NCBI RefSeq assembly: GCF_001010945.1 | Contig: NZ_LBHB01000001.1 | Coordinates: 434,001 to 498,000 of the forward strand | Length of the DNA: 64,000 nucleotides | Direction: 5' to 3' | Origin: Aurantiacibacter luteus | GTDB taxonomy: Bacteria > Pseudomonadota > Alphaproteobacteria > Sphingomonadales > Sphingomonadaceae | Shown: piece by piece, positions 1 through 64,000 of the stretch | Layout of the letters: every line of letters begins with the position of its first letter | How positions within the stretch are numbered: the stretch's first letter is position 1 | Notes under the pieces: generated by a model | What the model saw: the letters and a program-made list of their open reading frames with translations, nothing else | Databases searched by the model: none | Told to the model about the DNA's origin: nothing | Made by a program: the position numbers and the translations under genes

Positions 1-117
1 GTGGCGGTGGACGATATCTATGTCGACCTCGAACTCGCCAAAGGCGTGCGCGTGAAGGCGGTGAAGAGCACCATCGGCGACGTGATCGCACCCGGCGCCG
101 CGCCGGCCAACGACTGA
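1..117 (+). CDS. yajC: Preprotein translocase subunit YajC, C-terminal end (partial)
   Basis: Only the last 38 codons are present; the gene begins before the window. The readable end (VDLELAKGVRVKAVKSTIGD and a short Ala/Pro tail) resembles the C-terminus of YajC, where a soluble beta-rich tail follows one membrane helix. YajC is the small accessory subunit that associates with SecD and SecF at the inner-membrane translocon. The stop is 18 nt before secD, so yajC-secD-secF is probably one operon. Identity rests on this short tail plus position. Confidence 0.75.
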   Translation: MAVDDIYVDLELAKGVRVKAVKSTIGDVIAPGAAPAND

Positions 118-135
118 CCTGAGGGCTAATCGGCA

Positions 136-1734
136 ATGCTCGACTTCCCGCTCTGGCGCCGCATCATGCTGTGGGGCTTCACGCTCCTGCTGGCGATCGC
201 CGCGCTTCCCTCCATCGCCACGCTGGCGGGCAGCAACGCCTTCGAGGATTCGGGCATCCCCGAGATCAATCTCGGGCTCGACCTCGCCGGCGGCAGCCAC
301 ATCCTGCTCGAGGCGGACAGCCGCGAAGTCGCGACGCAGCGGCTCGAGACGCTGGAGGAATCGGTTCGCGACACGCTCGCCAATGCAGAGCCGCGGATCG
401 TGGTCGGCGACGTGTCGACCGCGGGCGGGCGCCTGTCGTTCATGCTGGAAAACCCCGCCGACGTGGACCGCGCGCGCGAGGAACTGCTGCCGCTGATCAA
501 CGGCGGGGGCACCGTGCGCGAGTGGGACATGACGATGGAGGACGGCAATCGCATGATCCTCTCGCCCACCGAGCAGGGGCTGGACGTGGCGGTGACCAAC
601 GCGATGGACGCCGCGACCGAAGTCGTGCGCCGCCGCATCGACGGCCTCGGCACGCGCGAGCCGACGATCATCCGCCAGGGCGACACCCGTATCGTCGTGC
701 AGGTGCCGGGCCTCGACGATCCGCAGGCGCTGAAGGACCTGCTGGGCCAGACGGCCAACCTCGAATTCAAGCTGGTCGATCCCAACGCGCTGCCTACCGA
801 CGTGGCGCAGGGCATCGCCAATCCGGGCAGCGAGATCCTGATCGGCGCGCCGGGCTCCGACTACGAAGGCCAGACCATCGCCGTGCGGCGACTGGGCGGC
901 ATTCGCGGCGACAGCCTGACCGAGGCCCAGCCGAGCAAGAACCCCCAGACCAACGAGGATATCGTCAACATCCGCTTCGACCAGCAAGGCGGGGCGCGGT
1001 TCTGCCAGCTGACGACGCAGAACGTGGGCAAGCCTTTCGCGATCATCCTCGACGACGAGGTTCTCTCCGCGCCCAACATCAACGAGCCGATCTGCGCGGG
1101 CAGCGCACAGATTTCCGGCGGCTTCACCAGCGACACCGCGCAGGCGCTGGCGATCCAGCTCAACTCCGGCGCGCTGCCGGTGCAGCTCTCGGTCATCGAG
1201 GAGCGCACCGTCGGTCCGGAACTCGGCCGCGATTCGATCATCAAGGGCGCCGTCGCGATGGGCGTGGGCACCGGCCTCGTCATCCTGCTGATGATCTTCT
1301 CCTACGGCCGCTTCGGCATCTACGCCACGGCGGCGCTGGTGCTGAACGTGCTGATGATCCTGGGCTTCATGGCGCTGATCAATTCCACCCTGACGTTGCC
1401 CGGCATCGCCGGATTCGTGCTGACGATCGGCGCGGCGGTGGACGCCAATGTGCTTATCAACGAGCGCATACGCGAGGAACGAAAGCGCGGGCGGCGCGTG
1501 GTCGCCGCGGTGGAGAACGGCTACAAGGAAGCCAGCCGCGCGATCTTCGATGCCAACATCACCAACTTCATCGCCGGTGCGCTCCTGCTGATCTTCGGCA
1601 GCGGGCCGGTGCGCGGCTTCGCGGTGGTGCTGATCATAGGCCTCGTCACCAGCGTGTTCACCGCCGTCACGCTCACCCGCATGTGGGTCGCCCGCTGGCT
1701 GAAGCGCGCGCGCCCGCAGGAACTGCACATCTAG
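136..1734 (+). CDS. secD: Protein translocase subunit SecD
   Basis: 532 aa, a normal SecD length. SecD works with SecF as a proton-motive-force-driven motor that pulls preproteins out of the SecYEG channel on the periplasmic side. One N-terminal membrane helix (about residues 10-30) is followed by the SecD signature GLDLAGGSHILLE, a large periplasmic domain, and a C-terminal five-helix RND-type membrane domain (about 370-520) containing TIGAAVDANVLINERIREE, the conserved D-x-N-V-L-I region. The ATG start follows yajC by 18 nt and secF begins 10 nt after the stop, so the genes are likely co-transcribed. Confidence 0.97.
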   Translation: MLDFPLWRRIMLWGFTLLLAIAALPSIATLAGSNAFEDSGIPEINLGLDLAGGSHILLEADSREVATQRLETLEESVRDTLANAEPRIVVGDVSTAGGRLSFMLENPADVDRAREELLPLINGGGTVREWDMTMEDGNRMILSPTEQGLDVAVTNAMDAATEVVRRRIDGLGTREPTIIRQGDTRIVVQVPGLDDPQALKDLLGQTANLEFKLVDPNALPTDVAQGIANPGSEILIGAPGSDYEGQTIAVRRLGGIRGDSLTEAQPSKNPQTNEDIVNIRFDQQGGARFCQLTTQNVGKPFAIILDDEVLSAPNINEPICAGSAQISGGFTSDTAQALAIQLNSGALPVQLSVIEERTVGPELGRDSIIKGAVAMGVGTGLVILLMIFSYGRFGIYATAALVLNVLMILGFMALINSTLTLPGIAGFVLTIGAAVDANVLINERIREERKRGRRVVAAVENGYKEASRAIFDANITNFIAGALLLIFGSGPVRGFAVVLIIGLVTSVFTAVTLTRMWVARWLKRARPQELHI

Positions 1735-1744
1735 GAACCGGACG

Positions 1745-2722
1745 ATGAAACTTCTGAAACTCGTCCCCGACGACACCAACATCCACTTCCTCAAGTGGCG
1801 AGTGCCCTTCTACGTCATTAGCTGCCTGCTGATCGCGGCGAGCTGGGCGCTCGTGCTGACCAAGGGCCTCAACTACGGCGTAGACTTTGCCGGCGGGCAG
1901 GAGGTGACGGGCACTTTCACGCAAGAGGCCGACGCCCCCGTGGCGGAGCTGCGCGAGACGCTGAGCGGTCTCGACTACGGCGAGCCCTCGATCCAGCGAT
2001 TCGGCGAGGCCAACCAGGTCTCGGTTCGTGTGCGCCTGCCCGCCGAGGTGGAGGATCAGCCCGGCGCCGCCACCCGCATCGGTGAGGAGATCATCGCCAC
2101 GATCGCCGCCGAGCATCCGGACTTCCGCGTCGATTCCAACAATACCGTCTCGGGCAAGGTATCGGGCGAGTTCCGTAACAAGGCGCTGCTGGCGCTGCTG
2201 GCGGCCATGATTGGCATCTCGATCTACATCTGGGTGCGCTTCGAGTGGCAGTTCGGCGTGGGCGGCCTGTTCGCGCTGTTCCACGACGTGTCGCTGACGC
2301 TGGGGATGTTCGCGCTGTTCCAGATGGAATTCTCGCTGCAGATCGTGGCCGCCATCCTGGCGATCATCGGCTACTCGCTGAACGACACCATCGTCGTCTA
2401 CGACCGCATCCGCGAGAACCTGAAGAAGTATCGCAAGATGCCGCTGCCCGAATTGCTCGACCTGTCGGTGAACGAGACGCTGGCGCGCACGGTGATGACC
2501 AGCCTGACGCTGCTGATCGCGCTGGTCCCGCTGCTGCTGTTCGGTCCGGCGAGCCTGTTCGGCCTGACCGCGGCGATCACGCTGGGCATCTTCGTGGGTA
2601 CCTACAGCTCGATCTACATGGCTGCGCCGATCCTGATCTGGCTGGGCGTGACGGGCGACAGCTTCATCCCGCAGGAAACGGTCGCCGACCGGCAGGAACG
2701 CAAGGCGCGCGGCGAGGTCTAG
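1745..2722 (+). CDS. secF: Protein translocase subunit SecF
   Basis: 325 aa, the membrane partner of SecD. The N-terminal helix is followed by GLNYGVDFAGGQEV, the SecF version of the GxDFxGG motif, a short periplasmic domain, and the membrane domain with ILAIIGYSLNDTIVVYDRIR, which carries the conserved SxNDTxVxxDRxRE signature. It is translated right after secD. The stop codon overlaps the convergent glycosyltransferase stop by a few bases, so transcription from both sides meets here without a visible terminator. Confidence 0.97.
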   Translation: MKLLKLVPDDTNIHFLKWRVPFYVISCLLIAASWALVLTKGLNYGVDFAGGQEVTGTFTQEADAPVAELRETLSGLDYGEPSIQRFGEANQVSVRVRLPAEVEDQPGAATRIGEEIIATIAAEHPDFRVDSNNTVSGKVSGEFRNKALLALLAAMIGISIYIWVRFEWQFGVGGLFALFHDVSLTLGMFALFQMEFSLQIVAAILAIIGYSLNDTIVVYDRIRENLKKYRKMPLPELLDLSVNETLARTVMTSLTLLIALVPLLLFGPASLFGLTAAITLGIFVGTYSSIYMAAPILIWLGVTGDSFIPQETVADRQERKARGEV

Positions 2723-3924
2723 GCCGGTTCCGGGGCGATCAGCCCTTCGTAATAGGCGGCCAATGCCGCGGCGTTGGCTTCCCAGCTGAACTGCGCGACG
2801 TTGGCAGCGACTTCTGCTGGCGCGTAATCGGCCAAGAAGAGCTCGCGGATGGCCATTTCGAAGTCGGCAGGATCGAAACCGGGATCGTAGGGTACGACGC
2901 GCCCCGCCGTCTCGCTGCGAACGAGTTCGCGCGCCCCGCCGACGTCGCTGATTACGACAGGCGTGCCGCAGGCGAGGGCTTCGACCCAGGCGTTGGCCAG
3001 CCCCTCGCTCGCCGAGTTGAGCGCCATCACGTCGCTCGCCGCGAGCACGACGGGGAGGGCGGCATGGTCGACGTTGCCGAGGAAATGCACGCGCTCTGTC
3101 AGGCGCAGACGCGCGACTTCGCTCTCAAGCATTGCGCGGTCGCGTCCTTGTCCCACCAGAACGAGATGCGTGCCCGGCATCCCCGCGAGCATGTCGATCA
3201 GCAGCGCCTGCCCCTTGCGCGGGATGAGCGCGCCGACACTCGCGATCAGTCGCTCGCCCGTGGCTATTCGCACGCCGAACTGCTCGGCCAGTTCGGCTCT
3301 CGCTTCGCCCCGGTCGCGCGGGTGGAACTGCGCCCGATCGAGTCCGGTGTAGTGAACGTGGATCTTGCCCTCAGGCAGCCCGATGGCGGCCATGTCGCGC
3401 TTCAGCGCCTCGCTCACCGCCAGCAGGCCGGTCGCCCGCTCGCCGGCCGTCTGCATCTGTCGCCGGGAAGACGCGAGGTGCCCCCAATGCGAGATATCCG
3501 CCCCACGCGCCTTGATGCTGAGCGGCAGACCGAGCGCGTCGGCGATCCGGGCCGCCGCCGGACCGTCGGGATAGAAGAACTGCGCGTCGACCAGGTCGAA
3601 CGGCTTTTTCGCGTGCAGCCTCTTTGCCAAGGGCAGTACGGTGCGGGCGATCAGCCACGGATTGATAGGGCCGCCGATCCTTGGGATAAGCGGAAAGCGC
3701 GGGCGATAGACGGTCACGCCGCTTTCGACCCCGTCCACCGCCGCCTCGGCCAGCGCACGGTATCGTCCCGGCGCAAGGGGCGGCACGCCGATGGGATTAA
3801 TTAGCGTCACCTCCCAGTCGCCCCGCGTCGCCAGCGCCTCCATTTGCCGCGCGACGAAGGTGCCGAAGCGCGGCATGTGCGCGTTCGGATAGAGCGTGGC
3901 GAGCGAGAGGACGCGGCGCACCAT
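2719..3924 (-). CDS. Glycosyltransferase family 4-type (GT-B fold)
   Basis: 401 aa from the ATG at 3924; the open frame continues upstream, but that part is the antisense shadow of the next gene and does not look like protein. The N-terminal half has PRFGTFVARQMEALATRG, typical of exported-polysaccharide and teichuronic-acid-type transferases. The C-terminal half has the GT4 donor-binding pattern: SVGALIPRKGQALLID, VLVGQGRDRAMLE, and SASEGLANAWVEALACGTPVV with the conserved glutamates. It likely adds a nucleotide-activated sugar to a glycan or lipid carrier at the cytoplasmic membrane face. Acceptor and sugar cannot be read from sequence. It lies 14 nt downstream of the XRE regulator gene on the same strand and may be co-transcribed with it. 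Confidence 0.85.
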   Translation of the reverse strand: MVRRVLSLATLYPNAHMPRFGTFVARQMEALATRGDWEVTLINPIGVPPLAPGRYRALAEAAVDGVESGVTVYRPRFPLIPRIGGPINPWLIARTVLPLAKRLHAKKPFDLVDAQFFYPDGPAAARIADALGLPLSIKARGADISHWGHLASSRRQMQTAGERATGLLAVSEALKRDMAAIGLPEGKIHVHYTGLDRAQFHPRDRGEARAELAEQFGVRIATGERLIASVGALIPRKGQALLIDMLAGMPGTHLVLVGQGRDRAMLESEVARLRLTERVHFLGNVDHAALPVVLAASDVMALNSASEGLANAWVEALACGTPVVISDVGGARELVRSETAGRVVPYDPGFDPADFEMAIRELFLADYAPAEVAANVAQFSWEANAAALAAYYEGLIAPEPA

Positions 3925-3938
3925 GTTCGCCCTAGCGG

Positions 3939-4511
3939 TCAGAGCCGCCGCACCAGCATTACCGCCACGGCAAGCCACGCCGGGCTGTCGAGCACGATCT
4001 GCCGCTGGCCTATGCCGGGCGGCAGCAGGCCCACGAGATTGCCTTGCCGGTCGATTAGTCGCCCGAAGGCGAACCGTCCGCCCGAGCGCGGGGCGAGCAC
4101 GTCGCGGTTGACGAGGCTTGCTGCATCCTCCGGCGCGACCTGCCGCATCCACAGTTGGTCGCCGCTGCGGTACTCGCCCTGGCCGGTTTCGATTTGCAGG
4201 CAAACGAGCGCGTCGCCATCGAGCAGCTCGGTCGGCAGGATGGCATCGCGGGGCTTGGACAGGCTCTCCGCCCCGCTGTCGGTCAGACGCGCGATGACCT
4301 GCGCTTGCCGGCCGCCCTCGGTCTTCACCAGCGTTTGCGGATCGACACCCAGCGCTTCGCCGATGCGGTTCATCCACACCAGCGAGAGATTGCGCATCCC
4401 GGTTTCCAGCCGCCCGATGGTCTGCGCCGTGGTCGGCGGTGAGCAGGCGGCGGCGACCTCTGCCAGCGTCATGCCCTTCTGCTTGCGGATGTCGCGGATG
4501 CGATTGATCAT
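3939..4511 (-). CDS. XRE-family transcriptional regulator
   Basis: 190 aa from the ATG at 4511; an upstream in-frame start would add 22 residues overlapping the operator-like palindrome, so it is less likely. The N-terminal 60 residues form a Cro/C1-type helix-turn-helix (IRDIRKQKGMTLAEVAAACS, then TIGRLETGMRNLS). The C-terminal about 120 residues contain DGDALVCLQIETG and SGDQLWMRQV, which recall the effector part of S24/LexA-like repressors, but no catalytic Ser-Lys pair is visible. It is divergent from the DUF6456 gene and shares an intergenic space containing a long palindrome, suggesting autoregulation. The ligand or signal is unknown. Confidence 0.85.
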   Translation of the reverse strand: MINRIRDIRKQKGMTLAEVAAACSPPTTAQTIGRLETGMRNLSLVWMNRIGEALGVDPQTLVKTEGGRQAQVIARLTDSGAESLSKPRDAILPTELLDGDALVCLQIETGQGEYRSGDQLWMRQVAPEDAASLVNRDVLAPRSGGRFAFGRLIDRQGNLVGLLPPGIGQRQIVLDSPAWLAVAVMLVRRL

Positions 4512-4532
4512 GGTCGGCCTCGGTTTAACCGG

Positions 4533-4565
4533 ATTGGTTGCAGAAACCGCTTTCCTACAACCGAT
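4533..4565. promoter_or_regulatory. 33-bp imperfect palindrome, probable operator for the XRE regulator
   Basis: The left arm ATTGGTTGCAGAAA mirrors the right arm TTTCCTACAACCGAT around a CCGC centre, with one mismatch, one G-T-type difference and one bulged base. It sits 22 nt upstream of the XRE start and 48 nt upstream of the divergent DUF6456 start, where a dimeric repressor would cover both promoters. The symmetry is seen directly; its use as the operator for this regulator is inferred from position. Confidence 0.6.
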
Positions 4566-4612
4566 TCGCTTTTGCAAGGGGCCGCATCGTCAACAGCGCC
4601 CGAGGCCGATCC

Positions 4613-5089
4613 ATGCAGCACCGCGAACTCGTCGAACGCCAGCTCACGCCAGAGGGACCGAGGCGCAGCGGCGGGGTGGAGAAGCGCAGTCGCAGCGTGA
4701 CGGTCAACGTGGCGGAAAGCCCGCTGGGCTGGCTGCACGCCCACGGCCACCTCGACGCGCGGCTCTACGACGCGGGCGAGCGCCTGCGCGCCGACTACGA
4801 ACGCGCGCAGCTGCCCCAGAGCGTGACGATGCGGTGGGATCCGGTGCGCATCAAGGGCACGGGCGAGCGCGGGCTCAACCCCAGCGAACGCCAGATCGCC
4901 GCGCGCCAGCGGTTCGACGGCGCGATGAAGCAGGCCGGACGAGGACTGGAGGACGTGCTGTGGCGCGTCGTTTGCGCGGGCGAGACGCTGCCGGTGGCGG
5001 AAAAGGCGTTGGCCTGGCCCGCGCGCAGCGGCAAGCTGGTGCTGCGCCTCGCGCTCGACCGCGTGGCGGACTTCTACCGGATCAGCTGA
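4613..5089 (+). CDS. DUF6456 domain-containing protein
   Basis: 158 aa from the ATG at 4613. The core VAESPLGWLHAHGHLDARLY, followed by AGERLRADYERAQLPQSVTMRW, matches the DUF6456 family of alphaproteobacteria, whose molecular function is unknown. The C-terminus (LRLALDRVADFYRIS) is the usual family end. It is divergent from the XRE regulator, so the two may be co-controlled through the palindrome between them. It converges with the acidic protein gene: the sequence TCAGCTGA at 5082-5089 supplies a stop codon to each strand. Confidence 0.8.
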   Translation: MQHRELVERQLTPEGPRRSGGVEKRSRSVTVNVAESPLGWLHAHGHLDARLYDAGERLRADYERAQLPQSVTMRWDPVRIKGTGERGLNPSERQIAARQRFDGAMKQAGRGLEDVLWRVVCAGETLPVAEKALAWPARSGKLVLRLALDRVADFYRIS

Positions 5090-6356
5090 ACAGGCCGCGC
5101 AGCCATGCGAGGAAGCGGCCGGGCCGGGCCTCGGCCGCGGGCTGGCGCACCTCGCGCATCGGCGGGGCGGCCTCCGCCTGACGCTCCTGCGCGAGCCGCG
5201 CGCGGAGGGAATTCTGGCGACCCTGCGGCTGGCTGGCGACGGCGACGCGCGGGCGCGGCTCTGCCCGCATGAAGGCGGTGCCGTCGATCTCCGGTTCGTC
5301 GAAATGCGCGATTTGCATCGCTGCCGCCGGTTCCGGCCGGAGTTCGGGCTGCGCTGCCGGTTCGACTGCCGTCGCCGGGGATTCATGGACGACCGGCGGT
5401 AGCGGCACGGGTGCGGCGGCGCTCGGTTCGTCCGGTTCCTCGGCCAGCCACGCGTCGAGGTCGAAATCGTCCTCGTCCTTGGGGCGGTTGGGGTTGAGCT
5501 CGTCGAAGCGGGCCGGGCGCGGCTGGGGGTCGGCTTGCGGCTCGAGATTGAGCGGTGGTTCTTCCACCGGCGCCACGTCGCGATAGTCCATGATTCGCGC
5601 GTCGAGCGGGATGGGCGCTTCGGGGGCTGGCTCGATCGCGACGGGCTGCGGCTCGGGTTCGGGCTCGGGCTGCGGGGCGGGGGCCGAGGCTTCCGGCTCC
5701 GGCTCGAAGGCAGGCGGCTCCGGCTCGCTGGCCGGCGCTTCGAAGACCTGCTCGGCCGGTGCGAAGTCCTGCTCGGCTTCGGGCCAGTCGCCTGCGACGG
5801 GTGCGTCCTCGCCCAGTTCTGCATCCGACAGCATCGGCAGAGACGGGAAGATGCGCTTGGACAGGTCCATGCCGTCGTCGATCGCCTCGGACGGCAGCGG
5901 CGCGCCGATGCCAAGGTCGCCGAAGCCGGGGGCGGAGGCGCCGTAGATGTCCTCGTCGTCGAGGTCCGCGCCGAAATATTCGTCGATCGGGATTGCGGTG
6001 CTCTTGCGCCGGGTGAGCGAGAGGACGGCCTCGGTATCGACCACCGGATCGTCGTCTTCGGTGTTTTCACCCTCGTCGTCGGGGGAGCCCATCTCTTCCG
6101 GCTCGTCGTCGTCGTCGTACATGGGCACCAGGCCCAGCACCATCGCTGGACGCGGGGCGCGTTCGATCTCGTCGCTCACCAGCGTGGCGGCGCCTTCGTG
6201 GAATAGCGCGTGGGCCGCCTCGAGTTCCTCGGGATCGAGGACGAGCACCGGCTTCTTCTTGAGCTTCTTCGGCCCGCCGAGCCCCGCCAGGCTGCCGTAG
6301 CCGAAGGGATCGGGCGCGCTGTCGTCACGCAGGGCAGAGGAGGAGGCAGGCGCCAT
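5082..6356 (-). CDS. Acidic, Pro/Glu-rich, mostly disordered protein of unknown function
   Basis: 424 aa from the ATG at 6356; a TTG ten codons upstream is an alternative start. Not recognised as a named family. A short N-terminal block (KKLKKKPVLVLDPEELEAAH) is followed by a long region of Asp/Glu stretches and EPEP-type repeats (PEPEPEPQP), then a basic stretch and the terminal sequence RFLAWLRGLFS. That end looks like an amphipathic helix of the kind used for peripheral membrane attachment. No signal peptide or membrane segment. A CtrA-like half-site pair lies 50 nt upstream. The composition suggests a scaffold or envelope-associated regulator, but this is only inference. Confidence 0.7.
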   Translation of the reverse strand: MAPASSSALRDDSAPDPFGYGSLAGLGGPKKLKKKPVLVLDPEELEAAHALFHEGAATLVSDEIERAPRPAMVLGLVPMYDDDDEPEEMGSPDDEGENTEDDDPVVDTEAVLSLTRRKSTAIPIDEYFGADLDDEDIYGASAPGFGDLGIGAPLPSEAIDDGMDLSKRIFPSLPMLSDAELGEDAPVAGDWPEAEQDFAPAEQVFEAPASEPEPPAFEPEPEASAPAPQPEPEPEPQPVAIEPAPEAPIPLDARIMDYRDVAPVEEPPLNLEPQADPQPRPARFDELNPNRPKDEDDFDLDAWLAEEPDEPSAAAPVPLPPVVHESPATAVEPAAQPELRPEPAAAMQIAHFDEPEIDGTAFMRAEPRPRVAVASQPQGRQNSLRARLAQERQAEAAPPMREVRQPAAEARPGRFLAWLRGLFS

Positions 6357-6405
6357 GGAAAGAGGTTTTGCCGCCGTTTGGTGCAATCGACGTGAGCAAA
6401 CCTGG

Positions 6406-6420
6406 TAAACGCGTGCTTAA
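6406..6420 (-). promoter_or_regulatory. CtrA-like half-site pair (TTAA-N7-TTTA)
   Basis: Read on the minus strand the site is TTAAGCACGCGTTTA, one base away from the alphaproteobacterial CtrA consensus TTAA-N7-TTAA. It lies about 50 nt upstream of the acidic-protein gene on that strand. The match is by eye only; in GC-rich DNA such AT-rich half-site pairs are uncommon but can occur by chance. Confidence 0.3.
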
Positions 6421-6434
6421 CCCCTTGGCGGCGG

Positions 6435-8255
6435 TCAGCCCTCGACCCGTTCGGCAAGGTCCAGCCAGCGTTCCTCGGCCGCATCCTTCTCCTCGCGCGC
6501 CAGCTCCAGCGACTTCGAGATGCGTTCGAACCTGGCGTTGTCGGCGGTGTAGAGGTCGGGATCGGCGAGCGCGCTTTCGCCCTTCGCGATCAGTACCTCG
6601 AGTTCCTCGATGCGCGCGGGCAGCAGCTCGTAGTCGCGCTGGTCCTTGTAGGAGAGCTTGCTGCTCGGCGGGGATGGGGGCGGGGGAGGCGCGGACGACG
6701 CGTGTCTGGCGGACTCGCCCTCGGCCTTCCCCGCTTGTGGCTGTGAGGCTGTGCGCCGCCGGGCCATCCAGTCCTCGTAGCCGCCCGCCACCACGTCCAC
6801 TTTGCCGCTGCCGTCGAGGCCCAGCGTGACCGTGACCGTGCGGTCGAGGAAGTCGCGATCGTGGCTGACGATCAGCACCGTGCCTTCGTAATCGGCGATG
6901 ACCTCCTGCAACAGGTCAAGCGTTTCGAGGTCGAGGTCGTTGGTCGGCTCGTCCAGCACCAGCAGGTTGGAAACGCGGGCGAATTCGCGCGCCAGCAGCA
7001 GGCGGCTGCGCTCTCCGCCGGAAAAAGTGCCGATCTTGGCATCGACCAGCGAGGGATCGAACAGGAAGTCCTTGAGATAGGCCTGCACGTGCTTGCGCGT
7101 GCCGCGCACGTCGATCCAGTCGCCCCCCTCGGCCAGGACCTGGCGCACGGTCTTTCCCGGCTCCATCAGGGCGCGCTGCTGGTCTATGCTGACGCCCGAG
7201 AGCGTGCGCGCGTGGGTAACACTGCCGCTGTCGGGCTCGATTTCCTTCGTCAGCATCTTGAGCAGCGTGGTCTTGCCCGCGCCGTTCGCGCCAACGATGC
7301 CGATGCGGTCGCCGCGCTGGATGCGCAGGCTGAACGGCTTGATGACCTGCCGCTCGCCGTAGGTTTTTGAAATCTCCTCGGCCACGATGACGGACTTCGA
7401 CTTGAATTCCTCGTCGCTTTTCAGGCTGAGCTTGGCGGTGCCGGCGGGATTGATCATGGCGGCGCGGGCGGCGCGCATGTCCCACAGCTTTTCCAGGCGC
7501 CCCATGTTGCGCTTGCGCCGCGCGGTGACGCCGCGTTCCAGCCAGTGCGCCTCGATCTTCAGCCGTGCGTCGAGCTTCTCCGCCGCGCGCGCCTCTTCGG
7601 CGTAGACCTGCTCTTCCCATGCCTCGTAGCCGCCGAAGCCGACTTCCTTGCGCCGCAATGCGCCGCGGTCGAGCCACAGCGTCGCGCGGGTCAGCCGCTT
7701 GAGGAAGGTACGGTCGTGGCTGATGGCGATGAAAGCGCCCTTGTAGCGGTCGAGCCAGCTTTCCAGCCAGTCGATCGCGCCAAGATCGAGGTGGTTGGTC
7801 GGCTCGTCCATCAGCAGGAGGTCGGGCTCCAGCGCGAGCGCGCGGGCGATGGCGGCGCGGCGGCGCTCGCCCCCGCTGGCGGTGGCCGCCTCGGTCGTCA
7901 TGTCGATGCCGAGCTGCCCGGCGATGGACTCTACCGCGTGCTCGGCGGGCGGACGCTCTCCGGCAAGCGCGAAGTCCATCAGCGTGGCGTGGCCGGAGAA
8001 GTCGGGCTCTTGGTCGAGCAGGACGATGGCGGCGTGCGGCTTCACCTTGCGCTGGCCGCGGTCGGGCTCGATCTCGCCCATGATCGTGCGGAACAGCGTG
8101 GTCTTGCCCACGCCGTTGCGACCGATCAGCGCCAGCCTGTCGCGCGGGCCGATGTGCAGGTCCATCCCACTGCCTGAGGCGGGATCGCCGAACAGCCAGC
8201 GGCCGCCCTGTTGCAGGCCGATGCCTTCGAGGCTGAGGATGGGCGGTTCGGCCAT
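6435..8255 (-). CDS. ABC-F family ATPase, Uup-like
   Basis: 606 aa from the ATG at 8255. Two ABC domains lie in tandem with no membrane segments, the ABC-F layout. Domain 1 has Walker A GRNGVGKTT and signature SGGERRRAAIARAL; domain 2 has Walker A GANGAGKTT, signature FSGGERSRLLLAREF and Walker B LLVLDEPTNDLD. The linker between them and a charged C-terminal coiled coil (about 530-606, with YELLPARIEELEVLI) are typical of the Uup branch. ABC-F proteins act on ribosomes; Uup-type members are linked to ribosome function and DNA-transposon excision phenotypes. Assignment to Uup rather than another ABC-F branch rests on the coiled-coil tail. Confidence 0.9.
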   Translation of the reverse strand: MAEPPILSLEGIGLQQGGRWLFGDPASGSGMDLHIGPRDRLALIGRNGVGKTTLFRTIMGEIEPDRGQRKVKPHAAIVLLDQEPDFSGHATLMDFALAGERPPAEHAVESIAGQLGIDMTTEAATASGGERRRAAIARALALEPDLLLMDEPTNHLDLGAIDWLESWLDRYKGAFIAISHDRTFLKRLTRATLWLDRGALRRKEVGFGGYEAWEEQVYAEEARAAEKLDARLKIEAHWLERGVTARRKRNMGRLEKLWDMRAARAAMINPAGTAKLSLKSDEEFKSKSVIVAEEISKTYGERQVIKPFSLRIQRGDRIGIVGANGAGKTTLLKMLTKEIEPDSGSVTHARTLSGVSIDQQRALMEPGKTVRQVLAEGGDWIDVRGTRKHVQAYLKDFLFDPSLVDAKIGTFSGGERSRLLLAREFARVSNLLVLDEPTNDLDLETLDLLQEVIADYEGTVLIVSHDRDFLDRTVTVTLGLDGSGKVDVVAGGYEDWMARRRTASQPQAGKAEGESARHASSAPPPPPSPPSSKLSYKDQRDYELLPARIEELEVLIAKGESALADPDLYTADNARFERISKSLELAREEKDAAEERWLDLAERVEG

Positions 8256-8371
8256 GACGGGCGGGCAAGTAGAGGCGGGGCCGCGATAGCGCAAGGAACG
8301 GGAGCATTCACTCGCGCGTAATGGCGGCGGCGGCAGGTCGTCCGCCGGTTCACCTTTCAGGAGTTTGCCCG

Positions 8372-9085
8372 ATGATCCGCTACGCCTTGCCCCTCGCTGC
8401 CGCCGCGATGGCCGCCGTCCCTGCCGCCGCGCAGGTCGAGCAGACTGCCGCCGGACCCGTGGTCGAGCTGTCGGTGAACGAGAACGTCTCGGTCGACCCC
8501 GACATTGCGAACATTTCCGCCGGCGTCACCACTCAGGGCATGACGGCCGAGGCGGCGCTGAGCGACAACACCGCGCTGATGGAGCGCCTGATCGCCGAGA
8601 TCGAACGGCTCGGCATCGACGAGGACGATATCCAGACCAGCGGCGTCAACGTGAACCCGCAGTACGAGTGGGACGAAGCGACGCGCGCCCAGCGCTTTAC
8701 CGGCTATCAGGTGTCAAACCGGGTGCAGCTGGTGGTACGCGACATCGCCCGCACGGGGCGCGTGCTCGATGCGCTGGTGCGCGTAGGGGCGACCGACCTC
8801 GGCGGCATCGGCTGGGGCGTGGACGATCCCGCCCCGGCACAGGACCAGGCCCGCACCACCGCTTTTGCCACCGGGCGCAACCGCGCGCTGAATTACGCGC
8901 GCATGGCGGGCTATTCCGACGTGCGCCTGCTGCGGGTGAGCGAGGCCTTTACCGCGGGACGGCCCATGCCGATGTACGACCAGGCCATACAGGTGACCGC
9001 GGCCAGAAGCGAATCCGTGCCGGTACGCCCCGGTCAGGTGCAGACCGGCATCACCGTCAACCTGACCTACGAGATGGTGCGCTAG
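8372..9085 (+). CDS. SIMPL (DUF541) domain periplasmic protein
   Basis: 237 aa; the ATG at 8372 has a CAGGAG ribosome-binding site 8 nt upstream. A cleavable signal peptide ends about residue 21 (AAVPAAAQ). The mature part has the SIMPL/DUF541 pattern: VSVDPDIANISAGVTTQGMT, ALSDNTALMERLIAEIE and GYQVSNRVQLVVRD. Members are secreted or outer-membrane-associated proteins of poorly defined role, often linked to stress tolerance. A GGAAC-N17-CGTA sequence at 8295-8320 resembles an EcfG (general stress sigma) promoter with one mismatch. Confidence 0.88.
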   Translation: MIRYALPLAAAAMAAVPAAAQVEQTAAGPVVELSVNENVSVDPDIANISAGVTTQGMTAEAALSDNTALMERLIAEIERLGIDEDDIQTSGVNVNPQYEWDEATRAQRFTGYQVSNRVQLVVRDIARTGRVLDALVRVGATDLGGIGWGVDDPAPAQDQARTTAFATGRNRALNYARMAGYSDVRLLRVSEAFTAGRPMPMYDQAIQVTAARSESVPVRPGQVQTGITVNLTYEMVR

Positions 9086-9160
9086 GGCCCAACCTTAACG
9101 CAGGGGCGGCGAGCGTATTCACGGGTTGTTCAATGCCCGGCGTTTAGGCACACAGGCATC

Positions 9161-9478
9161 GTGAAAAAGCTCGCCGCCCTTCTTGCCGCAACGGCATTCG
9201 CAGCATCGCTGTCCGCCGCGCCTGCGCAGGCGCAGGAGCGTGGCTTCGATCGCGGCGACCAGGCCAATGCCCGCGCCGAAATGGCCGCGGGCCGCAACAT
9301 GCCGATCCGCGACATCGAGCGACGGATCATCCCGCAGATGCGCGCCGACGACGAGTATATCGGCTTCGAATACGATTCGAGCGCGCAGGCCTATCGTCTC
9401 AAGTTCATCCGCGCCGGGCGCATGATCTGGGTCGACGTAGACGCGCAGACCGCGCGTATCCTGCGCGTCTCGCGCTGA
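9161..9478 (+). CDS. PepSY-like periplasmic protein
   Basis: 105 aa with a GTG start at 9161 and a clear signal peptide (KKLAALLAATAFAASLSAAP, cleavage after AQA). The mature part has PIRDIERRIIPQMRADDEYIG, FEYDSSAQAYRLKFIRAG and WVDVDAQTARILRVSR, the layout of a single PepSY repeat. PepSY proteins are periplasmic and often neighbour two-component systems, where they may modulate the sensor. The response regulator starts 102 nt downstream on the same strand, so this could be an input or target of that system. Confidence 0.8.
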   Translation: MKKLAALLAATAFAASLSAAPAQAQERGFDRGDQANARAEMAAGRNMPIRDIERRIIPQMRADDEYIGFEYDSSAQAYRLKFIRAGRMIWVDVDAQTARILRVSR

Positions 9479-9580
9479 GCGCCCGCCACCATTCCCATCC
9501 CCACCGGAAACCCGCGCGCCCGTTGACGCGTTCATGTTCGAGGCGCATTTCCGTTCGCGCACGATAACAGGGATTTCTGG

Positions 9581-10258
9581 ATGCGAATTCTGATTGTGGA
9601 GGACGAGCCCACGCTCGGCCAGCAGCTCAAGTCGACGCTGGAGCAGAACGGCTATGCCGTCGACCTCAGCACCGATGGCGAGGACGGGCATTTCCTCGGG
9701 AGCACCGAGGAATACGATGCCGCCATTCTCGACCTCGGCCTGCCGGAGATCGACGGGCTCACCGTGCTCGGCATGTGGCGCAAGGAGAAGCGCAATTTCC
9801 CCGTGCTGGTACTGACCGCCCGCGATTCGTGGAGCGACAAGGTCGCGGGCCTCGATGCCGGCGCGGACGATTATCTTGCCAAGCCGTTCCAGACCGAGGA
9901 GTTGATCGCCCGCCTGCGCGCGCTGATCCGCCGCGCCAGCGGCAACGCTTCGAGCGAATTGACGGCTGGCCCCGTGCGGCTGGACACGCGTTCGGGCCGC
10001 GTCACGCTGGCCGGAGAGCCGGTCAAGCTGACGGCGCAGGAATACAAGCTGCTGAGCTACCTGATGCACCACAAGGGCAAGGTCGTCAGCCGCACCGAGC
10101 TGATCGAGCATATCTACGACCAGGATTTCGACCGTGATTCGAATACGATCGAAGTCTTCGTCACGCGAATTCGCAAGAAACTCGGCGCAGATGTGATAAC
10201 GACGATCCGTGGCCTCGGTTACAGCCTCGACGACCCCGACGAAGCTCCGCGCGAATAA
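9581..10258 (+). CDS. OmpR/PhoP-family response regulator
   Basis: 225 aa. The receiver domain (1-115) has the acidic pair EDE at 7-9, phosphoacceptor Asp51 in AAILDLGLPEIDG, Thr in VLVLTARD, and Lys in YLAKPF. The winged-helix DNA-binding domain (about 125-220) has TAQEYKLLSYLMHHKGKVVS and RDSNTIEVFVTRIRKKLG. It resembles the PhoP/QseB branch. The histidine kinase frame begins within its last codons, so the pair is translationally coupled. It should activate or repress genes in response to the kinase; neighbouring PepSY and lipoprotein genes are plausible targets. Confidence 0.95.
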   Translation: MRILIVEDEPTLGQQLKSTLEQNGYAVDLSTDGEDGHFLGSTEEYDAAILDLGLPEIDGLTVLGMWRKEKRNFPVLVLTARDSWSDKVAGLDAGADDYLAKPFQTEELIARLRALIRRASGNASSELTAGPVRLDTRSGRVTLAGEPVKLTAQEYKLLSYLMHHKGKVVSRTELIEHIYDQDFDRDSNTIEVFVTRIRKKLGADVITTIRGLGYSLDDPDEAPRE

Positions 10259-11684
10259 GCGTTCAGAAGCGGAGGCGGAACGCGCCACCACCGAGGCCGA
10301 AGCCGCGGTGGAGGCAGCCGCGCGCAACGTGACGGCGCCGCATACCGGCAGCCTGTCCCGGCGCATGATGCTGATCGCCGCGGTTTGGATCGTGGTGCTG
10401 TTGAGCTTCGGCGGGGTGGCGCTCGACCGGGTGTTGACCAACCAGCTGAGAAGCGAATTCGACAGCCGGATGCTCATCCCGCTGAACGCCATGCTGCGCT
10501 CGGCCGACCTCGATCCGTTCGGGGATGTCTATTTCAACTCGATTCTGGGCGACCAGAACTACCTCGAGCCGGGCAGCGGATCCTACTGGCAGATCAGCGG
10601 GGAGGGGCACCAACCCTATCCCTCGCGCAGCCTGTGGGACGACCGGCTGGAGGTGCGCGACGTGATCGCCGCCGAGCCGATCTTCTACGACAGCGACCAG
10701 TTCCCTGACGAGCCGCTGCGCATGGTGCAGCGCACGATCCAGTTGCCCGGCAGCGACGTGCAGTGGCAGTTCGTGGTGGCGCAGAGCCGGGCGAGCCTCG
10801 ACGAGCAACGCGCGACTGTCCGCGGCACGCTGATCTGGGCCTTTGCCATCCTCGGCATCGGCCTCTTCCTGATCACGGCGGCGCAGACCTGGTATGGCCT
10901 CGGACCGCTGCGCCGCATCCGCAGCGCCATCGTGCGGATGCGCACTACCGGCACCAACCGCGTCACCGAGCCGCTGCCCCTCGAGGTTCAGCCGATGGTG
11001 GAGGAGCTGAATGCCCTGCTCGCCCACTCGGAAAGGCAGGCGGAGGAGGCGCGCACGCACGCGGGCAATCTCGCCCATGCGCTCAAGACCCCGCTGACCG
11101 TGCTCAACAATGCCGCCCATGCCCACGCGCCCGACCTCGACGAGACCGTGCTGCGCGAGGCGGACACCATGCAGCGCCACGTCGATCACCACCTCGCCAG
11201 GGCAAGGGCGGTGGGTCGGCGGGCCACGGGCCTGTCCCGCACCGTCGCGATGGAGAGCGCCGAGGGCGTGGAACGCGCGGTCTCGCGGCTCTACCAGCAC
11301 GTCCGCTTCGCCCTCACCGGTTCGCGCACGAGCGAGGTGGCGATGGAGCGGCAAGACCTCGACGAACTTCTCGGCAACCTGATCGAGAATGCCGCCAAGT
11401 ACGGTGGTGGCAGCGTATTCGTCACCATCGATGCCGAACCAGGTCGCGACGAATGTGTGATCTGGATCGAGGACGACGGCATGGGCATCCCCGAAAAGGA
11501 TCGCGGTGCGATTTTCGGGCGCGGGGCGCGGCTGGACACCGGCAAGCCCGGCACCGGCCTCGGCCTCGCCATCGTGCGCGACGTGGCGGAGATCTATGGC
11601 GGCACCGTCGATCTGGGCGAGAGCGAGGACCTTGGCGGCCTGCTGGTGAAGCTGATCCTGCCGCGCGCGCCGAGCGCGGGCTGA
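10209..11684 (+). CDS. Sensor histidine kinase (PhoQ/QseC-type)
   Basis: 491 aa if translation starts at the GTG at 10209, 50 nt inside the response regulator gene; in-frame GTGs at 10308 and 10329 are alternatives. Membrane helix 1 is about 54-72, a periplasmic loop of about 130 residues senses the signal, helix 2 is about 207-226, then a HAMP region. The H-box is LAHALKTPLTVL with His about 290. The ATPase domain has N-box NLIENAAKYGG, G1 IEDDGMGIP and G2 GTGLGLAI. It autophosphorylates and passes phosphate to the upstream regulator. The N-terminal extension is Ala/Glu-rich and poorly supported. Confidence 0.93.
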   Translation: MASVTASTTPTKLRANKRSEAEAERATTEAEAAVEAAARNVTAPHTGSLSRRMMLIAAVWIVVLLSFGGVALDRVLTNQLRSEFDSRMLIPLNAMLRSADLDPFGDVYFNSILGDQNYLEPGSGSYWQISGEGHQPYPSRSLWDDRLEVRDVIAAEPIFYDSDQFPDEPLRMVQRTIQLPGSDVQWQFVVAQSRASLDEQRATVRGTLIWAFAILGIGLFLITAAQTWYGLGPLRRIRSAIVRMRTTGTNRVTEPLPLEVQPMVEELNALLAHSERQAEEARTHAGNLAHALKTPLTVLNNAAHAHAPDLDETVLREADTMQRHVDHHLARARAVGRRATGLSRTVAMESAEGVERAVSRLYQHVRFALTGSRTSEVAMERQDLDELLGNLIENAAKYGGGSVFVTIDAEPGRDECVIWIEDDGMGIPEKDRGAIFGRGARLDTGKPGTGLGLAIVRDVAEIYGGTVDLGESEDLGGLLVKLILPRAPSAG

Positions 11685-11774
11685 CGATGAAGCGGGCACT
11701 GGCCGCGTTCAGTCGCGGTGCAGCTAGCTTGCTCTAAGCCCGCCTGCATAAAGGCAAATTATCGGAGAGAGACC

Positions 11775-12536
11775 ATGACGACGCGCTTTACGGGCGTTGT
11801 CCTCGCCACTGCGGCAGCGCTGGGGCTGGGGGCCTGCACCACCTACGACGAATACGGCTATCCGTCCTCGACCGTCTCGGTCGGCGTGGGGATCGGCTCG
11901 GGCTATGGCGGGTACGGGGGCTATGGCTCGCGTTACGGTTATGGCTACGACGATTACTACGGCTGGTACGACGACTACTATTATCCGGGCATCGGATATT
12001 ACATCTACGACCGCTACGGCTCACGCTATCGCTGGTCGGACCGCCATCGCCACTACTGGGAGCAGCGCCGCCGCGGCCACCGCGACTATCGCGCGCACTG
12101 GGACGGCTACGACGGCCCGCATCGCTATGCCGACATGCCCCGCTATCGCGATTACCAGCGCGGCTATCAGGGCGACAGGCGGGGTGAATGGCAAGGCCGC
12201 GATCAGCGCCGCGACGGCGGCTGGCAAGGCCGCGACCAGCGTCGTGGCGACCCGCGGGCCGGCAATTATTCCGGGCGCCCCGATCGTGGCGGAGAGCGCC
12301 GCGGGGATTGGAGCGGCAGGCGTGGCGACAATGCACAAGGCCAGCAACGCGCCGCTCCGCCACAGGCCGCCCCCCCGCCCCGGCAGGCCCGGCCGGAACG
12401 CGCGCAGCAGCAGGCTCGTCCCGAACGCGCCCAGGAGCAGCAGGCCCGTCCGCAGCAAGAGCGCGTTCGCCCGCAGCGTGGCCAGCCGGCGCGCGACCGC
12501 AGCGACAGGTCGCGGCCGGAGCGCCAGCCTGATTGA
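11775..12536 (+). CDS. Tyr/Gly/Arg-rich outer-envelope lipoprotein, function unknown
   Basis: 253 aa; the ATG at 11775 follows GGAGAGAG. A lipoprotein signal peptide ends in LGLGAC, with lipidated Cys at residue 21. The N-terminal third is Tyr/Gly-rich, the middle His/Arg/Tyr-rich with a duplicated WQGRDQRR unit, and the C-terminal 60 residues are Gln/Arg/Pro low-complexity (QQARPERAQ repeats). No enzyme motif is visible. It recalls RcnB-like secreted proteins of sphingomonads in composition, but the conserved RcnB end is not seen. It lies 90 nt after the histidine kinase gene and might belong to its regulon. Confidence 0.75.
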   Translation: MTTRFTGVVLATAAALGLGACTTYDEYGYPSSTVSVGVGIGSGYGGYGGYGSRYGYGYDDYYGWYDDYYYPGIGYYIYDRYGSRYRWSDRHRHYWEQRRRGHRDYRAHWDGYDGPHRYADMPRYRDYQRGYQGDRRGEWQGRDQRRDGGWQGRDQRRGDPRAGNYSGRPDRGGERRGDWSGRRGDNAQGQQRAAPPQAAPPPRQARPERAQQQARPERAQEQQARPQQERVRPQRGQPARDRSDRSRPERQPD

Positions 12537-12564
12537 TGCCCGGCCCACGACCGGCGCGCCGCCG

Positions 12565-12864
12565 TCAGATTTGGCGCGCCTGGTTGTGGTGCCGGATCAC
12601 CTCGTCGATGACGAAGCGGATGAACTTCTCGCTGAACTCGGGGTCGAGATCGGCCTCGCTGGCGAGCTGCCGCAGCCGTTCGATCTGCGCCGCCTCGCGG
12701 CCCGGATCGGCGGGCGGCAAACGCTTCTCCGCCTTGTAGGCCCCCACCGCCTGGGTGATCCTGAAGCGTTCGGCCAGCATGTGGATCAGCGCTGCATCGA
12801 TGTTGTCGATGCTCTTGCGATAGCTGGCGAGCTGCGGGTCGGCGGGTGTCGGACTGTCGGTCAT
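12565..12864 (-). CDS. Chorismate mutase (AroQ class)
   Basis: 99 aa from the ATG at 12864. An all-helical AroQ-type mutase converts chorismate to prephenate in phenylalanine/tyrosine synthesis. Seen: YRKSIDNIDAALIHMLAERF with the conserved Arg and Asp-Asn/Leu helix, KAEKRLPPADPGREAAQIERL with the active-site Lys and Arg, and a third helix ending IRFVIDEVIRHHNQ. It is a stand-alone monofunctional enzyme without the prephenate dehydratase domain. It converges with the lipoprotein gene and is divergent from the polyprenyl synthase gene 65 nt away. Confidence 0.9.
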   Translation of the reverse strand: MTDSPTPADPQLASYRKSIDNIDAALIHMLAERFRITQAVGAYKAEKRLPPADPGREAAQIERLRQLASEADLDPEFSEKFIRFVIDEVIRHHNQARQI

Positions 12865-12929
12865 CGCCGACTCAATGCGGCAGAACTGCGCGCTTGCCAA
12901 GCAGCCGCCGCGCCCCCATGGCGGGCGGC

Positions 12930-13952
12930 ATGAGCGACAACGTCGTCCCCATCAAGCGTGGCGCCGATGCGGGCCCACCCAGCCTGTCGCCCATCCTGTC
13001 GCTGACAGCGACGCAGATGAACGCGGTAAACGCCATCATCCTAGACCGGATGCAGAGCGAGATCCCGCTCATCCCCGCGCTCGCAGGGCACCTCATCGCG
13101 GGCGGCGGCAAGCGGATGCGCCCGATGCTGACCCTCGCCGGGGCCGAGGTGGTGGGTTACCAGGGCACGCGCCATCACAAGCTCTCCGCCGCGGTCGAGT
13201 TCATCCATACCGCCACCCTGCTACACGACGACGTGGTCGATGGCAGCGAGACGCGGCGCGGCAAGGAAGCGGCCAACATCGTCTTCGGCAATCCGGCCAC
13301 CGTGCTGGTCGGCGATTTTCTGTTCAGTCGCGCGTTTGAGCTGATGGTGGAGGACGGCAGCCTGCGCGTGCTGAAGATCCTCAGTTCCGCCAGCGCCATC
13401 ATTGCCCAGGGCGAGGTCGACCAACTGACCGCGCAGCGCCGGATCGAGACGAGCGAGGAGCGCTATCTCCACATCATCGGCGCCAAGACCGCCGCGCTGT
13501 TCGCCGCCGCCAGCCGTATCGCCGCCGTAGTGGCCGAACGGCCCGAGGCGGAGGAGAAGGCATTGGACGATTACGGGCGCAATCTCGGCATCGCCTTCCA
13601 GCTGGTGGACGATGCGATCGACTACGATTCCGATGCCGCCGAAATGGGCAAGGACCGCGGCGACGATTTCCGCGAGGGCAAGATGACGCTGCCCGTCATC
13701 CTCGCCTACGCTCGCGGCGACGCGGAGGAACGGCGTTTCTGGCAGGACGCCATCGCCGGTTTCGCCAACGAGGATGCAGACCTCGCTCGCGCGGTGGATC
13801 TCATCCGCAAACACGACTGCGTCACCGCCACCCGCGACCGTGCCCGCCACTTCGCCGACCGCGCCTGCGACGCACTCAGCGTCTTCCCCGACAGCGCGGC
13901 AAGGCGCGCCATGGTCGAGGCGGCCCGGTTCGCCGTGGCGCGGGGGTACTGA
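12930..13952 (+). CDS. Long-chain polyprenyl diphosphate synthase
   Basis: 340 aa from the ATG at 12930 (an ATG four codons upstream is possible). It condenses isopentenyl diphosphate units onto an allylic primer to make the ubiquinone side chain. The first Asp-rich motif is LLHDDVVDGSETRRG and the second QLVDDAIDYDSD; GGGKRMRP binds the substrate. The small Ala five residues ahead of the first Asp pair permits long products, consistent with octa- to decaprenyl chains; decaprenyl (Q-10) is usual in sphingomonads. The following hrpB starts 8 nt downstream. Confidence 0.93.
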   Translation: MSDNVVPIKRGADAGPPSLSPILSLTATQMNAVNAIILDRMQSEIPLIPALAGHLIAGGGKRMRPMLTLAGAEVVGYQGTRHHKLSAAVEFIHTATLLHDDVVDGSETRRGKEAANIVFGNPATVLVGDFLFSRAFELMVEDGSLRVLKILSSASAIIAQGEVDQLTAQRRIETSEERYLHIIGAKTAALFAAASRIAAVVAERPEAEEKALDDYGRNLGIAFQLVDDAIDYDSDAAEMGKDRGDDFREGKMTLPVILAYARGDAEERRFWQDAIAGFANEDADLARAVDLIRKHDCVTATRDRARHFADRACDALSVFPDSAARRAMVEAARFAVARGY

Positions 13953-13960
13953 CGCGGCGC

Positions 13961-16447
13961 GTGTCCGCCGACCTTCCCATTCACGCCGTCCTGCCCGACC
14001 TGCTCTCAAACTTGCGCGCAGGCAGCTCCGCCGTGCTCGTCGCGCCGCCGGGGGCGGGCAAGACCACGGCGGTCGCGCCAGCCTTGCTGGACGAGCCCTG
14101 GTGCGGCGGCGAGATCGTCGTCACCTCGCCCCGCCGGGTCGCCGCGCGCGCGGCGGCCGAGCGGATGGCGCACACGCTGGGGGAGAGCGTGGGCGAGCGG
14201 GTGGGCTACCTCTCGCGCCTCGACAGCCGCAGGGGCGCCCGCATCAATGTCGTGACCGAAGCGATCCTGGTGAACCGCCTGATGGAGGACCAGGAGCTTT
14301 CGGGCGTCTCCGCCCTCCTTCTCGACGAAGCGCACGAGCGCCACCTCGACAGCGATCTCGCGCTGGCCCTGGCGCTGGAGACCCAAGGCGTGCTGCGGCC
14401 GGACCTCAGGGTATGCGTGATGAGCGCCACCATCGACGGTGCGCGGTTTGCTCGCCTCATGGCCGATGCGCCGGTGATCGAGAGCGAGGGCCGCGCGCAT
14501 CCGCTGCGCATCGAATGGCTCGGCGCCTCGCCGGAGAAGCGGATCGAGGAGGCGATGACCTCCACCGTCCTCCACGCCTGCCGCGAAGAGGAGGGCGATA
14601 TTCTTGCCTTCCTGCCCGGCGTCGGCGAGATCGAACGGGTCCGCGAACGCCTAGCCCAGCGCCTGCCGAATACGCCGATCCTGCCGCTGCACGGGCAGGT
14701 CGAACCAATTGCCCAGCGCGCTGCCATTCGCCGCGATCCCGAAGGACGGCGCAGGATCGTGCTCGCCACCAGCATCGCCGAGACTTCGCTGACGCTCGAC
14801 GGCGTGAGCGTGGTGGTCGACAGCGGCCTTGCGCGACACGCCGAATTCGACCGCGCGGCGGGCACCACGCACCTCGTCACTCGCCGCGCGAGCCGGGCGG
14901 CGGCGGCGCAGCGGGCGGGGCGTGCGGCGCGCCAGGGGCCGGGCGTCGCCTACCGCCTGTGGGAGGAAGGCGGCCACGCCGGGCGGCCGGAGTTCGACAC
15001 GCCGGAGATGCTCACAGCGGACCTCGCGCCGCTGGTGCTCGGCCTTGCGCGCTGGGGCGTGGGCGATCCGGCCAGCCTGCAATGGCTCGACGCGCCGCCC
15101 GAGCCCTCGCTCGCCAGCGCGCGCTCGCGGCTGGAGGCACTTGGTGCGCTGGATGCGGGCGGGTTGACGGAGAAAGGCGCGCGCATCGCGGCGCTGCCTA
15201 TGGAGCCCTGGCAGGCCGCGATGCTGCTCGCCGGAGTGGGGGCGGGGGAAGCGCTGCTGGCGGCGAAGCTCGCGGTGCTTTTGCAGGAGCGCGGGCTGGG
15301 CGGGCGCTCGGAAGACCTCGAGGCGCGGCTTCTGCGCTGGGACGGCGACCGTTCGGCTCGGGCGAAGGCCGCGCTAAGACTGGCGGAAAGGTGGGCGCGG
15401 CAAGCCACAAATATCACCGCTCATGCTGAGCTTGTCGAAGCATCGTCGTTCTCTTTTGATGCGGGCGATAACAAAAGCGGTCCTTCGACAAGCTCAGGAC
15501 GAGCGAGGATTGGGGCCGGTACCTTGATCGCAGCCGGGCGGCCCGACATGCTGGCCAGGCGACGCGATGCCTCGGGCGAGAACTGGGCCTCGGCGGGCGG
15601 GCGCGGTTACGTGCTCGATGCGGCTTCACCGCTCGCGCGCGCCGAGTGGCTCGCCATCGGCGACGCACAGGGGCAGGCGAAGGGCGCGCGGATCACCGCC
15701 GCCGCCGCGATCACGCAGGCGGAGGCCGAGCGGCATCTCGGCCACCTGATTGAGACTCGCACCGTGGCGCGCTGGAACGAGGGCGAGGGCCGGGTCGAGG
15801 CGCGGCGCGAACGACGGCTGGGCGCGATCACGCTCGCCAGCGGACCCGACCCCGACCCGGACCCGCAAGCGCTTGTGGACATACTTGTGCAAAAGGCAGT
15901 GGAGCGGCTGGGGACAATACTCCCCGGCGGATTCCTCGCCCGCGCCCGGTTCGCCGGTTTGCCTCTTGACGAGGGCACACTGGCACAGCGGGCCGACGAA
16001 TGGCTGAGCCCATTGCTCGCGGGTCGCCGCGACCTCGACCTGCCGCCCGCGCGCTATGCCGAAGCGGCGCTGAACCTGCTGTCTTGGGAGGAGCGTCAGC
16101 GCCTCGACGCCGCGGCCCCGCGCCAGTTCGCCAGCCCCGCGGGCACCAGCCACGCTATTGATTATGCCGCCGACGATGCGCCGAGCGTGGAGGTGCGGGT
16201 GCAGGCTCTGTTCGGGCTCGACCGGCACCCGATGATCGGCTCGACACCCTTGCTGCTCAAGCTGACCGACCCCGGCGGCAAGCCCATGCAGGCGACCCGC
16301 GACCTGTCCGGCTTCTGGCGCGGATCGTGGGACGATGTGAAGAAGGCCGGAAAGGGTCGCTATCCCAAACACCGCTGGCCCGACGAGCCATGGGACGAGG
16401 CGCCCAGTCTCAAGACGAAAAACGCCTTCAAAAAAGCGGGCGGGTGA
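13961..16447 (+). CDS. hrpB: ATP-dependent helicase HrpB
   Basis: 828 aa with a GTG start at 13961. DEAH-box helicase: Walker A LVAPPGAGKTTAV, motif II LLLDEAHERHLDSD, motif III MSATIDG, motif VI AAAQRAGRAARQGPG. The C-terminal HrpB-specific region ends with LSGFWRGSWDDVKK and YPKHRWPDEPW, the family hallmark. About 29 residues around position 487-515 come from an inserted palindromic repeat that keeps the frame open. The DNA-level element is listed separately. Its RNA substrate is not known; bacterial HrpB is usually dispensable. It shares a strand with the preceding prenyl synthase gene. Confidence 0.95.
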   Translation: MSADLPIHAVLPDLLSNLRAGSSAVLVAPPGAGKTTAVAPALLDEPWCGGEIVVTSPRRVAARAAAERMAHTLGESVGERVGYLSRLDSRRGARINVVTEAILVNRLMEDQELSGVSALLLDEAHERHLDSDLALALALETQGVLRPDLRVCVMSATIDGARFARLMADAPVIESEGRAHPLRIEWLGASPEKRIEEAMTSTVLHACREEEGDILAFLPGVGEIERVRERLAQRLPNTPILPLHGQVEPIAQRAAIRRDPEGRRRIVLATSIAETSLTLDGVSVVVDSGLARHAEFDRAAGTTHLVTRRASRAAAAQRAGRAARQGPGVAYRLWEEGGHAGRPEFDTPEMLTADLAPLVLGLARWGVGDPASLQWLDAPPEPSLASARSRLEALGALDAGGLTEKGARIAALPMEPWQAAMLLAGVGAGEALLAAKLAVLLQERGLGGRSEDLEARLLRWDGDRSARAKAALRLAERWARQATNITAHAELVEASSFSFDAGDNKSGPSTSSGRARIGAGTLIAAGRPDMLARRRDASGENWASAGGRGYVLDAASPLARAEWLAIGDAQGQAKGARITAAAAITQAEAERHLGHLIETRTVARWNEGEGRVEARRERRLGAITLASGPDPDPDPQALVDILVQKAVERLGTILPGGFLARARFAGLPLDEGTLAQRADEWLSPLLAGRRDLDLPPARYAEAALNLLSWEERQRLDAAAPRQFASPAGTSHAIDYAADDAPSVEVRVQALFGLDRHPMIGSTPLLLKLTDPGGKPMQATRDLSGFWRGSWDDVKKAGKGRYPKHRWPDEPWDEAPSLKTKNAFKKAGG
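15418..15505. repeat. REP-like palindromic element inserted in frame in hrpB
   Basis: The left arm GCTGAGCTTGTCGAAG at 15425-15440 and the right arm CTTCGACAAGCTCAG at 15483-15497 are inverted copies, extended outward by CGCTC/GAGCG. A second copy with the same arms lies at 51220-51313. In hrpB the element is translated as AHAELVEA, a short linker, and GPSTSSGRA without a stop. Such GAGCTTGTCGAAG palindromes are common repetitive elements in sphingomonads; carriage inside a coding frame is less usual. Confidence 0.9.
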
Positions 16448-16462
16448 ATTAGTGGCAAGGCC

Positions 16463-16744
16463 ATGACCGAAGCCCGCATTTACAAGCGCCCGAAGACCGC
16501 CATGCAATCTGGCAAGGCCCTGACCGATCAGTGGGTGCTCGATTTCGTGCCCGCAGAGGCCAAGCGGCCCGATCCGCTGATGGGCTGGGCTGGCAGCGGC
16601 GACACGCGCCAGCAGGTGCAGCTGAAGTTCGCCAGTTGCGAGGCCGCGCAGGCCTATGCCGAGAAGCACGGCATCACCGCGCGTGTCCATACGGTGCCGC
16701 CCAAGAAGCTGAAGATCCAGGCCTACGCCGATAATTTTCGGTAA
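16463..16744 (+). CDS. NADH dehydrogenase accessory subunit, NDUFS4 family (ETC complex I conserved region)
   Basis: 93 aa. The protein has RIYKRPKTAMQSGKA at its N-terminus, WVLDFVPAEAKRPDPLMGW in the core, and AQAYAEKHGI with KIQAYADNF at the end, the signature of the alphaproteobacterial homologue of the mitochondrial complex I 18-kDa subunit. It binds at the peripheral arm of NADH:ubiquinone oxidoreductase and stabilises it. It is separate from the nuo operon, as usual in alphaproteobacteria. The start at 16463 is 15 nt after hrpB. A hairpin-rich repeat follows the stop immediately and may terminate transcription. Confidence 0.9.
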   Translation: MTEARIYKRPKTAMQSGKALTDQWVLDFVPAEAKRPDPLMGWAGSGDTRQQVQLKFASCEAAQAYAEKHGITARVHTVPPKKLKIQAYADNFR

Positions 16745-16745
16745 C

Positions 16746-16855
16746 CTGTTTTCGAGCCCGCCTCCGCGGGCTCGTCCTCGCTATACACACTTCGCTTCGC
16801 TGCGTGCCCGCTGCGGGCGGGCGTTCGCCCTTGCGAGCCTGCGGCTCGAAAACAG
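16746..16855. repeat. 110-bp inverted-repeat element with nested hairpins
   Basis: A perfect 13-bp inverted repeat (CTGTTTTCGAGCC / GGCTCGAAAACAG) bounds 110 bp. Inside are a 9-bp stem CGAGCCCGC-CTCC-GCGGGCTCG at 16753-16774 and smaller GC-rich stems (GAGCC-TGC-GGCTC near the right end). It fills most of the space between the NDUFS4-like gene and the SRP RNA. It could act as a terminator for the upstream gene, but its outer-arm structure looks like a dispersed palindromic element. No open reading frame is inside. Confidence 0.75.
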
Positions 16856-16898
16856 CGTGCTATTGCACTGTCGGGTTTCAGCCGCCATATGCCCGCCC

Positions 16899-16988
16899 GG
16901 GAGTCGGGTGGACGTTCGCGTCTGCTCACCGGGTCAGGGCCGGAAGGCAGCAGCCCAGGTAGATGGCAGCGGGTCGCTCGGCTCCTTT
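16899..16988 (+). ncRNA. ffs: Signal recognition particle RNA, small bacterial type (4.5S)
   Basis: The universally conserved SRP domain IV is present: GGGTCAGGGCCGGAAGGCAG, then CAGCCC, with its GGAA tetraloop at 16941-16945. The outer stem pairs GGAGTCG at 16900-16906 with CGGCTCC at 16979-16985, followed by TTTTT at 16986-16990 as a terminator. The length of about 90 nt fits the small SRP RNA that binds Ffh; its receptor FtsY is at 51331-52254. The 5' end is estimated from the stem. dnaX starts about 50 nt downstream. Confidence 0.92.
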
Positions 16989-17041
16989 TTCCACACCATT
17001 GATGCGATGACATTCGCCCGGTCAGGGCCTACCTTTGTGCC

Positions 17042-18838
17042 ATGACCGATTCACCGGACGATCCGGACGGCCTGCCTTGGGCCGATGACGTGCAGGACGA
17101 AGCGAAGCCGAGCGCCGCCGAACTGGAGGCGGCGGGGCAAAACTCGATGTTCGGCGAACCGGCTCCGTCTCCGGCTCCCGTTCCAGCAGCTACTGCGACA
17201 AGAACCGCCGACCCCGCGCAGCCCTATCGCGTACTGGCGCGCAAGTATCGCCCGCAGACCTTCAGTCAGCTGATCGGGCAGGAGCCGATGGTCCGCACGC
17301 TGGGCAATGCCATCGCCCGCGACCGGCTGGCCCATGCCTTTCTGATGACCGGCGTGCGCGGGGTTGGCAAGACCAGCACCGCGCGCCTCATCGCCAAGGC
17401 GCTGAATTGCATTGGGCCGGACGGGCAGGGCGGCCCGACCATCGATCCGTGCGGGCAATGCGAGCCCTGCGTCGCCATCGCCGAGGGGCGGCACATCGAC
17501 GTCATCGAGATGGACGCCGCGAGCCACACCGGGATCGACGACATCCGCGAGATCATCGAATCCGTCCGTTATGCAACCGTCTCGGCGCGCTTCAAGATCT
17601 ACATCATCGACGAGGTGCACATGCTCTCCAAGGCCGCGTTCAACGGCCTGCTGAAGACGCTGGAAGAGCCGCCGCCGCACGTGAAGTTCCTCTTCGCGAC
17701 GACCGAGGTGGACAAGCTACCCGTCACGGTGCTCAGCCGCACCCAGCGCTTCGACCTGCGGCGCATCCCGACCGACCTGCTGCAGCAGCACTTCGCCGCC
17801 ATCTGCCGCGCCGAGGGCGTGGAAGCCGAGGACGAGGCGCTGGCGATCGTCGCCGCCGCCGCCGAGGGATCGGTCCGCGACGGGCTCTCCATCCTCGACC
17901 AAGCCATCGCCCACGCCGACATGGATTCGGCAGGCGGCGAGACCATGGTCCGCGCCGAAAAGGTGCGCGACATGCTCGGCCTCGCCGACCGCGGGGCGCA
18001 GCGCACGCTGTTCGCGCACCTGCTGGAGGGCGATGCCCCGGCGCTGCTCGCGGCGATGGAGGGACAGTACGCACTGGGCGTCGAGCCGCTGGCGCTGATG
18101 CGCTCGCTGATGGAATTCACCCACCGTATTGCGCTGACGCAGGTCGCAGGCGGAGAGGCGGACGCCCCCACGCAGGAGGAACGCGCCGCGCTCGGCGAAT
18201 GGGCGGGGCGCATGTCGGCGGCGCAGGTCCACCGGCTATGGCAGCTGCTGCTGAAGGGCCACGACGAGGTCCGCACCGCGCCCGATCCCTTGGTCTCCGC
18301 ACAGATGGCGCTGCTGCGCGCGCTGCACGCGGTCGAGATGCCCGATCCCGGCAAGCTGGCGAAGGAACTGAAGGACCTGGCCGCGAGCGGCGTAGGCACA
18401 CCCGGCGCGACTGGCGCGGCACCATCGGGCGCGCCCTCGGCCGCCTTGTCATGGGAGGAAATCGTCGAGCGGATCGACAACTCGCACGTGTCGGGTGCCA
18501 TGACGCTCGCCTCGAGGCTGCGGATGCAGGTGCGGGTCGTCTCGCTCGAGCAGGGCCACCTCTCCTATACCCAGCCGCCCGGATACTCCGACGAGGTGGC
18601 TTCCGAATTGCGCAGTGCGCTGTTCGAGGTCCTTGGCCAGCGTTGGGAAGTCACCAAGGTGGACGGCGAGGGCGCGCCAACGCTGGTCGAGCAGGCCGAG
18701 GCCGAGCGGATCGCCGCGCAGGACCGGGTGCGCCGGCATCCGATGATGCAGGCCGTCTTCGAACAATTTCCGGGGGCCCGCATGGTCGAGGAACCCGAAA
18801 ACCCCCGCGGACGCGAAGACTGGTCGCGCAGCGCCTGA
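17042..18838 (+). CDS. dnaX: DNA polymerase III subunits gamma/tau
   Basis: 598 aa clamp-loader ATPase. After a variable N-terminal extension of about 60 residues comes [19 protein letters not shown], Walker [20 protein letters not shown], a four-cysteine zinc site beginning CIGPDG and continuing [30 protein letters not shown], sensor 1 [18 protein letters not shown] and sensor 2 [14 protein letters not shown]. The C-terminal tau-like part contacts the polymerase. I saw no A-rich slippery site, so a short gamma form by frameshifting is not supported. It is followed 17 nt later by ybaB, a conserved pairing. Confidence 0.97.
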
Positions 18839-18855
18839 ACATGTAAGGACACGTC

Positions 18856-19197
18856 ATGCAGAACATGGAAGAAATGATGCGCGCGGCGCAGGAAGCCGCC
18901 ACCAAGATCCAGCAGCAGATGCAGGATGCGCAGGTCAAGCTCGACACCATCGAAGTCGAGGGCAGCGCGGGCGGCGGCCTCGTCAAGGTCCGCGCCACCG
19001 CGCGCGGCCGCATCCTCGGCGTTGCCATCGACGACAGCCTGTTCGCCGAGGAGGAGAAGTCGATTCTCGAGGACCTCGTCACCGCCGCCTTCAACGACGC
19101 GCGCGACAAGGCCGACCGCAAGGCGGGTGAGCACATGGCGGAGATGCAGCAGGGGCTGGGCCTGCCGCCGGGGTTCAACCTGCCCGGGATGGGCTGA
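18856..19197 (+). CDS. YbaB/EbfC nucleoid-associated protein
   Basis: 113 aa. The protein starts MQNMEEMMRAAQEAATKIQQ and has QVKLDTIEVEGSAGGGLVKV, the helix-strand pattern of YbaB/EbfC, a homodimeric DNA-binding protein associated with the nucleoid. It lies just after dnaX, as in most bacteria, although recR, often third in this cluster, is missing here. The C-terminal Gly/Pro/Met-rich tail (GLGLPPGFNLPGMG) is typical of alphaproteobacterial members. Confidence 0.93.
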   Translation: MQNMEEMMRAAQEAATKIQQQMQDAQVKLDTIEVEGSAGGGLVKVRATARGRILGVAIDDSLFAEEEKSILEDLVTAAFNDARDKADRKAGEHMAEMQQGLGLPPGFNLPGMG

Positions 19198-19213
19198 AAC
19201 AGCAGGGGGTAAT

Positions 19214-20122
19214 ATGGGCCGCAAGCTACTAGCCCTGGTCGCGAGCGCCGCGACTCTCTGCGTTCAGCCGGCATCCGCGCAGGTCGAGATACCGGCCGAT
19301 GCCGTGCGCCTCAGCCCCTCGATGCCTTGGAACGTCGATTTCGCCGAGCAGAGTTGCGCGGCGCGACGCATATTCGGGGATGGCACGCACGAGGCGTTTC
19401 TCGAACTGCGCCAGTTTTCACCGGGCAACTCCTATCAGATGCTGGTGTCGTCTGGCGATGTCCCGCGCCGGAGCGATCCCAGATTTGCCTGGCTTCCTGA
19501 TACCAGCATCGGCGATCCTCCGGGCACGATCATGGGATCGACCTCGGAAGGATTCGGCGAAGGCTACGTGGTCACCACCGGCCTGCTGACCTTCGACCAG
19601 CAGGCCGCCGTTACCGCTGCGGCCGAGGCCGAGGCACCCTATCCCATCGCCGAGGAGGTGGTCGACAATCGCCATGCCGAGATACAGGGGCTGCTGGTCG
19701 AGCGCGGCTTTCGCAATCCGATGTATCTGGAAACGGGGTCGCTCGGACGGGTGATGCAGGCGATGGAGACCTGCATGAACAGCCTGCTCGAATCCTGGGG
19801 CATCGATCCGGCGGTGAACCGCACGATCACCGTACCGGTCAAGCCGCTCGACATGGCGCGCTTGGCGCGCGAGGTGGCGCAGGTCTATCCGCAGCGCCAG
19901 CTGCAGCGCGGCGCGCAGGGTCTGGTGAATATCCGGATGCTCGTCGATGCCCAGGGGCAGGCGTCGAATTGCGTGGCGCAGGCGCAGATGAACGATCCGG
20001 TCTTCAATCGCCTCGCCTGCGAAAGGGTACTCAGGTTTGCGCGGTTCGAGCCTGCGCTGGACGCCGCCGGGCAACCCGTCGACAGCTTCTGGACCACCGC
20101 CGTCGTCTACATGATGAACTGA
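19214..20122 (+). CDS. Secreted protein with TonB-C-like terminal domain
   Basis: 302 aa from the ATG at 19214; longer upstream reading is a shadow of ybaB. A signal peptide ends near PASAQ (residue 22). The central 180 residues are not recognised. The last about 80 residues (GLVNIRMLVDAQGQASNC, then CERVLRFARFEPALDAAGQP and FWTTAVVY) match the TonB C-terminal fold as used in non-canonical energy-transducer-like proteins. There is no N-terminal anchor or proline-rich spacer, so it is probably a free periplasmic protein rather than a true TonB. Confidence 0.75.
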   Translation: MGRKLLALVASAATLCVQPASAQVEIPADAVRLSPSMPWNVDFAEQSCAARRIFGDGTHEAFLELRQFSPGNSYQMLVSSGDVPRRSDPRFAWLPDTSIGDPPGTIMGSTSEGFGEGYVVTTGLLTFDQQAAVTAAAEAEAPYPIAEEVVDNRHAEIQGLLVERGFRNPMYLETGSLGRVMQAMETCMNSLLESWGIDPAVNRTITVPVKPLDMARLAREVAQVYPQRQLQRGAQGLVNIRMLVDAQGQASNCVAQAQMNDPVFNRLACERVLRFARFEPALDAAGQPVDSFWTTAVVYMMN

Positions 20123-20167
20123 CCGCTGGCCCGCGGCCCGGCGCATCCACATCAATCCGTCCACAAC

Positions 20168-20197
20168 CGTTGCGAGGCGGCGGGCGCGCTCCCATAT
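20168..20197 (+). promoter_or_regulatory. Possible heat-shock (sigma-32-type) promoter of lon
   Basis: CCCATAT at 20191-20197 matches the sigma-32 -10 core, with CGTTGCGA at 20168-20175 in the -35 position (TTG core kept, remainder divergent) and a 15-nt spacer. It is about 50 nt upstream of lon, a known heat-shock gene. The -35 part is weak, so this is tentative. Confidence 0.35.
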
Positions 20198-20248
20198 CCG
20201 CCAGTGAAACAGGCGGCGTGTTGCGCCGCCCAACGGACGGATTATTCT

Positions 20249-22639
20249 ATGAACGCCTACCCCCTTCTCCCCCTTCGCGACATCGTCGTCTTCCCCGGCA
20301 TGGTCGTGCCGCTCTTCGTGGGTCGCGACAAGTCGGTGGCGGCGCTGGAAGCGGCGATGGAGAGCGAGCGCGACATCTTCCTCGTCGCCCAGCGCGACCC
20401 GGCGACCGACGATCCCGTGCGTGAGGATGTCTACGACATCGGCACCGTTGCGCAGGTGCAGCAGATGCTGAAGCTGCCCGACGGCACCGTGCGCGTGCTT
20501 GTGGAAGGCCAGTCGCGCGCCAAGATTTCCGACTGGCGGGTGGATGGCGACTTCGTGCTGGCGCAGGTCGCCGCGCTCGACGAGACGACCGCTTCCGGCA
20601 GCGAGGTCGCGGCCATGATGAGGAGCGCGCTCGGCCAGTTTTCCGACTATGCCAAGGCCAGCAAGAAGATGCCCGAGGACATCGAGAGCGAGCTGGCAGA
20701 AATCGAGGACGCGGGCCAGCTGGCCGATGCCATCGCCGCCAACCTGACCGCCAAGGTCGACGCCAAGCAGCAGCTGCTCGCCGAAACCGACGGTCTGAAG
20801 CGACTCGAGACGGTCTATTCGCTGATGGAAAGCGAGCTTTCCGTGCAGCAGGTGGAGCGCAAGATCCGCGGCCGCGTGAAGCGGCAGATGGAGAAGACCC
20901 AGCGTGAATATTACCTCAACGAACAGCTCAAGGCGATCCAGAGCGAGCTGGGCGGCGGTGATGGCGAGGGCGACGAGCTCACCGAGCTGGCGAAGAAGAT
21001 CGAAGAGACCAAGCTCTCCAAGGAAGCGCGCGAAAAGGCCGAGGGCGAGCTCAAGAAGCTGCGCGGCATGCAGCCGATGAGCGCGGAGGCGACCGTCGTG
21101 CGCAACTACCTCGACGTGCTACTCGGCCTGCCTTGGGGCAAGAAGTCGAAGCTGAAGAAGGACATCGCGCAGGCGCAGCAGGTGCTCGACGCCGATCATT
21201 ACGCGCTCGAAAAGGTCAAGGACCGCATCGTCGAGTATCTCGCGGTGCAGGCGCGCACCAACAAGCTGAAGGGGCCGATCCTGTGCCTCGTCGGCCCGCC
21301 GGGCGTGGGCAAGACGTCGCTGGGCAAGTCGATCGCCAAGGCCACGGGTCGCGAGTTCATCCGCCAGAGCCTGGGCGGCGTGCGCGACGAGGCGGAGATC
21401 CGCGGCCACCGGCGCACCTACATCGGGTCGCTGCCGGGCAAGATCGTCTCGAACCTCAAGAAGGCGGGGACCAGCAACCCGCTGTTCCTGCTCGACGAGA
21501 TCGACAAGCTCGGACAGGATTTCCGCGGCGACCCCGCCAGCGCGCTGCTGGAGGTGCTCGACCCCGAACAGAACAACAAGTTCCAGGACCATTACCTGGA
21601 GCTCGACATCGACCTTTCCGACATCATGTTCGTGACCACCGCAAACAGCCTCAACCTGCCGCAGCCGCTGCTCGACCGCATGGAGATCATCCGGCTGGAG
21701 GGCTATACCGAGGACGAGAAGGTCGAGATCGCCCAGCGCCACCTCGTCGCCAAGACGGTGAGCGAGCATGGCCTCAAGGACGGCGAGTTCACACTGACCG
21801 AGGAGGCGCTGCGCGACCTCATCCGCTATTATACCCGCGAAGCAGGCGTGCGCACGCTGGAGCGCGAGATCGCACGGCTGGCACGAAAGAGCCTGCGCCA
21901 GATTCTGGAAGGCAAGGCGGAAAGCGTCACCGTGACGCCCGAAAACCTCTCCGACTTCGCCGGTGTGCGCAAGTTCAAGCACGGCGTGTCCGAGCAGGAG
22001 GCGCAGGTGGGTGCCGTCACCGGGCTCGCTTGGACGAGCGTTGGCGGCGAGTTGCTCACCATCGAGAGCGTCACCACGCCCGGCAAGGGCGAGGTCAAGA
22101 CCACCGGCAAGCTGGGCGAGGTGATGAACGAGAGCGTCGCTGCCGCCTTCAGCTTCGTGAAGGCGCGGGCGCCGGCCTACGGCATCAAGCCGAGCCTGTT
22201 CCAGCGCAAGAACGTCCACATCCACCTGCCCGAAGGCGCGGTGCCCAAGGACGGCCCGAGTGCGGGCATCGGCATGGTGACGTCGATCGTCTCGACGCTG
22301 ACCGGTATCCCGGTGCGGCCCGATGTCGCCATGACCGGCGAGGTGACCCTGCGCGGCCGGGTGCTGGCCATCGGCGGGCTCAAGGAAAAGCTGCTCGCGG
22401 CGCTGCGCGGGGGCATCAAGACCGTGCTGATCCCGGAGGAGAACGAGAAGGATCTCGCCGAGATACCCGCCAACGTGAAGGAAGGGCTGGAGATCATCCC
22501 GGTCAGCCATGTCGACCAGGTGCTCGAACGCGCGCTGGTGGAGCAGCCCGAGGCGATCGAATGGACCGAGGCGGACGACATCGCCAGCCAGCCGCAACCC
22601 CAGGTGGTCGCGTCCCCCAGCACCGGCACCGCCCATTGA
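20249..22639 (+). CDS. lon: ATP-dependent protease La (Lon)
   Basis: 796 aa, the usual LonA length, from the ATG at 20249. The N-terminal LON substrate domain starts [20 protein letters not shown]; a coiled region precedes the AAA+ domain with Walker [16 protein letters not shown], Walker [10 protein letters not shown] and sensor [12 protein letters not shown]. The protease domain has catalytic Ser671 in [12 protein letters not shown] and the catalytic Lys in [14 protein letters not shown]. It degrades misfolded and regulatory proteins in the cytoplasm. It is followed by a 10-bp GC hairpin and then hup. Confidence 0.98.
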
Positions 22640-22647
22640 CATGCGAT

Positions 22648-22673
22648 GCGCTCCCCGCCGTGCCGGGGAGCGC
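22648..22673 (+). terminator. GC hairpin after lon
   Basis: A perfect 10-bp stem GCGCTCCCCG / CGGGGAGCGC with a 6-nt loop lies 9 nt after the lon stop. No T-run follows, so it is either a weak terminator or an mRNA 3'-end stabiliser. Confidence 0.5.
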
Positions 22674-22763
22674 GATCGCGTCGCGGGCGGGCAAGATTCT
22701 GGGCCTCGGAGGGGCGATTTCTTCGCCTCGTCCGAAAAAGCTCGGGCGTGGACGGGTTAGCCT

Positions 22764-22792
22764 TTGACAGCCCGTGGAAAAGTCGCTCAATT
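22764..22792 (+). promoter_or_regulatory. Putative sigma-70 promoter of hup
   Basis: A consensus -35 TTGACA at 22764-22769, a 17-nt spacer and TCAATT at 22787-22792 as a poor -10, about 70 nt upstream of hup. The -35 match is seen directly; activity is inferred. Confidence 0.4.
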
Positions 22793-22861
22793 CCCCGCTT
22801 CGCCACGCGAGTCTCCAACGGACCGCAAGCAAGACTTTTCTTTCGAGGGGGTTCTCCACCG

Positions 22862-23134
22862 ATGAACAAGAACGAACTGATCGCTGCCGTCGCGGATTCC
22901 AGCGGTCTTTCGCGCAACGATGCCACCAAGGCGGTGGAGGCCGTCTTCGACACCATCCAGACAACGCTGAAGAAGGGTGACGAGGTTCGCCTCGTCGGGT
23001 TCGGCACCTTCTCCACCGCGCGCCGCAAGGCCTCGACCGGCCGTAATCCGCGCACCGGCGAACCGATGACTATCAAGGCCTCGACGCAGCCCAAGTTCAA
23101 GGCCGGCAAGGGCCTCAAGGATTCCGTGAACTGA
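22862..23134 (+). CDS. DNA-binding protein HU
   Basis: 90 aa, exactly HU size. It begins MNKNELIAAVADSSGLSRND and has the signature GFGTFSTARRKASTGRNPRTG with the DNA-minor-groove arm RNPRTGEP, ending in FKAGKGLKDSVN. A homodimeric histone-like protein that bends DNA and compacts the nucleoid. The ATG at 22862 is preceded by a GAGGGGG ribosome-binding site. The location right after lon is a conserved arrangement in proteobacteria. Confidence 0.96.
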   Translation: MNKNELIAAVADSSGLSRNDATKAVEAVFDTIQTTLKKGDEVRLVGFGTFSTARRKASTGRNPRTGEPMTIKASTQPKFKAGKGLKDSVN

Positions 23135-23183
23135 TCTTCCGGGGAGGGGAGGTCCGGCGCGGATGACGCAGCCGGACAAGGCG

Positions 23184-23209
23184 AGGGTCGTCCTGCGGGG
23201 CGGCCCTTT
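23184..23209. terminator. Bidirectional terminator between hup and rlmB
   Basis: AGGGTCGTCC pairs over 10 bp (two G-T pairs) with GGGCGGCCCT around a TGCG loop and is followed by TTTCC. It separates the convergent hup and rlmB genes. Confidence 0.65.
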
Positions 23210-23232
23210 CCTTTCGCAGTCAGCCGGGCGGA

Positions 23233-24018
23233 CTACCGCGTGGCGATGGCGTAGAGCGCAATGGCCGCGGCGTTGGAGACGTTCAGGCTTTCCATCGCCT
23301 CGCTGATCGGCAGGCGCGCGAGGGCATCGCAGTGCTGGCCCACGTTGTGCCGCATGCCTTCGCCTTCGGCTCCCAGCACCAGGGCCACCGGCCCGGCGGG
23401 CAGCGCCTCGGCAAAGGTCGCCTCCGCTTCCCCGGCAAGGCCGATGCGCCAGTACCCGGCCTCGGCCAGCTCCTCCAGCGCGCGGGCGAGGTTCACCACG
23501 CGCACCCACGGCACGAACTCCAGCGCGCCCGATGCGCTCTTGCCCACGACGCCGCTTTCGGGCGGCGCGTGGCGATCCTGCGTGACGATGGCGGCGGCGT
23601 TGAATGCCGCGGCGGAGCGCAGGATGGCGCCGACGTTGTGCGGATCCGTCACCTGGTCGAGCACGACGATCGGGCGAGAAGCATCGCCATCCATCACGTC
23701 GGCAAGGTGCAGGTCCTCGAGCGGCTCGCATTCGAGCACGAGACCCTGGTGCGGCGCATCGCGCGCGACCAGCCGGGCGAGATCGGCGACCTCGGCACGT
23801 TCGAGGGGGAAATCCGCGGGCAGCTCGCCGTCGAGCGAGTCGAGGCCATCGAGCGTCGCCCACAGCTTGCGGTGCTGGCGCGCCGGGTTCTTCAGCGCCG
23901 CCTCGACCGCGTGGCGGCCCCACAGGCGCACCGCACCCTTGCTCGCGCGGCCCGATCCGCGCCCGCCCTGCATCCGCCCTGCGCGACCGCGCAGCGCACC
24001 CTTCTTGCCCTTGGCCAT
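23233..24018 (-). CDS. rlmB: RNA 2'-O-ribose methyltransferase, TrmH/SpoU family (RlmB-type)
   Basis: 261 aa from the ATG at 24018, which has GAGGAAATC directly upstream. A basic N-terminus (KGKKGALRGRAGR) is followed by the substrate-binding domain starting LWGRHAVEAALKNP, then the knotted SPOUT domain: VVLDQVTDPHNVGAILRSAA (motif 1), VALVLGAEGEGMRHNV (motif 2) and SEAMESLNVSNAAAIALYAI (motif 3). The likely substrate is G2251 in the 23S rRNA P loop, with S-adenosylmethionine as methyl donor. Family members also modify tRNA, so the exact site is inferred. Confidence 0.9.
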   Translation of the reverse strand: MAKGKKGALRGRAGRMQGGRGSGRASKGAVRLWGRHAVEAALKNPARQHRKLWATLDGLDSLDGELPADFPLERAEVADLARLVARDAPHQGLVLECEPLEDLHLADVMDGDASRPIVVLDQVTDPHNVGAILRSAAAFNAAAIVTQDRHAPPESGVVGKSASGALEFVPWVRVVNLARALEELAEAGYWRIGLAGEAEATFAEALPAGPVALVLGAEGEGMRHNVGQHCDALARLPISEAMESLNVSNAAAIALYAIATR

Positions 24019-24150
24019 GATTTCCTCGCTAGTCGGCGGCTCCCCTGCCAGCACGCCCATTGACAGGCAAGCGGTGCTTCGCCATTGGGGCGCCTCTCGG
24101 CCGGACGGCCCCTCTTTCAAGGGGCGCGCATACTCCCGGCAAACCGGTGT

Positions 24151-24236
24151 GGACAGGTGGCCGAGTGGTTAAAGGCAGCAGACTGTAAATCTGCCCGCGC
24201 AAGCGTACGCTGGTTCGAATCCAGCCCTGTCCACCA
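24151..24236 (+). tRNA. tRNA-Tyr (anticodon GTA)
   Basis: The acceptor stem pairs GGACAGG with CCTGTCC, then discriminator A and an encoded CCA at 24234-24236. The anticodon stem GCAGA/TCTGC encloses CTGTAAA with anticodon GTA. A long variable arm (class II) precedes the T arm GCTGG-TTCGAAT-CCAGC. A TTGACA at 24060-24065 may be the -35 of its promoter, but the matching -10 (CATTGG) is poor. Confidence 0.97.
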
Positions 24237-24251
24237 CCGGCTTTTCTCGCA

Positions 24252-26186
24252 TCACCCCCGGTTCTGCCGACCCTCCACCAGGCGATCGACCAGCGAGGGA
24301 TCGGCCAAAGTCGAGGTATCTCCAAGCGCGCCGTAGTCGTTCTCGGCGATCTTCCTGAGGATGCGGCGCATGATCTTGCCGCTGCGGGTCTTGGGCAGGC
24401 CGTCGGTGAAGTGCAGGTGGTCGGGCGTGGCGATGGGGCCGATTTCCTTGCGCACCCACTGGCGCAGTTCCGTGGCGAGCGCGTCGGACGCCTCGACCCC
24501 TTCCATCAGCGTGACGTAGCAGTAGATGCCTTGGCCCTTGATGTCGTGCGGGTAGCCGACGACGGCGGCCTCCGCGACACAGGGATGCAGGACCAGCGCG
24601 CTCTCGACCTCGGCGGTGCCCATGCGGTGACCGGAGACGTTGATGACGTCGTCCACCCGGCCGGTGATCCACCAGTATCCGTCGGCATCGCGCCGCGCGC
24701 CGTCGCCGGTGAAGTATTTGCCGGGAAAGGTGCTGAAATAGGCCTCGGTGAAGCGCGCGTGGTCGCCATAGACGGTGCGCGCCTGCCCCGGCCAGCTGGC
24801 CGCGATGCACAGGTTGCCTTCGATGACGCCCTCTCCCCCGACGGGCTGTCCTTCTGCATCGACCAGCACGGGCTGCACGCCGAAGAAGGGCAGGCCTGCG
24901 CTGCCGGGCTTCATGTCGTGGGCGTAGGGCAGGGTGGTGATCATGTGGCCGCCAGTCTCCGTCTGCCACCATGTGTCGACCACCGGGCAGCGGCCTTCGC
25001 CCACGACATCGTGATACCAGCGCCAGGCTTCAGGGTTGATCGGCTCGCCCACGGTGCCGAGCAGGCGCAGGCTGGATCGGTCGTGCGCGGCGACCCAGCC
25101 GTTGCCCTCGCGCATCAACGCGCGGATGGCGGTAGGCGCGGTGTAGAAGATGTTCACTCGGTGCTTGGCGATCACCTGCCAGAATCGGCCGTGATCGGGA
25201 TAATTGGGCACGCCTTCGAAGATCAGGCTCGTGCCGCCGTTCAGCAGTGGGCCGTAGGTGACGTAGGTGTGGCCGGTGACCCAGCCGATGTCGGCGCTGC
25301 ACCAGAAGACCTCGCCCGGCTGGTAGTCGAAGGTATGGCGGAAGGTCGTCGCCGCCCAGACGGCATAGCCGCCGGTGGTGTGCAGCACGCCCTTGGGCTT
25401 GCCCGTGCTGCCGCTGGTGTAGAGGATGAACAGCGGATCCTCCGCCGCCATCTCCTCGCACGGGCAATCGGCATCGCTGACGAGGTCGGCGTACCGGTGG
25501 TCGCGGCCCTCCTTCATCGGCACGGCCTTGCCGGTGTGCGCAATGACAAGCACGCCTTCCACCGCTACGCCGGGCAGGTCGAGCGCGGCATCGACGTTGG
25601 CCTTCAGCGGAATGGTCTTGCCCGCGCGCAGCCCCTCGTCGGCGGTAACGACGAAGCGGCTCTCGCAATCCTGGATGCGCCCGGCGATGCTTTCCGGGCT
25701 GAACCCGCCGAAAACCACCGAGTGCACCGCGCCGAGGCGTGCGCAGGCGAGCATGGCGACCGCGCCCAAAGTGATCATCGGCATGTAGATGGTGACCCGG
25801 TCGCCCTTGCGCACGCCCAGAGCCTTCAGCGCATTGGCCATCCGCACCACCTCGGCATGGAGTTCGCGGTAGGTAAGCGTACTGCCGGGCGCGGCGGGAT
25901 CGTCGGGTTCGAAGATGAAGGCCGTCTCGTCCCCGTGCGCGGCGAGATGGCGGTCGACCGCGTTATGGCACATGTTAAGCGAGCCGTCGGCGAACCACGC
26001 GATCTGCGGGGGCTCGAACGACCATTCGCCGCCCCGCGTGGGCGCCCGCATCCAGTCGAGGCGCTTTGCCTGCTCCAGCCAGAAACCGTCCGGGTCCGCC
26101 AGCGATCGGCGATACATCGCCGCGTACTCTTCGGGCGTGCAATGGGTGTGCGCGGGCGGGGCTGGGTGGGGGACGGTGTCGTTCAT
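24252..26186 (-). CDS. acs: Acetyl-coenzyme A synthetase
   Basis: 644 aa, standard Acs length, from the ATG at 26186. It makes acetyl-CoA from acetate, ATP and CoA through acetyl-AMP. The P-loop-like motif [19 protein letters not shown], the acyl pocket [10 protein letters not shown], the hinge region [18 protein letters not shown] and the conserved acetylatable Lys in [13 protein letters not shown] are all present. The N-terminal region [18 protein letters not shown] is typical. It is divergent from psd with an 89-nt gap. Regulation through acetylation of the C-terminal lysine is a family property. Confidence 0.97.
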
Positions 26187-26275
26187 GCGGGCAACCTTAC
26201 GCCCGTTCGCGGCGGCGACAAGAGGCGGCCATGTCGCAGCTTGTGACACGTCGGATCCGCGCCTAGGAGAAGGCA

Positions 26276-27028
26276 ATGGCTGGTGAATTGAGAGACAACC
26301 GCGGTCGCGGGGATGCCGAGTGGCGCTTTCCCCCGATCCATCCCGAAGGGCGCAAGTTCGGTCTGATTGCCGTCGCCGTCGCGCTGGTGTTCCTGCTGTT
26401 GCTCGACTGGGAGCTCGTCGGCTGGCCGCTGCTGCTGCTGTCGCTGGGCGTATTCGCGTTCTTCCGCGATCCCGAGCGCGTGGTCCCGCAAGGCGAGAAC
26501 ACGATTGTGTCCCCGGCGGACGGGCAGGTCTCGCTGATTGCGCAGGTGCCTCCGCCCGCCGAACTGCAGGGCAGCGACGGCGATGGCGGGCAGGGCCTGG
26601 GCAGCGATCCCGTCACCCGCATATCCATCTTCATGTCGGTATTCGACGTGCACATCAACCGCGCCCCGATCGCCGGCACCGTGCGGCGCGTCGTCTACAT
26701 TCCCGGCGCCTTCATGAACGCCGATCTCGACAAGGCGAGCGAGGATAACGAGCGCCAGCACATCCTGATCGAGCGCGCCGACGGCAAGCGGCTGGGCTTC
26801 ACCCAGATCGCCGGACTGGTGGCGCGGCGCATCGTGCCGTTCGTCAAGCCGGGCGACATTCTCGCCGCCGGGCAGCGCGTGGGCCTTATCCGCTTTGGCA
26901 GCCGGGTGGACGTCTACCTGCCCGCCGATACCGATGCGAGAGTGCTACTGGGCCAGCGCGTGATCGCCGGGGAAACCGTCCTTGCCGAGCTCGGCACGCG
27001 GCAACTGCTAGAAGGGGTCAACCAGTGA
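26276..27028 (+). CDS. psd: Phosphatidylserine decarboxylase (short form)
   Basis: 250 aa. It makes phosphatidylethanolamine from phosphatidylserine. The two predicted helices near residues 30-65 anchor it to the inner membrane; [38 protein letters not shown] and the processing site RFGSR are characteristic. The enzyme self-cleaves at the Gly-Ser bond to create the pyruvoyl cofactor on the alpha chain. It is the first gene of psd-pssA, overlapping pssA by 4 nt (GTGA). Confidence 0.95.
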
Positions 27029-27990
27029 TTGCGGGCGATAACGACATGGGCAGGTCCTACGACGACGAACTTGGCGACGAGCTGGATGACGAGGGTGAGG
27101 GGCTGGGCGCGGGACCGGCCTGGCTTGGCCCCAAGGCGAGCGAGCACGAACACGTCACCCGTTCGGGCGGCGGGCGCGGGCTGGCGATGCGCGCCGTGGT
27201 GCCCAACGCGATCACCGCGGCCGCGCTGTGTTCCGGCCTGACCAGCATCCTCTTCGCCATCGGCGAACAATGGGACAAGGCGGTGTTCGCCATGATCGTG
27301 GCGGGCATCCTCGATGCGATGGACGGTCGCGTGGCACGCCTGCTGAAAGCGCAGTCGCGCTTCGGGGCCGAGCTCGACAGCCTTTCCGATTCGGCCAGCT
27401 TCGGCATTGCCCCGGCGCTGGTGCTGTACCTGTGGTCGCTGGTCGCCGTGCCGCGCTTCGGCTGGCTGGCGGCGCTGGCCTATGCGATTTGCTGCGCACT
27501 GCGGCTCGCCCGCTTCAACGCGCGCATCGACGTGGAGGACCAGCCGCACAAGCTAGCGGGCTTCCTGACAGGCGTACCCGCACCGATGGGGGCGGGATTC
27601 GCTTTCATGCCGATCTATCTCTGGCTGGCGACGGGAGAGCCGCTGTTCCGCGATCCGCTGCTGGTGGGGCCATGGCTCGTGATCGTGGCAATCCTGATGG
27701 TGTCCAACCTCGCCACACCCAGCTGGAAATCGCTCAGCCCGTCGCGCGATCTCAAGCTGGCCTTCATCGCCGTGGCAGGCCTGCTGGTGGGCGGCTTGCT
27801 GATGGAAACGTGGTGGACGCTGGTCTTGATCGGAGTGATCTACCTCGTGCTGATCGGCTGGACGATCGCGCGGTACGGCAAGGTGAAGCGCGAGCGCAGG
27901 GCTGCGCTTACGCCGCAGCCCGCGCGAGAGCCTCTCGGGGTCGACGAACTCGAACGCTCGCTTTCCGGCGGGCGGGACGACCGGCGTTGA
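27025..27990 (+). CDS. pssA: CDP-diacylglycerol--serine O-phosphatidyltransferase
   Basis: 321 aa from GTG at 27025 (alternative ATG at 27046). It joins CDP-diacylglycerol and serine to give phosphatidylserine, the substrate of Psd encoded just upstream. The CDP-alcohol phosphotransferase signature is complete: [11 protein letters not shown], then [10 protein letters not shown]. Around eight membrane helices fill residues 55-290. An acidic hydrophilic N-terminus of about 50 residues precedes the membrane part. Its 3' end overlaps the antisense small membrane protein gene by 83 nt. Confidence 0.95.
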
Positions 27991-28105
27991 GCTCGGCGCG
28001 GATGGCGCGGAACTGGCGCGCCCCGGTGCGCAGCGAGACGTAGCACGAATAAAGCGCAATCGCGGCGACAAGGCCGAAGAACAGGGAGATCGCGATAGCC
28101 GTCAT
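27908..28105 (-). CDS. Small single-span membrane protein behind LexA boxes
   Basis: 65 aa, not recognised as a named family. Residues 2-23 (TAIAISLFFGLVAAIALYSC) form one transmembrane helix; the remainder is basic ([20 protein letters not shown]), so the C-terminus should stay in the cytoplasm. The ATG at 28105 has AAGGA 8 nt upstream, supporting real translation. On the same strand, 92-140 nt upstream, are two perfect GAAC-N7-GAAC LexA boxes with a TTGACG between them. This makes an SOS-induced membrane effector (for example a division inhibitor, as the small SidA is in Caulobacter) a reasonable hypothesis; no similarity to SidA is claimed. The last 28 codons overlap pssA antisense. Confidence 0.65.
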   Translation of the reverse strand: MTAIAISLFFGLVAAIALYSCYVSLRTGARQFRAIRAELNAGRPARRKASVRVRRPREALARAAA

Positions 28106-28196
28106 CGTCGTGGTCCTTGTGCAAGGCGCGAACGCCTATGAGGAAATGCTCACATAGCGGCGAAAGGTTCCCGTTTCCGCCGTTTCTGGCAGCCTT

Positions 28197-28211
28197 GTTC
28201 CACCTATGTTC
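28197..28211 (-). promoter_or_regulatory. LexA (SOS) box 1, GTTC-N7-GTTC
   Basis: GTTCCACCTATGTTC on the plus strand, GAACATAGGTGGAAC on the minus strand, is an exact alphaproteobacterial LexA operator pattern. It falls where the -10 region of a minus-strand promoter with -35 TTGACG (28219-28224) would lie. Confidence 0.7.
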
Positions 28212-28229
28212 CGATGCGTCAAGCGCTTT

Positions 28230-28244
28230 GTTCCGTTTGTGTTC
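28230..28244 (-). promoter_or_regulatory. LexA (SOS) box 2, GTTC-N7-GTTC
   Basis: GTTCCGTTTGTGTTC on the plus strand, GAACACAAACGGAAC on the minus strand. It starts 33 bp from box 1, about three helical turns, so two LexA dimers would bind the same DNA face. Confidence 0.7.
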
Positions 28245-28526
28245 TCGTCTGGCGAGCCGGCGGGATGCAGCGAAGGGGCAAGAATACGGGGAAATACTCG
28301 GTTCATCGGTATTTTCACGCGGTTCGTCGACAATTTGCGCAATTTCCGGCTGGTAACGGCGCCCGGTCTCGGCTAAGGGCGCGTCCGCCGGAAGACCCAT
28401 GCGCGAAGGTGCCGGGTCGCAACCACCGGCAAATTCACATGGATGGCATACATACCGGTGCCGCCTGCGGGTCATCCCGCGGCCGGTTCCCCGCCATCCA
28501 GAGGCATAACCGGAAGGAATTTTATT
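28245..28526 (+). other. rpsB promoter/leader region without a gene
   Basis: No convincing open reading frame is present between the LexA boxes and rpsB. The last 90 nt contain a long imperfect hairpin with inner stem GCGGG-TCAT-CCCGC and outer ACCGG/CCGGT arms, ending shortly before the ribosome-binding site. Leaders of rpsB often bind S2 for autogenous control, so this structure is a candidate for that role. I could not identify a clear -10/-35 pair. Confidence 0.4.
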
Positions 28527-29318
28527 ATGGCGGCTCCTACCGTCACCATGCAGCAATTGATCGAGGCCGGCGTTCACTTCGGCCACCAGACCCACCGCTG
28601 GAACCCGCGGATGAAGCCGTACATCTTCGGCGCGCGCAACGGTGTTCACATCATTGACCTGTCGCAGACCGTGCCGCTGATGGCGCGTGCGCTCGACTTC
28701 GTGCAGCAGACCGTGCGTGCGGGCGGCAAGGTGCTGTTCGTCGGCACCAAGCGCCAGGCGCAGGAGCCCATTGCCCAGGCCGCGCGCGCCTGCGGCCAGC
28801 ACTACGTCAACCATCGCTGGCTGGGCGGCATGCTCACCAACTGGAAGACCATCTCGGAGCGCATCAAGCACCTCAAGGCGCTCGAGGAGCAGCTTTCGGG
28901 CGAGGCCGCCGGCCTGACCAAGAAGGAACGGCTGAACCTCACCCGCAAGAAGGAAAAGCTCGAACTCTCGCTCGGCGGCATCCGCGACATGGGCGGCGTT
29001 CCGGACGTGATGTTCGTGATCGACGCGAACAAGGAAGATCTGGCGATCAAGGAAGCCGGCGTGCTCGGCATTCCCGTGGTCGCGGTGCTCGACACCAACG
29101 TCGATCCGGAAGGCATCGCCTTCCCGATCCCCGGCAACGACGATGCCAGCCGCGCCATCCGCCTCTACTGCGACGCCGTGGCCCAGGCGGCCACCAAGGG
29201 CCGTGGTGAGGGCGTTGTCGATTCGGGTGCCGACATCGGCGCCATGGACGCCCCGCCGGCGGAAGCGAGTGCCGAGGAAGCCGCTCCGGCTGCCGAGGAA
29301 GCTCCGGCCGAGGCCTGA
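28527..29318 (+). CDS. rpsB: 30S ribosomal protein S2
   Basis: 263 aa from the ATG at 28527, preceded by GGAAGGA. Typical S2: [52 protein letters not shown] and [19 protein letters not shown]. The C-terminal 30 residues are an Ala/Glu-rich tail, common in alphaproteobacteria. S2 joins the 30S subunit late and helps S1 bind. It is co-transcribed with tsf, as in nearly all bacteria, across a 110-nt gap holding two hairpins. Confidence 0.98.
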
Positions 29319-29330
29319 TCGCTTTCCCCG

Positions 29331-29402
29331 CACGCGGGCCCAAATGTCGCCCGCGTGTCACGAATACCCATCAAGGCGCCGGTCCCATCGCGGACCGGCG
29401 CC
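29331..29402 (+). promoter_or_regulatory. Tandem hairpins between rpsB and tsf
   Basis: The first stem is CACGCGGGC / GCCCGCGTG (29331-29357, 9 bp); the second is a perfect 11-bp stem GGCGCCGGTCC / GGACCGGCGCC with loop CATCGC (29375-29402). Neither is followed by a T-run. They may act as a partial attenuator or as an RNase processing/stabilising site that sets the S2:EF-Ts ratio. Confidence 0.55.
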
Positions 29403-29428
29403 GCATGATTATTGAGAAGGACAAGACA

Positions 29429-30355
29429 ATGGCTGCTTTTACCGCCTCCGACGTGAAGGCCCTGCGCGAGAAGACCGGCGCGGGCATGATGGACGCCAAG
29501 AAGGCCCTGGAAGAAGCGAACGGCGACATCGAGGCCGCTGTCGACGCGCTGCGCGCCAAGGGCCTCGCCACCGCGCAGAAGAAGTCCAGCCGCACCGCCG
29601 CGGAAGGTCTCGTCGGCGTGGCCGTCGAGGGCACGAAGGGCGTGGCCGTCGAGGTCAACTCGGAAACCGACTTCGTCGCCAAGAATGACCAGTTCCAGGA
29701 TTTCGTGCGCAAGACCACGCAGGTCGCGCTCGATAGCTCGGCTGCCGATGTCGATGCGCTGAAGGCCGCCGCCTATCCCGACGGCGGTACCGTGTCCGAC
29801 AAGCTGACCGACAACGTCGCCACCATCGGCGAGAACCAGCAGGTCCGCCGCCTGAAGCACGTCAGCGTCGAAAACGGCGTGATCGTGCCCTACATGCACA
29901 ACGCCGCCGCCGCGAACCTGGGCAAGATCGGCGTGCTCGTCGCGCTCGAGAGCGAGGCCGATGCCGGCGCGCTCGAGGCGCTGGGCAAGCAGCTCGCCAT
30001 GCACATCGCCGCGGCCTTCCCGCAGGCGCTGACCGCCGAGGATCTCGACGCCGAGGTGATCGAGCGCGAGCGCAAGATCGCCGCGGAAAAGGCTGCCGAG
30101 AGCGGCAAGCCCGAAGACGTGCAGGCCAAGATGGTCGACGGCGCGATCAAGAAGTTCGCCAAGGAAAACGCTCTGCTGAGCCAGGTCTTCGTGATGGACA
30201 ACAAGACCGCCATCTCCGACGTCGTCGCCGCCGCCGCCAAGGATGCGGGCAAGCCGATCGTGCTAAAGGACTACGTCCGCTTCCAGCTCGGCGAGGGCAT
30301 CGAGAAGGAAGAGAGCGACTTCGCCGCCGAGGTCGCCGCCGCGGTCAAGGGCTGA
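29429..30355 (+). CDS. tsf: Elongation factor Ts
   Basis: 308 aa from the ATG at 29429 with GAGAAGGA upstream. EF-Ts exchanges GDP for GTP on EF-Tu. The N-terminal UBA-like domain reads [21 protein letters not shown]; the core contains [15 protein letters not shown], the signature that contacts EF-Tu. The C-terminal half has [20 protein letters not shown] and ends [12 protein letters not shown] strong terminator follows at once, closing the rpsB-tsf operon. Confidence 0.98.
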
Positions 30356-30374
30356 GCCCTTTCGCCACGTTTCG

Positions 30375-30411
30375 AAAAGGCCGCCAGGGTTCGCGCCCCG
30401 GCGGCCTTTTT
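30375..30411 (+). terminator. Rho-independent terminator of rpsB-tsf
   Basis: AAAAGGCCGCC pairs with GGCGGCCTTTT around a GC-rich loop, followed by more T residues. It lies 20 nt after the tsf stop and is a textbook intrinsic terminator. Confidence 0.92.
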
Positions 30412-30650
30412 CATTGCCGGCCCAATTCGACCAGCCAGATCTCGGGGTGAGTGAACAGACGCATGGGCAGCACGCTGGTGCCAAGCCCCGCACCCACGAT
30501 CACGGTCTGCGCGCCCTCCACCGTCACCCCGCAAGCGAAGCGGTCGCCGTAGCGCGACATGTGCGCGGGCGCCGCACCGGGGGTAGGCGATCTGGCCGCA
30601 ATGGGTATGCCCTGCCCAAGGGCAAGCGTGGCGGCGAAAAGCGCGGGGGA
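30411..30650 (-). pseudogene. Remnant of a metallophosphoesterase (C-terminal end, frameshifted)
   Basis: Reading on the minus strand, the motif [12 protein letters not shown], the last metal-binding block of calcineurin-like phosphoesterases, is in one frame. The expected continuation [26 protein letters not shown] and HPEIWLVELG is in another. Sequence ahead of GHTH also fits the second frame ([10 protein letters not shown]), so at least two frameshifts are needed. The N-terminal two thirds, with the other metal ligands, are missing: only about 230 nt remain between the tsf terminator and pyrH. It cannot encode an active enzyme. Confidence 0.75.
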
Positions 30651-30735
30651 ACACTTGGCAGCGCGCGCCGCTGTCTCTACAGCCCCGGGCGAACGGCCGC
30701 CCCCATGGCGGCGCGCGAGAGGACACCCGCCACCC

Positions 30736-31455
30736 ATGCCCCTTAGCCAAGCCAAGCGCATCCTGCTGAAGCTGTCGGGCGAGGTGCTAATGGGCGAGCA
30801 GGAGTTCGGCATCGATCCGGCCTATGTCCTGCGCCTCGCCGAAGAGGTAAAGGCGGCCAAGGAGACGGGCCTCGAGATTTGCCTCGTCATCGGCGGCGGC
30901 AACATCTTTCGCGGCATGGCCGGCGCGGCGCAGGGAATGGACCGCGGGCAGGCGGACTACATGGGCATGCTGGCGACCGTGATGAACGCGCTCGCCATGC
31001 AGAGCGCGCTCGAGCAGCTGGGCGTCGATACCCGCGTGCAGAGCGCCATCCAGATGGACCAGGTGTGCGAACCCGTCATCCGTCGCCGGGCGGAGCGGCA
31101 CCTGCAGAAGGGCCGCATCGTGATCTTTGCAGCCGGCGTGGGCGCGCCCTATTTCACCACCGACAGCGGCGCAGCCCTGCGCGCTGCCGAAATGCGGTGC
31201 GATGCGCTGCTCAAGGGCACCAGCGTCGACGGGGTCTACGACAGCGACCCGAAGAAGAACCCGGCCGCCGTGCGTTACGATTCCGTCACTTACGACCAGG
31301 TGCTCGCGGAGAACCTGAAGGTGATGGACGCCTCCGCCGTGGCCCTGTGCCGCGACAACGACATTCCCATCGTGGTCTTCTCCATCCGCGAACGCGGCAA
31401 CGTGGCCCGCGTGCTGGCGGGCGAGGGGACCCAGACCATCGTGCAGAAGGATTGA
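30736..31455 (+). CDS. pyrH: Uridylate kinase
   Basis: 239 aa from the ATG at 30736. It phosphorylates UMP to UDP and belongs to the amino-acid-kinase fold, unlike eukaryotic UMP kinases. Seen: [51 protein letters not shown] and [19 protein letters not shown]. It opens the conserved cluster pyrH-frr-uppS-cdsA-dxr-rseP-bamA; frr begins 3 nt after its stop. Confidence 0.97.
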
Positions 31456-31458
31456 GCC

Positions 31459-32016
31459 ATGCCCAAGTATGAAAAGGCCGACGTGGAACGGCGCATGACC
31501 GGAGCGGTCGAGAGCCTCAAAAGCGACCTCGGGGGCCTGCGCACGGGCCGCGCCAATACCGCGCTGCTCGATCCCGTGGTGGTCGAAGTCTACGGTTCGA
31601 TGATGCCGATCACCCAGGTCGCCACCGTCTCCGCGCCCGAGCCGCGCATGCTCGCCGTGCAGGTGTGGGACAAGGCCAATGTCAGCGCGGTGGAGAAGGG
31701 TATCTCGAAGGCCAACCTCGGCCTCAACCCGATGAGCGACGGGCAGACCATCCGCCTGCCTCTGCCGGATCTCAACGAGGAGCGCCGCAAGGAACTCGCC
31801 AAGCTCGCCGGCGACTACGGCGAGAAGGCCAAGGTCGCCATCCGCAACGTGCGCCGCGATGCGAACGACGCGCTGAAGGAAGACGAGAAGAAGAAGGAAA
31901 TCTCCGAGGACGACCGCAAGCGGCTGGAGGACGAGGTGCAGAAGCTGACCGACCGCCACGTTGCCGATACCGACACGGCGGTGGAGAAGAAGGTCCAGGA
32001 AATCCTGACGCAGTAA
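31459..32016 (+). CDS. frr: Ribosome recycling factor
   Basis: 185 aa, exactly the family size. It splits the post-termination ribosome with EF-G. The helical domain begins YEKADVERRMTGAVESLKSD and has LRTGRANTALLDPVVVEVYG, with QVATVSAPEPRMLAVQVWDK in the beta-rich domain and the C-terminal helix rich in Lys/Glu/Asp. It follows pyrH closely and precedes uppS by 20 nt. Confidence 0.98.
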   Translation: MPKYEKADVERRMTGAVESLKSDLGGLRTGRANTALLDPVVVEVYGSMMPITQVATVSAPEPRMLAVQVWDKANVSAVEKGISKANLGLNPMSDGQTIRLPLPDLNEERRKELAKLAGDYGEKAKVAIRNVRRDANDALKEDEKKKEISEDDRKRLEDEVQKLTDRHVADTDTAVEKKVQEILTQ

Positions 32017-32036
32017 GCGTCGCACCGGTCTCTGCC

Positions 32037-32732
32037 TTGCCCCACGCGAGCTACCCCCGCCCTGATTTTCCCCGTCACGTCGCCATCATCATGGACGGCA
32101 ACGGACGCTGGGCGAAGCGGCGCGGGTTGCCGCGTGCGCTCGGCCACAAGGCGGGCGGCGACGCGGTCAAGCGCACGGTCGAGGCCGCGGGCGCGCTGGG
32201 GCTCGAATGCCTGACGCTCTACGCCTTCAGTTCCGAGAACTGGAAGCGCGAGGAGAGCGAGATCTCCGACCTCATGAACCTGATGCGCCGGTTCATCGAG
32301 CGAGAGCTGGAGGCCTTCGTGGCCGAAGGTATCCGCCTGAAGATCATCGGCGACTACCGCGCCTTCGCCCCCGACATCGTCGAGAAGCTCGACGCCGCGC
32401 TCGAACGCACGGCGGGCGGCACGCGTACGCTGGCCGTCGCGCTGAACTACGGCGCGCAGCAGGAGATCGCGCGCGCGGCGCGGCTGGCGGCGGAGGAGGG
32501 CGAGGTCACGCCCGAGGCCATCGAGCGCCACCTCTTCACCGCCGACCTGCCGCCGCTCGACCTGCTGATCCGCACCAGCGGCGAAGTCCGCCTGTCCAAC
32601 TTCCTGCTGTGGCAATCGGCCTATACCGAGATGCTTTTCACCGACACGCTGTGGCCCGATTTCGGCGAGGACGAGCTGCGCGCCGCCTGCGAGGAATTCG
32701 CCACGAGGGAGCGGCGCTATGGCGGACGCTGA
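32037..32732 (+). CDS. uppS: Undecaprenyl diphosphate synthase (cis-prenyltransferase)
   Basis: 231 aa if it starts at the TTG at 32037; no ATG or GTG lies in a suitable place, since the first ATG is the one inside the catalytic motif. It builds the C55 carrier lipid for peptidoglycan and polysaccharides. The catalytic Asp is in VAIIMDGNGRWAKRRGLPRA; LTLYAFSSENWKR and LLIRTSGEVRLSNFLLWQSAYTE, the substrate-binding blocks, are intact. In the usual consensus the latter reads RxSGExRLSNFLLWQ. It overlaps cdsA by 14 nt. Confidence 0.95.
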   Translation: MPHASYPRPDFPRHVAIIMDGNGRWAKRRGLPRALGHKAGGDAVKRTVEAAGALGLECLTLYAFSSENWKREESEISDLMNLMRRFIERELEAFVAEGIRLKIIGDYRAFAPDIVEKLDAALERTAGGTRTLAVALNYGAQQEIARAARLAAEEGEVTPEAIERHLFTADLPPLDLLIRTSGEVRLSNFLLWQSAYTEMLFTDTLWPDFGEDELRAACEEFATRERRYGGR

Positions 32733-33531
32733 ACCGGACGATCTCGACGACCTCGAAGGGTTCGCGGCGCTGCCGGAGCCGCGGCGGCGTGACAGGATCA
32801 AGGCGCTGGCGAAAAAGGCGCTGCCCGTTCCGCTGTGGGTCCGCACCAGCGACCTGCCCAAGCGCGCCGCGAGCGCTCTCGTCATGCTGGCCGTAGCCGG
32901 CACGGCGCTGTGGATCGGCGGGGTGGTGTGGGATGCGTTCATCGCGCTCGTCGCGCTCGTCTGCTTCGCGGAATTCGCGCGGCTGGTGTGGCGGGCGACG
33001 GGCAATCCGCTGGGCCGGGCGCTCGGCCTTCTCGCAGGCGCGGGCTATATCGGCACGGCGGCGATGGTGCTGATCGGGCTCGGCGATTTCCTGCTGATCC
33101 TCGCGCTCGGCGTGACGATCTTCACCGACACCGGCGCCTATTTCAGCGGCCGCACCATCGGCGGGCCCAAGATCGCCCCGCGCATCAGCCCGTCCAAGAC
33201 CTGGGCGGGGCTGGCGGGGGGCATGGTCGCCTCGGGGCTGTGGGTGATCGGCTGGGTGCTCGCCATCGATCGTGGCCCGGCGTGGCTCGGCCCCCGCTTC
33301 GAGCTGGGATTGAACCTCGGCGCGGCCAATGTCCTTGCCCTGCTTGCGTTGGGCGGCGGGCTCGCCATTATCGCGCAGATGGGCGACTTTTTCGAAAGCT
33401 GGCTGAAGCGACGGGCGCACATGAAGGATTCCTCGAACCTCATCCCCGGCCACGGCGGCGTGTTCGACCGGGTGGACGGGCTGCTGCCGGTCTCCATCGC
33501 GATCGCCGGGCTCGGCGCGGCGCTGGTCTGA
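32719..33531 (+). CDS. cdsA: Phosphatidate cytidylyltransferase
   Basis: 270 aa. It makes CDP-diacylglycerol, the precursor used by PssA and PgsA, both encoded in this window. Around seven membrane helices follow a 50-residue cytoplasmic N-terminus; the signature is SWLKRRAHMKDSSNLIPGHG, then GVFDRVDGLLP. FTDTGAYFSGRTIGGPKIAPRI is a further conserved block. The start overlaps uppS and the dxr start is 2 nt after the stop, indicating tight translational coupling. Confidence 0.97.
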   Translation: MADAEPDDLDDLEGFAALPEPRRRDRIKALAKKALPVPLWVRTSDLPKRAASALVMLAVAGTALWIGGVVWDAFIALVALVCFAEFARLVWRATGNPLGRALGLLAGAGYIGTAAMVLIGLGDFLLILALGVTIFTDTGAYFSGRTIGGPKIAPRISPSKTWAGLAGGMVASGLWVIGWVLAIDRGPAWLGPRFELGLNLGAANVLALLALGGGLAIIAQMGDFFESWLKRRAHMKDSSNLIPGHGGVFDRVDGLLPVSIAIAGLGAALV

Positions 33532-33533
33532 CC

Positions 33534-34685
33534 ATGCGGCGGATTTCCCTCCTCGGCGCGACCGGCTCCATCGGCGATTCCACGCTCGATCTCGTGCGCT
33601 CGCAGCCGGGGGCATGGCAGGTCGTTGCGCTGACCGCGAACTGCTCTGCCGAGAAACTGGCGCGGCTGGCGCGCGAGTTCGGGGCGGAAATCGCCGTGGT
33701 CGGCGACGAGAGCTGCCTGCCCGAATTGCGCCAGCATCTGGCCGGAAGCGGCGTCGAAGCTGCGGGCGGTGCCGAGGCCCTGTGCGAAGCCGCAGCGCGC
33801 CCGGCCGACATCACCGTCGCGGCCATCGTCGGCTGCGCGGGCCTCGCGCCCACGATGGCCGCCATCGAGCAGGGCCGCACCGTCGCGCTCGCCAACAAGG
33901 AAGCGCTGGTCAGCGCGGGCGAGGTGATGACCGCAAAGGTTGCCGAGCACGGCACGACGCTGCTGCCGGTGGACAGCGAGCACAACGCGATCTTTCAGTG
34001 CCTCCAGGGTGATGACCTCGCCGACGTGCGCTGGATCACGCTGACCGCCAGCGGCGGCCCGCTGCGCACGAAATTGCTCGCCGAACTGGAAGCCGTCACC
34101 CCGGCGCAGGCCGTCGCCCACCCAAACTGGGACATGGGCGCCAAGATCAGCGTCGATTCCGCCACAATGTTCAACAAGGGCCTCGAATTCATCGAGGCGC
34201 ACCACCTGTTCCCGGTCGGGCTCGACCGCCTCAGGATTATCGTCCATCCGCAGAGCGTGATCCACTCGATGGTCGAATACCGCGACGGCTCGACGCTCGC
34301 GCAGCTGGGCCCGAGCGACATGCGCGTGCCCATCGCCTCGACGCTCGCCTGGCCCGCGCGCATGGACACCGCGTGCAAGCCGCTCGACCTGGCGGCCATC
34401 GGCGAGCTGACCTTCTTCGCACCCGACGAAGAGCGCTTTCCCGCCACGAAGCTGGCGCGCGAGGCGGCTCATGCCGGGGGCGGGGCGCCCGCCGTGCTCA
34501 ACGCCGCGAACGAGGTGGCGGTCGCGGCCTTCCTCGCCGGTCAGATCAGGTTCACGCAAATTTCGGCAATTGTCGCGCATACCCTTGATAGCTACGCGCC
34601 CGCCGCACCCCGGTCGCTCGACGAGGTTCTCGCCGTCGATGCAGAGGCGCGGGCGCGGGCCGAAGCCATGCTGGAGCCTGCCTGA
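33534..34685 (+). CDS. dxr: 1-deoxy-D-xylulose 5-phosphate reductoisomerase
   Basis: 383 aa from the ATG at 33534. It commits deoxyxylulose phosphate to the methylerythritol phosphate isoprenoid pathway, producing MEP with NADPH. The N-terminal nucleotide-binding block is LLGATGSIGDSTLDLV, then ALANKEALVSAGEVM, PVDSEHNAIFQCL with metal-binding Asp/Glu, and the loop HPNWDMGAKISVDSATM. It supplies precursors for UppS and the ubiquinone chain. Confidence 0.97.
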   Translation: MRRISLLGATGSIGDSTLDLVRSQPGAWQVVALTANCSAEKLARLAREFGAEIAVVGDESCLPELRQHLAGSGVEAAGGAEALCEAAARPADITVAAIVGCAGLAPTMAAIEQGRTVALANKEALVSAGEVMTAKVAEHGTTLLPVDSEHNAIFQCLQGDDLADVRWITLTASGGPLRTKLLAELEAVTPAQAVAHPNWDMGAKISVDSATMFNKGLEFIEAHHLFPVGLDRLRIIVHPQSVIHSMVEYRDGSTLAQLGPSDMRVPIASTLAWPARMDTACKPLDLAAIGELTFFAPDEERFPATKLAREAAHAGGGAPAVLNAANEVAVAAFLAGQIRFTQISAIVAHTLDSYAPAAPRSLDEVLAVDAEARARAEAMLEPA

Positions 34686-34686
34686 G

Positions 34687-35790
34687 TTGGAATTCGAGAG
34701 CCTGCCCTTCTGGATGTACATCGTCGGCTTCCTGGCGATGCTGGCGCCGCTGGTCGTGCTGCACGAGCTCGGCCATTATCTCGTGGGCCGCTGGTTCGGC
34801 GTGGGGGCGGATGCTTTCTCCGTGGGCTTCGGCAAGGAGATCGCGGGATACACCGACAGGCGCGGCACCCGCTGGAAGCTCTCCATGCTGCCCTTCGGCG
34901 GCTACGTGCAGTTCCGCGGCGACATGAACCCCGCCAGTGTGCCCGATCCGGACGCGCCCGCAGGGGCCGACCACTTCCAGTCCGCCGCCCTGTGGAAGCG
35001 CGCGCTGATCGTGGCCGCCGGGCCGATCATCAATTTCCTCGTCGCCATCGCCATCCTTGCCAGCTTCAACGTCATCTACGGCAAGGCCATGACGCCGCCG
35101 GTGGTGGAGGTGGTGGTCGAGGACGGTGCCGCCGCCTCGGCGGGGCTTCAGCTGGGGGACCGGGTGATTGCCATCGACGGCAGGCCGGTCGAGGACTTCG
35201 CCGAGATCGGCGGCATGGTTGCGCCCTATCCCGACGAGCGCATGGATTTCCGCGTCCTTCGCGGCGACGAGACGATGACCCTGCCCGTAACCGTTGCGCG
35301 GCTGGAGGAGGTCGACCGCTTCGGCAACACCTTCCAGGTTGGGCGCATCGGCATCGGTTCGGGCGCGCCGACCTATCGCCCCGTCGGCGTGGTCGAAGCG
35401 ACCGGGCTGGCCTTCGTGCAGACCGGCCAGATCGTCGACATGATGGTGACCGGGATCTGGCAGATCATCTCGGGCCGCAGGTCGGTGGAGGAGCTGGGCG
35501 GACCCATCACCATCGCCAAGTTTTCGGGCGAGCAGCTGAGCCTCGGTTTCAGCCAGTTCGTGTGGTTCGCGGCGCTCATCTCAATTAACTTGGCATTCAT
35601 TAACCTCCTGCCAATTCCCGCCCTCGACGGTGGTCACCTGGCGTTTTACGCGGTCGAGGCAATCCGCCGTCGGCCAGCCAGTCCCCGCAGTCAGGAGCTT
35701 GCGTTTCGCGCCGGCATCGCCGTTGTTCTGGCGATGATGGTGTTCGTTACGCTGATCGACATCGCCAAGCTGCCGATCTTCGGCAGCTAG
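34687..35790 (+). CDS. rseP: Site-2 intramembrane metalloprotease RseP/RasP
   Basis: 367 aa from TTG at 34687, one base after the dxr stop; a later ATG at 34714 would shorten it by nine residues. The zinc site HELGH is in the first membrane helix (VVLHELGHYLVGRWFGVGAD), and the third ligand is in NLLPIPALDGGHLAFYAVE. One PDZ domain (about 125-205, with VVEDGAAASAGLQLGDRVIA) follows; many homologues have two. It cleaves anti-sigma factors and signal-peptide remnants within the inner membrane. The ATG/TTG choice is uncertain. Confidence 0.95.
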   Translation: MEFESLPFWMYIVGFLAMLAPLVVLHELGHYLVGRWFGVGADAFSVGFGKEIAGYTDRRGTRWKLSMLPFGGYVQFRGDMNPASVPDPDAPAGADHFQSAALWKRALIVAAGPIINFLVAIAILASFNVIYGKAMTPPVVEVVVEDGAAASAGLQLGDRVIAIDGRPVEDFAEIGGMVAPYPDERMDFRVLRGDETMTLPVTVARLEEVDRFGNTFQVGRIGIGSGAPTYRPVGVVEATGLAFVQTGQIVDMMVTGIWQIISGRRSVEELGGPITIAKFSGEQLSLGFSQFVWFAALISINLAFINLLPIPALDGGHLAFYAVEAIRRRPASPRSQELAFRAGIAVVLAMMVFVTLIDIAKLPIFGS

Positions 35791-36056
35791 GCAGGCAGAA
35801 GAAGGGCATTCCCGGCGCGGCCAGGTGATGATGGTTCCAGTGGGCAGGGGAGCGGGCGAATTCCGGCGATATCGGGAAGTGGCCGCTTGATTGCCCCCGC
35901 GGCATCGGGCAAGGGCGCACTCCGCAACGATAGCCGTATTTCGCGCTCCCGGAAACGGGGCGAAAGACGGGTTCATCGCCTGCCGCGCGGCACCTGCAAC
36001 GCCGGCGCACGGGATTGTCGAACCGGATCGGAAACGATCCTTGAAGTGGACGGATA

Positions 36057-38750
36057 ATGGGTTCCAGGGCCAGCACGATTTCAGCATCGCATTACGCCGC
36101 AGCCCTGCTCGGCTGCACCATGCTCGCCGGTCTGCCGACCGTCGCCCTGGCGCAGGACGCCGCGCCTGCGGCCCAGCAGCCCGCTCCCGCAGCCGCGCCG
36201 GCGGCCCAGCAGCAGGGCACGGTCATCCGCACCATCGCCGTCTCCGGCGCGCAGCGGCTGGAGCCGGAAACGATCGTTTCCTACATCCAGCTGCGCCCCG
36301 GCATGGTTTACACCGCCGCCGCCGCCGACCAGGCGCTGGCCGACCTCGCCGCGACCGAGCTGTTTGCCGACTTCCGCATCGACTTCAACGATGCGACCGG
36401 CGCAATGACGATCGCGGTCGAGGAAAACCCGATCATCAACCGCATCATCCTCGAGGGCAACCGGCGCGTCGACGACGAGAAGCTGTCCGAGGAAATCAAC
36501 CTGCGGCCCCGGCAGATCTTCACCCGCAGCCGCGTGCGTGCCGATGTCGCCCGCATCATCGAGCTGTACAAGCGGCAGGGCCGCTTCGCCGCCACGGTCG
36601 AGCCGCAGATGGTCATGCTCGACCAGAACCGCGTCGACGTGATCTTCGAAATCACCGAGGGCCCCAAGTCCAAGGTCCGGCAGATCAACATCATCGGCAA
36701 CGAGGTGTTCTCCGACGGACAGCTGCAGGGCGAGATGCTTACGCGCGAGGACAGCCTGCTGTCCTTCTTCAGTTCGAACACCAGCTACGACCCCGACCGG
36801 ATGGCCTACGACCAGCAGTTGCTGCGCCAGTTTTACCTGTCGCAGGGCTATGCTGATTTCCGCGTTGTCTCCGCCGTGGCCGAGCTGACGCCCGACCGCC
36901 GCGACTTCATCATCACCTACGTGGTTGAAGAGGGCGAGCGCTACAGGTTCGGCGATGTCGAGGTGGTCAGCCAGCTGCGCGACTTCCGCAGCGACGTCCT
37001 TACCCAGCAGCTGAGCATCGCGACCGGCGACTGGTACGATTCCGAGAAGGTCGATCAGATCGAGGAAGGCCTGACCGAAACCGCCGGTGCCTACGGCTAT
37101 GCCTTTGCCGACGTGCGCCCGCGCATCGTCCGCAATGCCGAAGACCGCACGATGGACGTGACCTTCACGATCTCCGACGCGCCGCGCGTCTATGTCGAGG
37201 CGGTCGAGGTCAACGGCAACACGCTGACGCAGGACAAGGTCATCCGCCGCGAGTTCCGCATCGCGGAAGGCGACGCCTTCTCCAGCCTGCAGGTAGCCCG
37301 CACCACGGCGCGCATCAACTCGCTGGGCTACTTCCAGGAGAACTTCGAGGTCACGCAGGTCGAGGGCTCCACCCCCGACCGCATCATCCTGCAGGCCAAC
37401 GTGCAGGAAGAGCCGACCGGCCAGCTGTCGCTTTCGGCGGGCTTCTCCAGCCTGGAGAGCTTCATCTTCAACGGCTCCATCCAGCAGAATAACTTCCGCG
37501 GCCGCGGCCAGACCATCGGCCTGGGGGTCAACTACTCGCGCTATTCGCAGTCCGCCAACATCAGCTTCACCGAACCAAAGGTGTTCGACCGCGACATTGC
37601 CGTGGGCGCTGACCTCTACCGTCAACAGTACAACAACGGCTACTTCGACCGAGACAGCGCCACGTTCGAGCAGACGACGACCGGCGGCGGCATCCGCGTC
37701 GGCGTGCCTCTGTCGGAATACGTCAGCCTCCTCGGGCGCTACACGCTCAACTATCAGGAGGTCTCGGTCGACGAGACGCGCTTCTTCGCCGACTTCGACG
37801 GCGACGGCGTGGCCCAGTGCGAGCCACTCATCGCCGGTCGCTACCTTTGCGATGCCATCGGCAACCGGTTGCAGTCCATTCTCGGTGCCTCGTTCAGCTA
37901 CAACACGCTCAACAGCCGCGTTCGGCCGACGAGCGGCACCAGTGCCTCGATCTCGCTCGATTTCGCGGGCCTGGGCGGCGACACGCAGTACGCCCGCGCG
38001 CGCATCAACGCGGCGCGGTTCTGGAACCTTGGCAGCGGCTTCATCGGCTCGCTGTCGCTGGAAGGCGGCTACATCTACGGCTGGGGCGACGACGACGTTC
38101 TGCTCACCGACCGCTTCTTCCTGGGCGAAGGGCAGATGCGCGGTTTCGACATCCGCGGCGTGGGCCCGCGCGTGGTGCGCCGCTTCTACGTCGACGAAAA
38201 TGCCGACGGCGTGCTCGACGAGGCCGACCTGCTGCCGCTCGGCGACGATCGCAACCAGGACGATGCGCTTGGCGGAAACGCCTACTACCTCGCGCGCGCC
38301 GAGGTCGAGATCCCGCTTGGTTCGGGCGCGGCGAACCTGGGTCTGCGCCCTTCGGTCTTCGTCGATGTCGGCTCGCTGTTCAGCGTCACCCGGCCGCAGC
38401 TGACCACCAGCCCGCTGCCCGACGGCCTTTTCATCCCCCAGCGCGACGGCAGCGGCAATGCTCTTTTCCAGCAGGTTACGCGCGATGCCTCGGGCACTGT
38501 GACCGGCACCACCGTCGTCGCCAGCCCGATCGCGCCCGACGGCTCGCTCAATTCGCCGATCGGAACGACTCTCCCGCCGTTCGTGGAGGAATTTGTTGGC
38601 GATTCGCCCAGCCCGCGCGTTTCCGCGGGCATCGGCGTGAACTGGAATTCGCCATTCGGTCCGTTCAGGATCGATTTAGCCTACGCCATCCTTAAGGAGC
38701 GCGGGGACGAAACGAAGTTGTTCTCCTTCAATGTAGGAACCCAATTCTGA
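36057..38750 (+). CDS. bamA: Outer-membrane protein assembly factor BamA
   Basis: 897 aa from the ATG at 36057. BamA inserts beta-barrel proteins in the outer membrane. A signal peptide ends near VALAQ, followed by an Ala/Pro/Gln-rich spacer, five POTRA repeats (about 55-440, e.g. IIRIEL-type blocks and [20 protein letters not shown]) and a 16-strand barrel with [14 protein letters not shown], the conserved loop-6 VRGF-type motif. The protein ends in FSFNVGTQF, the aromatic insertion signal. A 266-nt gap before it holds no gene. The Skp gene starts on the last base of the stop codon. Confidence 0.97.
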
Positions 38751-39442
38751 TGACCATCAAGACCAAGGCTGCCTTCGCGGCCGTTTTCGCCGCGGGCGCA
38801 CTGGCCGCGACCGCCGTCGCCGTGCCCGCCGCCGCGCAGGTGAACGGCATCGGCACCGTCGACCTGCCGAGCGCCGTCGCCGGTTCGCAGGCTTTCCAGA
38901 CTGCCTACCAGCAGATCGCCACGCAGTACCAGGCGCAGCGCACCACCATCCAGCAGCGCCAGCAGCAGCGCCAGCAACTGATCCAGGCCTTCGATACCAA
39001 CGGCGACGGCCAGATCAGCGATGCCGAGGGCGCCGCCGCGCAGGACCCGAACAACGCCACCGTGCGCCAGATCCAAGCGATCGACCAGGAAGTGCAGAGC
39101 TTGCAGCAGCCGATCGACATCGCCCGCCTTTACGTGGTGACGCAGATCGCACAGCAGTATTCGGCCGCTGTGCAGCAGGTCATCTCCGACCGGAACATCC
39201 AGTTCCTGATCCAGCCGGAAGCGCTGGCCTATGCGCCCGACGCGGCCAACGTCACCCCGCTGGTGACCACCGCGCTCAACACCCGCGTGCCGTCGGTGGC
39301 GATCACCCCGCCGGCCGACTTCCAGCCGAGCGAGGCGGGCGTGCAGCTGTTCCAGCAGATCCAGCAGCTGCTGGTCATGGCCGCCATGCAGCAGCAGGCC
39401 GGCGCGCAGCCGCAGGCGGCACCCGCCGCTTCGGGCCGCTAA
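38750..39442 (+). CDS. Periplasmic chaperone Skp/OmpH family with an EF-hand loop
   Basis: 230 aa; ATG overlaps the bamA stop (TGATG). A signal peptide ends near PAAAQ (residue 30). The region [20 protein letters not shown] and the Gln-rich helix QQRQQQRQQ match OmpH/Skp, which carries unfolded barrel proteins to BamA. Unusually, residues 82-93 ([12 protein letters not shown]) are a canonical calcium-binding EF-hand loop at the tip of the predicted coiled-coil hairpin. The C-terminal half is longer than E. coli Skp and ends in an Ala/Gln/Pro tail. Confidence 0.85.
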
Positions 39443-39471
39443 GACCAGATCCGACGGAACGGGGCAGGGCA

Positions 39472-39924
39472 GTGAGCGACATCGCGTACGACATTCCGCG
39501 CATCCTCAAGGCCCTGCCGCACCGCTATCCCATGCTCCTCGTTGACCGAGTCGAGGAGCTGGTGACGGGCGAGCGCATCGGCGCGATCAAGGCCGTGACC
39601 TTCAACGAGGGATTTTTCCAAGGCCATTTCCCGGGCCGCCCGATCATGCCCGGCGTGTTGCAGATCGAGGCGCTGGCCCAGGCCGCGGGCATTCTCGGCA
39701 TCGAGACGCTGGAGCTCGCCGATAGCGGCAAGCTCGTCTATTTCATGGCCATCGAGAATGCCAAGTTCCGCGCTCCCGTTACGCCGGGCTGCCTGCTCAG
39801 GCTGGATGTCAGCTTCACCCAGCAGCGCAGCCGCATCTGCAAGTTTCACGGTGAGGCGAGCGTCGACGGCAAGGTGACCTGCGACGTCGATTTCACCGCA
39901 ATGGTGGCAGACCCGCCGGCGTGA
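39472..39924 (+). CDS. fabZ: 3-hydroxyacyl-[acyl-carrier-protein] dehydratase FabZ
   Basis: 150 aa with GTG start at 39472. It removes water from 3-hydroxyacyl-ACP in fatty acid elongation. The active site is complete: catalytic His in [20 protein letters not shown] with Glu in the same helix; [13 protein letters not shown] and [13 protein letters not shown] are typical. In most Gram-negatives fabZ sits between lpxD and lpxA; neither is in this cluster. The downstream hypothetical gene starts on the stop codon of fabZ. Confidence 0.97.
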
Positions 39925-40523
39925 TGCTGCGGGCGCTCTGCCTTGCGGCGAGCCTGATGGCGAGTCCCGCCGCCTACGCACAGGTCGATGCTATCGCCGC
40001 GCAGGAGGCGCAGGTCGCCGACAACCCCGAGATGGCAGCGATCTATGCCGCCGATCAGGCCGCCCGGACCGGCACGGCCATCGACTGGGACGTCGTGGGG
40101 CGCGAGGACGAGGCCCGCCGGGTCCGCACCCGCGAGATGCTCGATGCGGGCGAACTGCGGACGGGAGCCGATTTCGTCGCCGCCGCCTTTATCTTTCAGC
40201 ACGGCGGCGAGCCGAGGGACTACCTGCTCGCACACGTGCTCGGCACGCACGCGGTTGGGCTGGGCGACACGGACGGTCGATGGATCGCCGCCGCGGCGCT
40301 CGACCGGTATCTGCAGGCGACCGGGGCCGAGCAAATCTACGGGACCCAGTACCGCACCCGGCCGGGCGAACCGGTAACGATGGAGCCTTACGATACGGCG
40401 CTTCTGCCCGACGCGGTCCGCACCGGGGCGCAGGTTCCCTCGCTCGCCCAGCAGGACGCGCGGCGCGAGGCCATCGAGGCGCAGGTTCGCGCGGCGATGG
40501 CGGGAACCAGCGACGGCAACTGA
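39924..40523 (+). CDS. Secreted hypothetical protein (DUF6624-like)
   Basis: 199 aa from the ATG at 39924, which shares one base with the fabZ stop; a GTG one codon earlier is possible. A signal peptide is clear (LRALCLAASLMASPAAYAQ). The mature part has FVAAAFIFQHGGEPRDYLLA, HVLGTHAVGLG and RWIAAAALDRYLQATGAEQI, a pattern I associate with DUF6624-type proteins of unknown function. No catalytic motif is assigned. It takes the place usually held by lpxA; its translational coupling to fabZ suggests an envelope-related role, which is only inference. Confidence 0.8.
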   Translation: MLRALCLAASLMASPAAYAQVDAIAAQEAQVADNPEMAAIYAADQAARTGTAIDWDVVGREDEARRVRTREMLDAGELRTGADFVAAAFIFQHGGEPRDYLLAHVLGTHAVGLGDTDGRWIAAAALDRYLQATGAEQIYGTQYRTRPGEPVTMEPYDTALLPDAVRTGAQVPSLAQQDARREAIEAQVRAAMAGTSDGN

Positions 40524-40619
40524 GCGGCCTTGCCAAGCCGCCCCCGGCGGTTTAAGGGCGCGCCTTTCCCACCCACAGCTGGACCGGTCGGAACCGATCC
40601 GAGGCTACGGAGACTTGCC

Positions 40620-40847
40620 ATGAAGGCCGAAACGCATCCCGATTACCACATGATCAACGTCAAGATGACGGATGGTACCGAATTCCAGACCAGGAGCACC
40701 TGGGGCAAGGAAGGGGACACCATGAACCTCGACATCGATCCCACCAGCCACCCGGCCTGGACCGGCGGTCCGCAGCGTCTGCAGGACGGTGGCCGCGTCG
40801 CCAAGTTCAACCAGCGTTTCGGCGGTCTCTCGCTCAAGAAGAAGTAA
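40620..40847 (+). CDS. rpmE: 50S ribosomal protein L31
   Basis: 75 aa from the ATG at 40620 with ACGGAGAC upstream. L31 bridges the subunits. The family pattern is visible in [33 protein letters not shown] and [12 protein letters not shown]. The zinc-binding cysteines of the C+ form are absent, so this is the zinc-independent form usual in alphaproteobacteria. A terminator follows within 35 nt. Confidence 0.96.
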
Positions 40848-40880
40848 GCGCCGCGCGCCGAGCCGCGAGCTTGCCAGAGA

Positions 40881-40906
40881 GGGCGGTCCTGCGGGGCCGC
40901 CCTTTT
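40881..40906. terminator. Intrinsic terminator after rpmE
   Basis: GGGCGGTCC pairs with GGGCCGCCC (one G-T pair) around a short loop, followed by TTTT. It separates the convergent rpmE and GFA-family genes. Confidence 0.85.
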
Positions 40907-40916
40907 GCGTCTCAGA

Positions 40917-41345
40917 TCACCCCGTCGGGCCAGACCTTGCCCGGCGTGGCCTCGAACCGCAGCCAGCCAGCCTGCGCTCGCCGTAGTCGTTCACGTGGCG
41001 GCGGCCGTCGAAGACCGGGACCTCGGGAAAGCTCTCGTAGGGATGCACGCCCTCGAGTGTGGCGGCGTTGATGGCATACTTGTCCGGGTCGGACCGTGCC
41101 TGGTGGAACAGGTGGATGTCGCAGGTCGGGCAGAAATGGTGCTTCGCCGCGCCGGTGTTGAAGCTGTAGCAGGCCAGTTCGTCCCTCCCGCGCGTCACCT
41201 CCAGCGCCTCCAGCGGCACGTAGACGCCCGCCGACCCCTTCATCGCACAGATCGAGCAATTGCAGCGCGAAGGCACCAGCCGCTCGTCCGGGAATTTGGC
41301 AGTGAACTGCACCGCGCCGCAGTGACAAGACCCGTTGCGCTTCAT
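40917..41345 (-). CDS. GFA/CENP-V family protein with a frameshifted C-terminus
   Basis: 142 aa. The zinc-binding cysteines are complete: GSCHCGAVQF, CNCSICAMKG and CPTCDIHLF, the pattern of glutathione-dependent formaldehyde-activating (GFA) proteins. Up to RRHVNDYGER the sequence is normal, but the last 18 residues ([14 protein letters not shown]) are atypical. In the next frame the DNA reads AGWLRFEATPGKVWPDGVI and stops at 40912, which looks like the true end. One missing base near 40975 would explain it: a real mutation or an assembly error. It lies 4 nt after the prolyl 4-hydroxylase gene and is probably co-transcribed. Confidence 0.8.
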   Translation of the reverse strand: MKRNGSCHCGAVQFTAKFPDERLVPSRCNCSICAMKGSAGVYVPLEALEVTRGRDELACYSFNTGAAKHHFCPTCDIHLFHQARSDPDKYAINAATLEGVHPYESFPEVPVFDGRRHVNDYGERRLAGCGSRPRRARSGPTG

Positions 41346-41349
41346 CGGC

Positions 41350-41982
41350 TCATCCCCACGGCCTTTCGCGATACCATTTCGTGATGACGTATTTCACGCC
41401 CTTCCTCACCTTCATCCCGTGATGCAGCGTCGCGGCGTTGAGCGAGCCGTCGATGCGGTGGTTGTCCCAGCAGAGCAGCTTGCCCGCCTCGGGCTGGAAG
41501 GTCTTGCCCACCACCTTGAACCGCGTAGCGCCGCCGGCCTCGACGTCGTTGAGATAGATCATGAAGGTCCAGGTGCGATTGCCCGCGACCGAACAGAACT
41601 TGTGGAAGTCCGCACCCTGCGGCTCGAAGTAGTCGGTGTGGTTCTTGAACTCCTGGCCCACCTCGTATCGCTGGCCCTGCACCGGTTCGCCGTGCGCGGG
41701 GTCAATGCCGTTGAGGGCGAACAGCCGCGCCTCCAGGTCCCGCACGGCTGGTTCGGAGGCATCGAGGTCGCAGGTCTCGCTGGTGCGGAAGTAGTCGTCG
41801 CCATTGGCATCGGCGATGGTGGAGGGTCGGCGGTCCTTGTCGATCAATCCGATCAGTTCGGCACACAAATCCTCCGGCAGGAAATGCGGGCAGGTCAGCA
41901 AGGTTATGCGCGCCGACGGCAATTGCCGCACCCCCGGCCATTGCAGCAGCGTGGTCGAAGTTGTCTCGCCGGGATTCGTCAT
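41350..41982 (-). CDS. 2-oxoglutarate/Fe(II) dioxygenase, prolyl 4-hydroxylase-like
   Basis: 210 aa from the ATG at 41982. The catalytic core has the HxD pair in FKNHTDYFEPQ, TFMIYLNDVEAGGATRF, the distal His in LHHGMKVRKG and Lys/Arg residues near the end (KYVITKWYRERPWG) for 2-oxoglutarate. The family hydroxylates proline or other side chains; the bacterial substrate is unknown. It is followed immediately by the GFA gene. No signal peptide is visible, so it should be cytoplasmic. Confidence 0.88.
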   Translation of the reverse strand: MTNPGETTSTTLLQWPGVRQLPSARITLLTCPHFLPEDLCAELIGLIDKDRRPSTIADANGDDYFRTSETCDLDASEPAVRDLEARLFALNGIDPAHGEPVQGQRYEVGQEFKNHTDYFEPQGADFHKFCSVAGNRTWTFMIYLNDVEAGGATRFKVVGKTFQPEAGKLLCWDNHRIDGSLNAATLHHGMKVRKGVKYVITKWYRERPWG

Positions 41983-42116
41983 GCCCGGTGCATAGTCCGG
42001 GGGAGACCTGCGCGAAAGGGCAAGCAACAATCTTGCGTGTCCGGGCGCTGTGCGCACTTTTCGCTTTGCTTGCGCGCCTGCTTGTGCAACAGGCCGCGAC
42101 CCGCGTGACTAGCCGC

Positions 42117-42144
42117 TTGACCGGCTGGCGCGGGGCCCTAAAGC
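42117..42144 (+). promoter_or_regulatory. Putative promoter of tRNA-His
   Basis: TTGACC at 42117-42122 and TAAAGC at 42139-42144, spaced by 16 nt, lie 30 nt before the tRNA. The match is partial, but the position fits. Confidence 0.45.
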
Positions 42145-42175
42145 CGCGCCGTCAAGCGCGTGCTCGCGTGGTGTG

Positions 42176-42252
42176 GCGACCGTAGCTCAGTTGGTTAGAG
42201 CGCCGGTTTGTGGTACCGGAGGTCGCGGGTTCGGATCCCGTCGGTCGCCCCA
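42176..42252 (+). tRNA. tRNA-His (anticodon GTG)
   Basis: The acceptor stem pairs GCGACCG with CGGTCGC; the discriminator is C (42249), with encoded CCA at 42250-42252. The base before the stem (42175) is G, giving the G-1:C73 pair required for histidine identity. The anticodon stem CCGGT/ACCGG encloses TTGTGGT with anticodon GTG. Confidence 0.97.
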
Positions 42253-42299
42253 TTTCCCACTCGGGCAGCGCGTTGCAACCGGTTGAAGGGGCACGCGAA

Positions 42300-43364
42300 A
42301 TGTCGGCATTCTGGACGCAGCCCGATTGGGACGAGCACGAGCGGGTGGACGTCGTCCACGACCGTGCCAGCGGCCTTCTCGCCATCATCGCGCTGCATTC
42401 CACGCATCTCGGCCCAGGTGCGGGCGGAACCCGTTTCTGGCACTATCCCGATCCGGAGATGGGAATGCGCGATGCGCTGCGCCTGTCGCGCGGGATGAGC
42501 TTCAAGAACGCCATGGCCGGCCTGCCCATGGGAGGCGGCAAGGCCGTTGTCCTGCTCGACCGCAAGGGCACCAAGACCACGGAAATGCTCCACGCCTTCG
42601 GCGATGCGGTGGAGGCCATGGGTGGCCGCTACGTCACCGCGGAGGACGTGGGCGCGAGCGTCGCCGACATGCAGGAGGTCGCCACCCGCACCCAGCACGT
42701 GTGCGGCCTGCCGGTGGACGAGGGCGATGCGGGCGGCGATCCCGGCCCGTTCACCGCCATGGGCATCTACCACGGCATCAAGGCCGCCGTGGCGCACAAG
42801 CTGGGCAAGGATTCCATGCAGGGCGTGCGCGTCGCCATCCAGGGCTGTGGCTCGGTGGGCGGCGGCACGGCGCGCCTGCTGGCCAAGGACGGCGCGCGCC
42901 TCGTCGTTTCCGACATCGATGCCGAGCGTGCCAAGACGCTGGCGAAGGAAGTGGGCGGCGAGGCCGTGGCGGTCGAGCAGATCATGGGCACGCCGTGCGA
43001 CGTGTTCAGCCCCAATGCGCTCGGCGCGGTGCTCGACGATGCCGGCATCGCCCAGCTCGATTGCGCGATCGTGGCCGGCGGCGCGAACAACCAGCTCGCC
43101 CGGCCCGAGCATGGCCGTGTGCTCCACGATCGCGGCATCCTCTATGCGCCCGATTACGTCATCAACGCGGGCGGCATCATCAACGTCAGCCTCGAATACC
43201 TGTGCCGCCAGCACGGCGAGCCCTGCGACATCAACGAGGTGCGCAAGCGCATCGCGCAGATTCCCGGCCGCCTGCAGTCGATCTGGGACAAGAGCGAGGC
43301 CGAGGGCACGCCCTCGAACGAGGTGGCCGACGCGATGGCGATGGAGCTGATCGGGCGCGGTTAA
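42300..43364 (+). CDS. Leu/Phe/Val-type amino acid dehydrogenase
   Basis: 354 aa from the ATG at 42300; upstream reading runs through the tRNA and is spurious. It oxidatively deaminates branched-chain or aromatic amino acids with NAD. The catalytic Lys is in AGLPMGGGKAVVLLD, a second Asp/Lys region in GGRYVTAEDVGASVADM, the Rossmann motif in VAIQGCGSVGGGTARLL, and the family end block YAPDYVINAGGIINVSLEY. Leucine dehydrogenase is the closest description; specificity within the family is not readable by eye. Confidence 0.9.
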   Translation: MSAFWTQPDWDEHERVDVVHDRASGLLAIIALHSTHLGPGAGGTRFWHYPDPEMGMRDALRLSRGMSFKNAMAGLPMGGGKAVVLLDRKGTKTTEMLHAFGDAVEAMGGRYVTAEDVGASVADMQEVATRTQHVCGLPVDEGDAGGDPGPFTAMGIYHGIKAAVAHKLGKDSMQGVRVAIQGCGSVGGGTARLLAKDGARLVVSDIDAERAKTLAKEVGGEAVAVEQIMGTPCDVFSPNALGAVLDDAGIAQLDCAIVAGGANNQLARPEHGRVLHDRGILYAPDYVINAGGIINVSLEYLCRQHGEPCDINEVRKRIAQIPGRLQSIWDKSEAEGTPSNEVADAMAMELIGRG

Positions 43365-43451
43365 TCGCGGTCCGGCTATCGGGTGCGACACTTGCCGCGC
43401 ACCCCTCTACCTGCCAAGGGAGCGGCGCGCGAAATTGCTTATTCCCGGACG

Positions 43452-44198
43452 ATGCACGCCTACGCCAATCCCGCCCGTTTCCTGAAACTTGCCCGCTGGC
43501 TGACGCCGGCGCTGTTGTGGTCGGGCCTGCTGCTGACGGCGGGGGCCATGATCTACGGCCTGGCCTTTGCGCCCGCCGAGCGACTGCAGGGCGAGACCGT
43601 GCGCATCCTCTTCATCCACGTTCCGAGCGTGTGGCTGGGCATGGCGGGATGGACCACTATCGCGCTCGCCAGCCTCGCCGAACTCGTCTGGCGCCATCCG
43701 CTCGCCGCGCTGGCTGCACGCGGCGCGGCGATGCCGGGGGCGGCGTTCACCTTTCTCGGCCTCGCGACGGGATCGATCTGGGGCCGCCCCGCATGGGGCA
43801 CCTGGTGGGTGTGGGATGGGCGGCTGACCAGCTTCCTCGTCCTGCTGTTCCTGTTCCTCGGCTACATCGCGCTGGCGCAGGCCGTGGCGCGCGAGGGCGG
43901 GTCGAGCCGGGTGCCGGCGATCTTCGGGCTCGTCGGCGCGGTCAATATCCCGATCATCCACTTTTCGGTGCTGTGGTGGAACAGCCTGCACCAGCCGCCC
44001 AGCATCACCACCGGCGGCAGCGCCATGTCGGGCGAGTTTCTCTCCGGCCTGCTGGTCGCCGTGCTCGGCTTCTCGCTGCTGTTCGGCGCGGTGGTGCTGA
44101 TGCGGATGCGCGCGCTGCTGGCGGAAACGCAGGCCGAGGCGCGACTGCGGCGACGAGCCATGCAGGCGGGTGGGCAGGGCGAACTGGCCGATGCGTGA
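43452..44198 (+). CDS. ccmC: Heme exporter/handling protein CcmC
   Basis: 248 aa with six membrane helices. The heme-binding WWD motif is present as WGRPAWGTWWVWDGRLTS, with periplasmic histidines in FIHVPSVW and NIPIIHFSVLWWNSLHQ. CcmC loads heme onto CcmE in System I cytochrome c maturation. ccmA and ccmB, which usually precede it, are not in the window. It overlaps ccmD by 8 nt. ATG at 43452 chosen over longer upstream reading because the preceding codons look non-coding. Confidence 0.96.
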   Translation: MHAYANPARFLKLARWLTPALLWSGLLLTAGAMIYGLAFAPAERLQGETVRILFIHVPSVWLGMAGWTTIALASLAELVWRHPLAALAARGAAMPGAAFTFLGLATGSIWGRPAWGTWWVWDGRLTSFLVLLFLFLGYIALAQAVAREGGSSRVPAIFGLVGAVNIPIIHFSVLWWNSLHQPPSITTGGSAMSGEFLSGLLVAVLGFSLLFGAVVLMRMRALLAETQAEARLRRRAMQAGGQGELADA

Positions 44199-44331
44199 GG
44201 CGCTCGACCAGTGGGACTTCGTGTGGGCGGCCTACGCAGTAGTCGTGGTCGGCATCGCGCTGCTCGTCGGCTGGAGCTGGCGGGCCATGCGCCGGGCCGA
44301 GGCGCGCCGTGATGCGGTGAAGCGCCGATGA
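44191..44331 (+). CDS. ccmD: Heme exporter protein CcmD
   Basis: 46 aa, recognised from position and shape. The short protein reads REALDQWDFVWAAYAVVVVG with one membrane helix (AAYAVVVVGIALLVGWSW) and a basic tail ending AVKRR, the standard CcmD form. It stabilises the CcmC-CcmE complex and helps release holo-CcmE. It overlaps ccmC by 8 nt and ccmE by 4 nt (ATGA). Confidence 0.9.
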   Translation: MREALDQWDFVWAAYAVVVVGIALLVGWSWRAMRRAEARRDAVKRR

Positions 44332-44792
44332 GCAATTCCCCCCTGAAAGCCAAGCACCAGCGGCTGGTGCTCATCCTGCTCGCCTTTGCCGCGCTGATCG
44401 GCGCGACGCTGCTGGCGATTTACGGCCTCAGGAACCAGGCGAGCTACTTCTACGTCCCCGCCGACATCGCCGCCGATCCCCCCGCGCCGGGGCAGGCTAT
44501 CCGGCTCGGCGGCATGGTCGAGGAAGGCTCGCTGACCACCGCGGCGGACGGGGTGACGGTGACCTTCGTGGTGCAGGACGGGGAAGGCCGGGTGCCCGTC
44601 ACTTTCACGGGCATCCTGCCCGATCTGTTTGTGGAAGGCAGCGGCGTGGTGGCCGAGGGCAGCATGGATGCCTCCGGCACCTTCGTCGCCACCAACCTCC
44701 TCGCCAAGCACGACGAGAACTACATGCCGCGCGAGCTCGAGGACATGAGCCGCGAGCAGGCGCGCGAGAAAGTGGCGGAAACCACCGAATGA
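44328..44792 (+). CDS. ccmE: Cytochrome c-type biogenesis heme chaperone CcmE
   Basis: 154 aa. One N-terminal membrane anchor (about 12-32) and a periplasmic OB-fold with IRLGGMVEEGSL, PVTFTGILPDLFVEGSGVVA and the covalent heme-binding His in NLLAKHDENYMP. It carries heme from CcmC to CcmF/H. The acidic C-terminal tail is typical. Confidence 0.96.
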   Translation: MSNSPLKAKHQRLVLILLAFAALIGATLLAIYGLRNQASYFYVPADIAADPPAPGQAIRLGGMVEEGSLTTAADGVTVTFVVQDGEGRVPVTFTGILPDLFVEGSGVVAEGSMDASGTFVATNLLAKHDENYMPRELEDMSREQAREKVAETTE

Positions 44793-44802
44793 GGTCGGCC
44801 CG

Positions 44803-46743
44803 ATGATCCCCGAGATCGGCCTCGCCGCCCTGTGGCTCGCCGCCGCGCTCGCCGTGCTGCAACTGCTCGGCGGCGTGCTGGGTGCGCGGCGCGAGGGGAT
44901 GGAGCTTGCCGCCGTCGCACGCCCCGCCGCGGTGCTGCAGGCGCTGCTTTGTACGGTCGCGTTCCTGTGCCTGCTCTACGTTTTCGCCGTCACCGACCTT
45001 TCCGTGAAGCTGGTCGCGGACAATTCGCATTCGATGAAGCCATGGATCTTCAAGGTCTCGGGTGCCTGGGGCAACCATGAGGGGTCCATGCTCTTGTGGA
45101 TCACCGTGATGGCGATGGCGGGCGGCCTGATCGCCTTCGTCGAGCGCCGCCTGCCCGAGCGCACGATGCTGGCAACCCTCTCCGCGCAGGCCTTTGTGGG
45201 CCTCGGCTTCTACGCCTTCCTCCTGCTGAGCTCCAATCCCTTCCAGCGTCTCAGCCCCGCGCCGCCCGAGGGCAATGGCCTCAACCCCTTGTTGCAGGAC
45301 ATCGGCCTGGCCTTCCACCCGCCCACGCTCTACGTCGGCTACGTCGGCCTGTCTGTAGCCTTCAGCTTCGCAGTGGGTGCGCTGCTGACGCGCAGCGTTA
45401 CGCCCGACTTCGCCCGCGTCATGCGGCCCTGGGTGCTGGCGGCGTGGATCTTCCTGACGCTGGGTATCACGGCGGGCAGCTACTGGGCCTATTACGAGCT
45501 CGGCTGGGGCGGCTGGTGGTTCTGGGACCCGGTGGAAAACGCCTCGCTGATGCCATGGCTCGCGGCCACCGCTCTCCTGCACTCGGTCAGCGTGCTGGCG
45601 GCGAGGGATGCGCTGCGGACCTGGACCATCATGCTCGGCGTCGTCGCCTTTTCGATGAGCATGATCGGCACCTTTCTCGTGCGTTCCGGCATCCTGACGA
45701 GCGTCCACGCCTTTGCCGTGGACCCGGAACGCGGCAGTTTCATCCTCGCGCTGCTGGTGCTCTACATCGGCGGCGCGCTGGTGATCTTTGCCCTTCGCGC
45801 GGCCACCATCGCCGAGGGCGAGCGCTTTGCCGTGACGAGCCGCGAGGGTGCGCTGGTGGTGAACAACATCGCGCTCTCCGCCATCCTCGGCATCGTGCTG
45901 GTGGGCACCCTCTACCCGCTGCTGACCGAGGCCTTCGACATTCGCGTCTCGGTCGGGCCGCCCTATTTCAACCCGGTCTCCGCCATCTTCCTCGTACCCA
46001 TGCTGCTGGTGCTGATGGTCGGACCGCTGCTGCGCTGGCGGGAGGACGGCTTCGCGCGCATCCGCTGGCAGGTGATCGCGCTCTTCGCCGTCACCCTTGG
46101 GGTGCTGCTGGGCGTTTGGCTGGTGGCTGACATTCACCTTCTGCCGCTCATCGGCCTCGCCCTCGCGGTGGGCGTCGGAATTGCCAGCCTGCTGCCGCTC
46201 GCCGGCAGGTCGCTGCGCCGCACGCCGCTCGCGACCTGGGGCATGGTCGTCGCGCATTTCGGCGTGGCGGTGGCGCTGTTCGGCATGGCTTCGGACAGCG
46301 CCTTCCAGCAGGAGCGGCTGGTTGCGGCAAGCGTGGGCGACGCGGTTGAGGTGGGACCGTGGCAGGGGCGGCTCGATACCGTCTATCCCGTCGCCGGACC
46401 GAACTGGACCGCGATCCAGGCCAACCTGCACCTCGCCTACGAGGGCGGGGCCGAGCGCCGGGCAGCGCCGCAATCGCGCAATTTCTGGGCTCCGGTGATG
46501 GAGACGAGCGAGGTGGCGCTGCTCACCCGCTGGAACGGCCAGCTCTACGTCGCCGTGGGCAACCAGGCGCAGGACGGGCGCTGGCAACTGCGGCTGTGGT
46601 GGAAGCCCTTCGTCACCTTCATCTGGTACGGCGGCGTGCTGATCGCGCTGGGCGGGGCGCTTTCGCTGGTGGGCCGCGTGACCACCGACCTACGCCGCCG
46701 CCGCCGCCCCGAAGACGATGTCGACGAGGCGTACCCGGCATGA
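44803..46743 (+). CDS. ccmF: Cytochrome c heme lyase subunit CcmF
   Basis: 646 aa with about fifteen membrane helices. The WWD domain reads YELGWGGWWFWDPVENASLM, with surrounding periplasmic histidines; the N-terminal GAWGNHEGSMLLW and the C-terminal periplasmic domain are as in other CcmF. It joins heme from CcmE to the apocytochrome CxxCH thiols together with CcmH and CcmI. The ccmG start overlaps its stop by 4 nt. Confidence 0.97.
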   Translation: MIPEIGLAALWLAAALAVLQLLGGVLGARREGMELAAVARPAAVLQALLCTVAFLCLLYVFAVTDLSVKLVADNSHSMKPWIFKVSGAWGNHEGSMLLWITVMAMAGGLIAFVERRLPERTMLATLSAQAFVGLGFYAFLLLSSNPFQRLSPAPPEGNGLNPLLQDIGLAFHPPTLYVGYVGLSVAFSFAVGALLTRSVTPDFARVMRPWVLAAWIFLTLGITAGSYWAYYELGWGGWWFWDPVENASLMPWLAATALLHSVSVLAARDALRTWTIMLGVVAFSMSMIGTFLVRSGILTSVHAFAVDPERGSFILALLVLYIGGALVIFALRAATIAEGERFAVTSREGALVVNNIALSAILGIVLVGTLYPLLTEAFDIRVSVGPPYFNPVSAIFLVPMLLVLMVGPLLRWREDGFARIRWQVIALFAVTLGVLLGVWLVADIHLLPLIGLALAVGVGIASLLPLAGRSLRRTPLATWGMVVAHFGVAVALFGMASDSAFQQERLVAASVGDAVEVGPWQGRLDTVYPVAGPNWTAIQANLHLAYEGGAERRAAPQSRNFWAPVMETSEVALLTRWNGQLYVAVGNQAQDGRWQLRLWWKPFVTFIWYGGVLIALGGALSLVGRVTTDLRRRRRPEDDVDEAYPA

Positions 46744-47282
46744 GGCGGCTCCGGATCATCCTTTGGTGCATGGTGGCGGTCGCCGCGGCGCTGTTCGCGC
46801 TGTTCTACTACCAGCTGAACCAGCCGAAGAACGATTTCGTCACCAGCGCGATGGTGGGCCAGCCGCTGCCGCAGTTCGCCCTGGAGCCTGCCTCCGCCGA
46901 TCGGCCGGGGCTGGCGACGGCCGATTTCAAGACCGGCGAGCCGCAGCTGCTCAACCTGTTCGGCAGCTGGTGCATCCCCTGCCGGATCGAGGCACCGCAG
47001 CTCGAGGCGCTCGAGCGGCAGGGCGCGCGGATCACCGGTGTCGCCCTGCGCGACACGCCGGAGGACGTGGCGCAGTTCCTCGAACTCTACGGCAATCCCT
47101 TCACCCGCATCGGGCGCGACGACCTGTCGGAAACGCAGTTCGCGTTAGGCGCTTCGGGCGTGCCGGAAACCTTCGTGATCGACGGTGCGGGGCGCATAAC
47201 CTACCAGCACATCGGGCCCATCGCGCCAGGCGACGTGCCGGTGATCCTGGCTGAACTGCGCAAGGCGGGGTCCGGTTCGTGA
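46740..47282 (+). CDS. Thiol:disulfide interchange protein CcmG/DsbE
   Basis: 180 aa, anchored by an N-terminal helix (about 5-24). The thioredoxin-like active site is LLNLFGSWCIPCRIEAPQLE (WCxPC), with cis-Pro in GVPETFVIDG. It reduces apocytochrome c or CcmH disulfides in the periplasm. It overlaps ccmF and ccmH by 4 nt each, showing coupled translation. Confidence 0.95.
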   Translation: MRRLRIILWCMVAVAAALFALFYYQLNQPKNDFVTSAMVGQPLPQFALEPASADRPGLATADFKTGEPQLLNLFGSWCIPCRIEAPQLEALERQGARITGVALRDTPEDVAQFLELYGNPFTRIGRDDLSETQFALGASGVPETFVIDGAGRITYQHIGPIAPGDVPVILAELRKAGSGS

Positions 47283-47701
47283 GGAGGCTCGTAGCCCTCC
47301 TGCTGCTCGCTCTCGCCGGGCCGCTGGCGGCGCAGGGCAACGTGCCGCCCGCGCCCTATGCCTACACCCAGCTCGCCGACCCGGCGCAGGAGGCCGCGGC
47401 GCGAGAACTGATGCACACCTTGCGCTGCCTCCAGTGCCAGAGCCAGTCCATCGCTGATTCCGACGCGCCCATCGCGGGCGACATGCGCCACCAGGTCCGC
47501 GCCCGCATCGCCGCGGGCGAAAGCCCCGACGAGGTGCGCGACTGGCTGATCTCGCGCTACGGCGACTACATCAGCTACGAACCGCAGGTCAGCGCCTCGA
47601 CCTGGCCGCTGTTCGTGGTGCCCGCGATCATCCTCGTGCTGGCGGTGCTCCTGCTGCTGGCTCGGGTCGGGCGGCGCAGGGCGAGCGGGGAGGGGGGATG
47701 A
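47279..47701 (+). CDS. ccmH: Cytochrome c-type biogenesis protein CcmH
   Basis: 140 aa with GTG start. A signal peptide/anchor (residues 1-20) precedes the redox site LRCLQCQSQSIADSDAPIAG (LRCxxCQ), DMRHQVRARIAAGES and EVRDWLISRYGDYI, followed by a C-terminal membrane helix (WPLFVVPAIILVLAVLLLLA). It presents the reduced apocytochrome thiols for heme attachment. Only the N-terminal CcmL-like part of the E. coli fusion protein is here; the other part is the separate ccmI. Confidence 0.95.
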   Translation: MRRLVALLLLALAGPLAAQGNVPPAPYAYTQLADPAQEAAARELMHTLRCLQCQSQSIADSDAPIAGDMRHQVRARIAAGESPDEVRDWLISRYGDYISYEPQVSASTWPLFVVPAIILVLAVLLLLARVGRRRASGEGG

Positions 47702-48408
47702 CCTGGATTCTCGTCCTGCTGCTCGCCGCCGCGTGTCTGGCCATCGCCGTGTGGTGGCTGCGCGTGCCGCGCGCGATGTGGATGGCGCTGGCCGCCGCGC
47801 TGGCCTTCGGACTCGCGGGCTATGCCCTGCAGGCGAACCCCGGAATGTCCTCGGCCCCGGCTCGCGGAGCTTTCGATGCCGGCGGGGAGCAGCAGGACGT
47901 GGTCGCGCAGCGGCAGGAGTTCATCGGCGACGAGGATCGCTCCACCGCCAACCTCATCATCACCGCCGACGCGATGGCGCGGCGCTCGCGCTATGCCGAT
48001 GCGGCGACCTATCTTGCGGGCGTGACCGAACAGAACCCCGCCGATTTTGAGGCCTGGCTGGCGCTCGGCATCGCGCTGACCGAGCACGCCGACGGCGCGC
48101 TGACCGCGCCCGCGCTCTACGCCTTCCGGCAAGCGGCTGCGCTCAAGCCCGCGCATCCCGGCCCCGGTTATTTCCTCGGCGTGTCGCTGATCCGGCAGGG
48201 GCAGCTGCTCGAGGCGCGGCAGGCCTGGGCGGAAACGCTCGCCAACGCGCCACCGGACGCCGCCGGACGGGCCGGGCTGGCAGAGCGGCTGGCACGGCTC
48301 GACGGACTGCTCGCGCAGATCGCCGCGGGCGCTCCCGCCCAGCCTCCTGCCCAGCCTCCCGCACAGTCCCCGATACCGCCACCTCCCCCCGGCAATACGG
48401 ACCAATAG
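47698..48408 (+). CDS. ccmI: Cytochrome c maturation TPR protein CcmI (CycH-type)
   Basis: 236 aa. Two N-terminal membrane helices (about 1-45) flank a short loop, then a periplasmic TPR domain (ATYLAGVTEQNPADFEAWLA and YFLGVSLIRQGQLLEARQAW). It ends in a Pro/Gln tail (QPPAQPPAQ). CcmI chaperones the apocytochrome tail to CcmFH. It starts 4 nt inside ccmH. It is last of the ccm genes in this cluster. Confidence 0.88.
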   Translation: MTWILVLLLAAACLAIAVWWLRVPRAMWMALAAALAFGLAGYALQANPGMSSAPARGAFDAGGEQQDVVAQRQEFIGDEDRSTANLIITADAMARRSRYADAATYLAGVTEQNPADFEAWLALGIALTEHADGALTAPALYAFRQAAALKPAHPGPGYFLGVSLIRQGQLLEARQAWAETLANAPPDAAGRAGLAERLARLDGLLAQIAAGAPAQPPAQPPAQSPIPPPPPGNTDQ

Positions 48409-48480
48409 TTCCGTTTGCGGGGCACCCGGGGCGCTGCTAAAGGCCCCCCTTCGCCCGCCACGGAGCGAGATGACGATCGC

Positions 48481-50373
48481 ATGAGTGCTACCACAAACGA
48501 CCGCGACTCCGCCCGGCTGAAGCTGGCGGTGGGCGCTATCGGCATCGTCTTCGGCGACATCGGCACCAGCCCGATCTACGCCTTCCGCGAGACCTTTCGC
48601 GGGCCCCACGAACTGCCGATCGACGACATGCACATCCTGGGCGTGCTCAGCCTGATCTTCTGGTCGATGACGTTGATTGTCTCGATCCAGTACGTCAGCA
48701 TCCTGATGCGCGCCGACAACAAGGGGCAGGGCGGCAGCCTGGCGCTGGTGGCGCTGCTTTCGCGCACCATCGGCAAGTCCAGGCACAGCGGCGTGGTGGT
48801 GATGCTGGGCGTGGCGGCGACGGCGCTGTTCTACGGCGACAGCATGATCACCCCGGCGATCTCCGTGCTCTCGGCGGTCGAGGGCCTGACGGTGGTGAAC
48901 CCGGGCCTCGAACGCTTCGTCCTGCCCATCGCGCTGGTGCTGCTGATCTCGCTGTTCGTGCTGCAACAGCGCGGGACGGCGAAGGTTGGCATGATGTTCG
49001 CCCCGGTGATGACGGTCTATTTCGTCGTGCTGGCCGTGCTGGGCATCGGCTACATCGTGGCGACGCCCGAGATCCTGTGGGCGCTCAATCCCTACTACAT
49101 GGTGCAGTTCTTCATCACCGACAAATACACCGCGTTCCTTGCGCTCGGCTCGGTGGTGCTGGCGGTAACGGGGGCGGAGGCGCTCTATTCCGACATGGGC
49201 CACTTCGGGCGCGGGCCGATGCGGCTGAGCTGGTTCGGCTTCGTCATGCCCTGCCTGCTGCTCAACTACTTCGGCCAGGGCGCGATGATCATCGGCCTGC
49301 CCGACGCGGCGGCCGAGGAGGCGATCCTCAACCCGTTCTTCTTCCTCGCCAACGACGCCTATCGCCTGCCGCTGGTGATTCTGGCGACCTGCGCCACCTT
49401 CATCGCCAGCCAGGCGGTGATCAGCGGGGCATTCAGCGTCACGCACCAGGCGATCCAGCTCGGCTTCGTGCCGCGCCTGTCGATCCGCCACACCAGCGAC
49501 GAACACCACGGGCAGATCTACATCCCCGTCATCAACTGGATGCTGATGCTGGCGGTGATCGTGCTGGTGCTGTTCTTCCAGAACTCCTCCAACCTTGCGA
49601 GCGCCTACGGCATCGCGGTGACCGGCGCGATGATGATCGACACGCTGCTGATGGCCGTGCTGCTGCTGGCGGTGTGGAAGTGGAAGTGGTGGCTGGCCGT
49701 GCCGGTGATCGCGCTGTTCATTATCGTCGACGGCGCCTACTTCGCCGCGAACCTGACCAAGGTGCCCGACGGCGGCTGGTTCCCGCTGATCGTGGGCGCC
49801 ATCGCCTTCACCGTGCTGACGACCTGGGCCAAGGGCCGCAGCCTGATGCGGGCGCGCATGACCGAGATGAGCCTGCCGCTCGACATCTTCGCCAAGAGCG
49901 CCCGGTCCAGCACCAGCCGCGTGCCGGGGACGGCGATCTTCATGAACTCCGGCTCCAGCGGCACGCCGAGCGCGCTGCTGCACAACATCAAGCACAACAA
50001 GGTGCTGCACGAGCGGGTCGTGGTGCTGACCGTGCAGATCGCCGACGTGCCCTACGTGGGCGAGGAGAAACGCTGCGAGATCCAGAGCCTTGGCGACGGG
50101 TTCTTCCGCGTGATCCTGCACTATGGCTTCATGCAGGAAACCGACGTGCCGCAGGCCCTGCAGCGCGAGGAGATGTGCGGCGGCGCCTTCGACATGATGA
50201 AGACCAGCTTCTTCCTCAGCCGCCAGACCCTGCTGAGCGCGGACAAGCCGGGCATGAAGGTCTGGCGCGAGAAGCTGTTCGCATGGATGATGCGCAATTC
50301 CGCGACCCCGATGGAATTCTTTCGCCTGCCGACCAACCGCGTGGTCGAACTGGGAAGCCAGGTGGAGATCTGA
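48481..50373 (+). CDS. kup: Low-affinity potassium transporter Kup
   Basis: 630 aa from the ATG at 48481. Twelve membrane helices in the N-terminal 440 residues, with the KUP signature [20 protein letters not shown], then [11 protein letters not shown]-type block [17 protein letters not shown], and a cytoplasmic C-terminal domain. It imports K+ with protons across the inner membrane. It stands alone 72 nt after ccmI. The following 180-nt gap to the convergent ispZ holds a small repeat and no gene. Confidence 0.96.
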
Positions 50374-50381
50374 CGGGGCCG

Positions 50382-50470
50382 GCGCGAAGTTGACACCGTC
50401 AACCGCCTGTCGTCACGGATTTGCAATCGGTTCAAAGACTTGGCGGGCCAGCAAAGTTGACACTTCGCGC
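50382..50470. repeat. Imperfect repeat between kup and ispZ
   Basis: AAGTTGACAC occurs twice (50388-50397 approximately, and 50455-50463 region), and GCGCGAAGT at 50382-50390 is inverted as ACTTCGCGC at 50462-50470. The arms could form a long, weak stem between these convergent genes. No T-run marks it as a terminator. Confidence 0.4.
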
Positions 50471-50553
50471 GGTTGGCGCGGAAACGTCGCCCGTTGGCCG
50501 GTCTGCCTCAGCGGGTGCACCTGCCCGCAGCACCGGCAGGTAGGAAAGCGAAA

Positions 50554-51204
50554 TCAGCCCGTCGGCGGCTCGTTCTTCACCACTTCCTCGGTCTCGCCCA
50601 CGTCGAGCCCGTGGCGCATCAGCATGGGCACCTGGCTGAAGGTGAAGAGGAAGGTGAGCGGCAGGAACAGCCACAGCTTCATGCCGAGCCAGGTTTCGAA
50701 GCTGACGGAGTAGATGAGCACGGTGTTGATCGCCGCGAGGACGATGAAGAACAGCCCCCAGTTGCGCGACAGCTTCAGCCAGCCCTCGTCCGATAGACCG
50801 TCGAAAGCGGCCTCCAGCAAGATTTTCAGCAGCGCCTTGCCGCGCGCGTATCCGGCCAGCAGGACGACGGCGAACAGGACATAGACGATGCCCGGCTTCC
50901 ACTGGATGAAGCGTTCGTCCTGGAAGTAGATGGTCAGCGCGCCGAACCCGACGATGAGCGCGGTCGACAGCATCAGCATGGGGCTGACCTTGCCGAGCCG
51001 CCACTTGCTGATCGCCAGCGCGACCACGGCGGCGACGATGAAGGCGACCGTGCCGCGCACGACCGCGAAGACTTCGCCCGCCATGTCGCTCTCGTCGACC
51101 GGCGCGAAATACTTGTAGGTAAGGAAGAACACCAGCAGCGGGCCGTAATCGACCGCAACGCTGATCCAGCCGCTGCCCTTGGGTTTGGTGGTTTGGGATG
51201 TCAT
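50554..51204 (-). CDS. Inner-membrane septation protein A (YciB/IspZ family)
   Basis: 216 aa with five predicted helices. The family is recognised by VDYGPLLVFFLTYKYFAPVD, SKWRLGKVSPMLMLSTALIV, TIYFQDERFIQWKPGIVYVL and NWGLFFIVLAAINTV. Homologues in other bacteria affect septation and envelope integrity. It is the last gene of the dapF-mtaB-ftsY-ispZ run, separated from ftsY by a REP-like element. Confidence 0.93.
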   Translation of the reverse strand: MTSQTTKPKGSGWISVAVDYGPLLVFFLTYKYFAPVDESDMAGEVFAVVRGTVAFIVAAVVALAISKWRLGKVSPMLMLSTALIVGFGALTIYFQDERFIQWKPGIVYVLFAVVLLAGYARGKALLKILLEAAFDGLSDEGWLKLSRNWGLFFIVLAAINTVLIYSVSFETWLGMKLWLFLPLTFLFTFSQVPMLMRHGLDVGETEEVVKNEPPTG

Positions 51205-51219
51205 GGCTGTTTCAATATC

Positions 51220-51313
51220 CGCTCATCCTGAGCTTGTCGAAGGATTGTCTTTTCTTCGAGACTGCGCGCTTGTGCCAAGTCAAGGCAGCCCTTCGACAAG
51301 CTCAGGGCGAGCG
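51220..51313. repeat. REP-like palindromic element between ftsY and ispZ
   Basis: The left arm CCTGAGCTTGTCGAAGG at 51227-51243 is inverted as CCTTCGACAAGCTCAGG at 51290-51306, with outer CGCTC/GAGCG. The arms are the same as in the hrpB copy at 15418-15505; the spacer differs. It may stabilise the ftsY mRNA or terminate it before ispZ. Confidence 0.9.
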
Positions 51314-51330
51314 GGTGGGGGCGCAGTGCG

Positions 51331-52254
51331 CTAAGCCACCCCCGCGATGACACGCGCCACCAGGTCCGGGTCGAAGGGCCTGAGGTCGTCCAGCGTCTCG
51401 CCCACGCCGATGGCGTGGATCGGCAGCCCGAACTGCTCGGCCGCCGCCACCAGCACGCCGCCGCGCGCGGTGCCGTCGAGCTTGGTCATGATGAGGCCGG
51501 TGACGCCCGCCACCTCCTTGAAGATCTCGATCTGGCCCAATGCGTTCTGGCCGTTGGTGGCATCGAGCACGAGCACCACGTCGTGCGGCGCCTCCGGGTT
51601 GAGGCGGCCGAGCACCTTCCGGATCTTGGCCAGCTCGTCCATCAGCTCGCGCTTGTTCTGGAGCCGTCCGGCGGTGTCGACGATCAGCGCGTCGATGCCG
51701 GTGTCGGTCGCGCGCTTGACAGCGTCGTAGACGATGGAGGCCGGGTCGCCCCCTTCCGGCCCGGTGACAATGGGCACGCCGATGCGGTCGGCCCAGACCT
51801 TGAGCTGGCCGATGGCGGCGGCGCGGAAGGTGTCGCCGGCGGCCAGCAGCACGCCGTAGTCGTCCTCCATGAACCAGTGGCCCAGCTTGGCGATGGTCGT
51901 CGTCTTGCCGCTGCCGTTTACGCCGATGACGAGGATGACCTGCGGGCGCGGGAAGGCGTTGACCTCCAGCGGCTTTGCCACGGGGCGCAGGATCGCGGCG
52001 ATCTCCTCGGCCACGGCCTCCTTCAACTCGCGCTCGGTTATGGTCAGGCCGAAGCGCTTTTCGGCCAGCTTGTCGCGGATGCGCGCGGCGGCGCTGGGGC
52101 CGAGGTCGGAGAGGATCAGCGCGTCCTCGACATCGTCCAGCGTGGCATTGTCCAGCTTGGCGGTGCCGATGACGCCGGTGAGATTATCGGAAAGGCGCTC
52201 GGACGTCTTGCGAAAGCCGCCGAACAGCTTGTCGGTCCAGCTCGGTTCGCTCAC
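51331..52254 (-). CDS. ftsY: Signal recognition particle receptor FtsY
   Basis: 307 aa from the GTG at 52254, overlapping mtaB by 4 nt; longer reading is antisense noise. The NG domain of the SRP GTPases is complete: N-domain SWTDKLFGGFRKTSERLSDN, G1 VIGVNGSGKTTTIAKLGHWF, GDTFRAAAIGQLKVWADR, DTAGRLQNKRELMDELAKI, and TKLDGTARGGVLVA. The acidic A-domain is absent, as is usual in alphaproteobacteria. It docks SRP-ribosome complexes to the membrane; the matching SRP RNA is at 16899-16988. Confidence 0.97.
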   Translation of the reverse strand: MSEPSWTDKLFGGFRKTSERLSDNLTGVIGTAKLDNATLDDVEDALILSDLGPSAAARIRDKLAEKRFGLTITERELKEAVAEEIAAILRPVAKPLEVNAFPRPQVILVIGVNGSGKTTTIAKLGHWFMEDDYGVLLAAGDTFRAAAIGQLKVWADRIGVPIVTGPEGGDPASIVYDAVKRATDTGIDALIVDTAGRLQNKRELMDELAKIRKVLGRLNPEAPHDVVLVLDATNGQNALGQIEIFKEVAGVTGLIMTKLDGTARGGVLVAAAEQFGLPIHAIGVGETLDDLRPFDPDLVARVIAGVA

Positions 52255-53447
52255 GTGAGAAGGCCCTTGTCGTGGGAGGTGGGGATGACGGTCAGCAGGG
52301 TGCCCGCCGTGATGCCGGGGGGCAAGGCCACCCGCGCGAAGTTTTCCGCATAGCCCGCGCCGTCGCGTTCGGCGAGGACCGAAAGCGGCTTGCCCACGAG
52401 GCCGGCGAGCCAGTCGTTTCGCACCTTGGCGACCTCCGCGCGCAGCTCGGCGGCGCGGCAACGGATGGATTTGCGGTCCACCTGCGGCATCCGCGCGGCG
52501 GGGGTGCGGGGGCGGGGCGAGTAGGGGAAGACGTGGCCGTGGACGACGCCCAGTTCGCGCACGATGGAGAGGTTCTGAGCATGGTGCGCCTCGCTCTCGG
52601 TCGGGAAACCGGCGATGAGGTCGGCGCCCACGGCGATGTCGGGGCGCCGTGCCTTCAGCCTGCCGACCAGCTCGACCGCGTCGGCGCGGCTGTGGCGGCG
52701 CTTCATGCGTTTCAGGATCAGGTCCGCGCCATGTTGCAGCGAGAGGTGCAGGTGCGGCATCAGGCGAGGTTCGGCGGCGAACAGATCCTCCAGCTGCGGG
52801 TCGATGGCCGGACCGTCGAGCGAGGACAGGCGCAGGCGCGTGAGGTCCGGGAAGGCGGATAGGACGGCGGCGACCAGTTCGCCGAGCGGCGGCTGGCCCG
52901 GCAGGTCGTGCCCCCAGCTGGCGGTATCGACCCCGGTAAGCACCACCTCGGGCGCCCCGAGGGCGAGGTGGCGCTCGATCTCGCGCAGCACCTCTGCGAC
53001 CGGCAGCGAGCGGCTCGCCCCGCGCCCCTGCGGGATGACGCAAAAGGTGCAGGCGTGGTCGCAGCCGTTCTGGACGGCGATGAAGGCGCGGGTGCGATCC
53101 TGCGGCAGAAAGGGCTGCTCTGCCACGTTCCAGGCACGGGCATCGAGCTTGAGGGCGTTGGGTACGAGGCCGTCGACCTCGGGCATTCGCGCCAGTTCGT
53201 CACGCTCGATCTCCGCCGCGCAGCCGGTGACGAGCACGCGGGCGGTGGGGCGATCGCGACGGGCGCGGCGGATGGCCTGGCGGGTCTGGCGAACGGCCTC
53301 GGCGGTGACGGCGCAGGAGTTGACGACGACCACGTCCTCGCCTGCCAGCATGGCGGCGATGCGCTCGCTCTCGGCGATGTTGAGGCGGCAGCCGAGGTTC
53401 ACGACGAGGGGCGAAATCACCTCGGCGCTCAAGCGTAGTCGTCCCAT
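52251..53447 (-). CDS. mtaB: tRNA methylthiotransferase MtaB (t6A37)
   Basis: 398 aa from the ATG at 53447; a TTG at 53432 that overlaps the dapF stop (TTGA) is an alternative start. Radical-SAM CxxxCxxC is in QNGCDHACTFCVIPQGRGAS; the three N-terminal cluster cysteines are in LGCRLN, NSCAVT and GCAAE. VVLTGVDTASWG and LQHGADLILKRMKRRH are typical of MtaB. It adds a methylthio group to N6-threonylcarbamoyladenosine in tRNA. It is flanked by dapF and ftsY, a common alphaproteobacterial order. Confidence 0.93.
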   Translation of the reverse strand: MGRLRLSAEVISPLVVNLGCRLNIAESERIAAMLAGEDVVVVNSCAVTAEAVRQTRQAIRRARRDRPTARVLVTGCAAEIERDELARMPEVDGLVPNALKLDARAWNVAEQPFLPQDRTRAFIAVQNGCDHACTFCVIPQGRGASRSLPVAEVLREIERHLALGAPEVVLTGVDTASWGHDLPGQPPLGELVAAVLSAFPDLTRLRLSSLDGPAIDPQLEDLFAAEPRLMPHLHLSLQHGADLILKRMKRRHSRADAVELVGRLKARRPDIAVGADLIAGFPTESEAHHAQNLSIVRELGVVHGHVFPYSPRPRTPAARMPQVDRKSIRCRAAELRAEVAKVRNDWLAGLVGKPLSVLAERDGAGYAENFARVALPPGITAGTLLTVIPTSHDKGLLT

Positions 53448-54238
53448 CCGAATTCGCCGCGAAAGGCCTCGGTCGCCGGGCCTGACATGGTGATGTGATC
53501 GTCGTGCCCCCAGCCGATGGTGAGCGTTCCGCCGGGCAGATGCACCGCCACCTGCCGGTCCGCGAGGCCGCGGCGCATGGCGGCGACCGCGGTGGCGCAG
53601 GCACCGGTGCCGCAGGCGCGCGTCAGCCCCGCGCCGCGCTCCCACACGCGCAGGCGGATGGTCTTGCGATCCTCCACAGTGGCAACGTTGACGTTCACGC
53701 GTTCGGGAAACAGCTCGTCGTGCTCGATCAGCGGGCCGAGCGTGTCGAGGCGCACCGCGTCATTGTCCTCGACGAAGAAGACGACGTGCGGATTGCCCAC
53801 GTTGACCGCGACGGGCTGCTCCAGCTCGTCCCAACCGACGGGCATGGCGAGCGTGTCCATGGCATAGGCGAGCGGGATCGCGTCCCAGTCGAACCGGGGC
53901 ACGCCCATGTCGACCGAGGCGCTCGCATCGCCCGGCGTGGTCGCCAGCAGGCCGCCCCTGGTGGCGATGCGTGCCGGTTCGCCCAGCAGCAGCGCGACCG
54001 CGCGGGTGGCATTGCCGCAGGCCTCCACCTCGCCTCCGTCGCAATTGAAGATCCGCATGGCGCAGGTCGCCTCGCTGCTCGGTTCGAGCACGATGAGCTG
54101 GTCGCAGCCGATCCCCTCGCGCCGGTCGGCCAGCGCGCGCACGGTGGCGGGCAGCAGTTCGGGCAGCGCGGTTTCGCGCGCGTCGAGCACGACGAAATCG
54201 TTGCCAAGGCCGTGCATCTTCCAGAAGGGAACGCGCAT
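53429..54238 (-). CDS. dapF: Diaminopimelate epimerase
   Basis: 269 aa from the ATG at 54238. It interconverts LL- and meso-diaminopimelate for lysine and peptidoglycan synthesis. The two catalytic cysteines are in NCDGGEVEACGNATR and GLTRACGTGACATAVAA; N-terminal FWKMHGLGNDFVVLDA is the family start. It opens the dapF-mtaB-ftsY-ispZ run. Confidence 0.97.
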   Translation of the reverse strand: MRVPFWKMHGLGNDFVVLDARETALPELLPATVRALADRREGIGCDQLIVLEPSSEATCAMRIFNCDGGEVEACGNATRAVALLLGEPARIATRGGLLATTPGDASASVDMGVPRFDWDAIPLAYAMDTLAMPVGWDELEQPVAVNVGNPHVVFFVEDNDAVRLDTLGPLIEHDELFPERVNVNVATVEDRKTIRLRVWERGAGLTRACGTGACATAVAAMRRGLADRQVAVHLPGGTLTIGWGHDDHITMSGPATEAFRGEFGWDDYA

Positions 54239-54288
54239 GGTGGCGGACCTAGGGGCGCGTCCCCGAAACCGCAATGGCGAAGGCCGGA

Positions 54289-55950
54289 TCAGCCGGCCTT
54301 GCGCACCGCTTCGAGAGGCGCCGGGCTGTCGGAATGGCGGACCGCTGCGGGCGCGAGCAGTCCCAGCCCGGCCAGCCTTTCGCGCGTCGTGGAGCCATCT
54401 TCCGGGCGGCCGTAGAGATAACCCTGGCCCTTGATCTCGCCCATGCCCTTCAGCGCGTCGAGCACCTTGCCGTTTTCGATACCCTCGGCGGTGACGGGCA
54501 GCGACAGGCCCCTGCCGAGCGAGACGATGGCGCGCACCAGTTCGCCATCGGCCTGGTCGCTGGCGATCTCGCTGACGAAGCTGCGGTCGATCTTGAGCCG
54601 GTCGAACGGCAGCGATCGCAGCTGCGAGAGGCTGGAATAGCCGGTACCGAAATCGTCGAGGCTGATGCGAATGCCCTGGTTCTTGAGGCTCGAGACCATC
54701 GTGCGCACCGCGCCCACGTTCTCGTGCAGGCAGCTCTCGGTGATCTCGATCTCGAAGCGGTGCGGCGGAAAGCCGCTCTCGACGAGGATGTGGAGCAGCT
54801 TCTGCGCGAACCACGGATCGCGCAGTTGCAGGGGCGAGATGTTGACCGACAGGCTGAGCGAGGCGTCCCATTCGCGCGCATCGCGCAGAGCCTTGCGGAT
54901 CAGCCCTTCGCTCATCGCCCCGATCAGGTCGATTTCCTCGGCGATGGAAATGAAGATTTCCGGGCTCACCACGCCGTATTTCGGCGAATGCCAGCGCGCC
55001 AGCATCTCGAAGCCGACCAGCCGCCCGCTCTCGAGGTCGATCTGCTGTTCGTAATAGGGCACGAACTCGTCGTTCTTGAGCCCTTCCCGGATGCCGGTTT
55101 CCAGCTCGTTGCGGAACCGCAGCTCGTCCTCCATCTGCGCCTCGAACCAGAAGCAGCGGTTACGACCGCGCTTCTTGGCATGATACATGGCGATGTCGGC
55201 GCGGTGGACGAGGCGGTCGGCGGTGATGGGCGGGTCGCCCTCGCGCACTTCGCCGCCGGTGTGGGCAAGGCCCATCGAGATCGTCGCCTGTACCTGTCCC
55301 TCGTCGAGCTCGACCGGAGCGGACACCTTTTCGATCATGCTCTCGGCCAGCCGATCGACCCAGTCGCGGGCGTGGTAGTGGAAGGGGACGGCGCAGGCGA
55401 ATTCGTCGCCGCCGATGCGGATGACGACGCTGTCCGCGGGCAGCACGGCGGCAATGCTGCGGGCAATCGCGGTCAGCACGCGGTCGCCCGCGGAATGGCC
55501 GTTCAGGTCGTTGATCTGCTTGAAGTTGTCGAGGTCGATCAGCATGACCGCGACCTCCTGGCCCAGCGTTCGCGCTTTCTCGCGCAGCGCCTCGATGGCA
55601 GGCGGTCCGCTGCGGCGGTTGAGGCAGCCGGTCAGCGGGTCGCGCTCGGCCAGTTCGCGCGCGCGCGCCTCGGCCACGCGGCGCTCGCCGACCTCGCGAT
55701 GCAGCTCGCTGTACCGTCGCCAGCCGAAGATCACGAGCGCGATGTTGAGCAGGAGGGCGTTGGTCAGCACCATGCCGGGCGCGCTGCCGTCGCCGGCCCA
55801 GGCACGCACGACCTTGGGCAGCACCGATCCGCCGATGCCCACGAACAGGACGACGGCGGCGACCGCGATCCCCAATGCGACCACGTCGCGACCGGCGCGG
55901 CCGAGCCTCGGCTTTGTGCGAATGTCGTTGCTGGCGGTTGCCTCTGGCAA
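54289..55950 (-). CDS. GGDEF-EAL cyclic-di-GMP protein
   Basis: 553 aa, TTG start at 55950 with CAGGGGT seven bases upstream. Two N-terminal membrane helices (about 24-45 and 60-78) carry no obvious sensor domain. The GGDEF domain has intact VIRIGGDEFACAV, so cyclase activity is possible. The EAL domain has GFEMLARW in place of EAL (Glu kept), NISPLQL, EITES, DDFGTGYSSL, KIDRSFV and AEGIE, all metal-binding residues, so phosphodiesterase activity is expected. It makes or breaks c-di-GMP controlling motility or biofilm. Net direction cannot be read. Confidence 0.92.
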   Translation of the reverse strand: MPEATASNDIRTKPRLGRAGRDVVALGIAVAAVVLFVGIGGSVLPKVVRAWAGDGSAPGMVLTNALLLNIALVIFGWRRYSELHREVGERRVAEARARELAERDPLTGCLNRRSGPPAIEALREKARTLGQEVAVMLIDLDNFKQINDLNGHSAGDRVLTAIARSIAAVLPADSVVIRIGGDEFACAVPFHYHARDWVDRLAESMIEKVSAPVELDEGQVQATISMGLAHTGGEVREGDPPITADRLVHRADIAMYHAKKRGRNRCFWFEAQMEDELRFRNELETGIREGLKNDEFVPYYEQQIDLESGRLVGFEMLARWHSPKYGVVSPEIFISIAEEIDLIGAMSEGLIRKALRDAREWDASLSLSVNISPLQLRDPWFAQKLLHILVESGFPPHRFEIEITESCLHENVGAVRTMVSSLKNQGIRISLDDFGTGYSSLSQLRSLPFDRLKIDRSFVSEIASDQADGELVRAIVSLGRGLSLPVTAEGIENGKVLDALKGMGEIKGQGYLYGRPEDGSTTRERLAGLGLLAPAAVRHSDSPAPLEAVRKAG

Positions 55951-56068
55951 GTCGGGACCCCTGAAATCCTGCGCCCGGTGTGACAGGACATGTTCAATAA
56001 GCCGTTAATTGCGGGCCAGCGCCCCAGTCGCTAGGCGTAGCGCGCATCTTTCGTCCGAGGAGTCCGCT

Positions 56069-56479
56069 TTGCCCAACCACTGGCTGATCAAGTCCGAACC
56101 GTTCAAGTATGCGTGGGACGATCTCGTCCGCGACGGCGAAACCGTGTGGGACGGGGTGCGCAACCACCGCGCGGCGAACAACCTGCGCGCGATGGCCGTG
56201 GGCGACGGGTTGTTCTGGTATCACTCGAACAAGGGGCTGGAGATCGTCGCCATCGCCGAGGTGAGCGAGGCAGGGCTGATCGACCCGACCGATCCGGAGG
56301 GGAAGTGGCCAACGGTAAAGGTCAAACCGGTGAGCAAGCTGGCACGCCCCGTCACGCTCAAGGAGATCAAGGCCGAGCCGACGCTCGAGGGCATCGAACT
56401 GGTGCGTCTCTCGCGCCTGTCCGTGGCGGAAATACGACCGGAGGAGTGGGACAGGATTATTGCGATGTCGGAGCGATAA
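56069..56479 (+). CDS. EVE-domain protein
   Basis: 136 aa from TTG at 56069, supported by GAGGAG 7 nt before it. The EVE fold (PUA-like, thymocyte nuclear protein 1 type) is recognised from HWLIKSEPFKYAWDDLVRDG, TVWDGVRNHRAANNLRAM, GDGLFWYHSN and PEGKWPTVKVKPVSKLARPV. EVE domains bind modified bases in DNA or RNA; a stand-alone protein like this may read or protect RNA. The divergent neighbour is the GGDEF-EAL gene. Confidence 0.9.
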   Translation: MPNHWLIKSEPFKYAWDDLVRDGETVWDGVRNHRAANNLRAMAVGDGLFWYHSNKGLEIVAIAEVSEAGLIDPTDPEGKWPTVKVKPVSKLARPVTLKEIKAEPTLEGIELVRLSRLSVAEIRPEEWDRIIAMSER

Positions 56480-56483
56480 GGCC

Positions 56484-56509
56484 GGAACTTTCAGCACTGC
56501 CCAAAGGTT
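56484..56509 (+). promoter_or_regulatory. EcfG-type general-stress promoter of csbD
   Basis: GGAAC at 56484-56488, 17 nt, then GGTT at 56506-56509 matches the alphaproteobacterial EcfG sigma consensus (GGAAC-N17-CGTT) at 8 of 9 positions. It lies 55 nt upstream of the CsbD gene, a typical stress gene. Confidence 0.6.
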
Positions 56510-56563
56510 GATTTTGCAACAGGCACGCGGTCGTCGCGGGCCGCACGATCAAGGAGACACACC

Positions 56564-56734
56564 ATGGGTGAGTTCACCGAAAAGGTAAAAGGCAACGTCA
56601 ACGAAGCCGTCGGCAACGTGAAGCAGCAGTCCGGCAATCCCGAGACGCGCGCCGAAGGCAAGAACCAGGAAGCCAAGGGCGAAGCCCAGCAGCTGAAGGG
56701 TGAAATCGAAGGCAAGCTGGGCAACGACATCTGA
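56564..56734 (+). CDS. CsbD-family stress-response protein
   Basis: 56 aa; ATG at 56564 with AAGGAGA ten nt upstream. It reads GEFTEKVKGNVNEAVGNVKQ and GEAQQLKGEIEGKLGNDI, a Lys/Glu/Gly-rich hydrophilic protein of the CsbD family, in which Bacillus CsbD is controlled by the stress factor sigma-B. An EcfG-like promoter upstream and a strong terminator downstream make it a single-gene unit. Function is unknown beyond stress association. Confidence 0.92.
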   Translation: MGEFTEKVKGNVNEAVGNVKQQSGNPETRAEGKNQEAKGEAQQLKGEIEGKLGNDI

Positions 56735-56784
56735 TCGCTGCACGCAGTTTCGTCACCCGGCCTTCAAGGTCGATGTGACAACGG

Positions 56785-56812
56785 AAGGGGCCACCATCGC
56801 GGTGGCCCTTTC
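56785..56812. terminator. Bidirectional terminator after csbD
   Basis: AAGGGGCCACC pairs with GGTGGCCCTT around ATCGC and is followed by T residues on both strands. It separates the convergent csbD and TPP-enzyme genes. Confidence 0.9.
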
Positions 56813-56817
56813 TGTAT

Positions 56818-58473
56818 CTACCGGCGGCGCAGCCCGCTCACCGTCGCCCCGGCCGCGCTCAGCTGCTCGATATCGGTGATGCAGTGGATGAGGCGGATGC
56901 CCTTGCGGCCCAGCGCTTCCTCCAGCGCCGAATCGAATTCGGCGTTGTTCTCCACCCGTTTGCCCCAGCCGCCGAAGCTTTCGGCCATCAGCGCGAAATC
57001 CGGATTGGCAAGGTGCGTGCTCGCTTCGCGCCCCGGATATTCGCGCTCCTGGTGCATGCGGATGGTGCCGTAGGTCGAATTGTCGAACAGGATCACAATG
57101 AGATCGAGGCCGTACTGCGCCGCCGTCGCCAGTTCCTGCCCGTTCATCAGAAAATCCCCGTCGCCCGCCGCCGCGACCACGGTGCGATCCGGGAAGCGCC
57201 GCGCCGCCGCGACCGCCGCCGGCACGCCGTATCCCATGGCTCCGGCCGTGGGGGCGAGCTGCGAGGGGAAACCGGCATAGCGCCAGTAGCGGTGCCACCA
57301 GCCGGCGAAGTTGCCCGCGCCGTTGCACACGATGGTATCGACGGGCAGCAGGCGGCGACAGGTCGCCATGGCCAGCGCGAGGTCGAGGTCGAACTGCGCT
57401 TCCTCGCGCGGCGTCGACCAAGCGAGCCACTCCTCATGCGCCTCGGCCCCGCTGTCGAAGTCGATTACCTCGCCGTCGTCCCACAGCGCGGCGCTCTCGG
57501 CGAATTCGGCCATGTCGGCGCAGATCGCGAGGTCGGTGCGGTAGACCCGGCCGAGCTCCTCCGGATCGGGGTGTACGTGGATCACCACCTGGTCCGGGTG
57601 GTCGGGTGTGACGAGGGCATAGCCATCGGTCGTCGCCTCGCCCAGCCGCGCGCCTACGACCAGCAGCAGGTCGGCCGCCTTGACCCGCTGGGTCAGCTTC
57701 GGGCTGGGGCCGTAGCCGAGGTTGCCCGCGTAGACCGGGCTGTCCGTTGCCAGCGCGTCCTGCCGGCGGAAGGCGGTTGCGACGGGCAGGCCGATGCGCT
57801 CGGCGAACTCGGCGAAATAGTGGCGGGCGCGGCCATGCCAGCCGGCCCCGCCGACGATGGCGAGCGGGGCGGCGGCATCGCCGATCAACTGCATCATGGT
57901 CGCCATGACGTCGGGGCAGGGCGACTGCGCCACGCGCGGCACGGCGGGGCGGACGGGCGAGGACACGCTCGTTTCGTGCAGCATGTCCTCGGGCAGGGCG
58001 AGGACCACCGGGCCCGGGCGGCCCGAGGTCGCGGTCGACCAGGCGCGGGCGATGTATTCGGGAATGCGCGAGGCATCGTCGATGCGCGCGGACCACTTGG
58101 CGATGGGCGCGAAGAAGGCGGGAAAGTCGATTTCCTGGAAGCCCTCGCGGTCGCGCATCCCCCGGTCGACGTCGCCGATGAACAGCACCATCGGCTGCGA
58201 ATCCTGCATGGCGACGTGCACGCCGATGCTGGCATTGGTCGCGCCCGGCCCGCGGGTGACGAAGGCGACGCCGGGCCGCCCGGTCATGGCTCCGTCGGCG
58301 CAGGCCATGAAGGCGACTCCGCCCTCCTGCCGGCAGGTGATCGTGTCGATGGCGGGCGTGTCGGCCAGCGCATCGAGCACCGGCAGGAAGCTCTCTCCCG
58401 GCACGGTGAAGATGCGGTCGCATCCCTGTTCCAGGAGGCAATCGACGAGCAGGCGGGAGGCGGTTCTGGTCAT
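56818..58473 (-). CDS. Thiamine-pyrophosphate enzyme, acetolactate synthase large-subunit-like
   Basis: 551 aa from the ATG at 58473. Three-domain ThDP fold: N-terminal PYR domain with catalytic Glu in CRQEGGVAFMACADG, a central domain (about 190-330), and the PP domain with the metal-binding motif AAGDGDFLMNGQELAT and the FDNSTYGTIRM end. It resembles the large subunit of acetolactate synthase, but no small regulatory subunit gene neighbours it. It may therefore be a catabolic acetolactate synthase, a benzoylformate- or oxalyl-CoA-decarboxylase relative. Substrate is not settled. Confidence 0.85.
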   Translation of the reverse strand: MTRTASRLLVDCLLEQGCDRIFTVPGESFLPVLDALADTPAIDTITCRQEGGVAFMACADGAMTGRPGVAFVTRGPGATNASIGVHVAMQDSQPMVLFIGDVDRGMRDREGFQEIDFPAFFAPIAKWSARIDDASRIPEYIARAWSTATSGRPGPVVLALPEDMLHETSVSSPVRPAVPRVAQSPCPDVMATMMQLIGDAAAPLAIVGGAGWHGRARHYFAEFAERIGLPVATAFRRQDALATDSPVYAGNLGYGPSPKLTQRVKAADLLLVVGARLGEATTDGYALVTPDHPDQVVIHVHPDPEELGRVYRTDLAICADMAEFAESAALWDDGEVIDFDSGAEAHEEWLAWSTPREEAQFDLDLALAMATCRRLLPVDTIVCNGAGNFAGWWHRYWRYAGFPSQLAPTAGAMGYGVPAAVAAARRFPDRTVVAAAGDGDFLMNGQELATAAQYGLDLIVILFDNSTYGTIRMHQEREYPGREASTHLANPDFALMAESFGGWGKRVENNAEFDSALEEALGRKGIRLIHCITDIEQLSAAGATVSGLRRR

Positions 58474-58573
58474 GCCTGCCGCGTTAGCCGCGCCAGTTTG
58501 CGGCGGCAACTATCGCGCCTGTTGCGAACCGTCCCGACTGTGGACACGGGCCAAGACGCGATGGATCAAATCC

Positions 58574-58588
58574 TTACCAAAGCGTTAA
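58574..58588 (+). promoter_or_regulatory. CtrA-like half-site pair (TTAC-N7-TTAA)
   Basis: TTACCAAAGCGTTAA is one base from TTAA-N7-TTAA. It lies 10 nt before the small hypothetical gene and 100 nt upstream of the divergent TPP gene. Tentative. Confidence 0.25.
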
Positions 58589-58597
58589 TATCGCATC

Positions 58598-58801
58598 ATG
58601 AGACGCGCACTTGTCCTGACCGATGAATCGGCCCGCCACCCCTTCCGGGCCTCGCTCCCGCCCCACGTCGTGCGCCGCGCGAACGAGGTCGAACGCATGG
58701 TACCCTGGCGGCTGAAGCTGGGCCTGACGCGCAAGGAAGCCGAGAGCGTGCTGGCGACTTACGCCGCCGGCTTCGTTTGCACGCTCGCCTACTTTTCCTG
58801 A
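58598..58801 (+). CDS. Small conserved-looking hypothetical protein
   Basis: 67 aa, not recognised. Third codon positions are strongly G/C, as in real genes of this window, so coding is likely. The middle reads VVRRANEVERMVPWRLKLGL, then TRKEAESVLATYAAGF with a mildly hydrophobic end (CTLAYFS). Basic overall, no signal peptide. It overlaps the convergent MFS gene by 13 nt. Confidence 0.6.
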   Translation: MRRALVLTDESARHPFRASLPPHVVRRANEVERMVPWRLKLGLTRKEAESVLATYAAGFVCTLAYFS

Positions 58802-60144
58802 GAAGGATGTCCGCCGGGTAAGGGCAGCGGGTTCTCGCCCGCCGCCTGCAACTCGGCGAGGTGCAGGCGGCGCCCGAGCCAAGCCGATACCAGGCACATC
58901 CCCGCCGACAGCAAGACCTGCTCGGCCAACGGTACGCCCGCCGCGCTCAGCCCCAGCGCCAGCAGCGATCCCGCCACCATCGCACCCGAATTGACGATGT
59001 TGTTCGCCGCGACCGCGCGGCTCGCCTGGCTTGTCGGCACCTTGGTCGTCAGGAAGGCGTAGAGCGGCACCACGAACATTCCGCCGAACATCGCGATCAG
59101 CAGCAGGCTGCCGAGCACCGCCCAGGCGAGCGGGTGCGAGAGGAAGGTGGGCACGTCCATCAGCTCGGTGCTGTCCAGAGTGGCGTTCCAGGCGCGGCAG
59201 ACGAAGTAGAAGACCGCGACCATCGCCCCCATCATCAGCACTGAACGCGGCGAGTAGCGCGCCGAAACGCGGCCCTTCAGCAGCAGGTTGACCGCCACCG
59301 AGCCGATCGCGACGCCGATGGAGAAGAACACGAGGAACAGGCTCGCCACTTCCTTGCTCGCCATCAGTACGTTCTTGGCGAGCGGCGGGAACTGGATGAA
59401 CAGCACGCTGCCGATGGTCCAGAAGAAGCTGATGGCGAGGATGGCGTAGAACACCTCGCGGTTGTGGACTATGTCGCCGATCAGCCGCCACGACGAGGTG
59501 AAGGGGTTCCAGTCGATCCGCTCTGGCGCGCCCATCGGCGGGGCGGGCGGCACCTGCCGGCTGACGAGATAGCCTAGCACCGCGAAGCCGACGATGCCGA
59601 TGGCGGCGTGCTCGACGTAGAGGAAACCGGCAAGGATCGTGCCGGCCATGATGGCGAGATAGGTGCCCGCCTCGACCAGCCCGGTGCCCGCCAGCACCTC
59701 GTCCGGTTCGAGGTGCTGGGGCAGGATCGCGTACTTGATCGGGCCGAAGAATGTGGAGTGCACCCCCATCGCGAACAGCGCCAGCATGAGCAGCGGGATG
59801 GCGAAGAGGTCCACCGCCACGCCCTTCCACGCGAGGAACAGCCCGAAGGCACCGACGGCCATGATGGCGATCTCCGCCGCCTTGACCTTGCGGATGATCG
59901 CGGCCTTGTCGCGCAGGTCCGCCAGTTGGCCGGCGATGGCGGATAGCAGGAAGAAGGGCAGGATGAACACCGCCGATGCCGCGCCCGAAAACAGCGTTTC
60001 GGTATCGGCGCTGTCGTAGACGGTATAGACCACGAACAGCACCATCGCGGTCTTGTAGAGGTTGTCGTTGAAGGCGTTGAGCAACTGGGTGACGAACAGC
60101 GGCATGAAGCGGCGCTGTTTCAGCAGGTGTGTCGACGTGAACAT
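58789..60144 (-). CDS. MFS transporter, LplT-like
   Basis: 451 aa with twelve predicted helices. The protein starts with TQLLNAFNDNLYKTAMVLFV, the FNDNxxK pattern of the LplT/AAS-type branch that flips lysophospholipids in the inner membrane, and AGQLADLRDKAAIIRKVKAAEI as the loop 2-3 signature. In many proteobacteria LplT is fused or next to acyltransferase genes; here no acyltransferase is present. Substrate is inferred from the branch only. Confidence 0.82.
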   Translation of the reverse strand: MFTSTHLLKQRRFMPLFVTQLLNAFNDNLYKTAMVLFVVYTVYDSADTETLFSGAASAVFILPFFLLSAIAGQLADLRDKAAIIRKVKAAEIAIMAVGAFGLFLAWKGVAVDLFAIPLLMLALFAMGVHSTFFGPIKYAILPQHLEPDEVLAGTGLVEAGTYLAIMAGTILAGFLYVEHAAIGIVGFAVLGYLVSRQVPPAPPMGAPERIDWNPFTSSWRLIGDIVHNREVFYAILAISFFWTIGSVLFIQFPPLAKNVLMASKEVASLFLVFFSIGVAIGSVAVNLLLKGRVSARYSPRSVLMMGAMVAVFYFVCRAWNATLDSTELMDVPTFLSHPLAWAVLGSLLLIAMFGGMFVVPLYAFLTTKVPTSQASRAVAANNIVNSGAMVAGSLLALGLSAAGVPLAEQVLLSAGMCLVSAWLGRRLHLAELQAAGENPLPLPGGHPSQEK

Positions 60145-60263
60145 GAAAGCCTGGTGCGACGCCTTTGTCCTGCCCCGGAACGAGTGACGCCGGGCTTATC
60201 CCTAATCATCGGGCGAAGCCACGCTTTTTCCCGCGCGTACTATGGGCTAGGGGCTAGCGCACG

Positions 60264-60857
60264 ATGTGGAGCCTTCCCAATATCCTCACCCTCAGCCGCA
60301 TCATGGCGCTGCCGCTTCTCGCCTACCTGCTGTGGTGGCCGGGGTGGGAGCTGGGGTACCTGATGGCCTTCGCGCTCTACTGCGCGATGGGGATCACCGA
60401 CTATTTCGACGGGATGCTGGCGCGTTCGAGCGGAGCGGTCTCGCGGCTCGGCATCTTCCTCGACCCCATCGCCGACAAGATCATGGTGGCGACCGTCATC
60501 CTGGTATTGGCGGCGCAGAACATCCTGCGCGGGCCATACGTGGGCGACATGCACGTGATCGCCGGGCTGATCATCCTGATCCGCGAGATCGCGGTGTCGG
60601 GCCTGCGCGAATTCCTCGGCGGCATCCAGGTCAGCGTGCCGGTCAGCCAGCTCGCCAAGTGGAAGACGACTTTCCAGATGGTCGCGCTCGGCTCGCTTAT
60701 CCTCGGAGAAGGCCTGCCCGGCTGGACCATGCCGCTGGGCGATATCGCCGCGAACGTGCCGCACACGGTCGGCCTGTTCGCGCTGTGGGGCGCGGCCATC
60801 CTGACGGTGATAACCGGGTGGGATTACCTGCGCGTCGGCCTCAAGCACATGGATTGA
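60264..60857 (+). CDS. pgsA: CDP-diacylglycerol--glycerol-3-phosphate 3-phosphatidyltransferase
   Basis: 197 aa with four to six membrane helices. It makes phosphatidylglycerophosphate, the precursor of phosphatidylglycerol and cardiolipin. The CDP-alcohol phosphotransferase motif is complete: DYFDGMLARSSG, then LGIFLDPIADKIM. Start SLPNILTLSRIMALPLLAYL is typical. With PssA and CdsA encoded in this window, it completes the core phospholipid head-group branch. Confidence 0.95.
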   Translation: MWSLPNILTLSRIMALPLLAYLLWWPGWELGYLMAFALYCAMGITDYFDGMLARSSGAVSRLGIFLDPIADKIMVATVILVLAAQNILRGPYVGDMHVIAGLIILIREIAVSGLREFLGGIQVSVPVSQLAKWKTTFQMVALGSLILGEGLPGWTMPLGDIAANVPHTVGLFALWGAAILTVITGWDYLRVGLKHMD

Positions 60858-60858
60858 C

Positions 60859-62001
60859 CTAGCCGCTGGTCCGCAAGCTTTCATCGGCGCGCAGCAAGGC
60901 ATCGTAGTCCTCCACCGCTCGCGTCACCTTTTGCATCATCGCCGTGCTGCCCGGCACGCCCTGCCGGGTCTCGCCGATCATTACCGCCACGGCATAAGTC
61001 CGCCCGTCGGGCGCGAACAGCAGGGCGACGTCGTTGTAGCCGGACTGGCGGCCGTCGTAATACTGCCCGGTCCCGGTCTTGTGGGCGATGCTCCAACCCT
61101 GTTCCAGGCCGCCCTTCAGCCGGCGCGGGCCGCTGCGGGTTTCGCGCAGAGTATCTAGCATCAGCTTCGTCGTCGGCGGTGCCAGCAGTTCCCCGCGCGC
61201 CAGCCGGGCGAGGGCGGTGGCGATGGCGCGCGGGCTGGCCCCGTCGACCGGATCGGCGAGATAGCTCTCGAACGCGCGCTTGCGGGTGGCATCGGGCAGC
61301 GCATCGCGCGCATCGTAGAAGCCTTGCCGGGTATAGGCCCACTCCTGCCGCCATTCGAGCCCGGCGATGGAGCTTTGCAGCAACCGCTCCCCGGGGCCGA
61401 AACGGACCTTGGCGATGCCCTTGTCGCGCAGCATGGCGCGCACCGCGTCCGGGCCGCCCACGGCCCACAGCAGGGCGTCGTTGGCGGTGTTGTCGCTGCG
61501 GGTGATGGCGCGGGTCATCAGGTCGAGCGGATTGATTTCGAGCGAGCCTGCACGCAGCACTTCCTCGCGGATCGGCTGGTGGAACACGGTCAGGTCCTGC
61601 CGCGCGATGGTGATCCGATCGCCGAGTGTCAGCGTGCCGCGATCCACCCGGTCGAGCGCGGTCAGCGCCACCCACAGCTTGGAAACGCTCTGCTGCGGCA
61701 GCAGGGCATCGGCATTGACGCCCGTGCTCCAGCCGTCCTCCAAGTCGACGACCGCGATGCCCGTCGTGCCGCCGAAATCTGCCGCGATGGTTTCGAGCAG
61801 GCCGGTCAGCTCCTGGCGCGCTTCCTGCACCGCGGGATCGGCAGTCTCGGGCGGCGGAGCGGCGACGGGCGGACTTGCCGCATCGTCGCGCTCGGCAAGG
61901 GCCGCCTCCGCGCGGTCGGTGGGCGGCGCGTCGTCTGACCCGCAGGCGGCCAAAGCGGCCAGCCCCGCGAGCGCGGCAATAGATCGGAAAACCCCTGTCA
62001 C
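60859..62001 (-). CDS. Class A beta-lactamase-like serine hydrolase, predicted lipoprotein
   Basis: 380 aa with GTG start at 62001. A lipobox ends LAALAAC (Cys20), followed by a 45-residue Pro/Ala/Asp linker. The catalytic domain (about 65-370) has SxxK in QQSVSKLWVAL, SDN in ITRSDNTANDALLW and KTG in AHKTGTGQYYDG. A Glu in FESYLADP may be the omega-loop base, but the usual Asn after it is Ala, and the loop is shorter. It could be a narrow beta-lactamase or a penicillin-interacting hydrolase; resistance cannot be predicted from sequence alone. Confidence 0.82.
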   Translation of the reverse strand: MTGVFRSIAALAGLAALAACGSDDAPPTDRAEAALAERDDAASPPVAAPPPETADPAVQEARQELTGLLETIAADFGGTTGIAVVDLEDGWSTGVNADALLPQQSVSKLWVALTALDRVDRGTLTLGDRITIARQDLTVFHQPIREEVLRAGSLEINPLDLMTRAITRSDNTANDALLWAVGGPDAVRAMLRDKGIAKVRFGPGERLLQSSIAGLEWRQEWAYTRQGFYDARDALPDATRKRAFESYLADPVDGASPRAIATALARLARGELLAPPTTKLMLDTLRETRSGPRRLKGGLEQGWSIAHKTGTGQYYDGRQSGYNDVALLFAPDGRTYAVAVMIGETRQGVPGSTAMMQKVTRAVEDYDALLRADESLRTSG

Positions 62002-62040
62002 GATGGGCTCAACGGGCGAAGTCGCTGAAATATCCGAAAA

Positions 62041-62937
62041 TCATCCGGCGCGCAGTTCCTGGGCCAGCAGGCGGAACTCGTCGCCGCGCGGGCTGTTGGG
62101 CCGCCAAACGAGGGCGATCTCGCGGCTGGTCTTGCTGCCCTTGAGGGGCCGGGCGACCACGTCGGTCTCGTGCAGGATGCCGGCATCGATCGCCATCTGC
62201 GGCAGCATGGTGAGGCCGAGGCCGTTGTCGACCATCTGCACCAGCGTGTGCAGGCTCGTACCGATCATGGTGGCAGAGGCGCGCAGTTCGGGCCTGTTGC
62301 AGGCGGCCAGCGCGTGTTCCTTCAGGCAATGGCCGTCCTCCAGCAGCAACAGCCGCGCCTCGTCGATCGAGGCGGGGGCAATTTCCTCGGGCGGATCGCG
62401 CGGGTCGTCCTTGGGGAAGGCCACGAACAGTTCGTCGGTGGCGATATGCGCCTTTTCCACCTCGCCGGTGGCGAAGGGCAGGGCGAGCAGCACGCAGTCG
62501 GCGCGTCCGTGATGCAGCGATTCGATGGCGTGGTCGCTCGTCTCCTCGCGCAGGAACAGCTTCAGCTGCGGGCGCTCGCGCCGCAGGCGCGGCAGGATGC
62601 GCGGCAGCAGGAAGGGCGCGATGGTGGGGATTACGCTCATGCGAAGCTCGCCCGACAGCGGCTTGCCAGCGGCCTGCACCAGCGCGGCCAGTTCCTCCGC
62701 CTCGCGTAAGAGCCGGTGCGCCTTGTCGACCACGCTGTTGCCGAGCGGAGTGAAGCGCACCACCCGCCGGCTGCGCTCCACCAGCGTCACGCCGAGCAGC
62801 GATTCGAGCTCGCGGATGCCGGCGGAAAGGGTGGACTGGGACACGAACGATGCCTCCGCCGCGCGGCCGAAATGGCCATGCTCGTGCAGCGCGACGAGAT
62901 ACTGCAGCTGCTTGATGGTGGGGAGGTAGGTGGACAT
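62041..62937 (-). CDS. oxyR: Hydrogen-peroxide-sensing regulator OxyR
   Basis: 298 aa LysR-type regulator. The helix-turn-helix (FGRAAEASFVSQSTLSAGIR) is followed by the substrate-like domain. The peroxide-sensing cysteines are C204 and C213 in LLEDGHCLKEHALAACNRPE, spaced by nine as C199/C208 in E. coli OxyR, with the HCLxxxA signature. It activates antioxidant genes when the disulfide forms; catalase or peroxiredoxin genes are not in the window. Only 11 bp separate its ATG from the GIY-YIG element. Confidence 0.92.
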   Translation of the reverse strand: MSTYLPTIKQLQYLVALHEHGHFGRAAEASFVSQSTLSAGIRELESLLGVTLVERSRRVVRFTPLGNSVVDKAHRLLREAEELAALVQAAGKPLSGELRMSVIPTIAPFLLPRILPRLRRERPQLKLFLREETSDHAIESLHHGRADCVLLALPFATGEVEKAHIATDELFVAFPKDDPRDPPEEIAPASIDEARLLLLEDGHCLKEHALAACNRPELRASATMIGTSLHTLVQMVDNGLGLTMLPQMAIDAGILHETDVVARPLKGSKTSREIALVWRPNSPRGDEFRLLAQELRAG

Positions 62938-62948
62938 TATCCCAAGCT

Positions 62949-63324
62949 CGTCATTGCGAGGAGCTGAAGGCGACGCGGCAATCCATCACCTAGGCTATCA
63001 CTTCGGCATAGAGGTCGCGCCAGTCGGGGTTACGTTCGACAATCAGCGCGATCTTCTTCTTCCGCGAACCAGCCTTGAGTTGCTTCTCACGCAGGATGGC
63101 GGACTCCATCGTCGGGTGCAACTCGTACCAAACTAGGGTCTTACAGCAGTATTGCCTGGTAAAACCGTCGACGAGTCCTTGCCGATGCTGCCACCCGCGC
63201 TGCGCGATGTCCGAAGTGACGCCGACGTAGATGGTACCATTCTTGCGATTGGCCATGATATAGACGCAGGGCTGAATGTCGCGGGCCATGGGTGATGGAT
63301 TGCTTCGCTACGCTCGCAATGACG
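62949..63324 (-). mobile_element. Inverted-repeat-bounded GIY-YIG cassette (376 bp)
   Basis: The left end (62949-62990) and the right end (63291-63324, inverted) both read CGTCATTGCGAG, a variable core of 18 or 10 nt, then CAATCCATCACC. The coding sequence occupies the interval between them: its stop overlaps the left repeat by 1 nt and its start is 1 nt from the right repeat. The end sequences resemble the widespread CATTGCGAG-GCAATCCA palindromic repeats. No target-site duplication is visible. Mobility is inferred from layout. Confidence 0.7.
62990..63289 (-). CDS. GIY-YIG endonuclease-like protein
   Basis: 99 aa. It has CVYIMANRKNGTIYVGVTSD (the GIY and YIG strands as VYI and YVG), catalytic-type Arg in AQRGWQHRQG and Glu in MESAILREKQLK, so the small single-domain UPF0213/YhbQ-like nuclease is intact. 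Members cleave DNA; cellular roles are not well defined. The gene is bounded by inverted repeats with no room for a promoter outside them, so it is either read from rnd or from within the repeat. The ribosome-binding site is weak. Confidence 0.88.
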   Translation of the reverse strand: MARDIQPCVYIMANRKNGTIYVGVTSDIAQRGWQHRQGLVDGFTRQYCCKTLVWYELHPTMESAILREKQLKAGSRKKKIALIVERNPDWRDLYAEVIA

Positions 63325-63345
63325 GGGGGAAGAGGCCGCGCACCA

Positions 63346-64000
63346 TCACTTCGCCGCCTCGATCATGTCCGCGCGGACCTGGTCGATGTGCGCCATCTTC
63401 AGCCGGCCTTTCTCGACCGCGAAAGCGAGCTTGCCCTCGACCAGTTCGAGCGCGTCCTTGCCGAAGACCTCGTAGCGCCAGCCTTCGAGGATCGGCAGCT
63501 TACGCACGCCGGCGGCGAGCGCCTCCAGTTCGTCGGAGCGGGTGAGCAGCCGGCTGGCGACGTCGATCTCGCGGCTGCGGATCTTTAGCAGCAGTTTCAG
63601 GAGGTCCGCCACCAGCACGCCCTCCTTGCCCAGCGGCGCGCCGCGCTTGGGCTTGTCGGGCATCTCGTCATCGGACAGCGGCTGCGAGTTCTTGAGCGTC
63701 TTCATCAGCCGCTTGCCGATGTCGTTATCCTTCCAAGCCTGCGAAAGCCCGCGCACCTTCGCGAGATCGGCCTGGGACTTGGGCGGATGGCTGGCGATGT
63801 CGGCCAGCGTCTCGTCGCGCACGATGCGGCCGCGCGGGATGTCCTTGTCCTGCGCCTCCTGCTCGCGCCAGGCGGCAAGATCGCGCAGGCGGCCGAGCAC
63901 CGCCGGATTGCGCCCCGGCGCGCGGATGCGCTTCCACGCCTCGCCATGGTCGTTGGCATAGTTGGCGGGGTCCGCCAGCTTCTCCATCTCCGCATCGAGC
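63346..64000 (-). CDS. rnd: Ribonuclease D, C-terminal part (partial)
   Basis: About 218 residues of the C-terminus; the gene continues past the window end. Two HRDC-type helical domains are visible: GRLRDLAAWREQEAQDKDIP with RGRIVRDETLADIA and KSQADLAKVRGLSQA, then a second domain at LLKLLLKIRSREIDVASRLL and LPILEGWRYEVFGKDALELV. RNase D trims the 3' ends of tRNA and other small RNAs; the exonuclease domain lies beyond the edge. The same strand continues to the GIY-YIG gene and oxyR. Confidence 0.88.
   Translation of the reverse strand, partial: LDAEMEKLADPANYANDHGEAWKRIRAPGRNPAVLGRLRDLAAWREQEAQDKDIPRGRIVRDETLADIASHPPKSQADLAKVRGLSQAWKDNDIGKRLMKTLKNSQPLSDDEMPDKPKRGAPLGKEGVLVADLLKLLLKIRSREIDVASRLLTRSDELEALAAGVRKLPILEGWRYEVFGKDALELVEGKLAFAVEKGRLKMAHIDQVRADMIEAAK

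Follow-up and report, generated by a model that had tools for sequence, protein, structure and literature searches.

A short nuclease gene lies between two inverted palindromic repeats near the end of the window (the whole stretch of 64,000 nucleotides that was analysed), and the locus raises the question of whether the nuclease serves the repeats that enclose it. The first-pass annotation had described two inverted repeats with a GIY-YIG gene filling the space between them. Direct reading confirms this arrangement, with the open reading frame at 62990-63289 on the minus strand. The features of the locus are as follows.

62041..62937, minus strand: oxyR-like LysR regulator, the downstream neighbour; context, outside the element
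62949..63324, no strand: whole REP-GIY-YIG-REP unit, 376 bp, inserted between rnd and oxyR
62949..62990, plus strand: left REP, long type, with a CGTC tag, an ATTGC...GCAAT stem and a CCA-type tail (CGTCATTGCGAGGAGCTGAAGGCGACGCGGCAATCCATCACC)
62990..63289, minus strand: GS-type single-domain GIY-YIG nuclease gene, 99 aa, with the motif REKQLKAGSRKKK and a Pfam match
63291..63324, minus strand: right REP, short type, inverted; the minus strand reads CGTCATTGCGAGCGTAGCGAAGCAATCCATCACC
63346..63987, minus strand: C-terminal part of rnd (HRDC domain), the upstream neighbour; context, outside the element

The rnd gene extends beyond the end of the window. Read directly, the left REP consists of CGTCATTGCGAG, 18 nt and CAATCCATCACC; the right REP, on the minus strand, has the same two ends with 10 nt between them. 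Base 62990 is common to the GIY-YIG stop codon and the left REP, and the ATG ends 1 base short of the right REP. Exact CGTCATTGCGAG is present at both ends of the unit and nowhere else in the window, where simple arithmetic gives a chance expectation of ~0.008 exact 12-mers per 64 kb, both strands included. Rfam has no match within window positions 62000-64000. As a whole, the 376 bp make up a CGTC-tagged REP element in its gene-carrying form.

The A. luteus genome (2.89 Mb, 22 contigs) contains five exact copies of CGTCATTGCGAG, namely the pair in the unit, a gene-less inverted pair at C1:294033-294133 and one single copy. The gene-less pair is 101 bp long, is located at the fmt-truA junction and is the sole other CATTG pair in the genome. 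Its left end has an 18-nt interior and its right end a 10-nt interior, as in the gene-carrying unit, and a by-eye comparison of the two finds 73 of 76 positions alike. Because the gene-less REPIN shows the same asymmetry together with matching ends, the 18/10-nt difference is a property of the element; to read it as a sign of separate copies, as the first-pass annotation did, is wrong. The gene-less REPIN folds into one hairpin (-32.2 kcal/mol, z -5.1), and single REPs fold weakly. The genome encodes four single-domain GIY-YIG genes and one long-frame UvrC-like match. All four single-domain genes are flanked by inverted repeats, which belong to four different families.

GIY-YIG gene of the window unit: REP family CATTGCGAG
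GIY-YIG gene L001: REP family CCTGAGCTTGTCGAAGG
GIY-YIG gene L003: REP family CCTGAACTTGTTTCAGG
GIY-YIG gene L004: REP family GCTGGGATCGCT

The product of the gene in the unit matches the Pfam GIY-YIG family (55.6 bits, E=6.7e-15) and keeps residues Y9, Y20-x-G22, R30, H34, E67 and N86, numbered without the initial Met. The features of the superfamily, which are the GIY/YIG tyrosines, the Arg, the Glu, the Asn and the fold, are all present. The structure is predicted with a mean pLDDT of 94. In it a KxGSR stretch forms the loop that joins the helix of the catalytic Glu67 to the next helix, and this loop, to judge from the model, is a plausible place for DNA recognition. The nearest folds are the structure-specific nuclease Slx1, UPF0213 and the N-terminal domain of UvrC. 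No NCBIfam model matches the four of these single-domain proteins that were compared, and PHROGs gives one match, a weak one, with a family of phage homing endonucleases. Values of dN/dS between the GIY-YIG alleles at rnd-oxyR are 0.07-0.16; the protein is therefore maintained under purifying selection. No Y1_Tnp gene is present in the A. luteus genome (Pfam, E<=0.001), which rules out a RAYT as mobiliser there, and a Y1 transposase is absent from 15 of the 21 CATTG genomes checked.

Linkage of GIY-YIG genes of this type to such repeats elsewhere had been set as a test of the proposed mobilising or maintaining role of the nuclease, and it extends to unrelated bacteria far beyond chance. Protein alignment alone, with no use of the flanks, identified 80 CATTG-partner loci in records of Alpha-, Beta- and Gammaproteobacteria, Bdellovibrionales, Kuenenia, Pelodictyon and Amoebophilaceae. 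At 61 of the 80 both flanks carry exact CATTGCGAG within 260 bp of the gene; at 73 at least one flank does. The density of CATTGCGAG is 5.55/kb in the flanks vs 0.18/kb elsewhere in the same 80 loci, a difference of ~30-fold. A further 22 high-scoring loci within the order include 21 with CATTGCGAG on one side or more, 16 of them with it on both. There is next to no probability that common repeats have simply come to lie beside a common gene. CGTC REPs are indeed abundant in alphaproteobacteria, according to a 2013 survey (Di Nocera et al., PMC3733652), but this explanation is already refuted by the local enrichment and by the within-genome permutations given below. The flanks of locus L175, in a record titled Frankia sp. 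RB7, match Bradyrhizobium at 87-92%, and this record is probably contaminated or misnamed.

The repeats differ from gene to gene, and their types follow the proteins. The comparison set comprised 70 single-domain GIY-YIG loci from 41 genomes, 67 of them with usable proteins. Over these 67, protein identity and flank similarity are correlated (Spearman rho 0.43); shuffling flanks between the genes of each genome gave a maximum rho of 0.30, and 0 of 2000 permutations reached 0.43. Outer flanks were compared to remove shared ancestry of position. For proteins at least 60% identical in non-orthologous contexts, 78% of 85 pairs have the same flanking REP, as against 2.4% of 1356 pairs below 45% identity. 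A tree of 178 proteins requires 39 changes among the eleven REP labels, which were assigned by hand-made patterns, vs 95 for shuffled labels (0/200); the protein is short, and many forks of the tree are unresolved.

The CATTG partners (K-x-G-S-R, with G-P in one member) differ from the rest (K-x-W-x-R-x-W-K) in a motif of the loop that follows the catalytic Glu. None of the 28 genes with the W motif in CATTG-rich genomes adjoins CATTG, and most of them sit in an inverted pair of another REP. Together, the permutations, the pair counts, the tree and the W-motif genes support the cognate pairing that had been proposed by likeness to RAYTs. A second clade, the partners of CGTCATTCCCGCG...CGCGGGAATCC, was drawn phylum-wide; 25 of its 30 loci have an inverted repeat with a score of at least 15, and these repeats mostly carry a CGTC or GTC tag.

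Such type-specific pairing inside one genome weighs against passive linkage, in which a mobile or useful gene is moved by homologous recombination between abundant REPs and has no functional tie to them. Only two CATTG REP pairs exist in the 2.9 Mb of A. luteus, and one is at the cognate gene. The contrast set, consisting of L047/L048 and four UvrC genes, points the same way: L047/L048, the most distinct of the GIY-YIG proteins, have no flanking repeat. Passive linkage would fit the elements found in either orientation at one locus (below), as recombination between inverted REPs would give, but we consider it very improbable.

Two observations concern related genes. The clade partnered with CCTGAACTTGTTTCAGG (L003, L056, L058, L059, L082, L089 and L096) occupies one genomic locus common to most congeners carrying it, which from our own reading of the flanking sequence we take to be ruvB-ruvA; this shared locus is a case of long-term vertical retention. 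Phylum-wide, many GIY-YIG copies of this class, e.g. those of G461, G506 and G472, have in-frame stop codons, as decaying elements would show.

The first-pass annotation had also asked for an empty allele between rnd and oxyR, and this was found in 26 of the 30 congeners with both genes side by side, where the genes overlap or leave an empty gap of no more than 28 nt. The CATTG unit is present at this site in A. luteus (G000), G021 and G048, so that the whole unit is polymorphic for insertion. These three carriers are not one group on the oxyR tree, and its starred branches force at least two changes, which implies repeated gains or losses of the unit. The junction is a shared insertion spot, occupied by the CATTG unit in some congeners and in G046 (L124) by a REP pair that has no gene and belongs to the CCTGAGC...TGTC family. 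The fmt-truA junction is likewise empty, with the genes overlapping, in nearly all other genomes where it can be read; at this junction G010 carries a REPIN of independent origin, oppositely oriented.

A related unit of 420 bp is present in two copies in G026. The copies are ~90% identical over a stretch that includes both REPs and reaches ~12 nt past each CGTC, and their outer contexts have no further similarity. A duplicate in unrelated contexts indicates that the unit moves or is copied whole. Opposite orientations between the same neighbours occur in different species (L060 vs L038, L049, L052, L053 and L070; L136 vs L140 and L142), which suggests inversion between the REPs of an element or independent insertion. 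Several elements occupy the same locus across species, so either the elements seldom transpose or the gene has become partly domesticated. In a test for target-site duplication the mean longest direct repeat was 4.95 vs 4.44 (p=0.03), a weak excess at varying offsets; the candidate repeats at fmt-truA, AATGACC in G010 and GTGA in G000, could both be explained by retained start or stop codons. Of the features of classical insertion sequences, the elements have inverted ends and one duplicated unit, and there is mostly one copy per type per genome.

These alleles also bear on a homing origin, in which the gene would cut a recipient REP pair and be copied in by repair, the REPs being target and homology arms that spread by other means. 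GIY-YIG is a classic homing nuclease fold, and the weak PHROGs match is to a phage homing family. The gene fills the interval between paired REPs, such pairs also occur without it, and homing would account for REP-rich genomes without the gene. However, the other rnd-oxyR alleles have no CATTG REP pair, the sole REP-bearing one (that of G046) being of another family, so the empty allele there is not an uninterrupted recognition site. The duplicated 420-bp unit of G026, moreover, includes both REPs. We regard homing as improbable.

A role of the nuclease in mobilising or maintaining the repeats is the leading explanation. It seems reasonably probable, on present sequence evidence, that the nuclease is a dedicated, repeat-type-specific partner with a mobilising role; cutting, and the spread that cutting would cause, are the steps that we infer. 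The nuclease would recognise its own REP, perhaps as a hairpin, a cruciform or paired REPs, and would bind and cut it. Repair or replication would then copy the REP-gene-REP unit, as well as gene-less pairs (REPINs), to new sites.

The same cutting could instead protect the host. The nuclease would then cut or resolve the hairpins or cruciforms that REPs of its own type form, and so keep rearrangement or stalled replication in check without any spread, and its position inside a REP pair could serve autoregulation. Slx1 among the nearest folds, the strong hairpin of the REPIN, and purifying selection and loci common to several species, which fit a host-useful gene, are all consistent with such a role. 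It gives no account of gene and repeats arriving together at empty sites, nor of a unit duplicated in new contexts, and REP-rich genomes without the gene are common. A purely protective function is accordingly unlikely, and a mobilising partner remains the preferred reading.

Presence of the GS-type gene predicts CATTG REP abundance across the order. Among 298 genomes, four or more CATTG REPs occur in 28 of the 30 that have an A1-clade match of at least 141 bits (median 26), vs 61 of the 268 without such a match (median 0; Fisher p=1.7e-14, phylogeny ignored). The two exceptions among the 30 have no GS motif and have other repeats or none. About 35 of the 298 genomes have at least 10 CATTG REPs without a detectable GS-type gene, and in eight of these no gene of this class passes the threshold. 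They include G288, G110, G181, G188, G065 and G193 along with ~29 more, with 10 to 113 REPs counted. A broader search for a divergent GS-type gene, from which L258 and L261 were left out as lying at contig ends, found none in these genomes. CATTG REPs can therefore persist, and perhaps spread, without the nuclease in cis. Possible causes are that the gene was lost, that an overlooked enzyme mobilises the repeats in trans, or that they spread independently.

CGTC-tagged REPs are stated by the survey to "apparently lack a dedicated transposase", having no association with transposase genes, and its discussion considers that the enzyme was lost or that general transposases serve instead (PMC3733652). 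GIY-YIG goes unmentioned in the survey, which places neisserial dRS3 and rickettsial RPE-4 and RPE-6 in the CGTC superfamily. The CATTG REPs resemble this superfamily in the CGTC tag (a few copies read TGTC or AGTC), the AT at the start of the stem, the CCA-type tail, the inverted (HH) dimers of unequal partners, and a distribution that is mainly alphaproteobacterial and scattered in other phyla. They differ in their stem: the survey describes 8-9 bp with a loop of 4-5 nt (PMC3733652), whereas the ATTGC/GCAAT stem has 5 bp and encloses a mismatched interior of 10-18 nt. CATTG REPs may be an irregular family of the superfamily. The pairing of clade and repeat makes the single-domain GIY-YIG nuclease the strongest candidate so far for the partner enzyme that had been missing for CGTC REPs. 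A full-text search, with preprints and most subscription papers outside its reach, found no literature linking GIY-YIG or DUF559 to REPs.

The closest analogy is with REP-RAYT systems (REPtrons) and their REPINs. Both have short palindromes with a tagged tetranucleotide at one end and inverted pairs that form one hairpin; both have a low-copy gene enclosed by an inverted pair of the repeat type that belongs to it, several such types per genome with an enzyme to match each, and gene-less copies as well as orphan repeats. A RAYT is an HUH/Y1 transposase (TnpA-REP) accompanied by GTAG REPs, whereas the enzyme here is a GIY-YIG protein of ~100 aa with CGTC repeats, known from sequence. Pfam matches of the 99-aa protein are to GIY-YIG only, and neither an HUH motif nor the catalytic Tyr of such a transposase was found. 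The system thus appears to work like REP-RAYT, by analogy, and is not a member of the RAYTs because the HUH/Tyr features are absent.

Likenesses to other systems are partial. Homing endonucleases of the I-TevI type and free-standing seg genes share the catalytic fold and are nuclease genes that possibly promote their own spread, but the nuclease of the unit is a single domain without a separate DNA-binding domain, and the unit is bounded by clade-matched palindromes and lies in neither an intron nor a phage. Proteins of the UPF0213/YhbQ type (PDB 1zg2 and 1ywl) are the closest solved structures by sequence and fold. We know of no reported link of these two entries to repeats, and the L047/L048 clade of the order likewise has none. 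As in a MITE with its autonomous partner, gene-less copies have the ends of the gene-carrying copy; unlike those of a MITE, the ends of the unit are palindromes themselves, and a consistent target-site duplication was not found.

Few short repeats are as common in alphaproteobacteria as CGTC REPs, for which the survey concluded that no dedicated enzyme exists (PMC3733652). Clade-by-clade pairing makes the enzyme question directly testable. If the mobilising reading is true, REP spread evolved on two or more occasions by unrelated chemistries, and many proteins that now bear only the name 'GIY-YIG nuclease' would gain a function. We give about even weight to a broader proposal, that these units form a minimal class of mobile element in which a lone GIY-YIG nuclease of ~100 aa, with its specificity in a short loop next to the active site, recognises and spreads one CGTC palindrome. 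Under this proposal several clades within one genome would each drive a REP family of their own, and DUF559 nucleases with another palindrome class would form a parallel system.

Nuclease genes of the DUF559 family (PF04480) are accompanied by inverted palindromes of another class (like CCCCTCCCGCTTGCGGGAGGGGTTGGGG), with scores of at least 15 at 23 of 30 loci, and so show a parallel pairing of nuclease and palindrome. None of the 30 is near CATTG, which rules out DUF559 nucleases as substitutes for the GS-type gene in those CATTG-rich genomes where it is lacking. The set comprises L384-L413, and two of its members, L398 and L413, are in A. luteus, at G000:C11:242964-243275 and 692554-692862.
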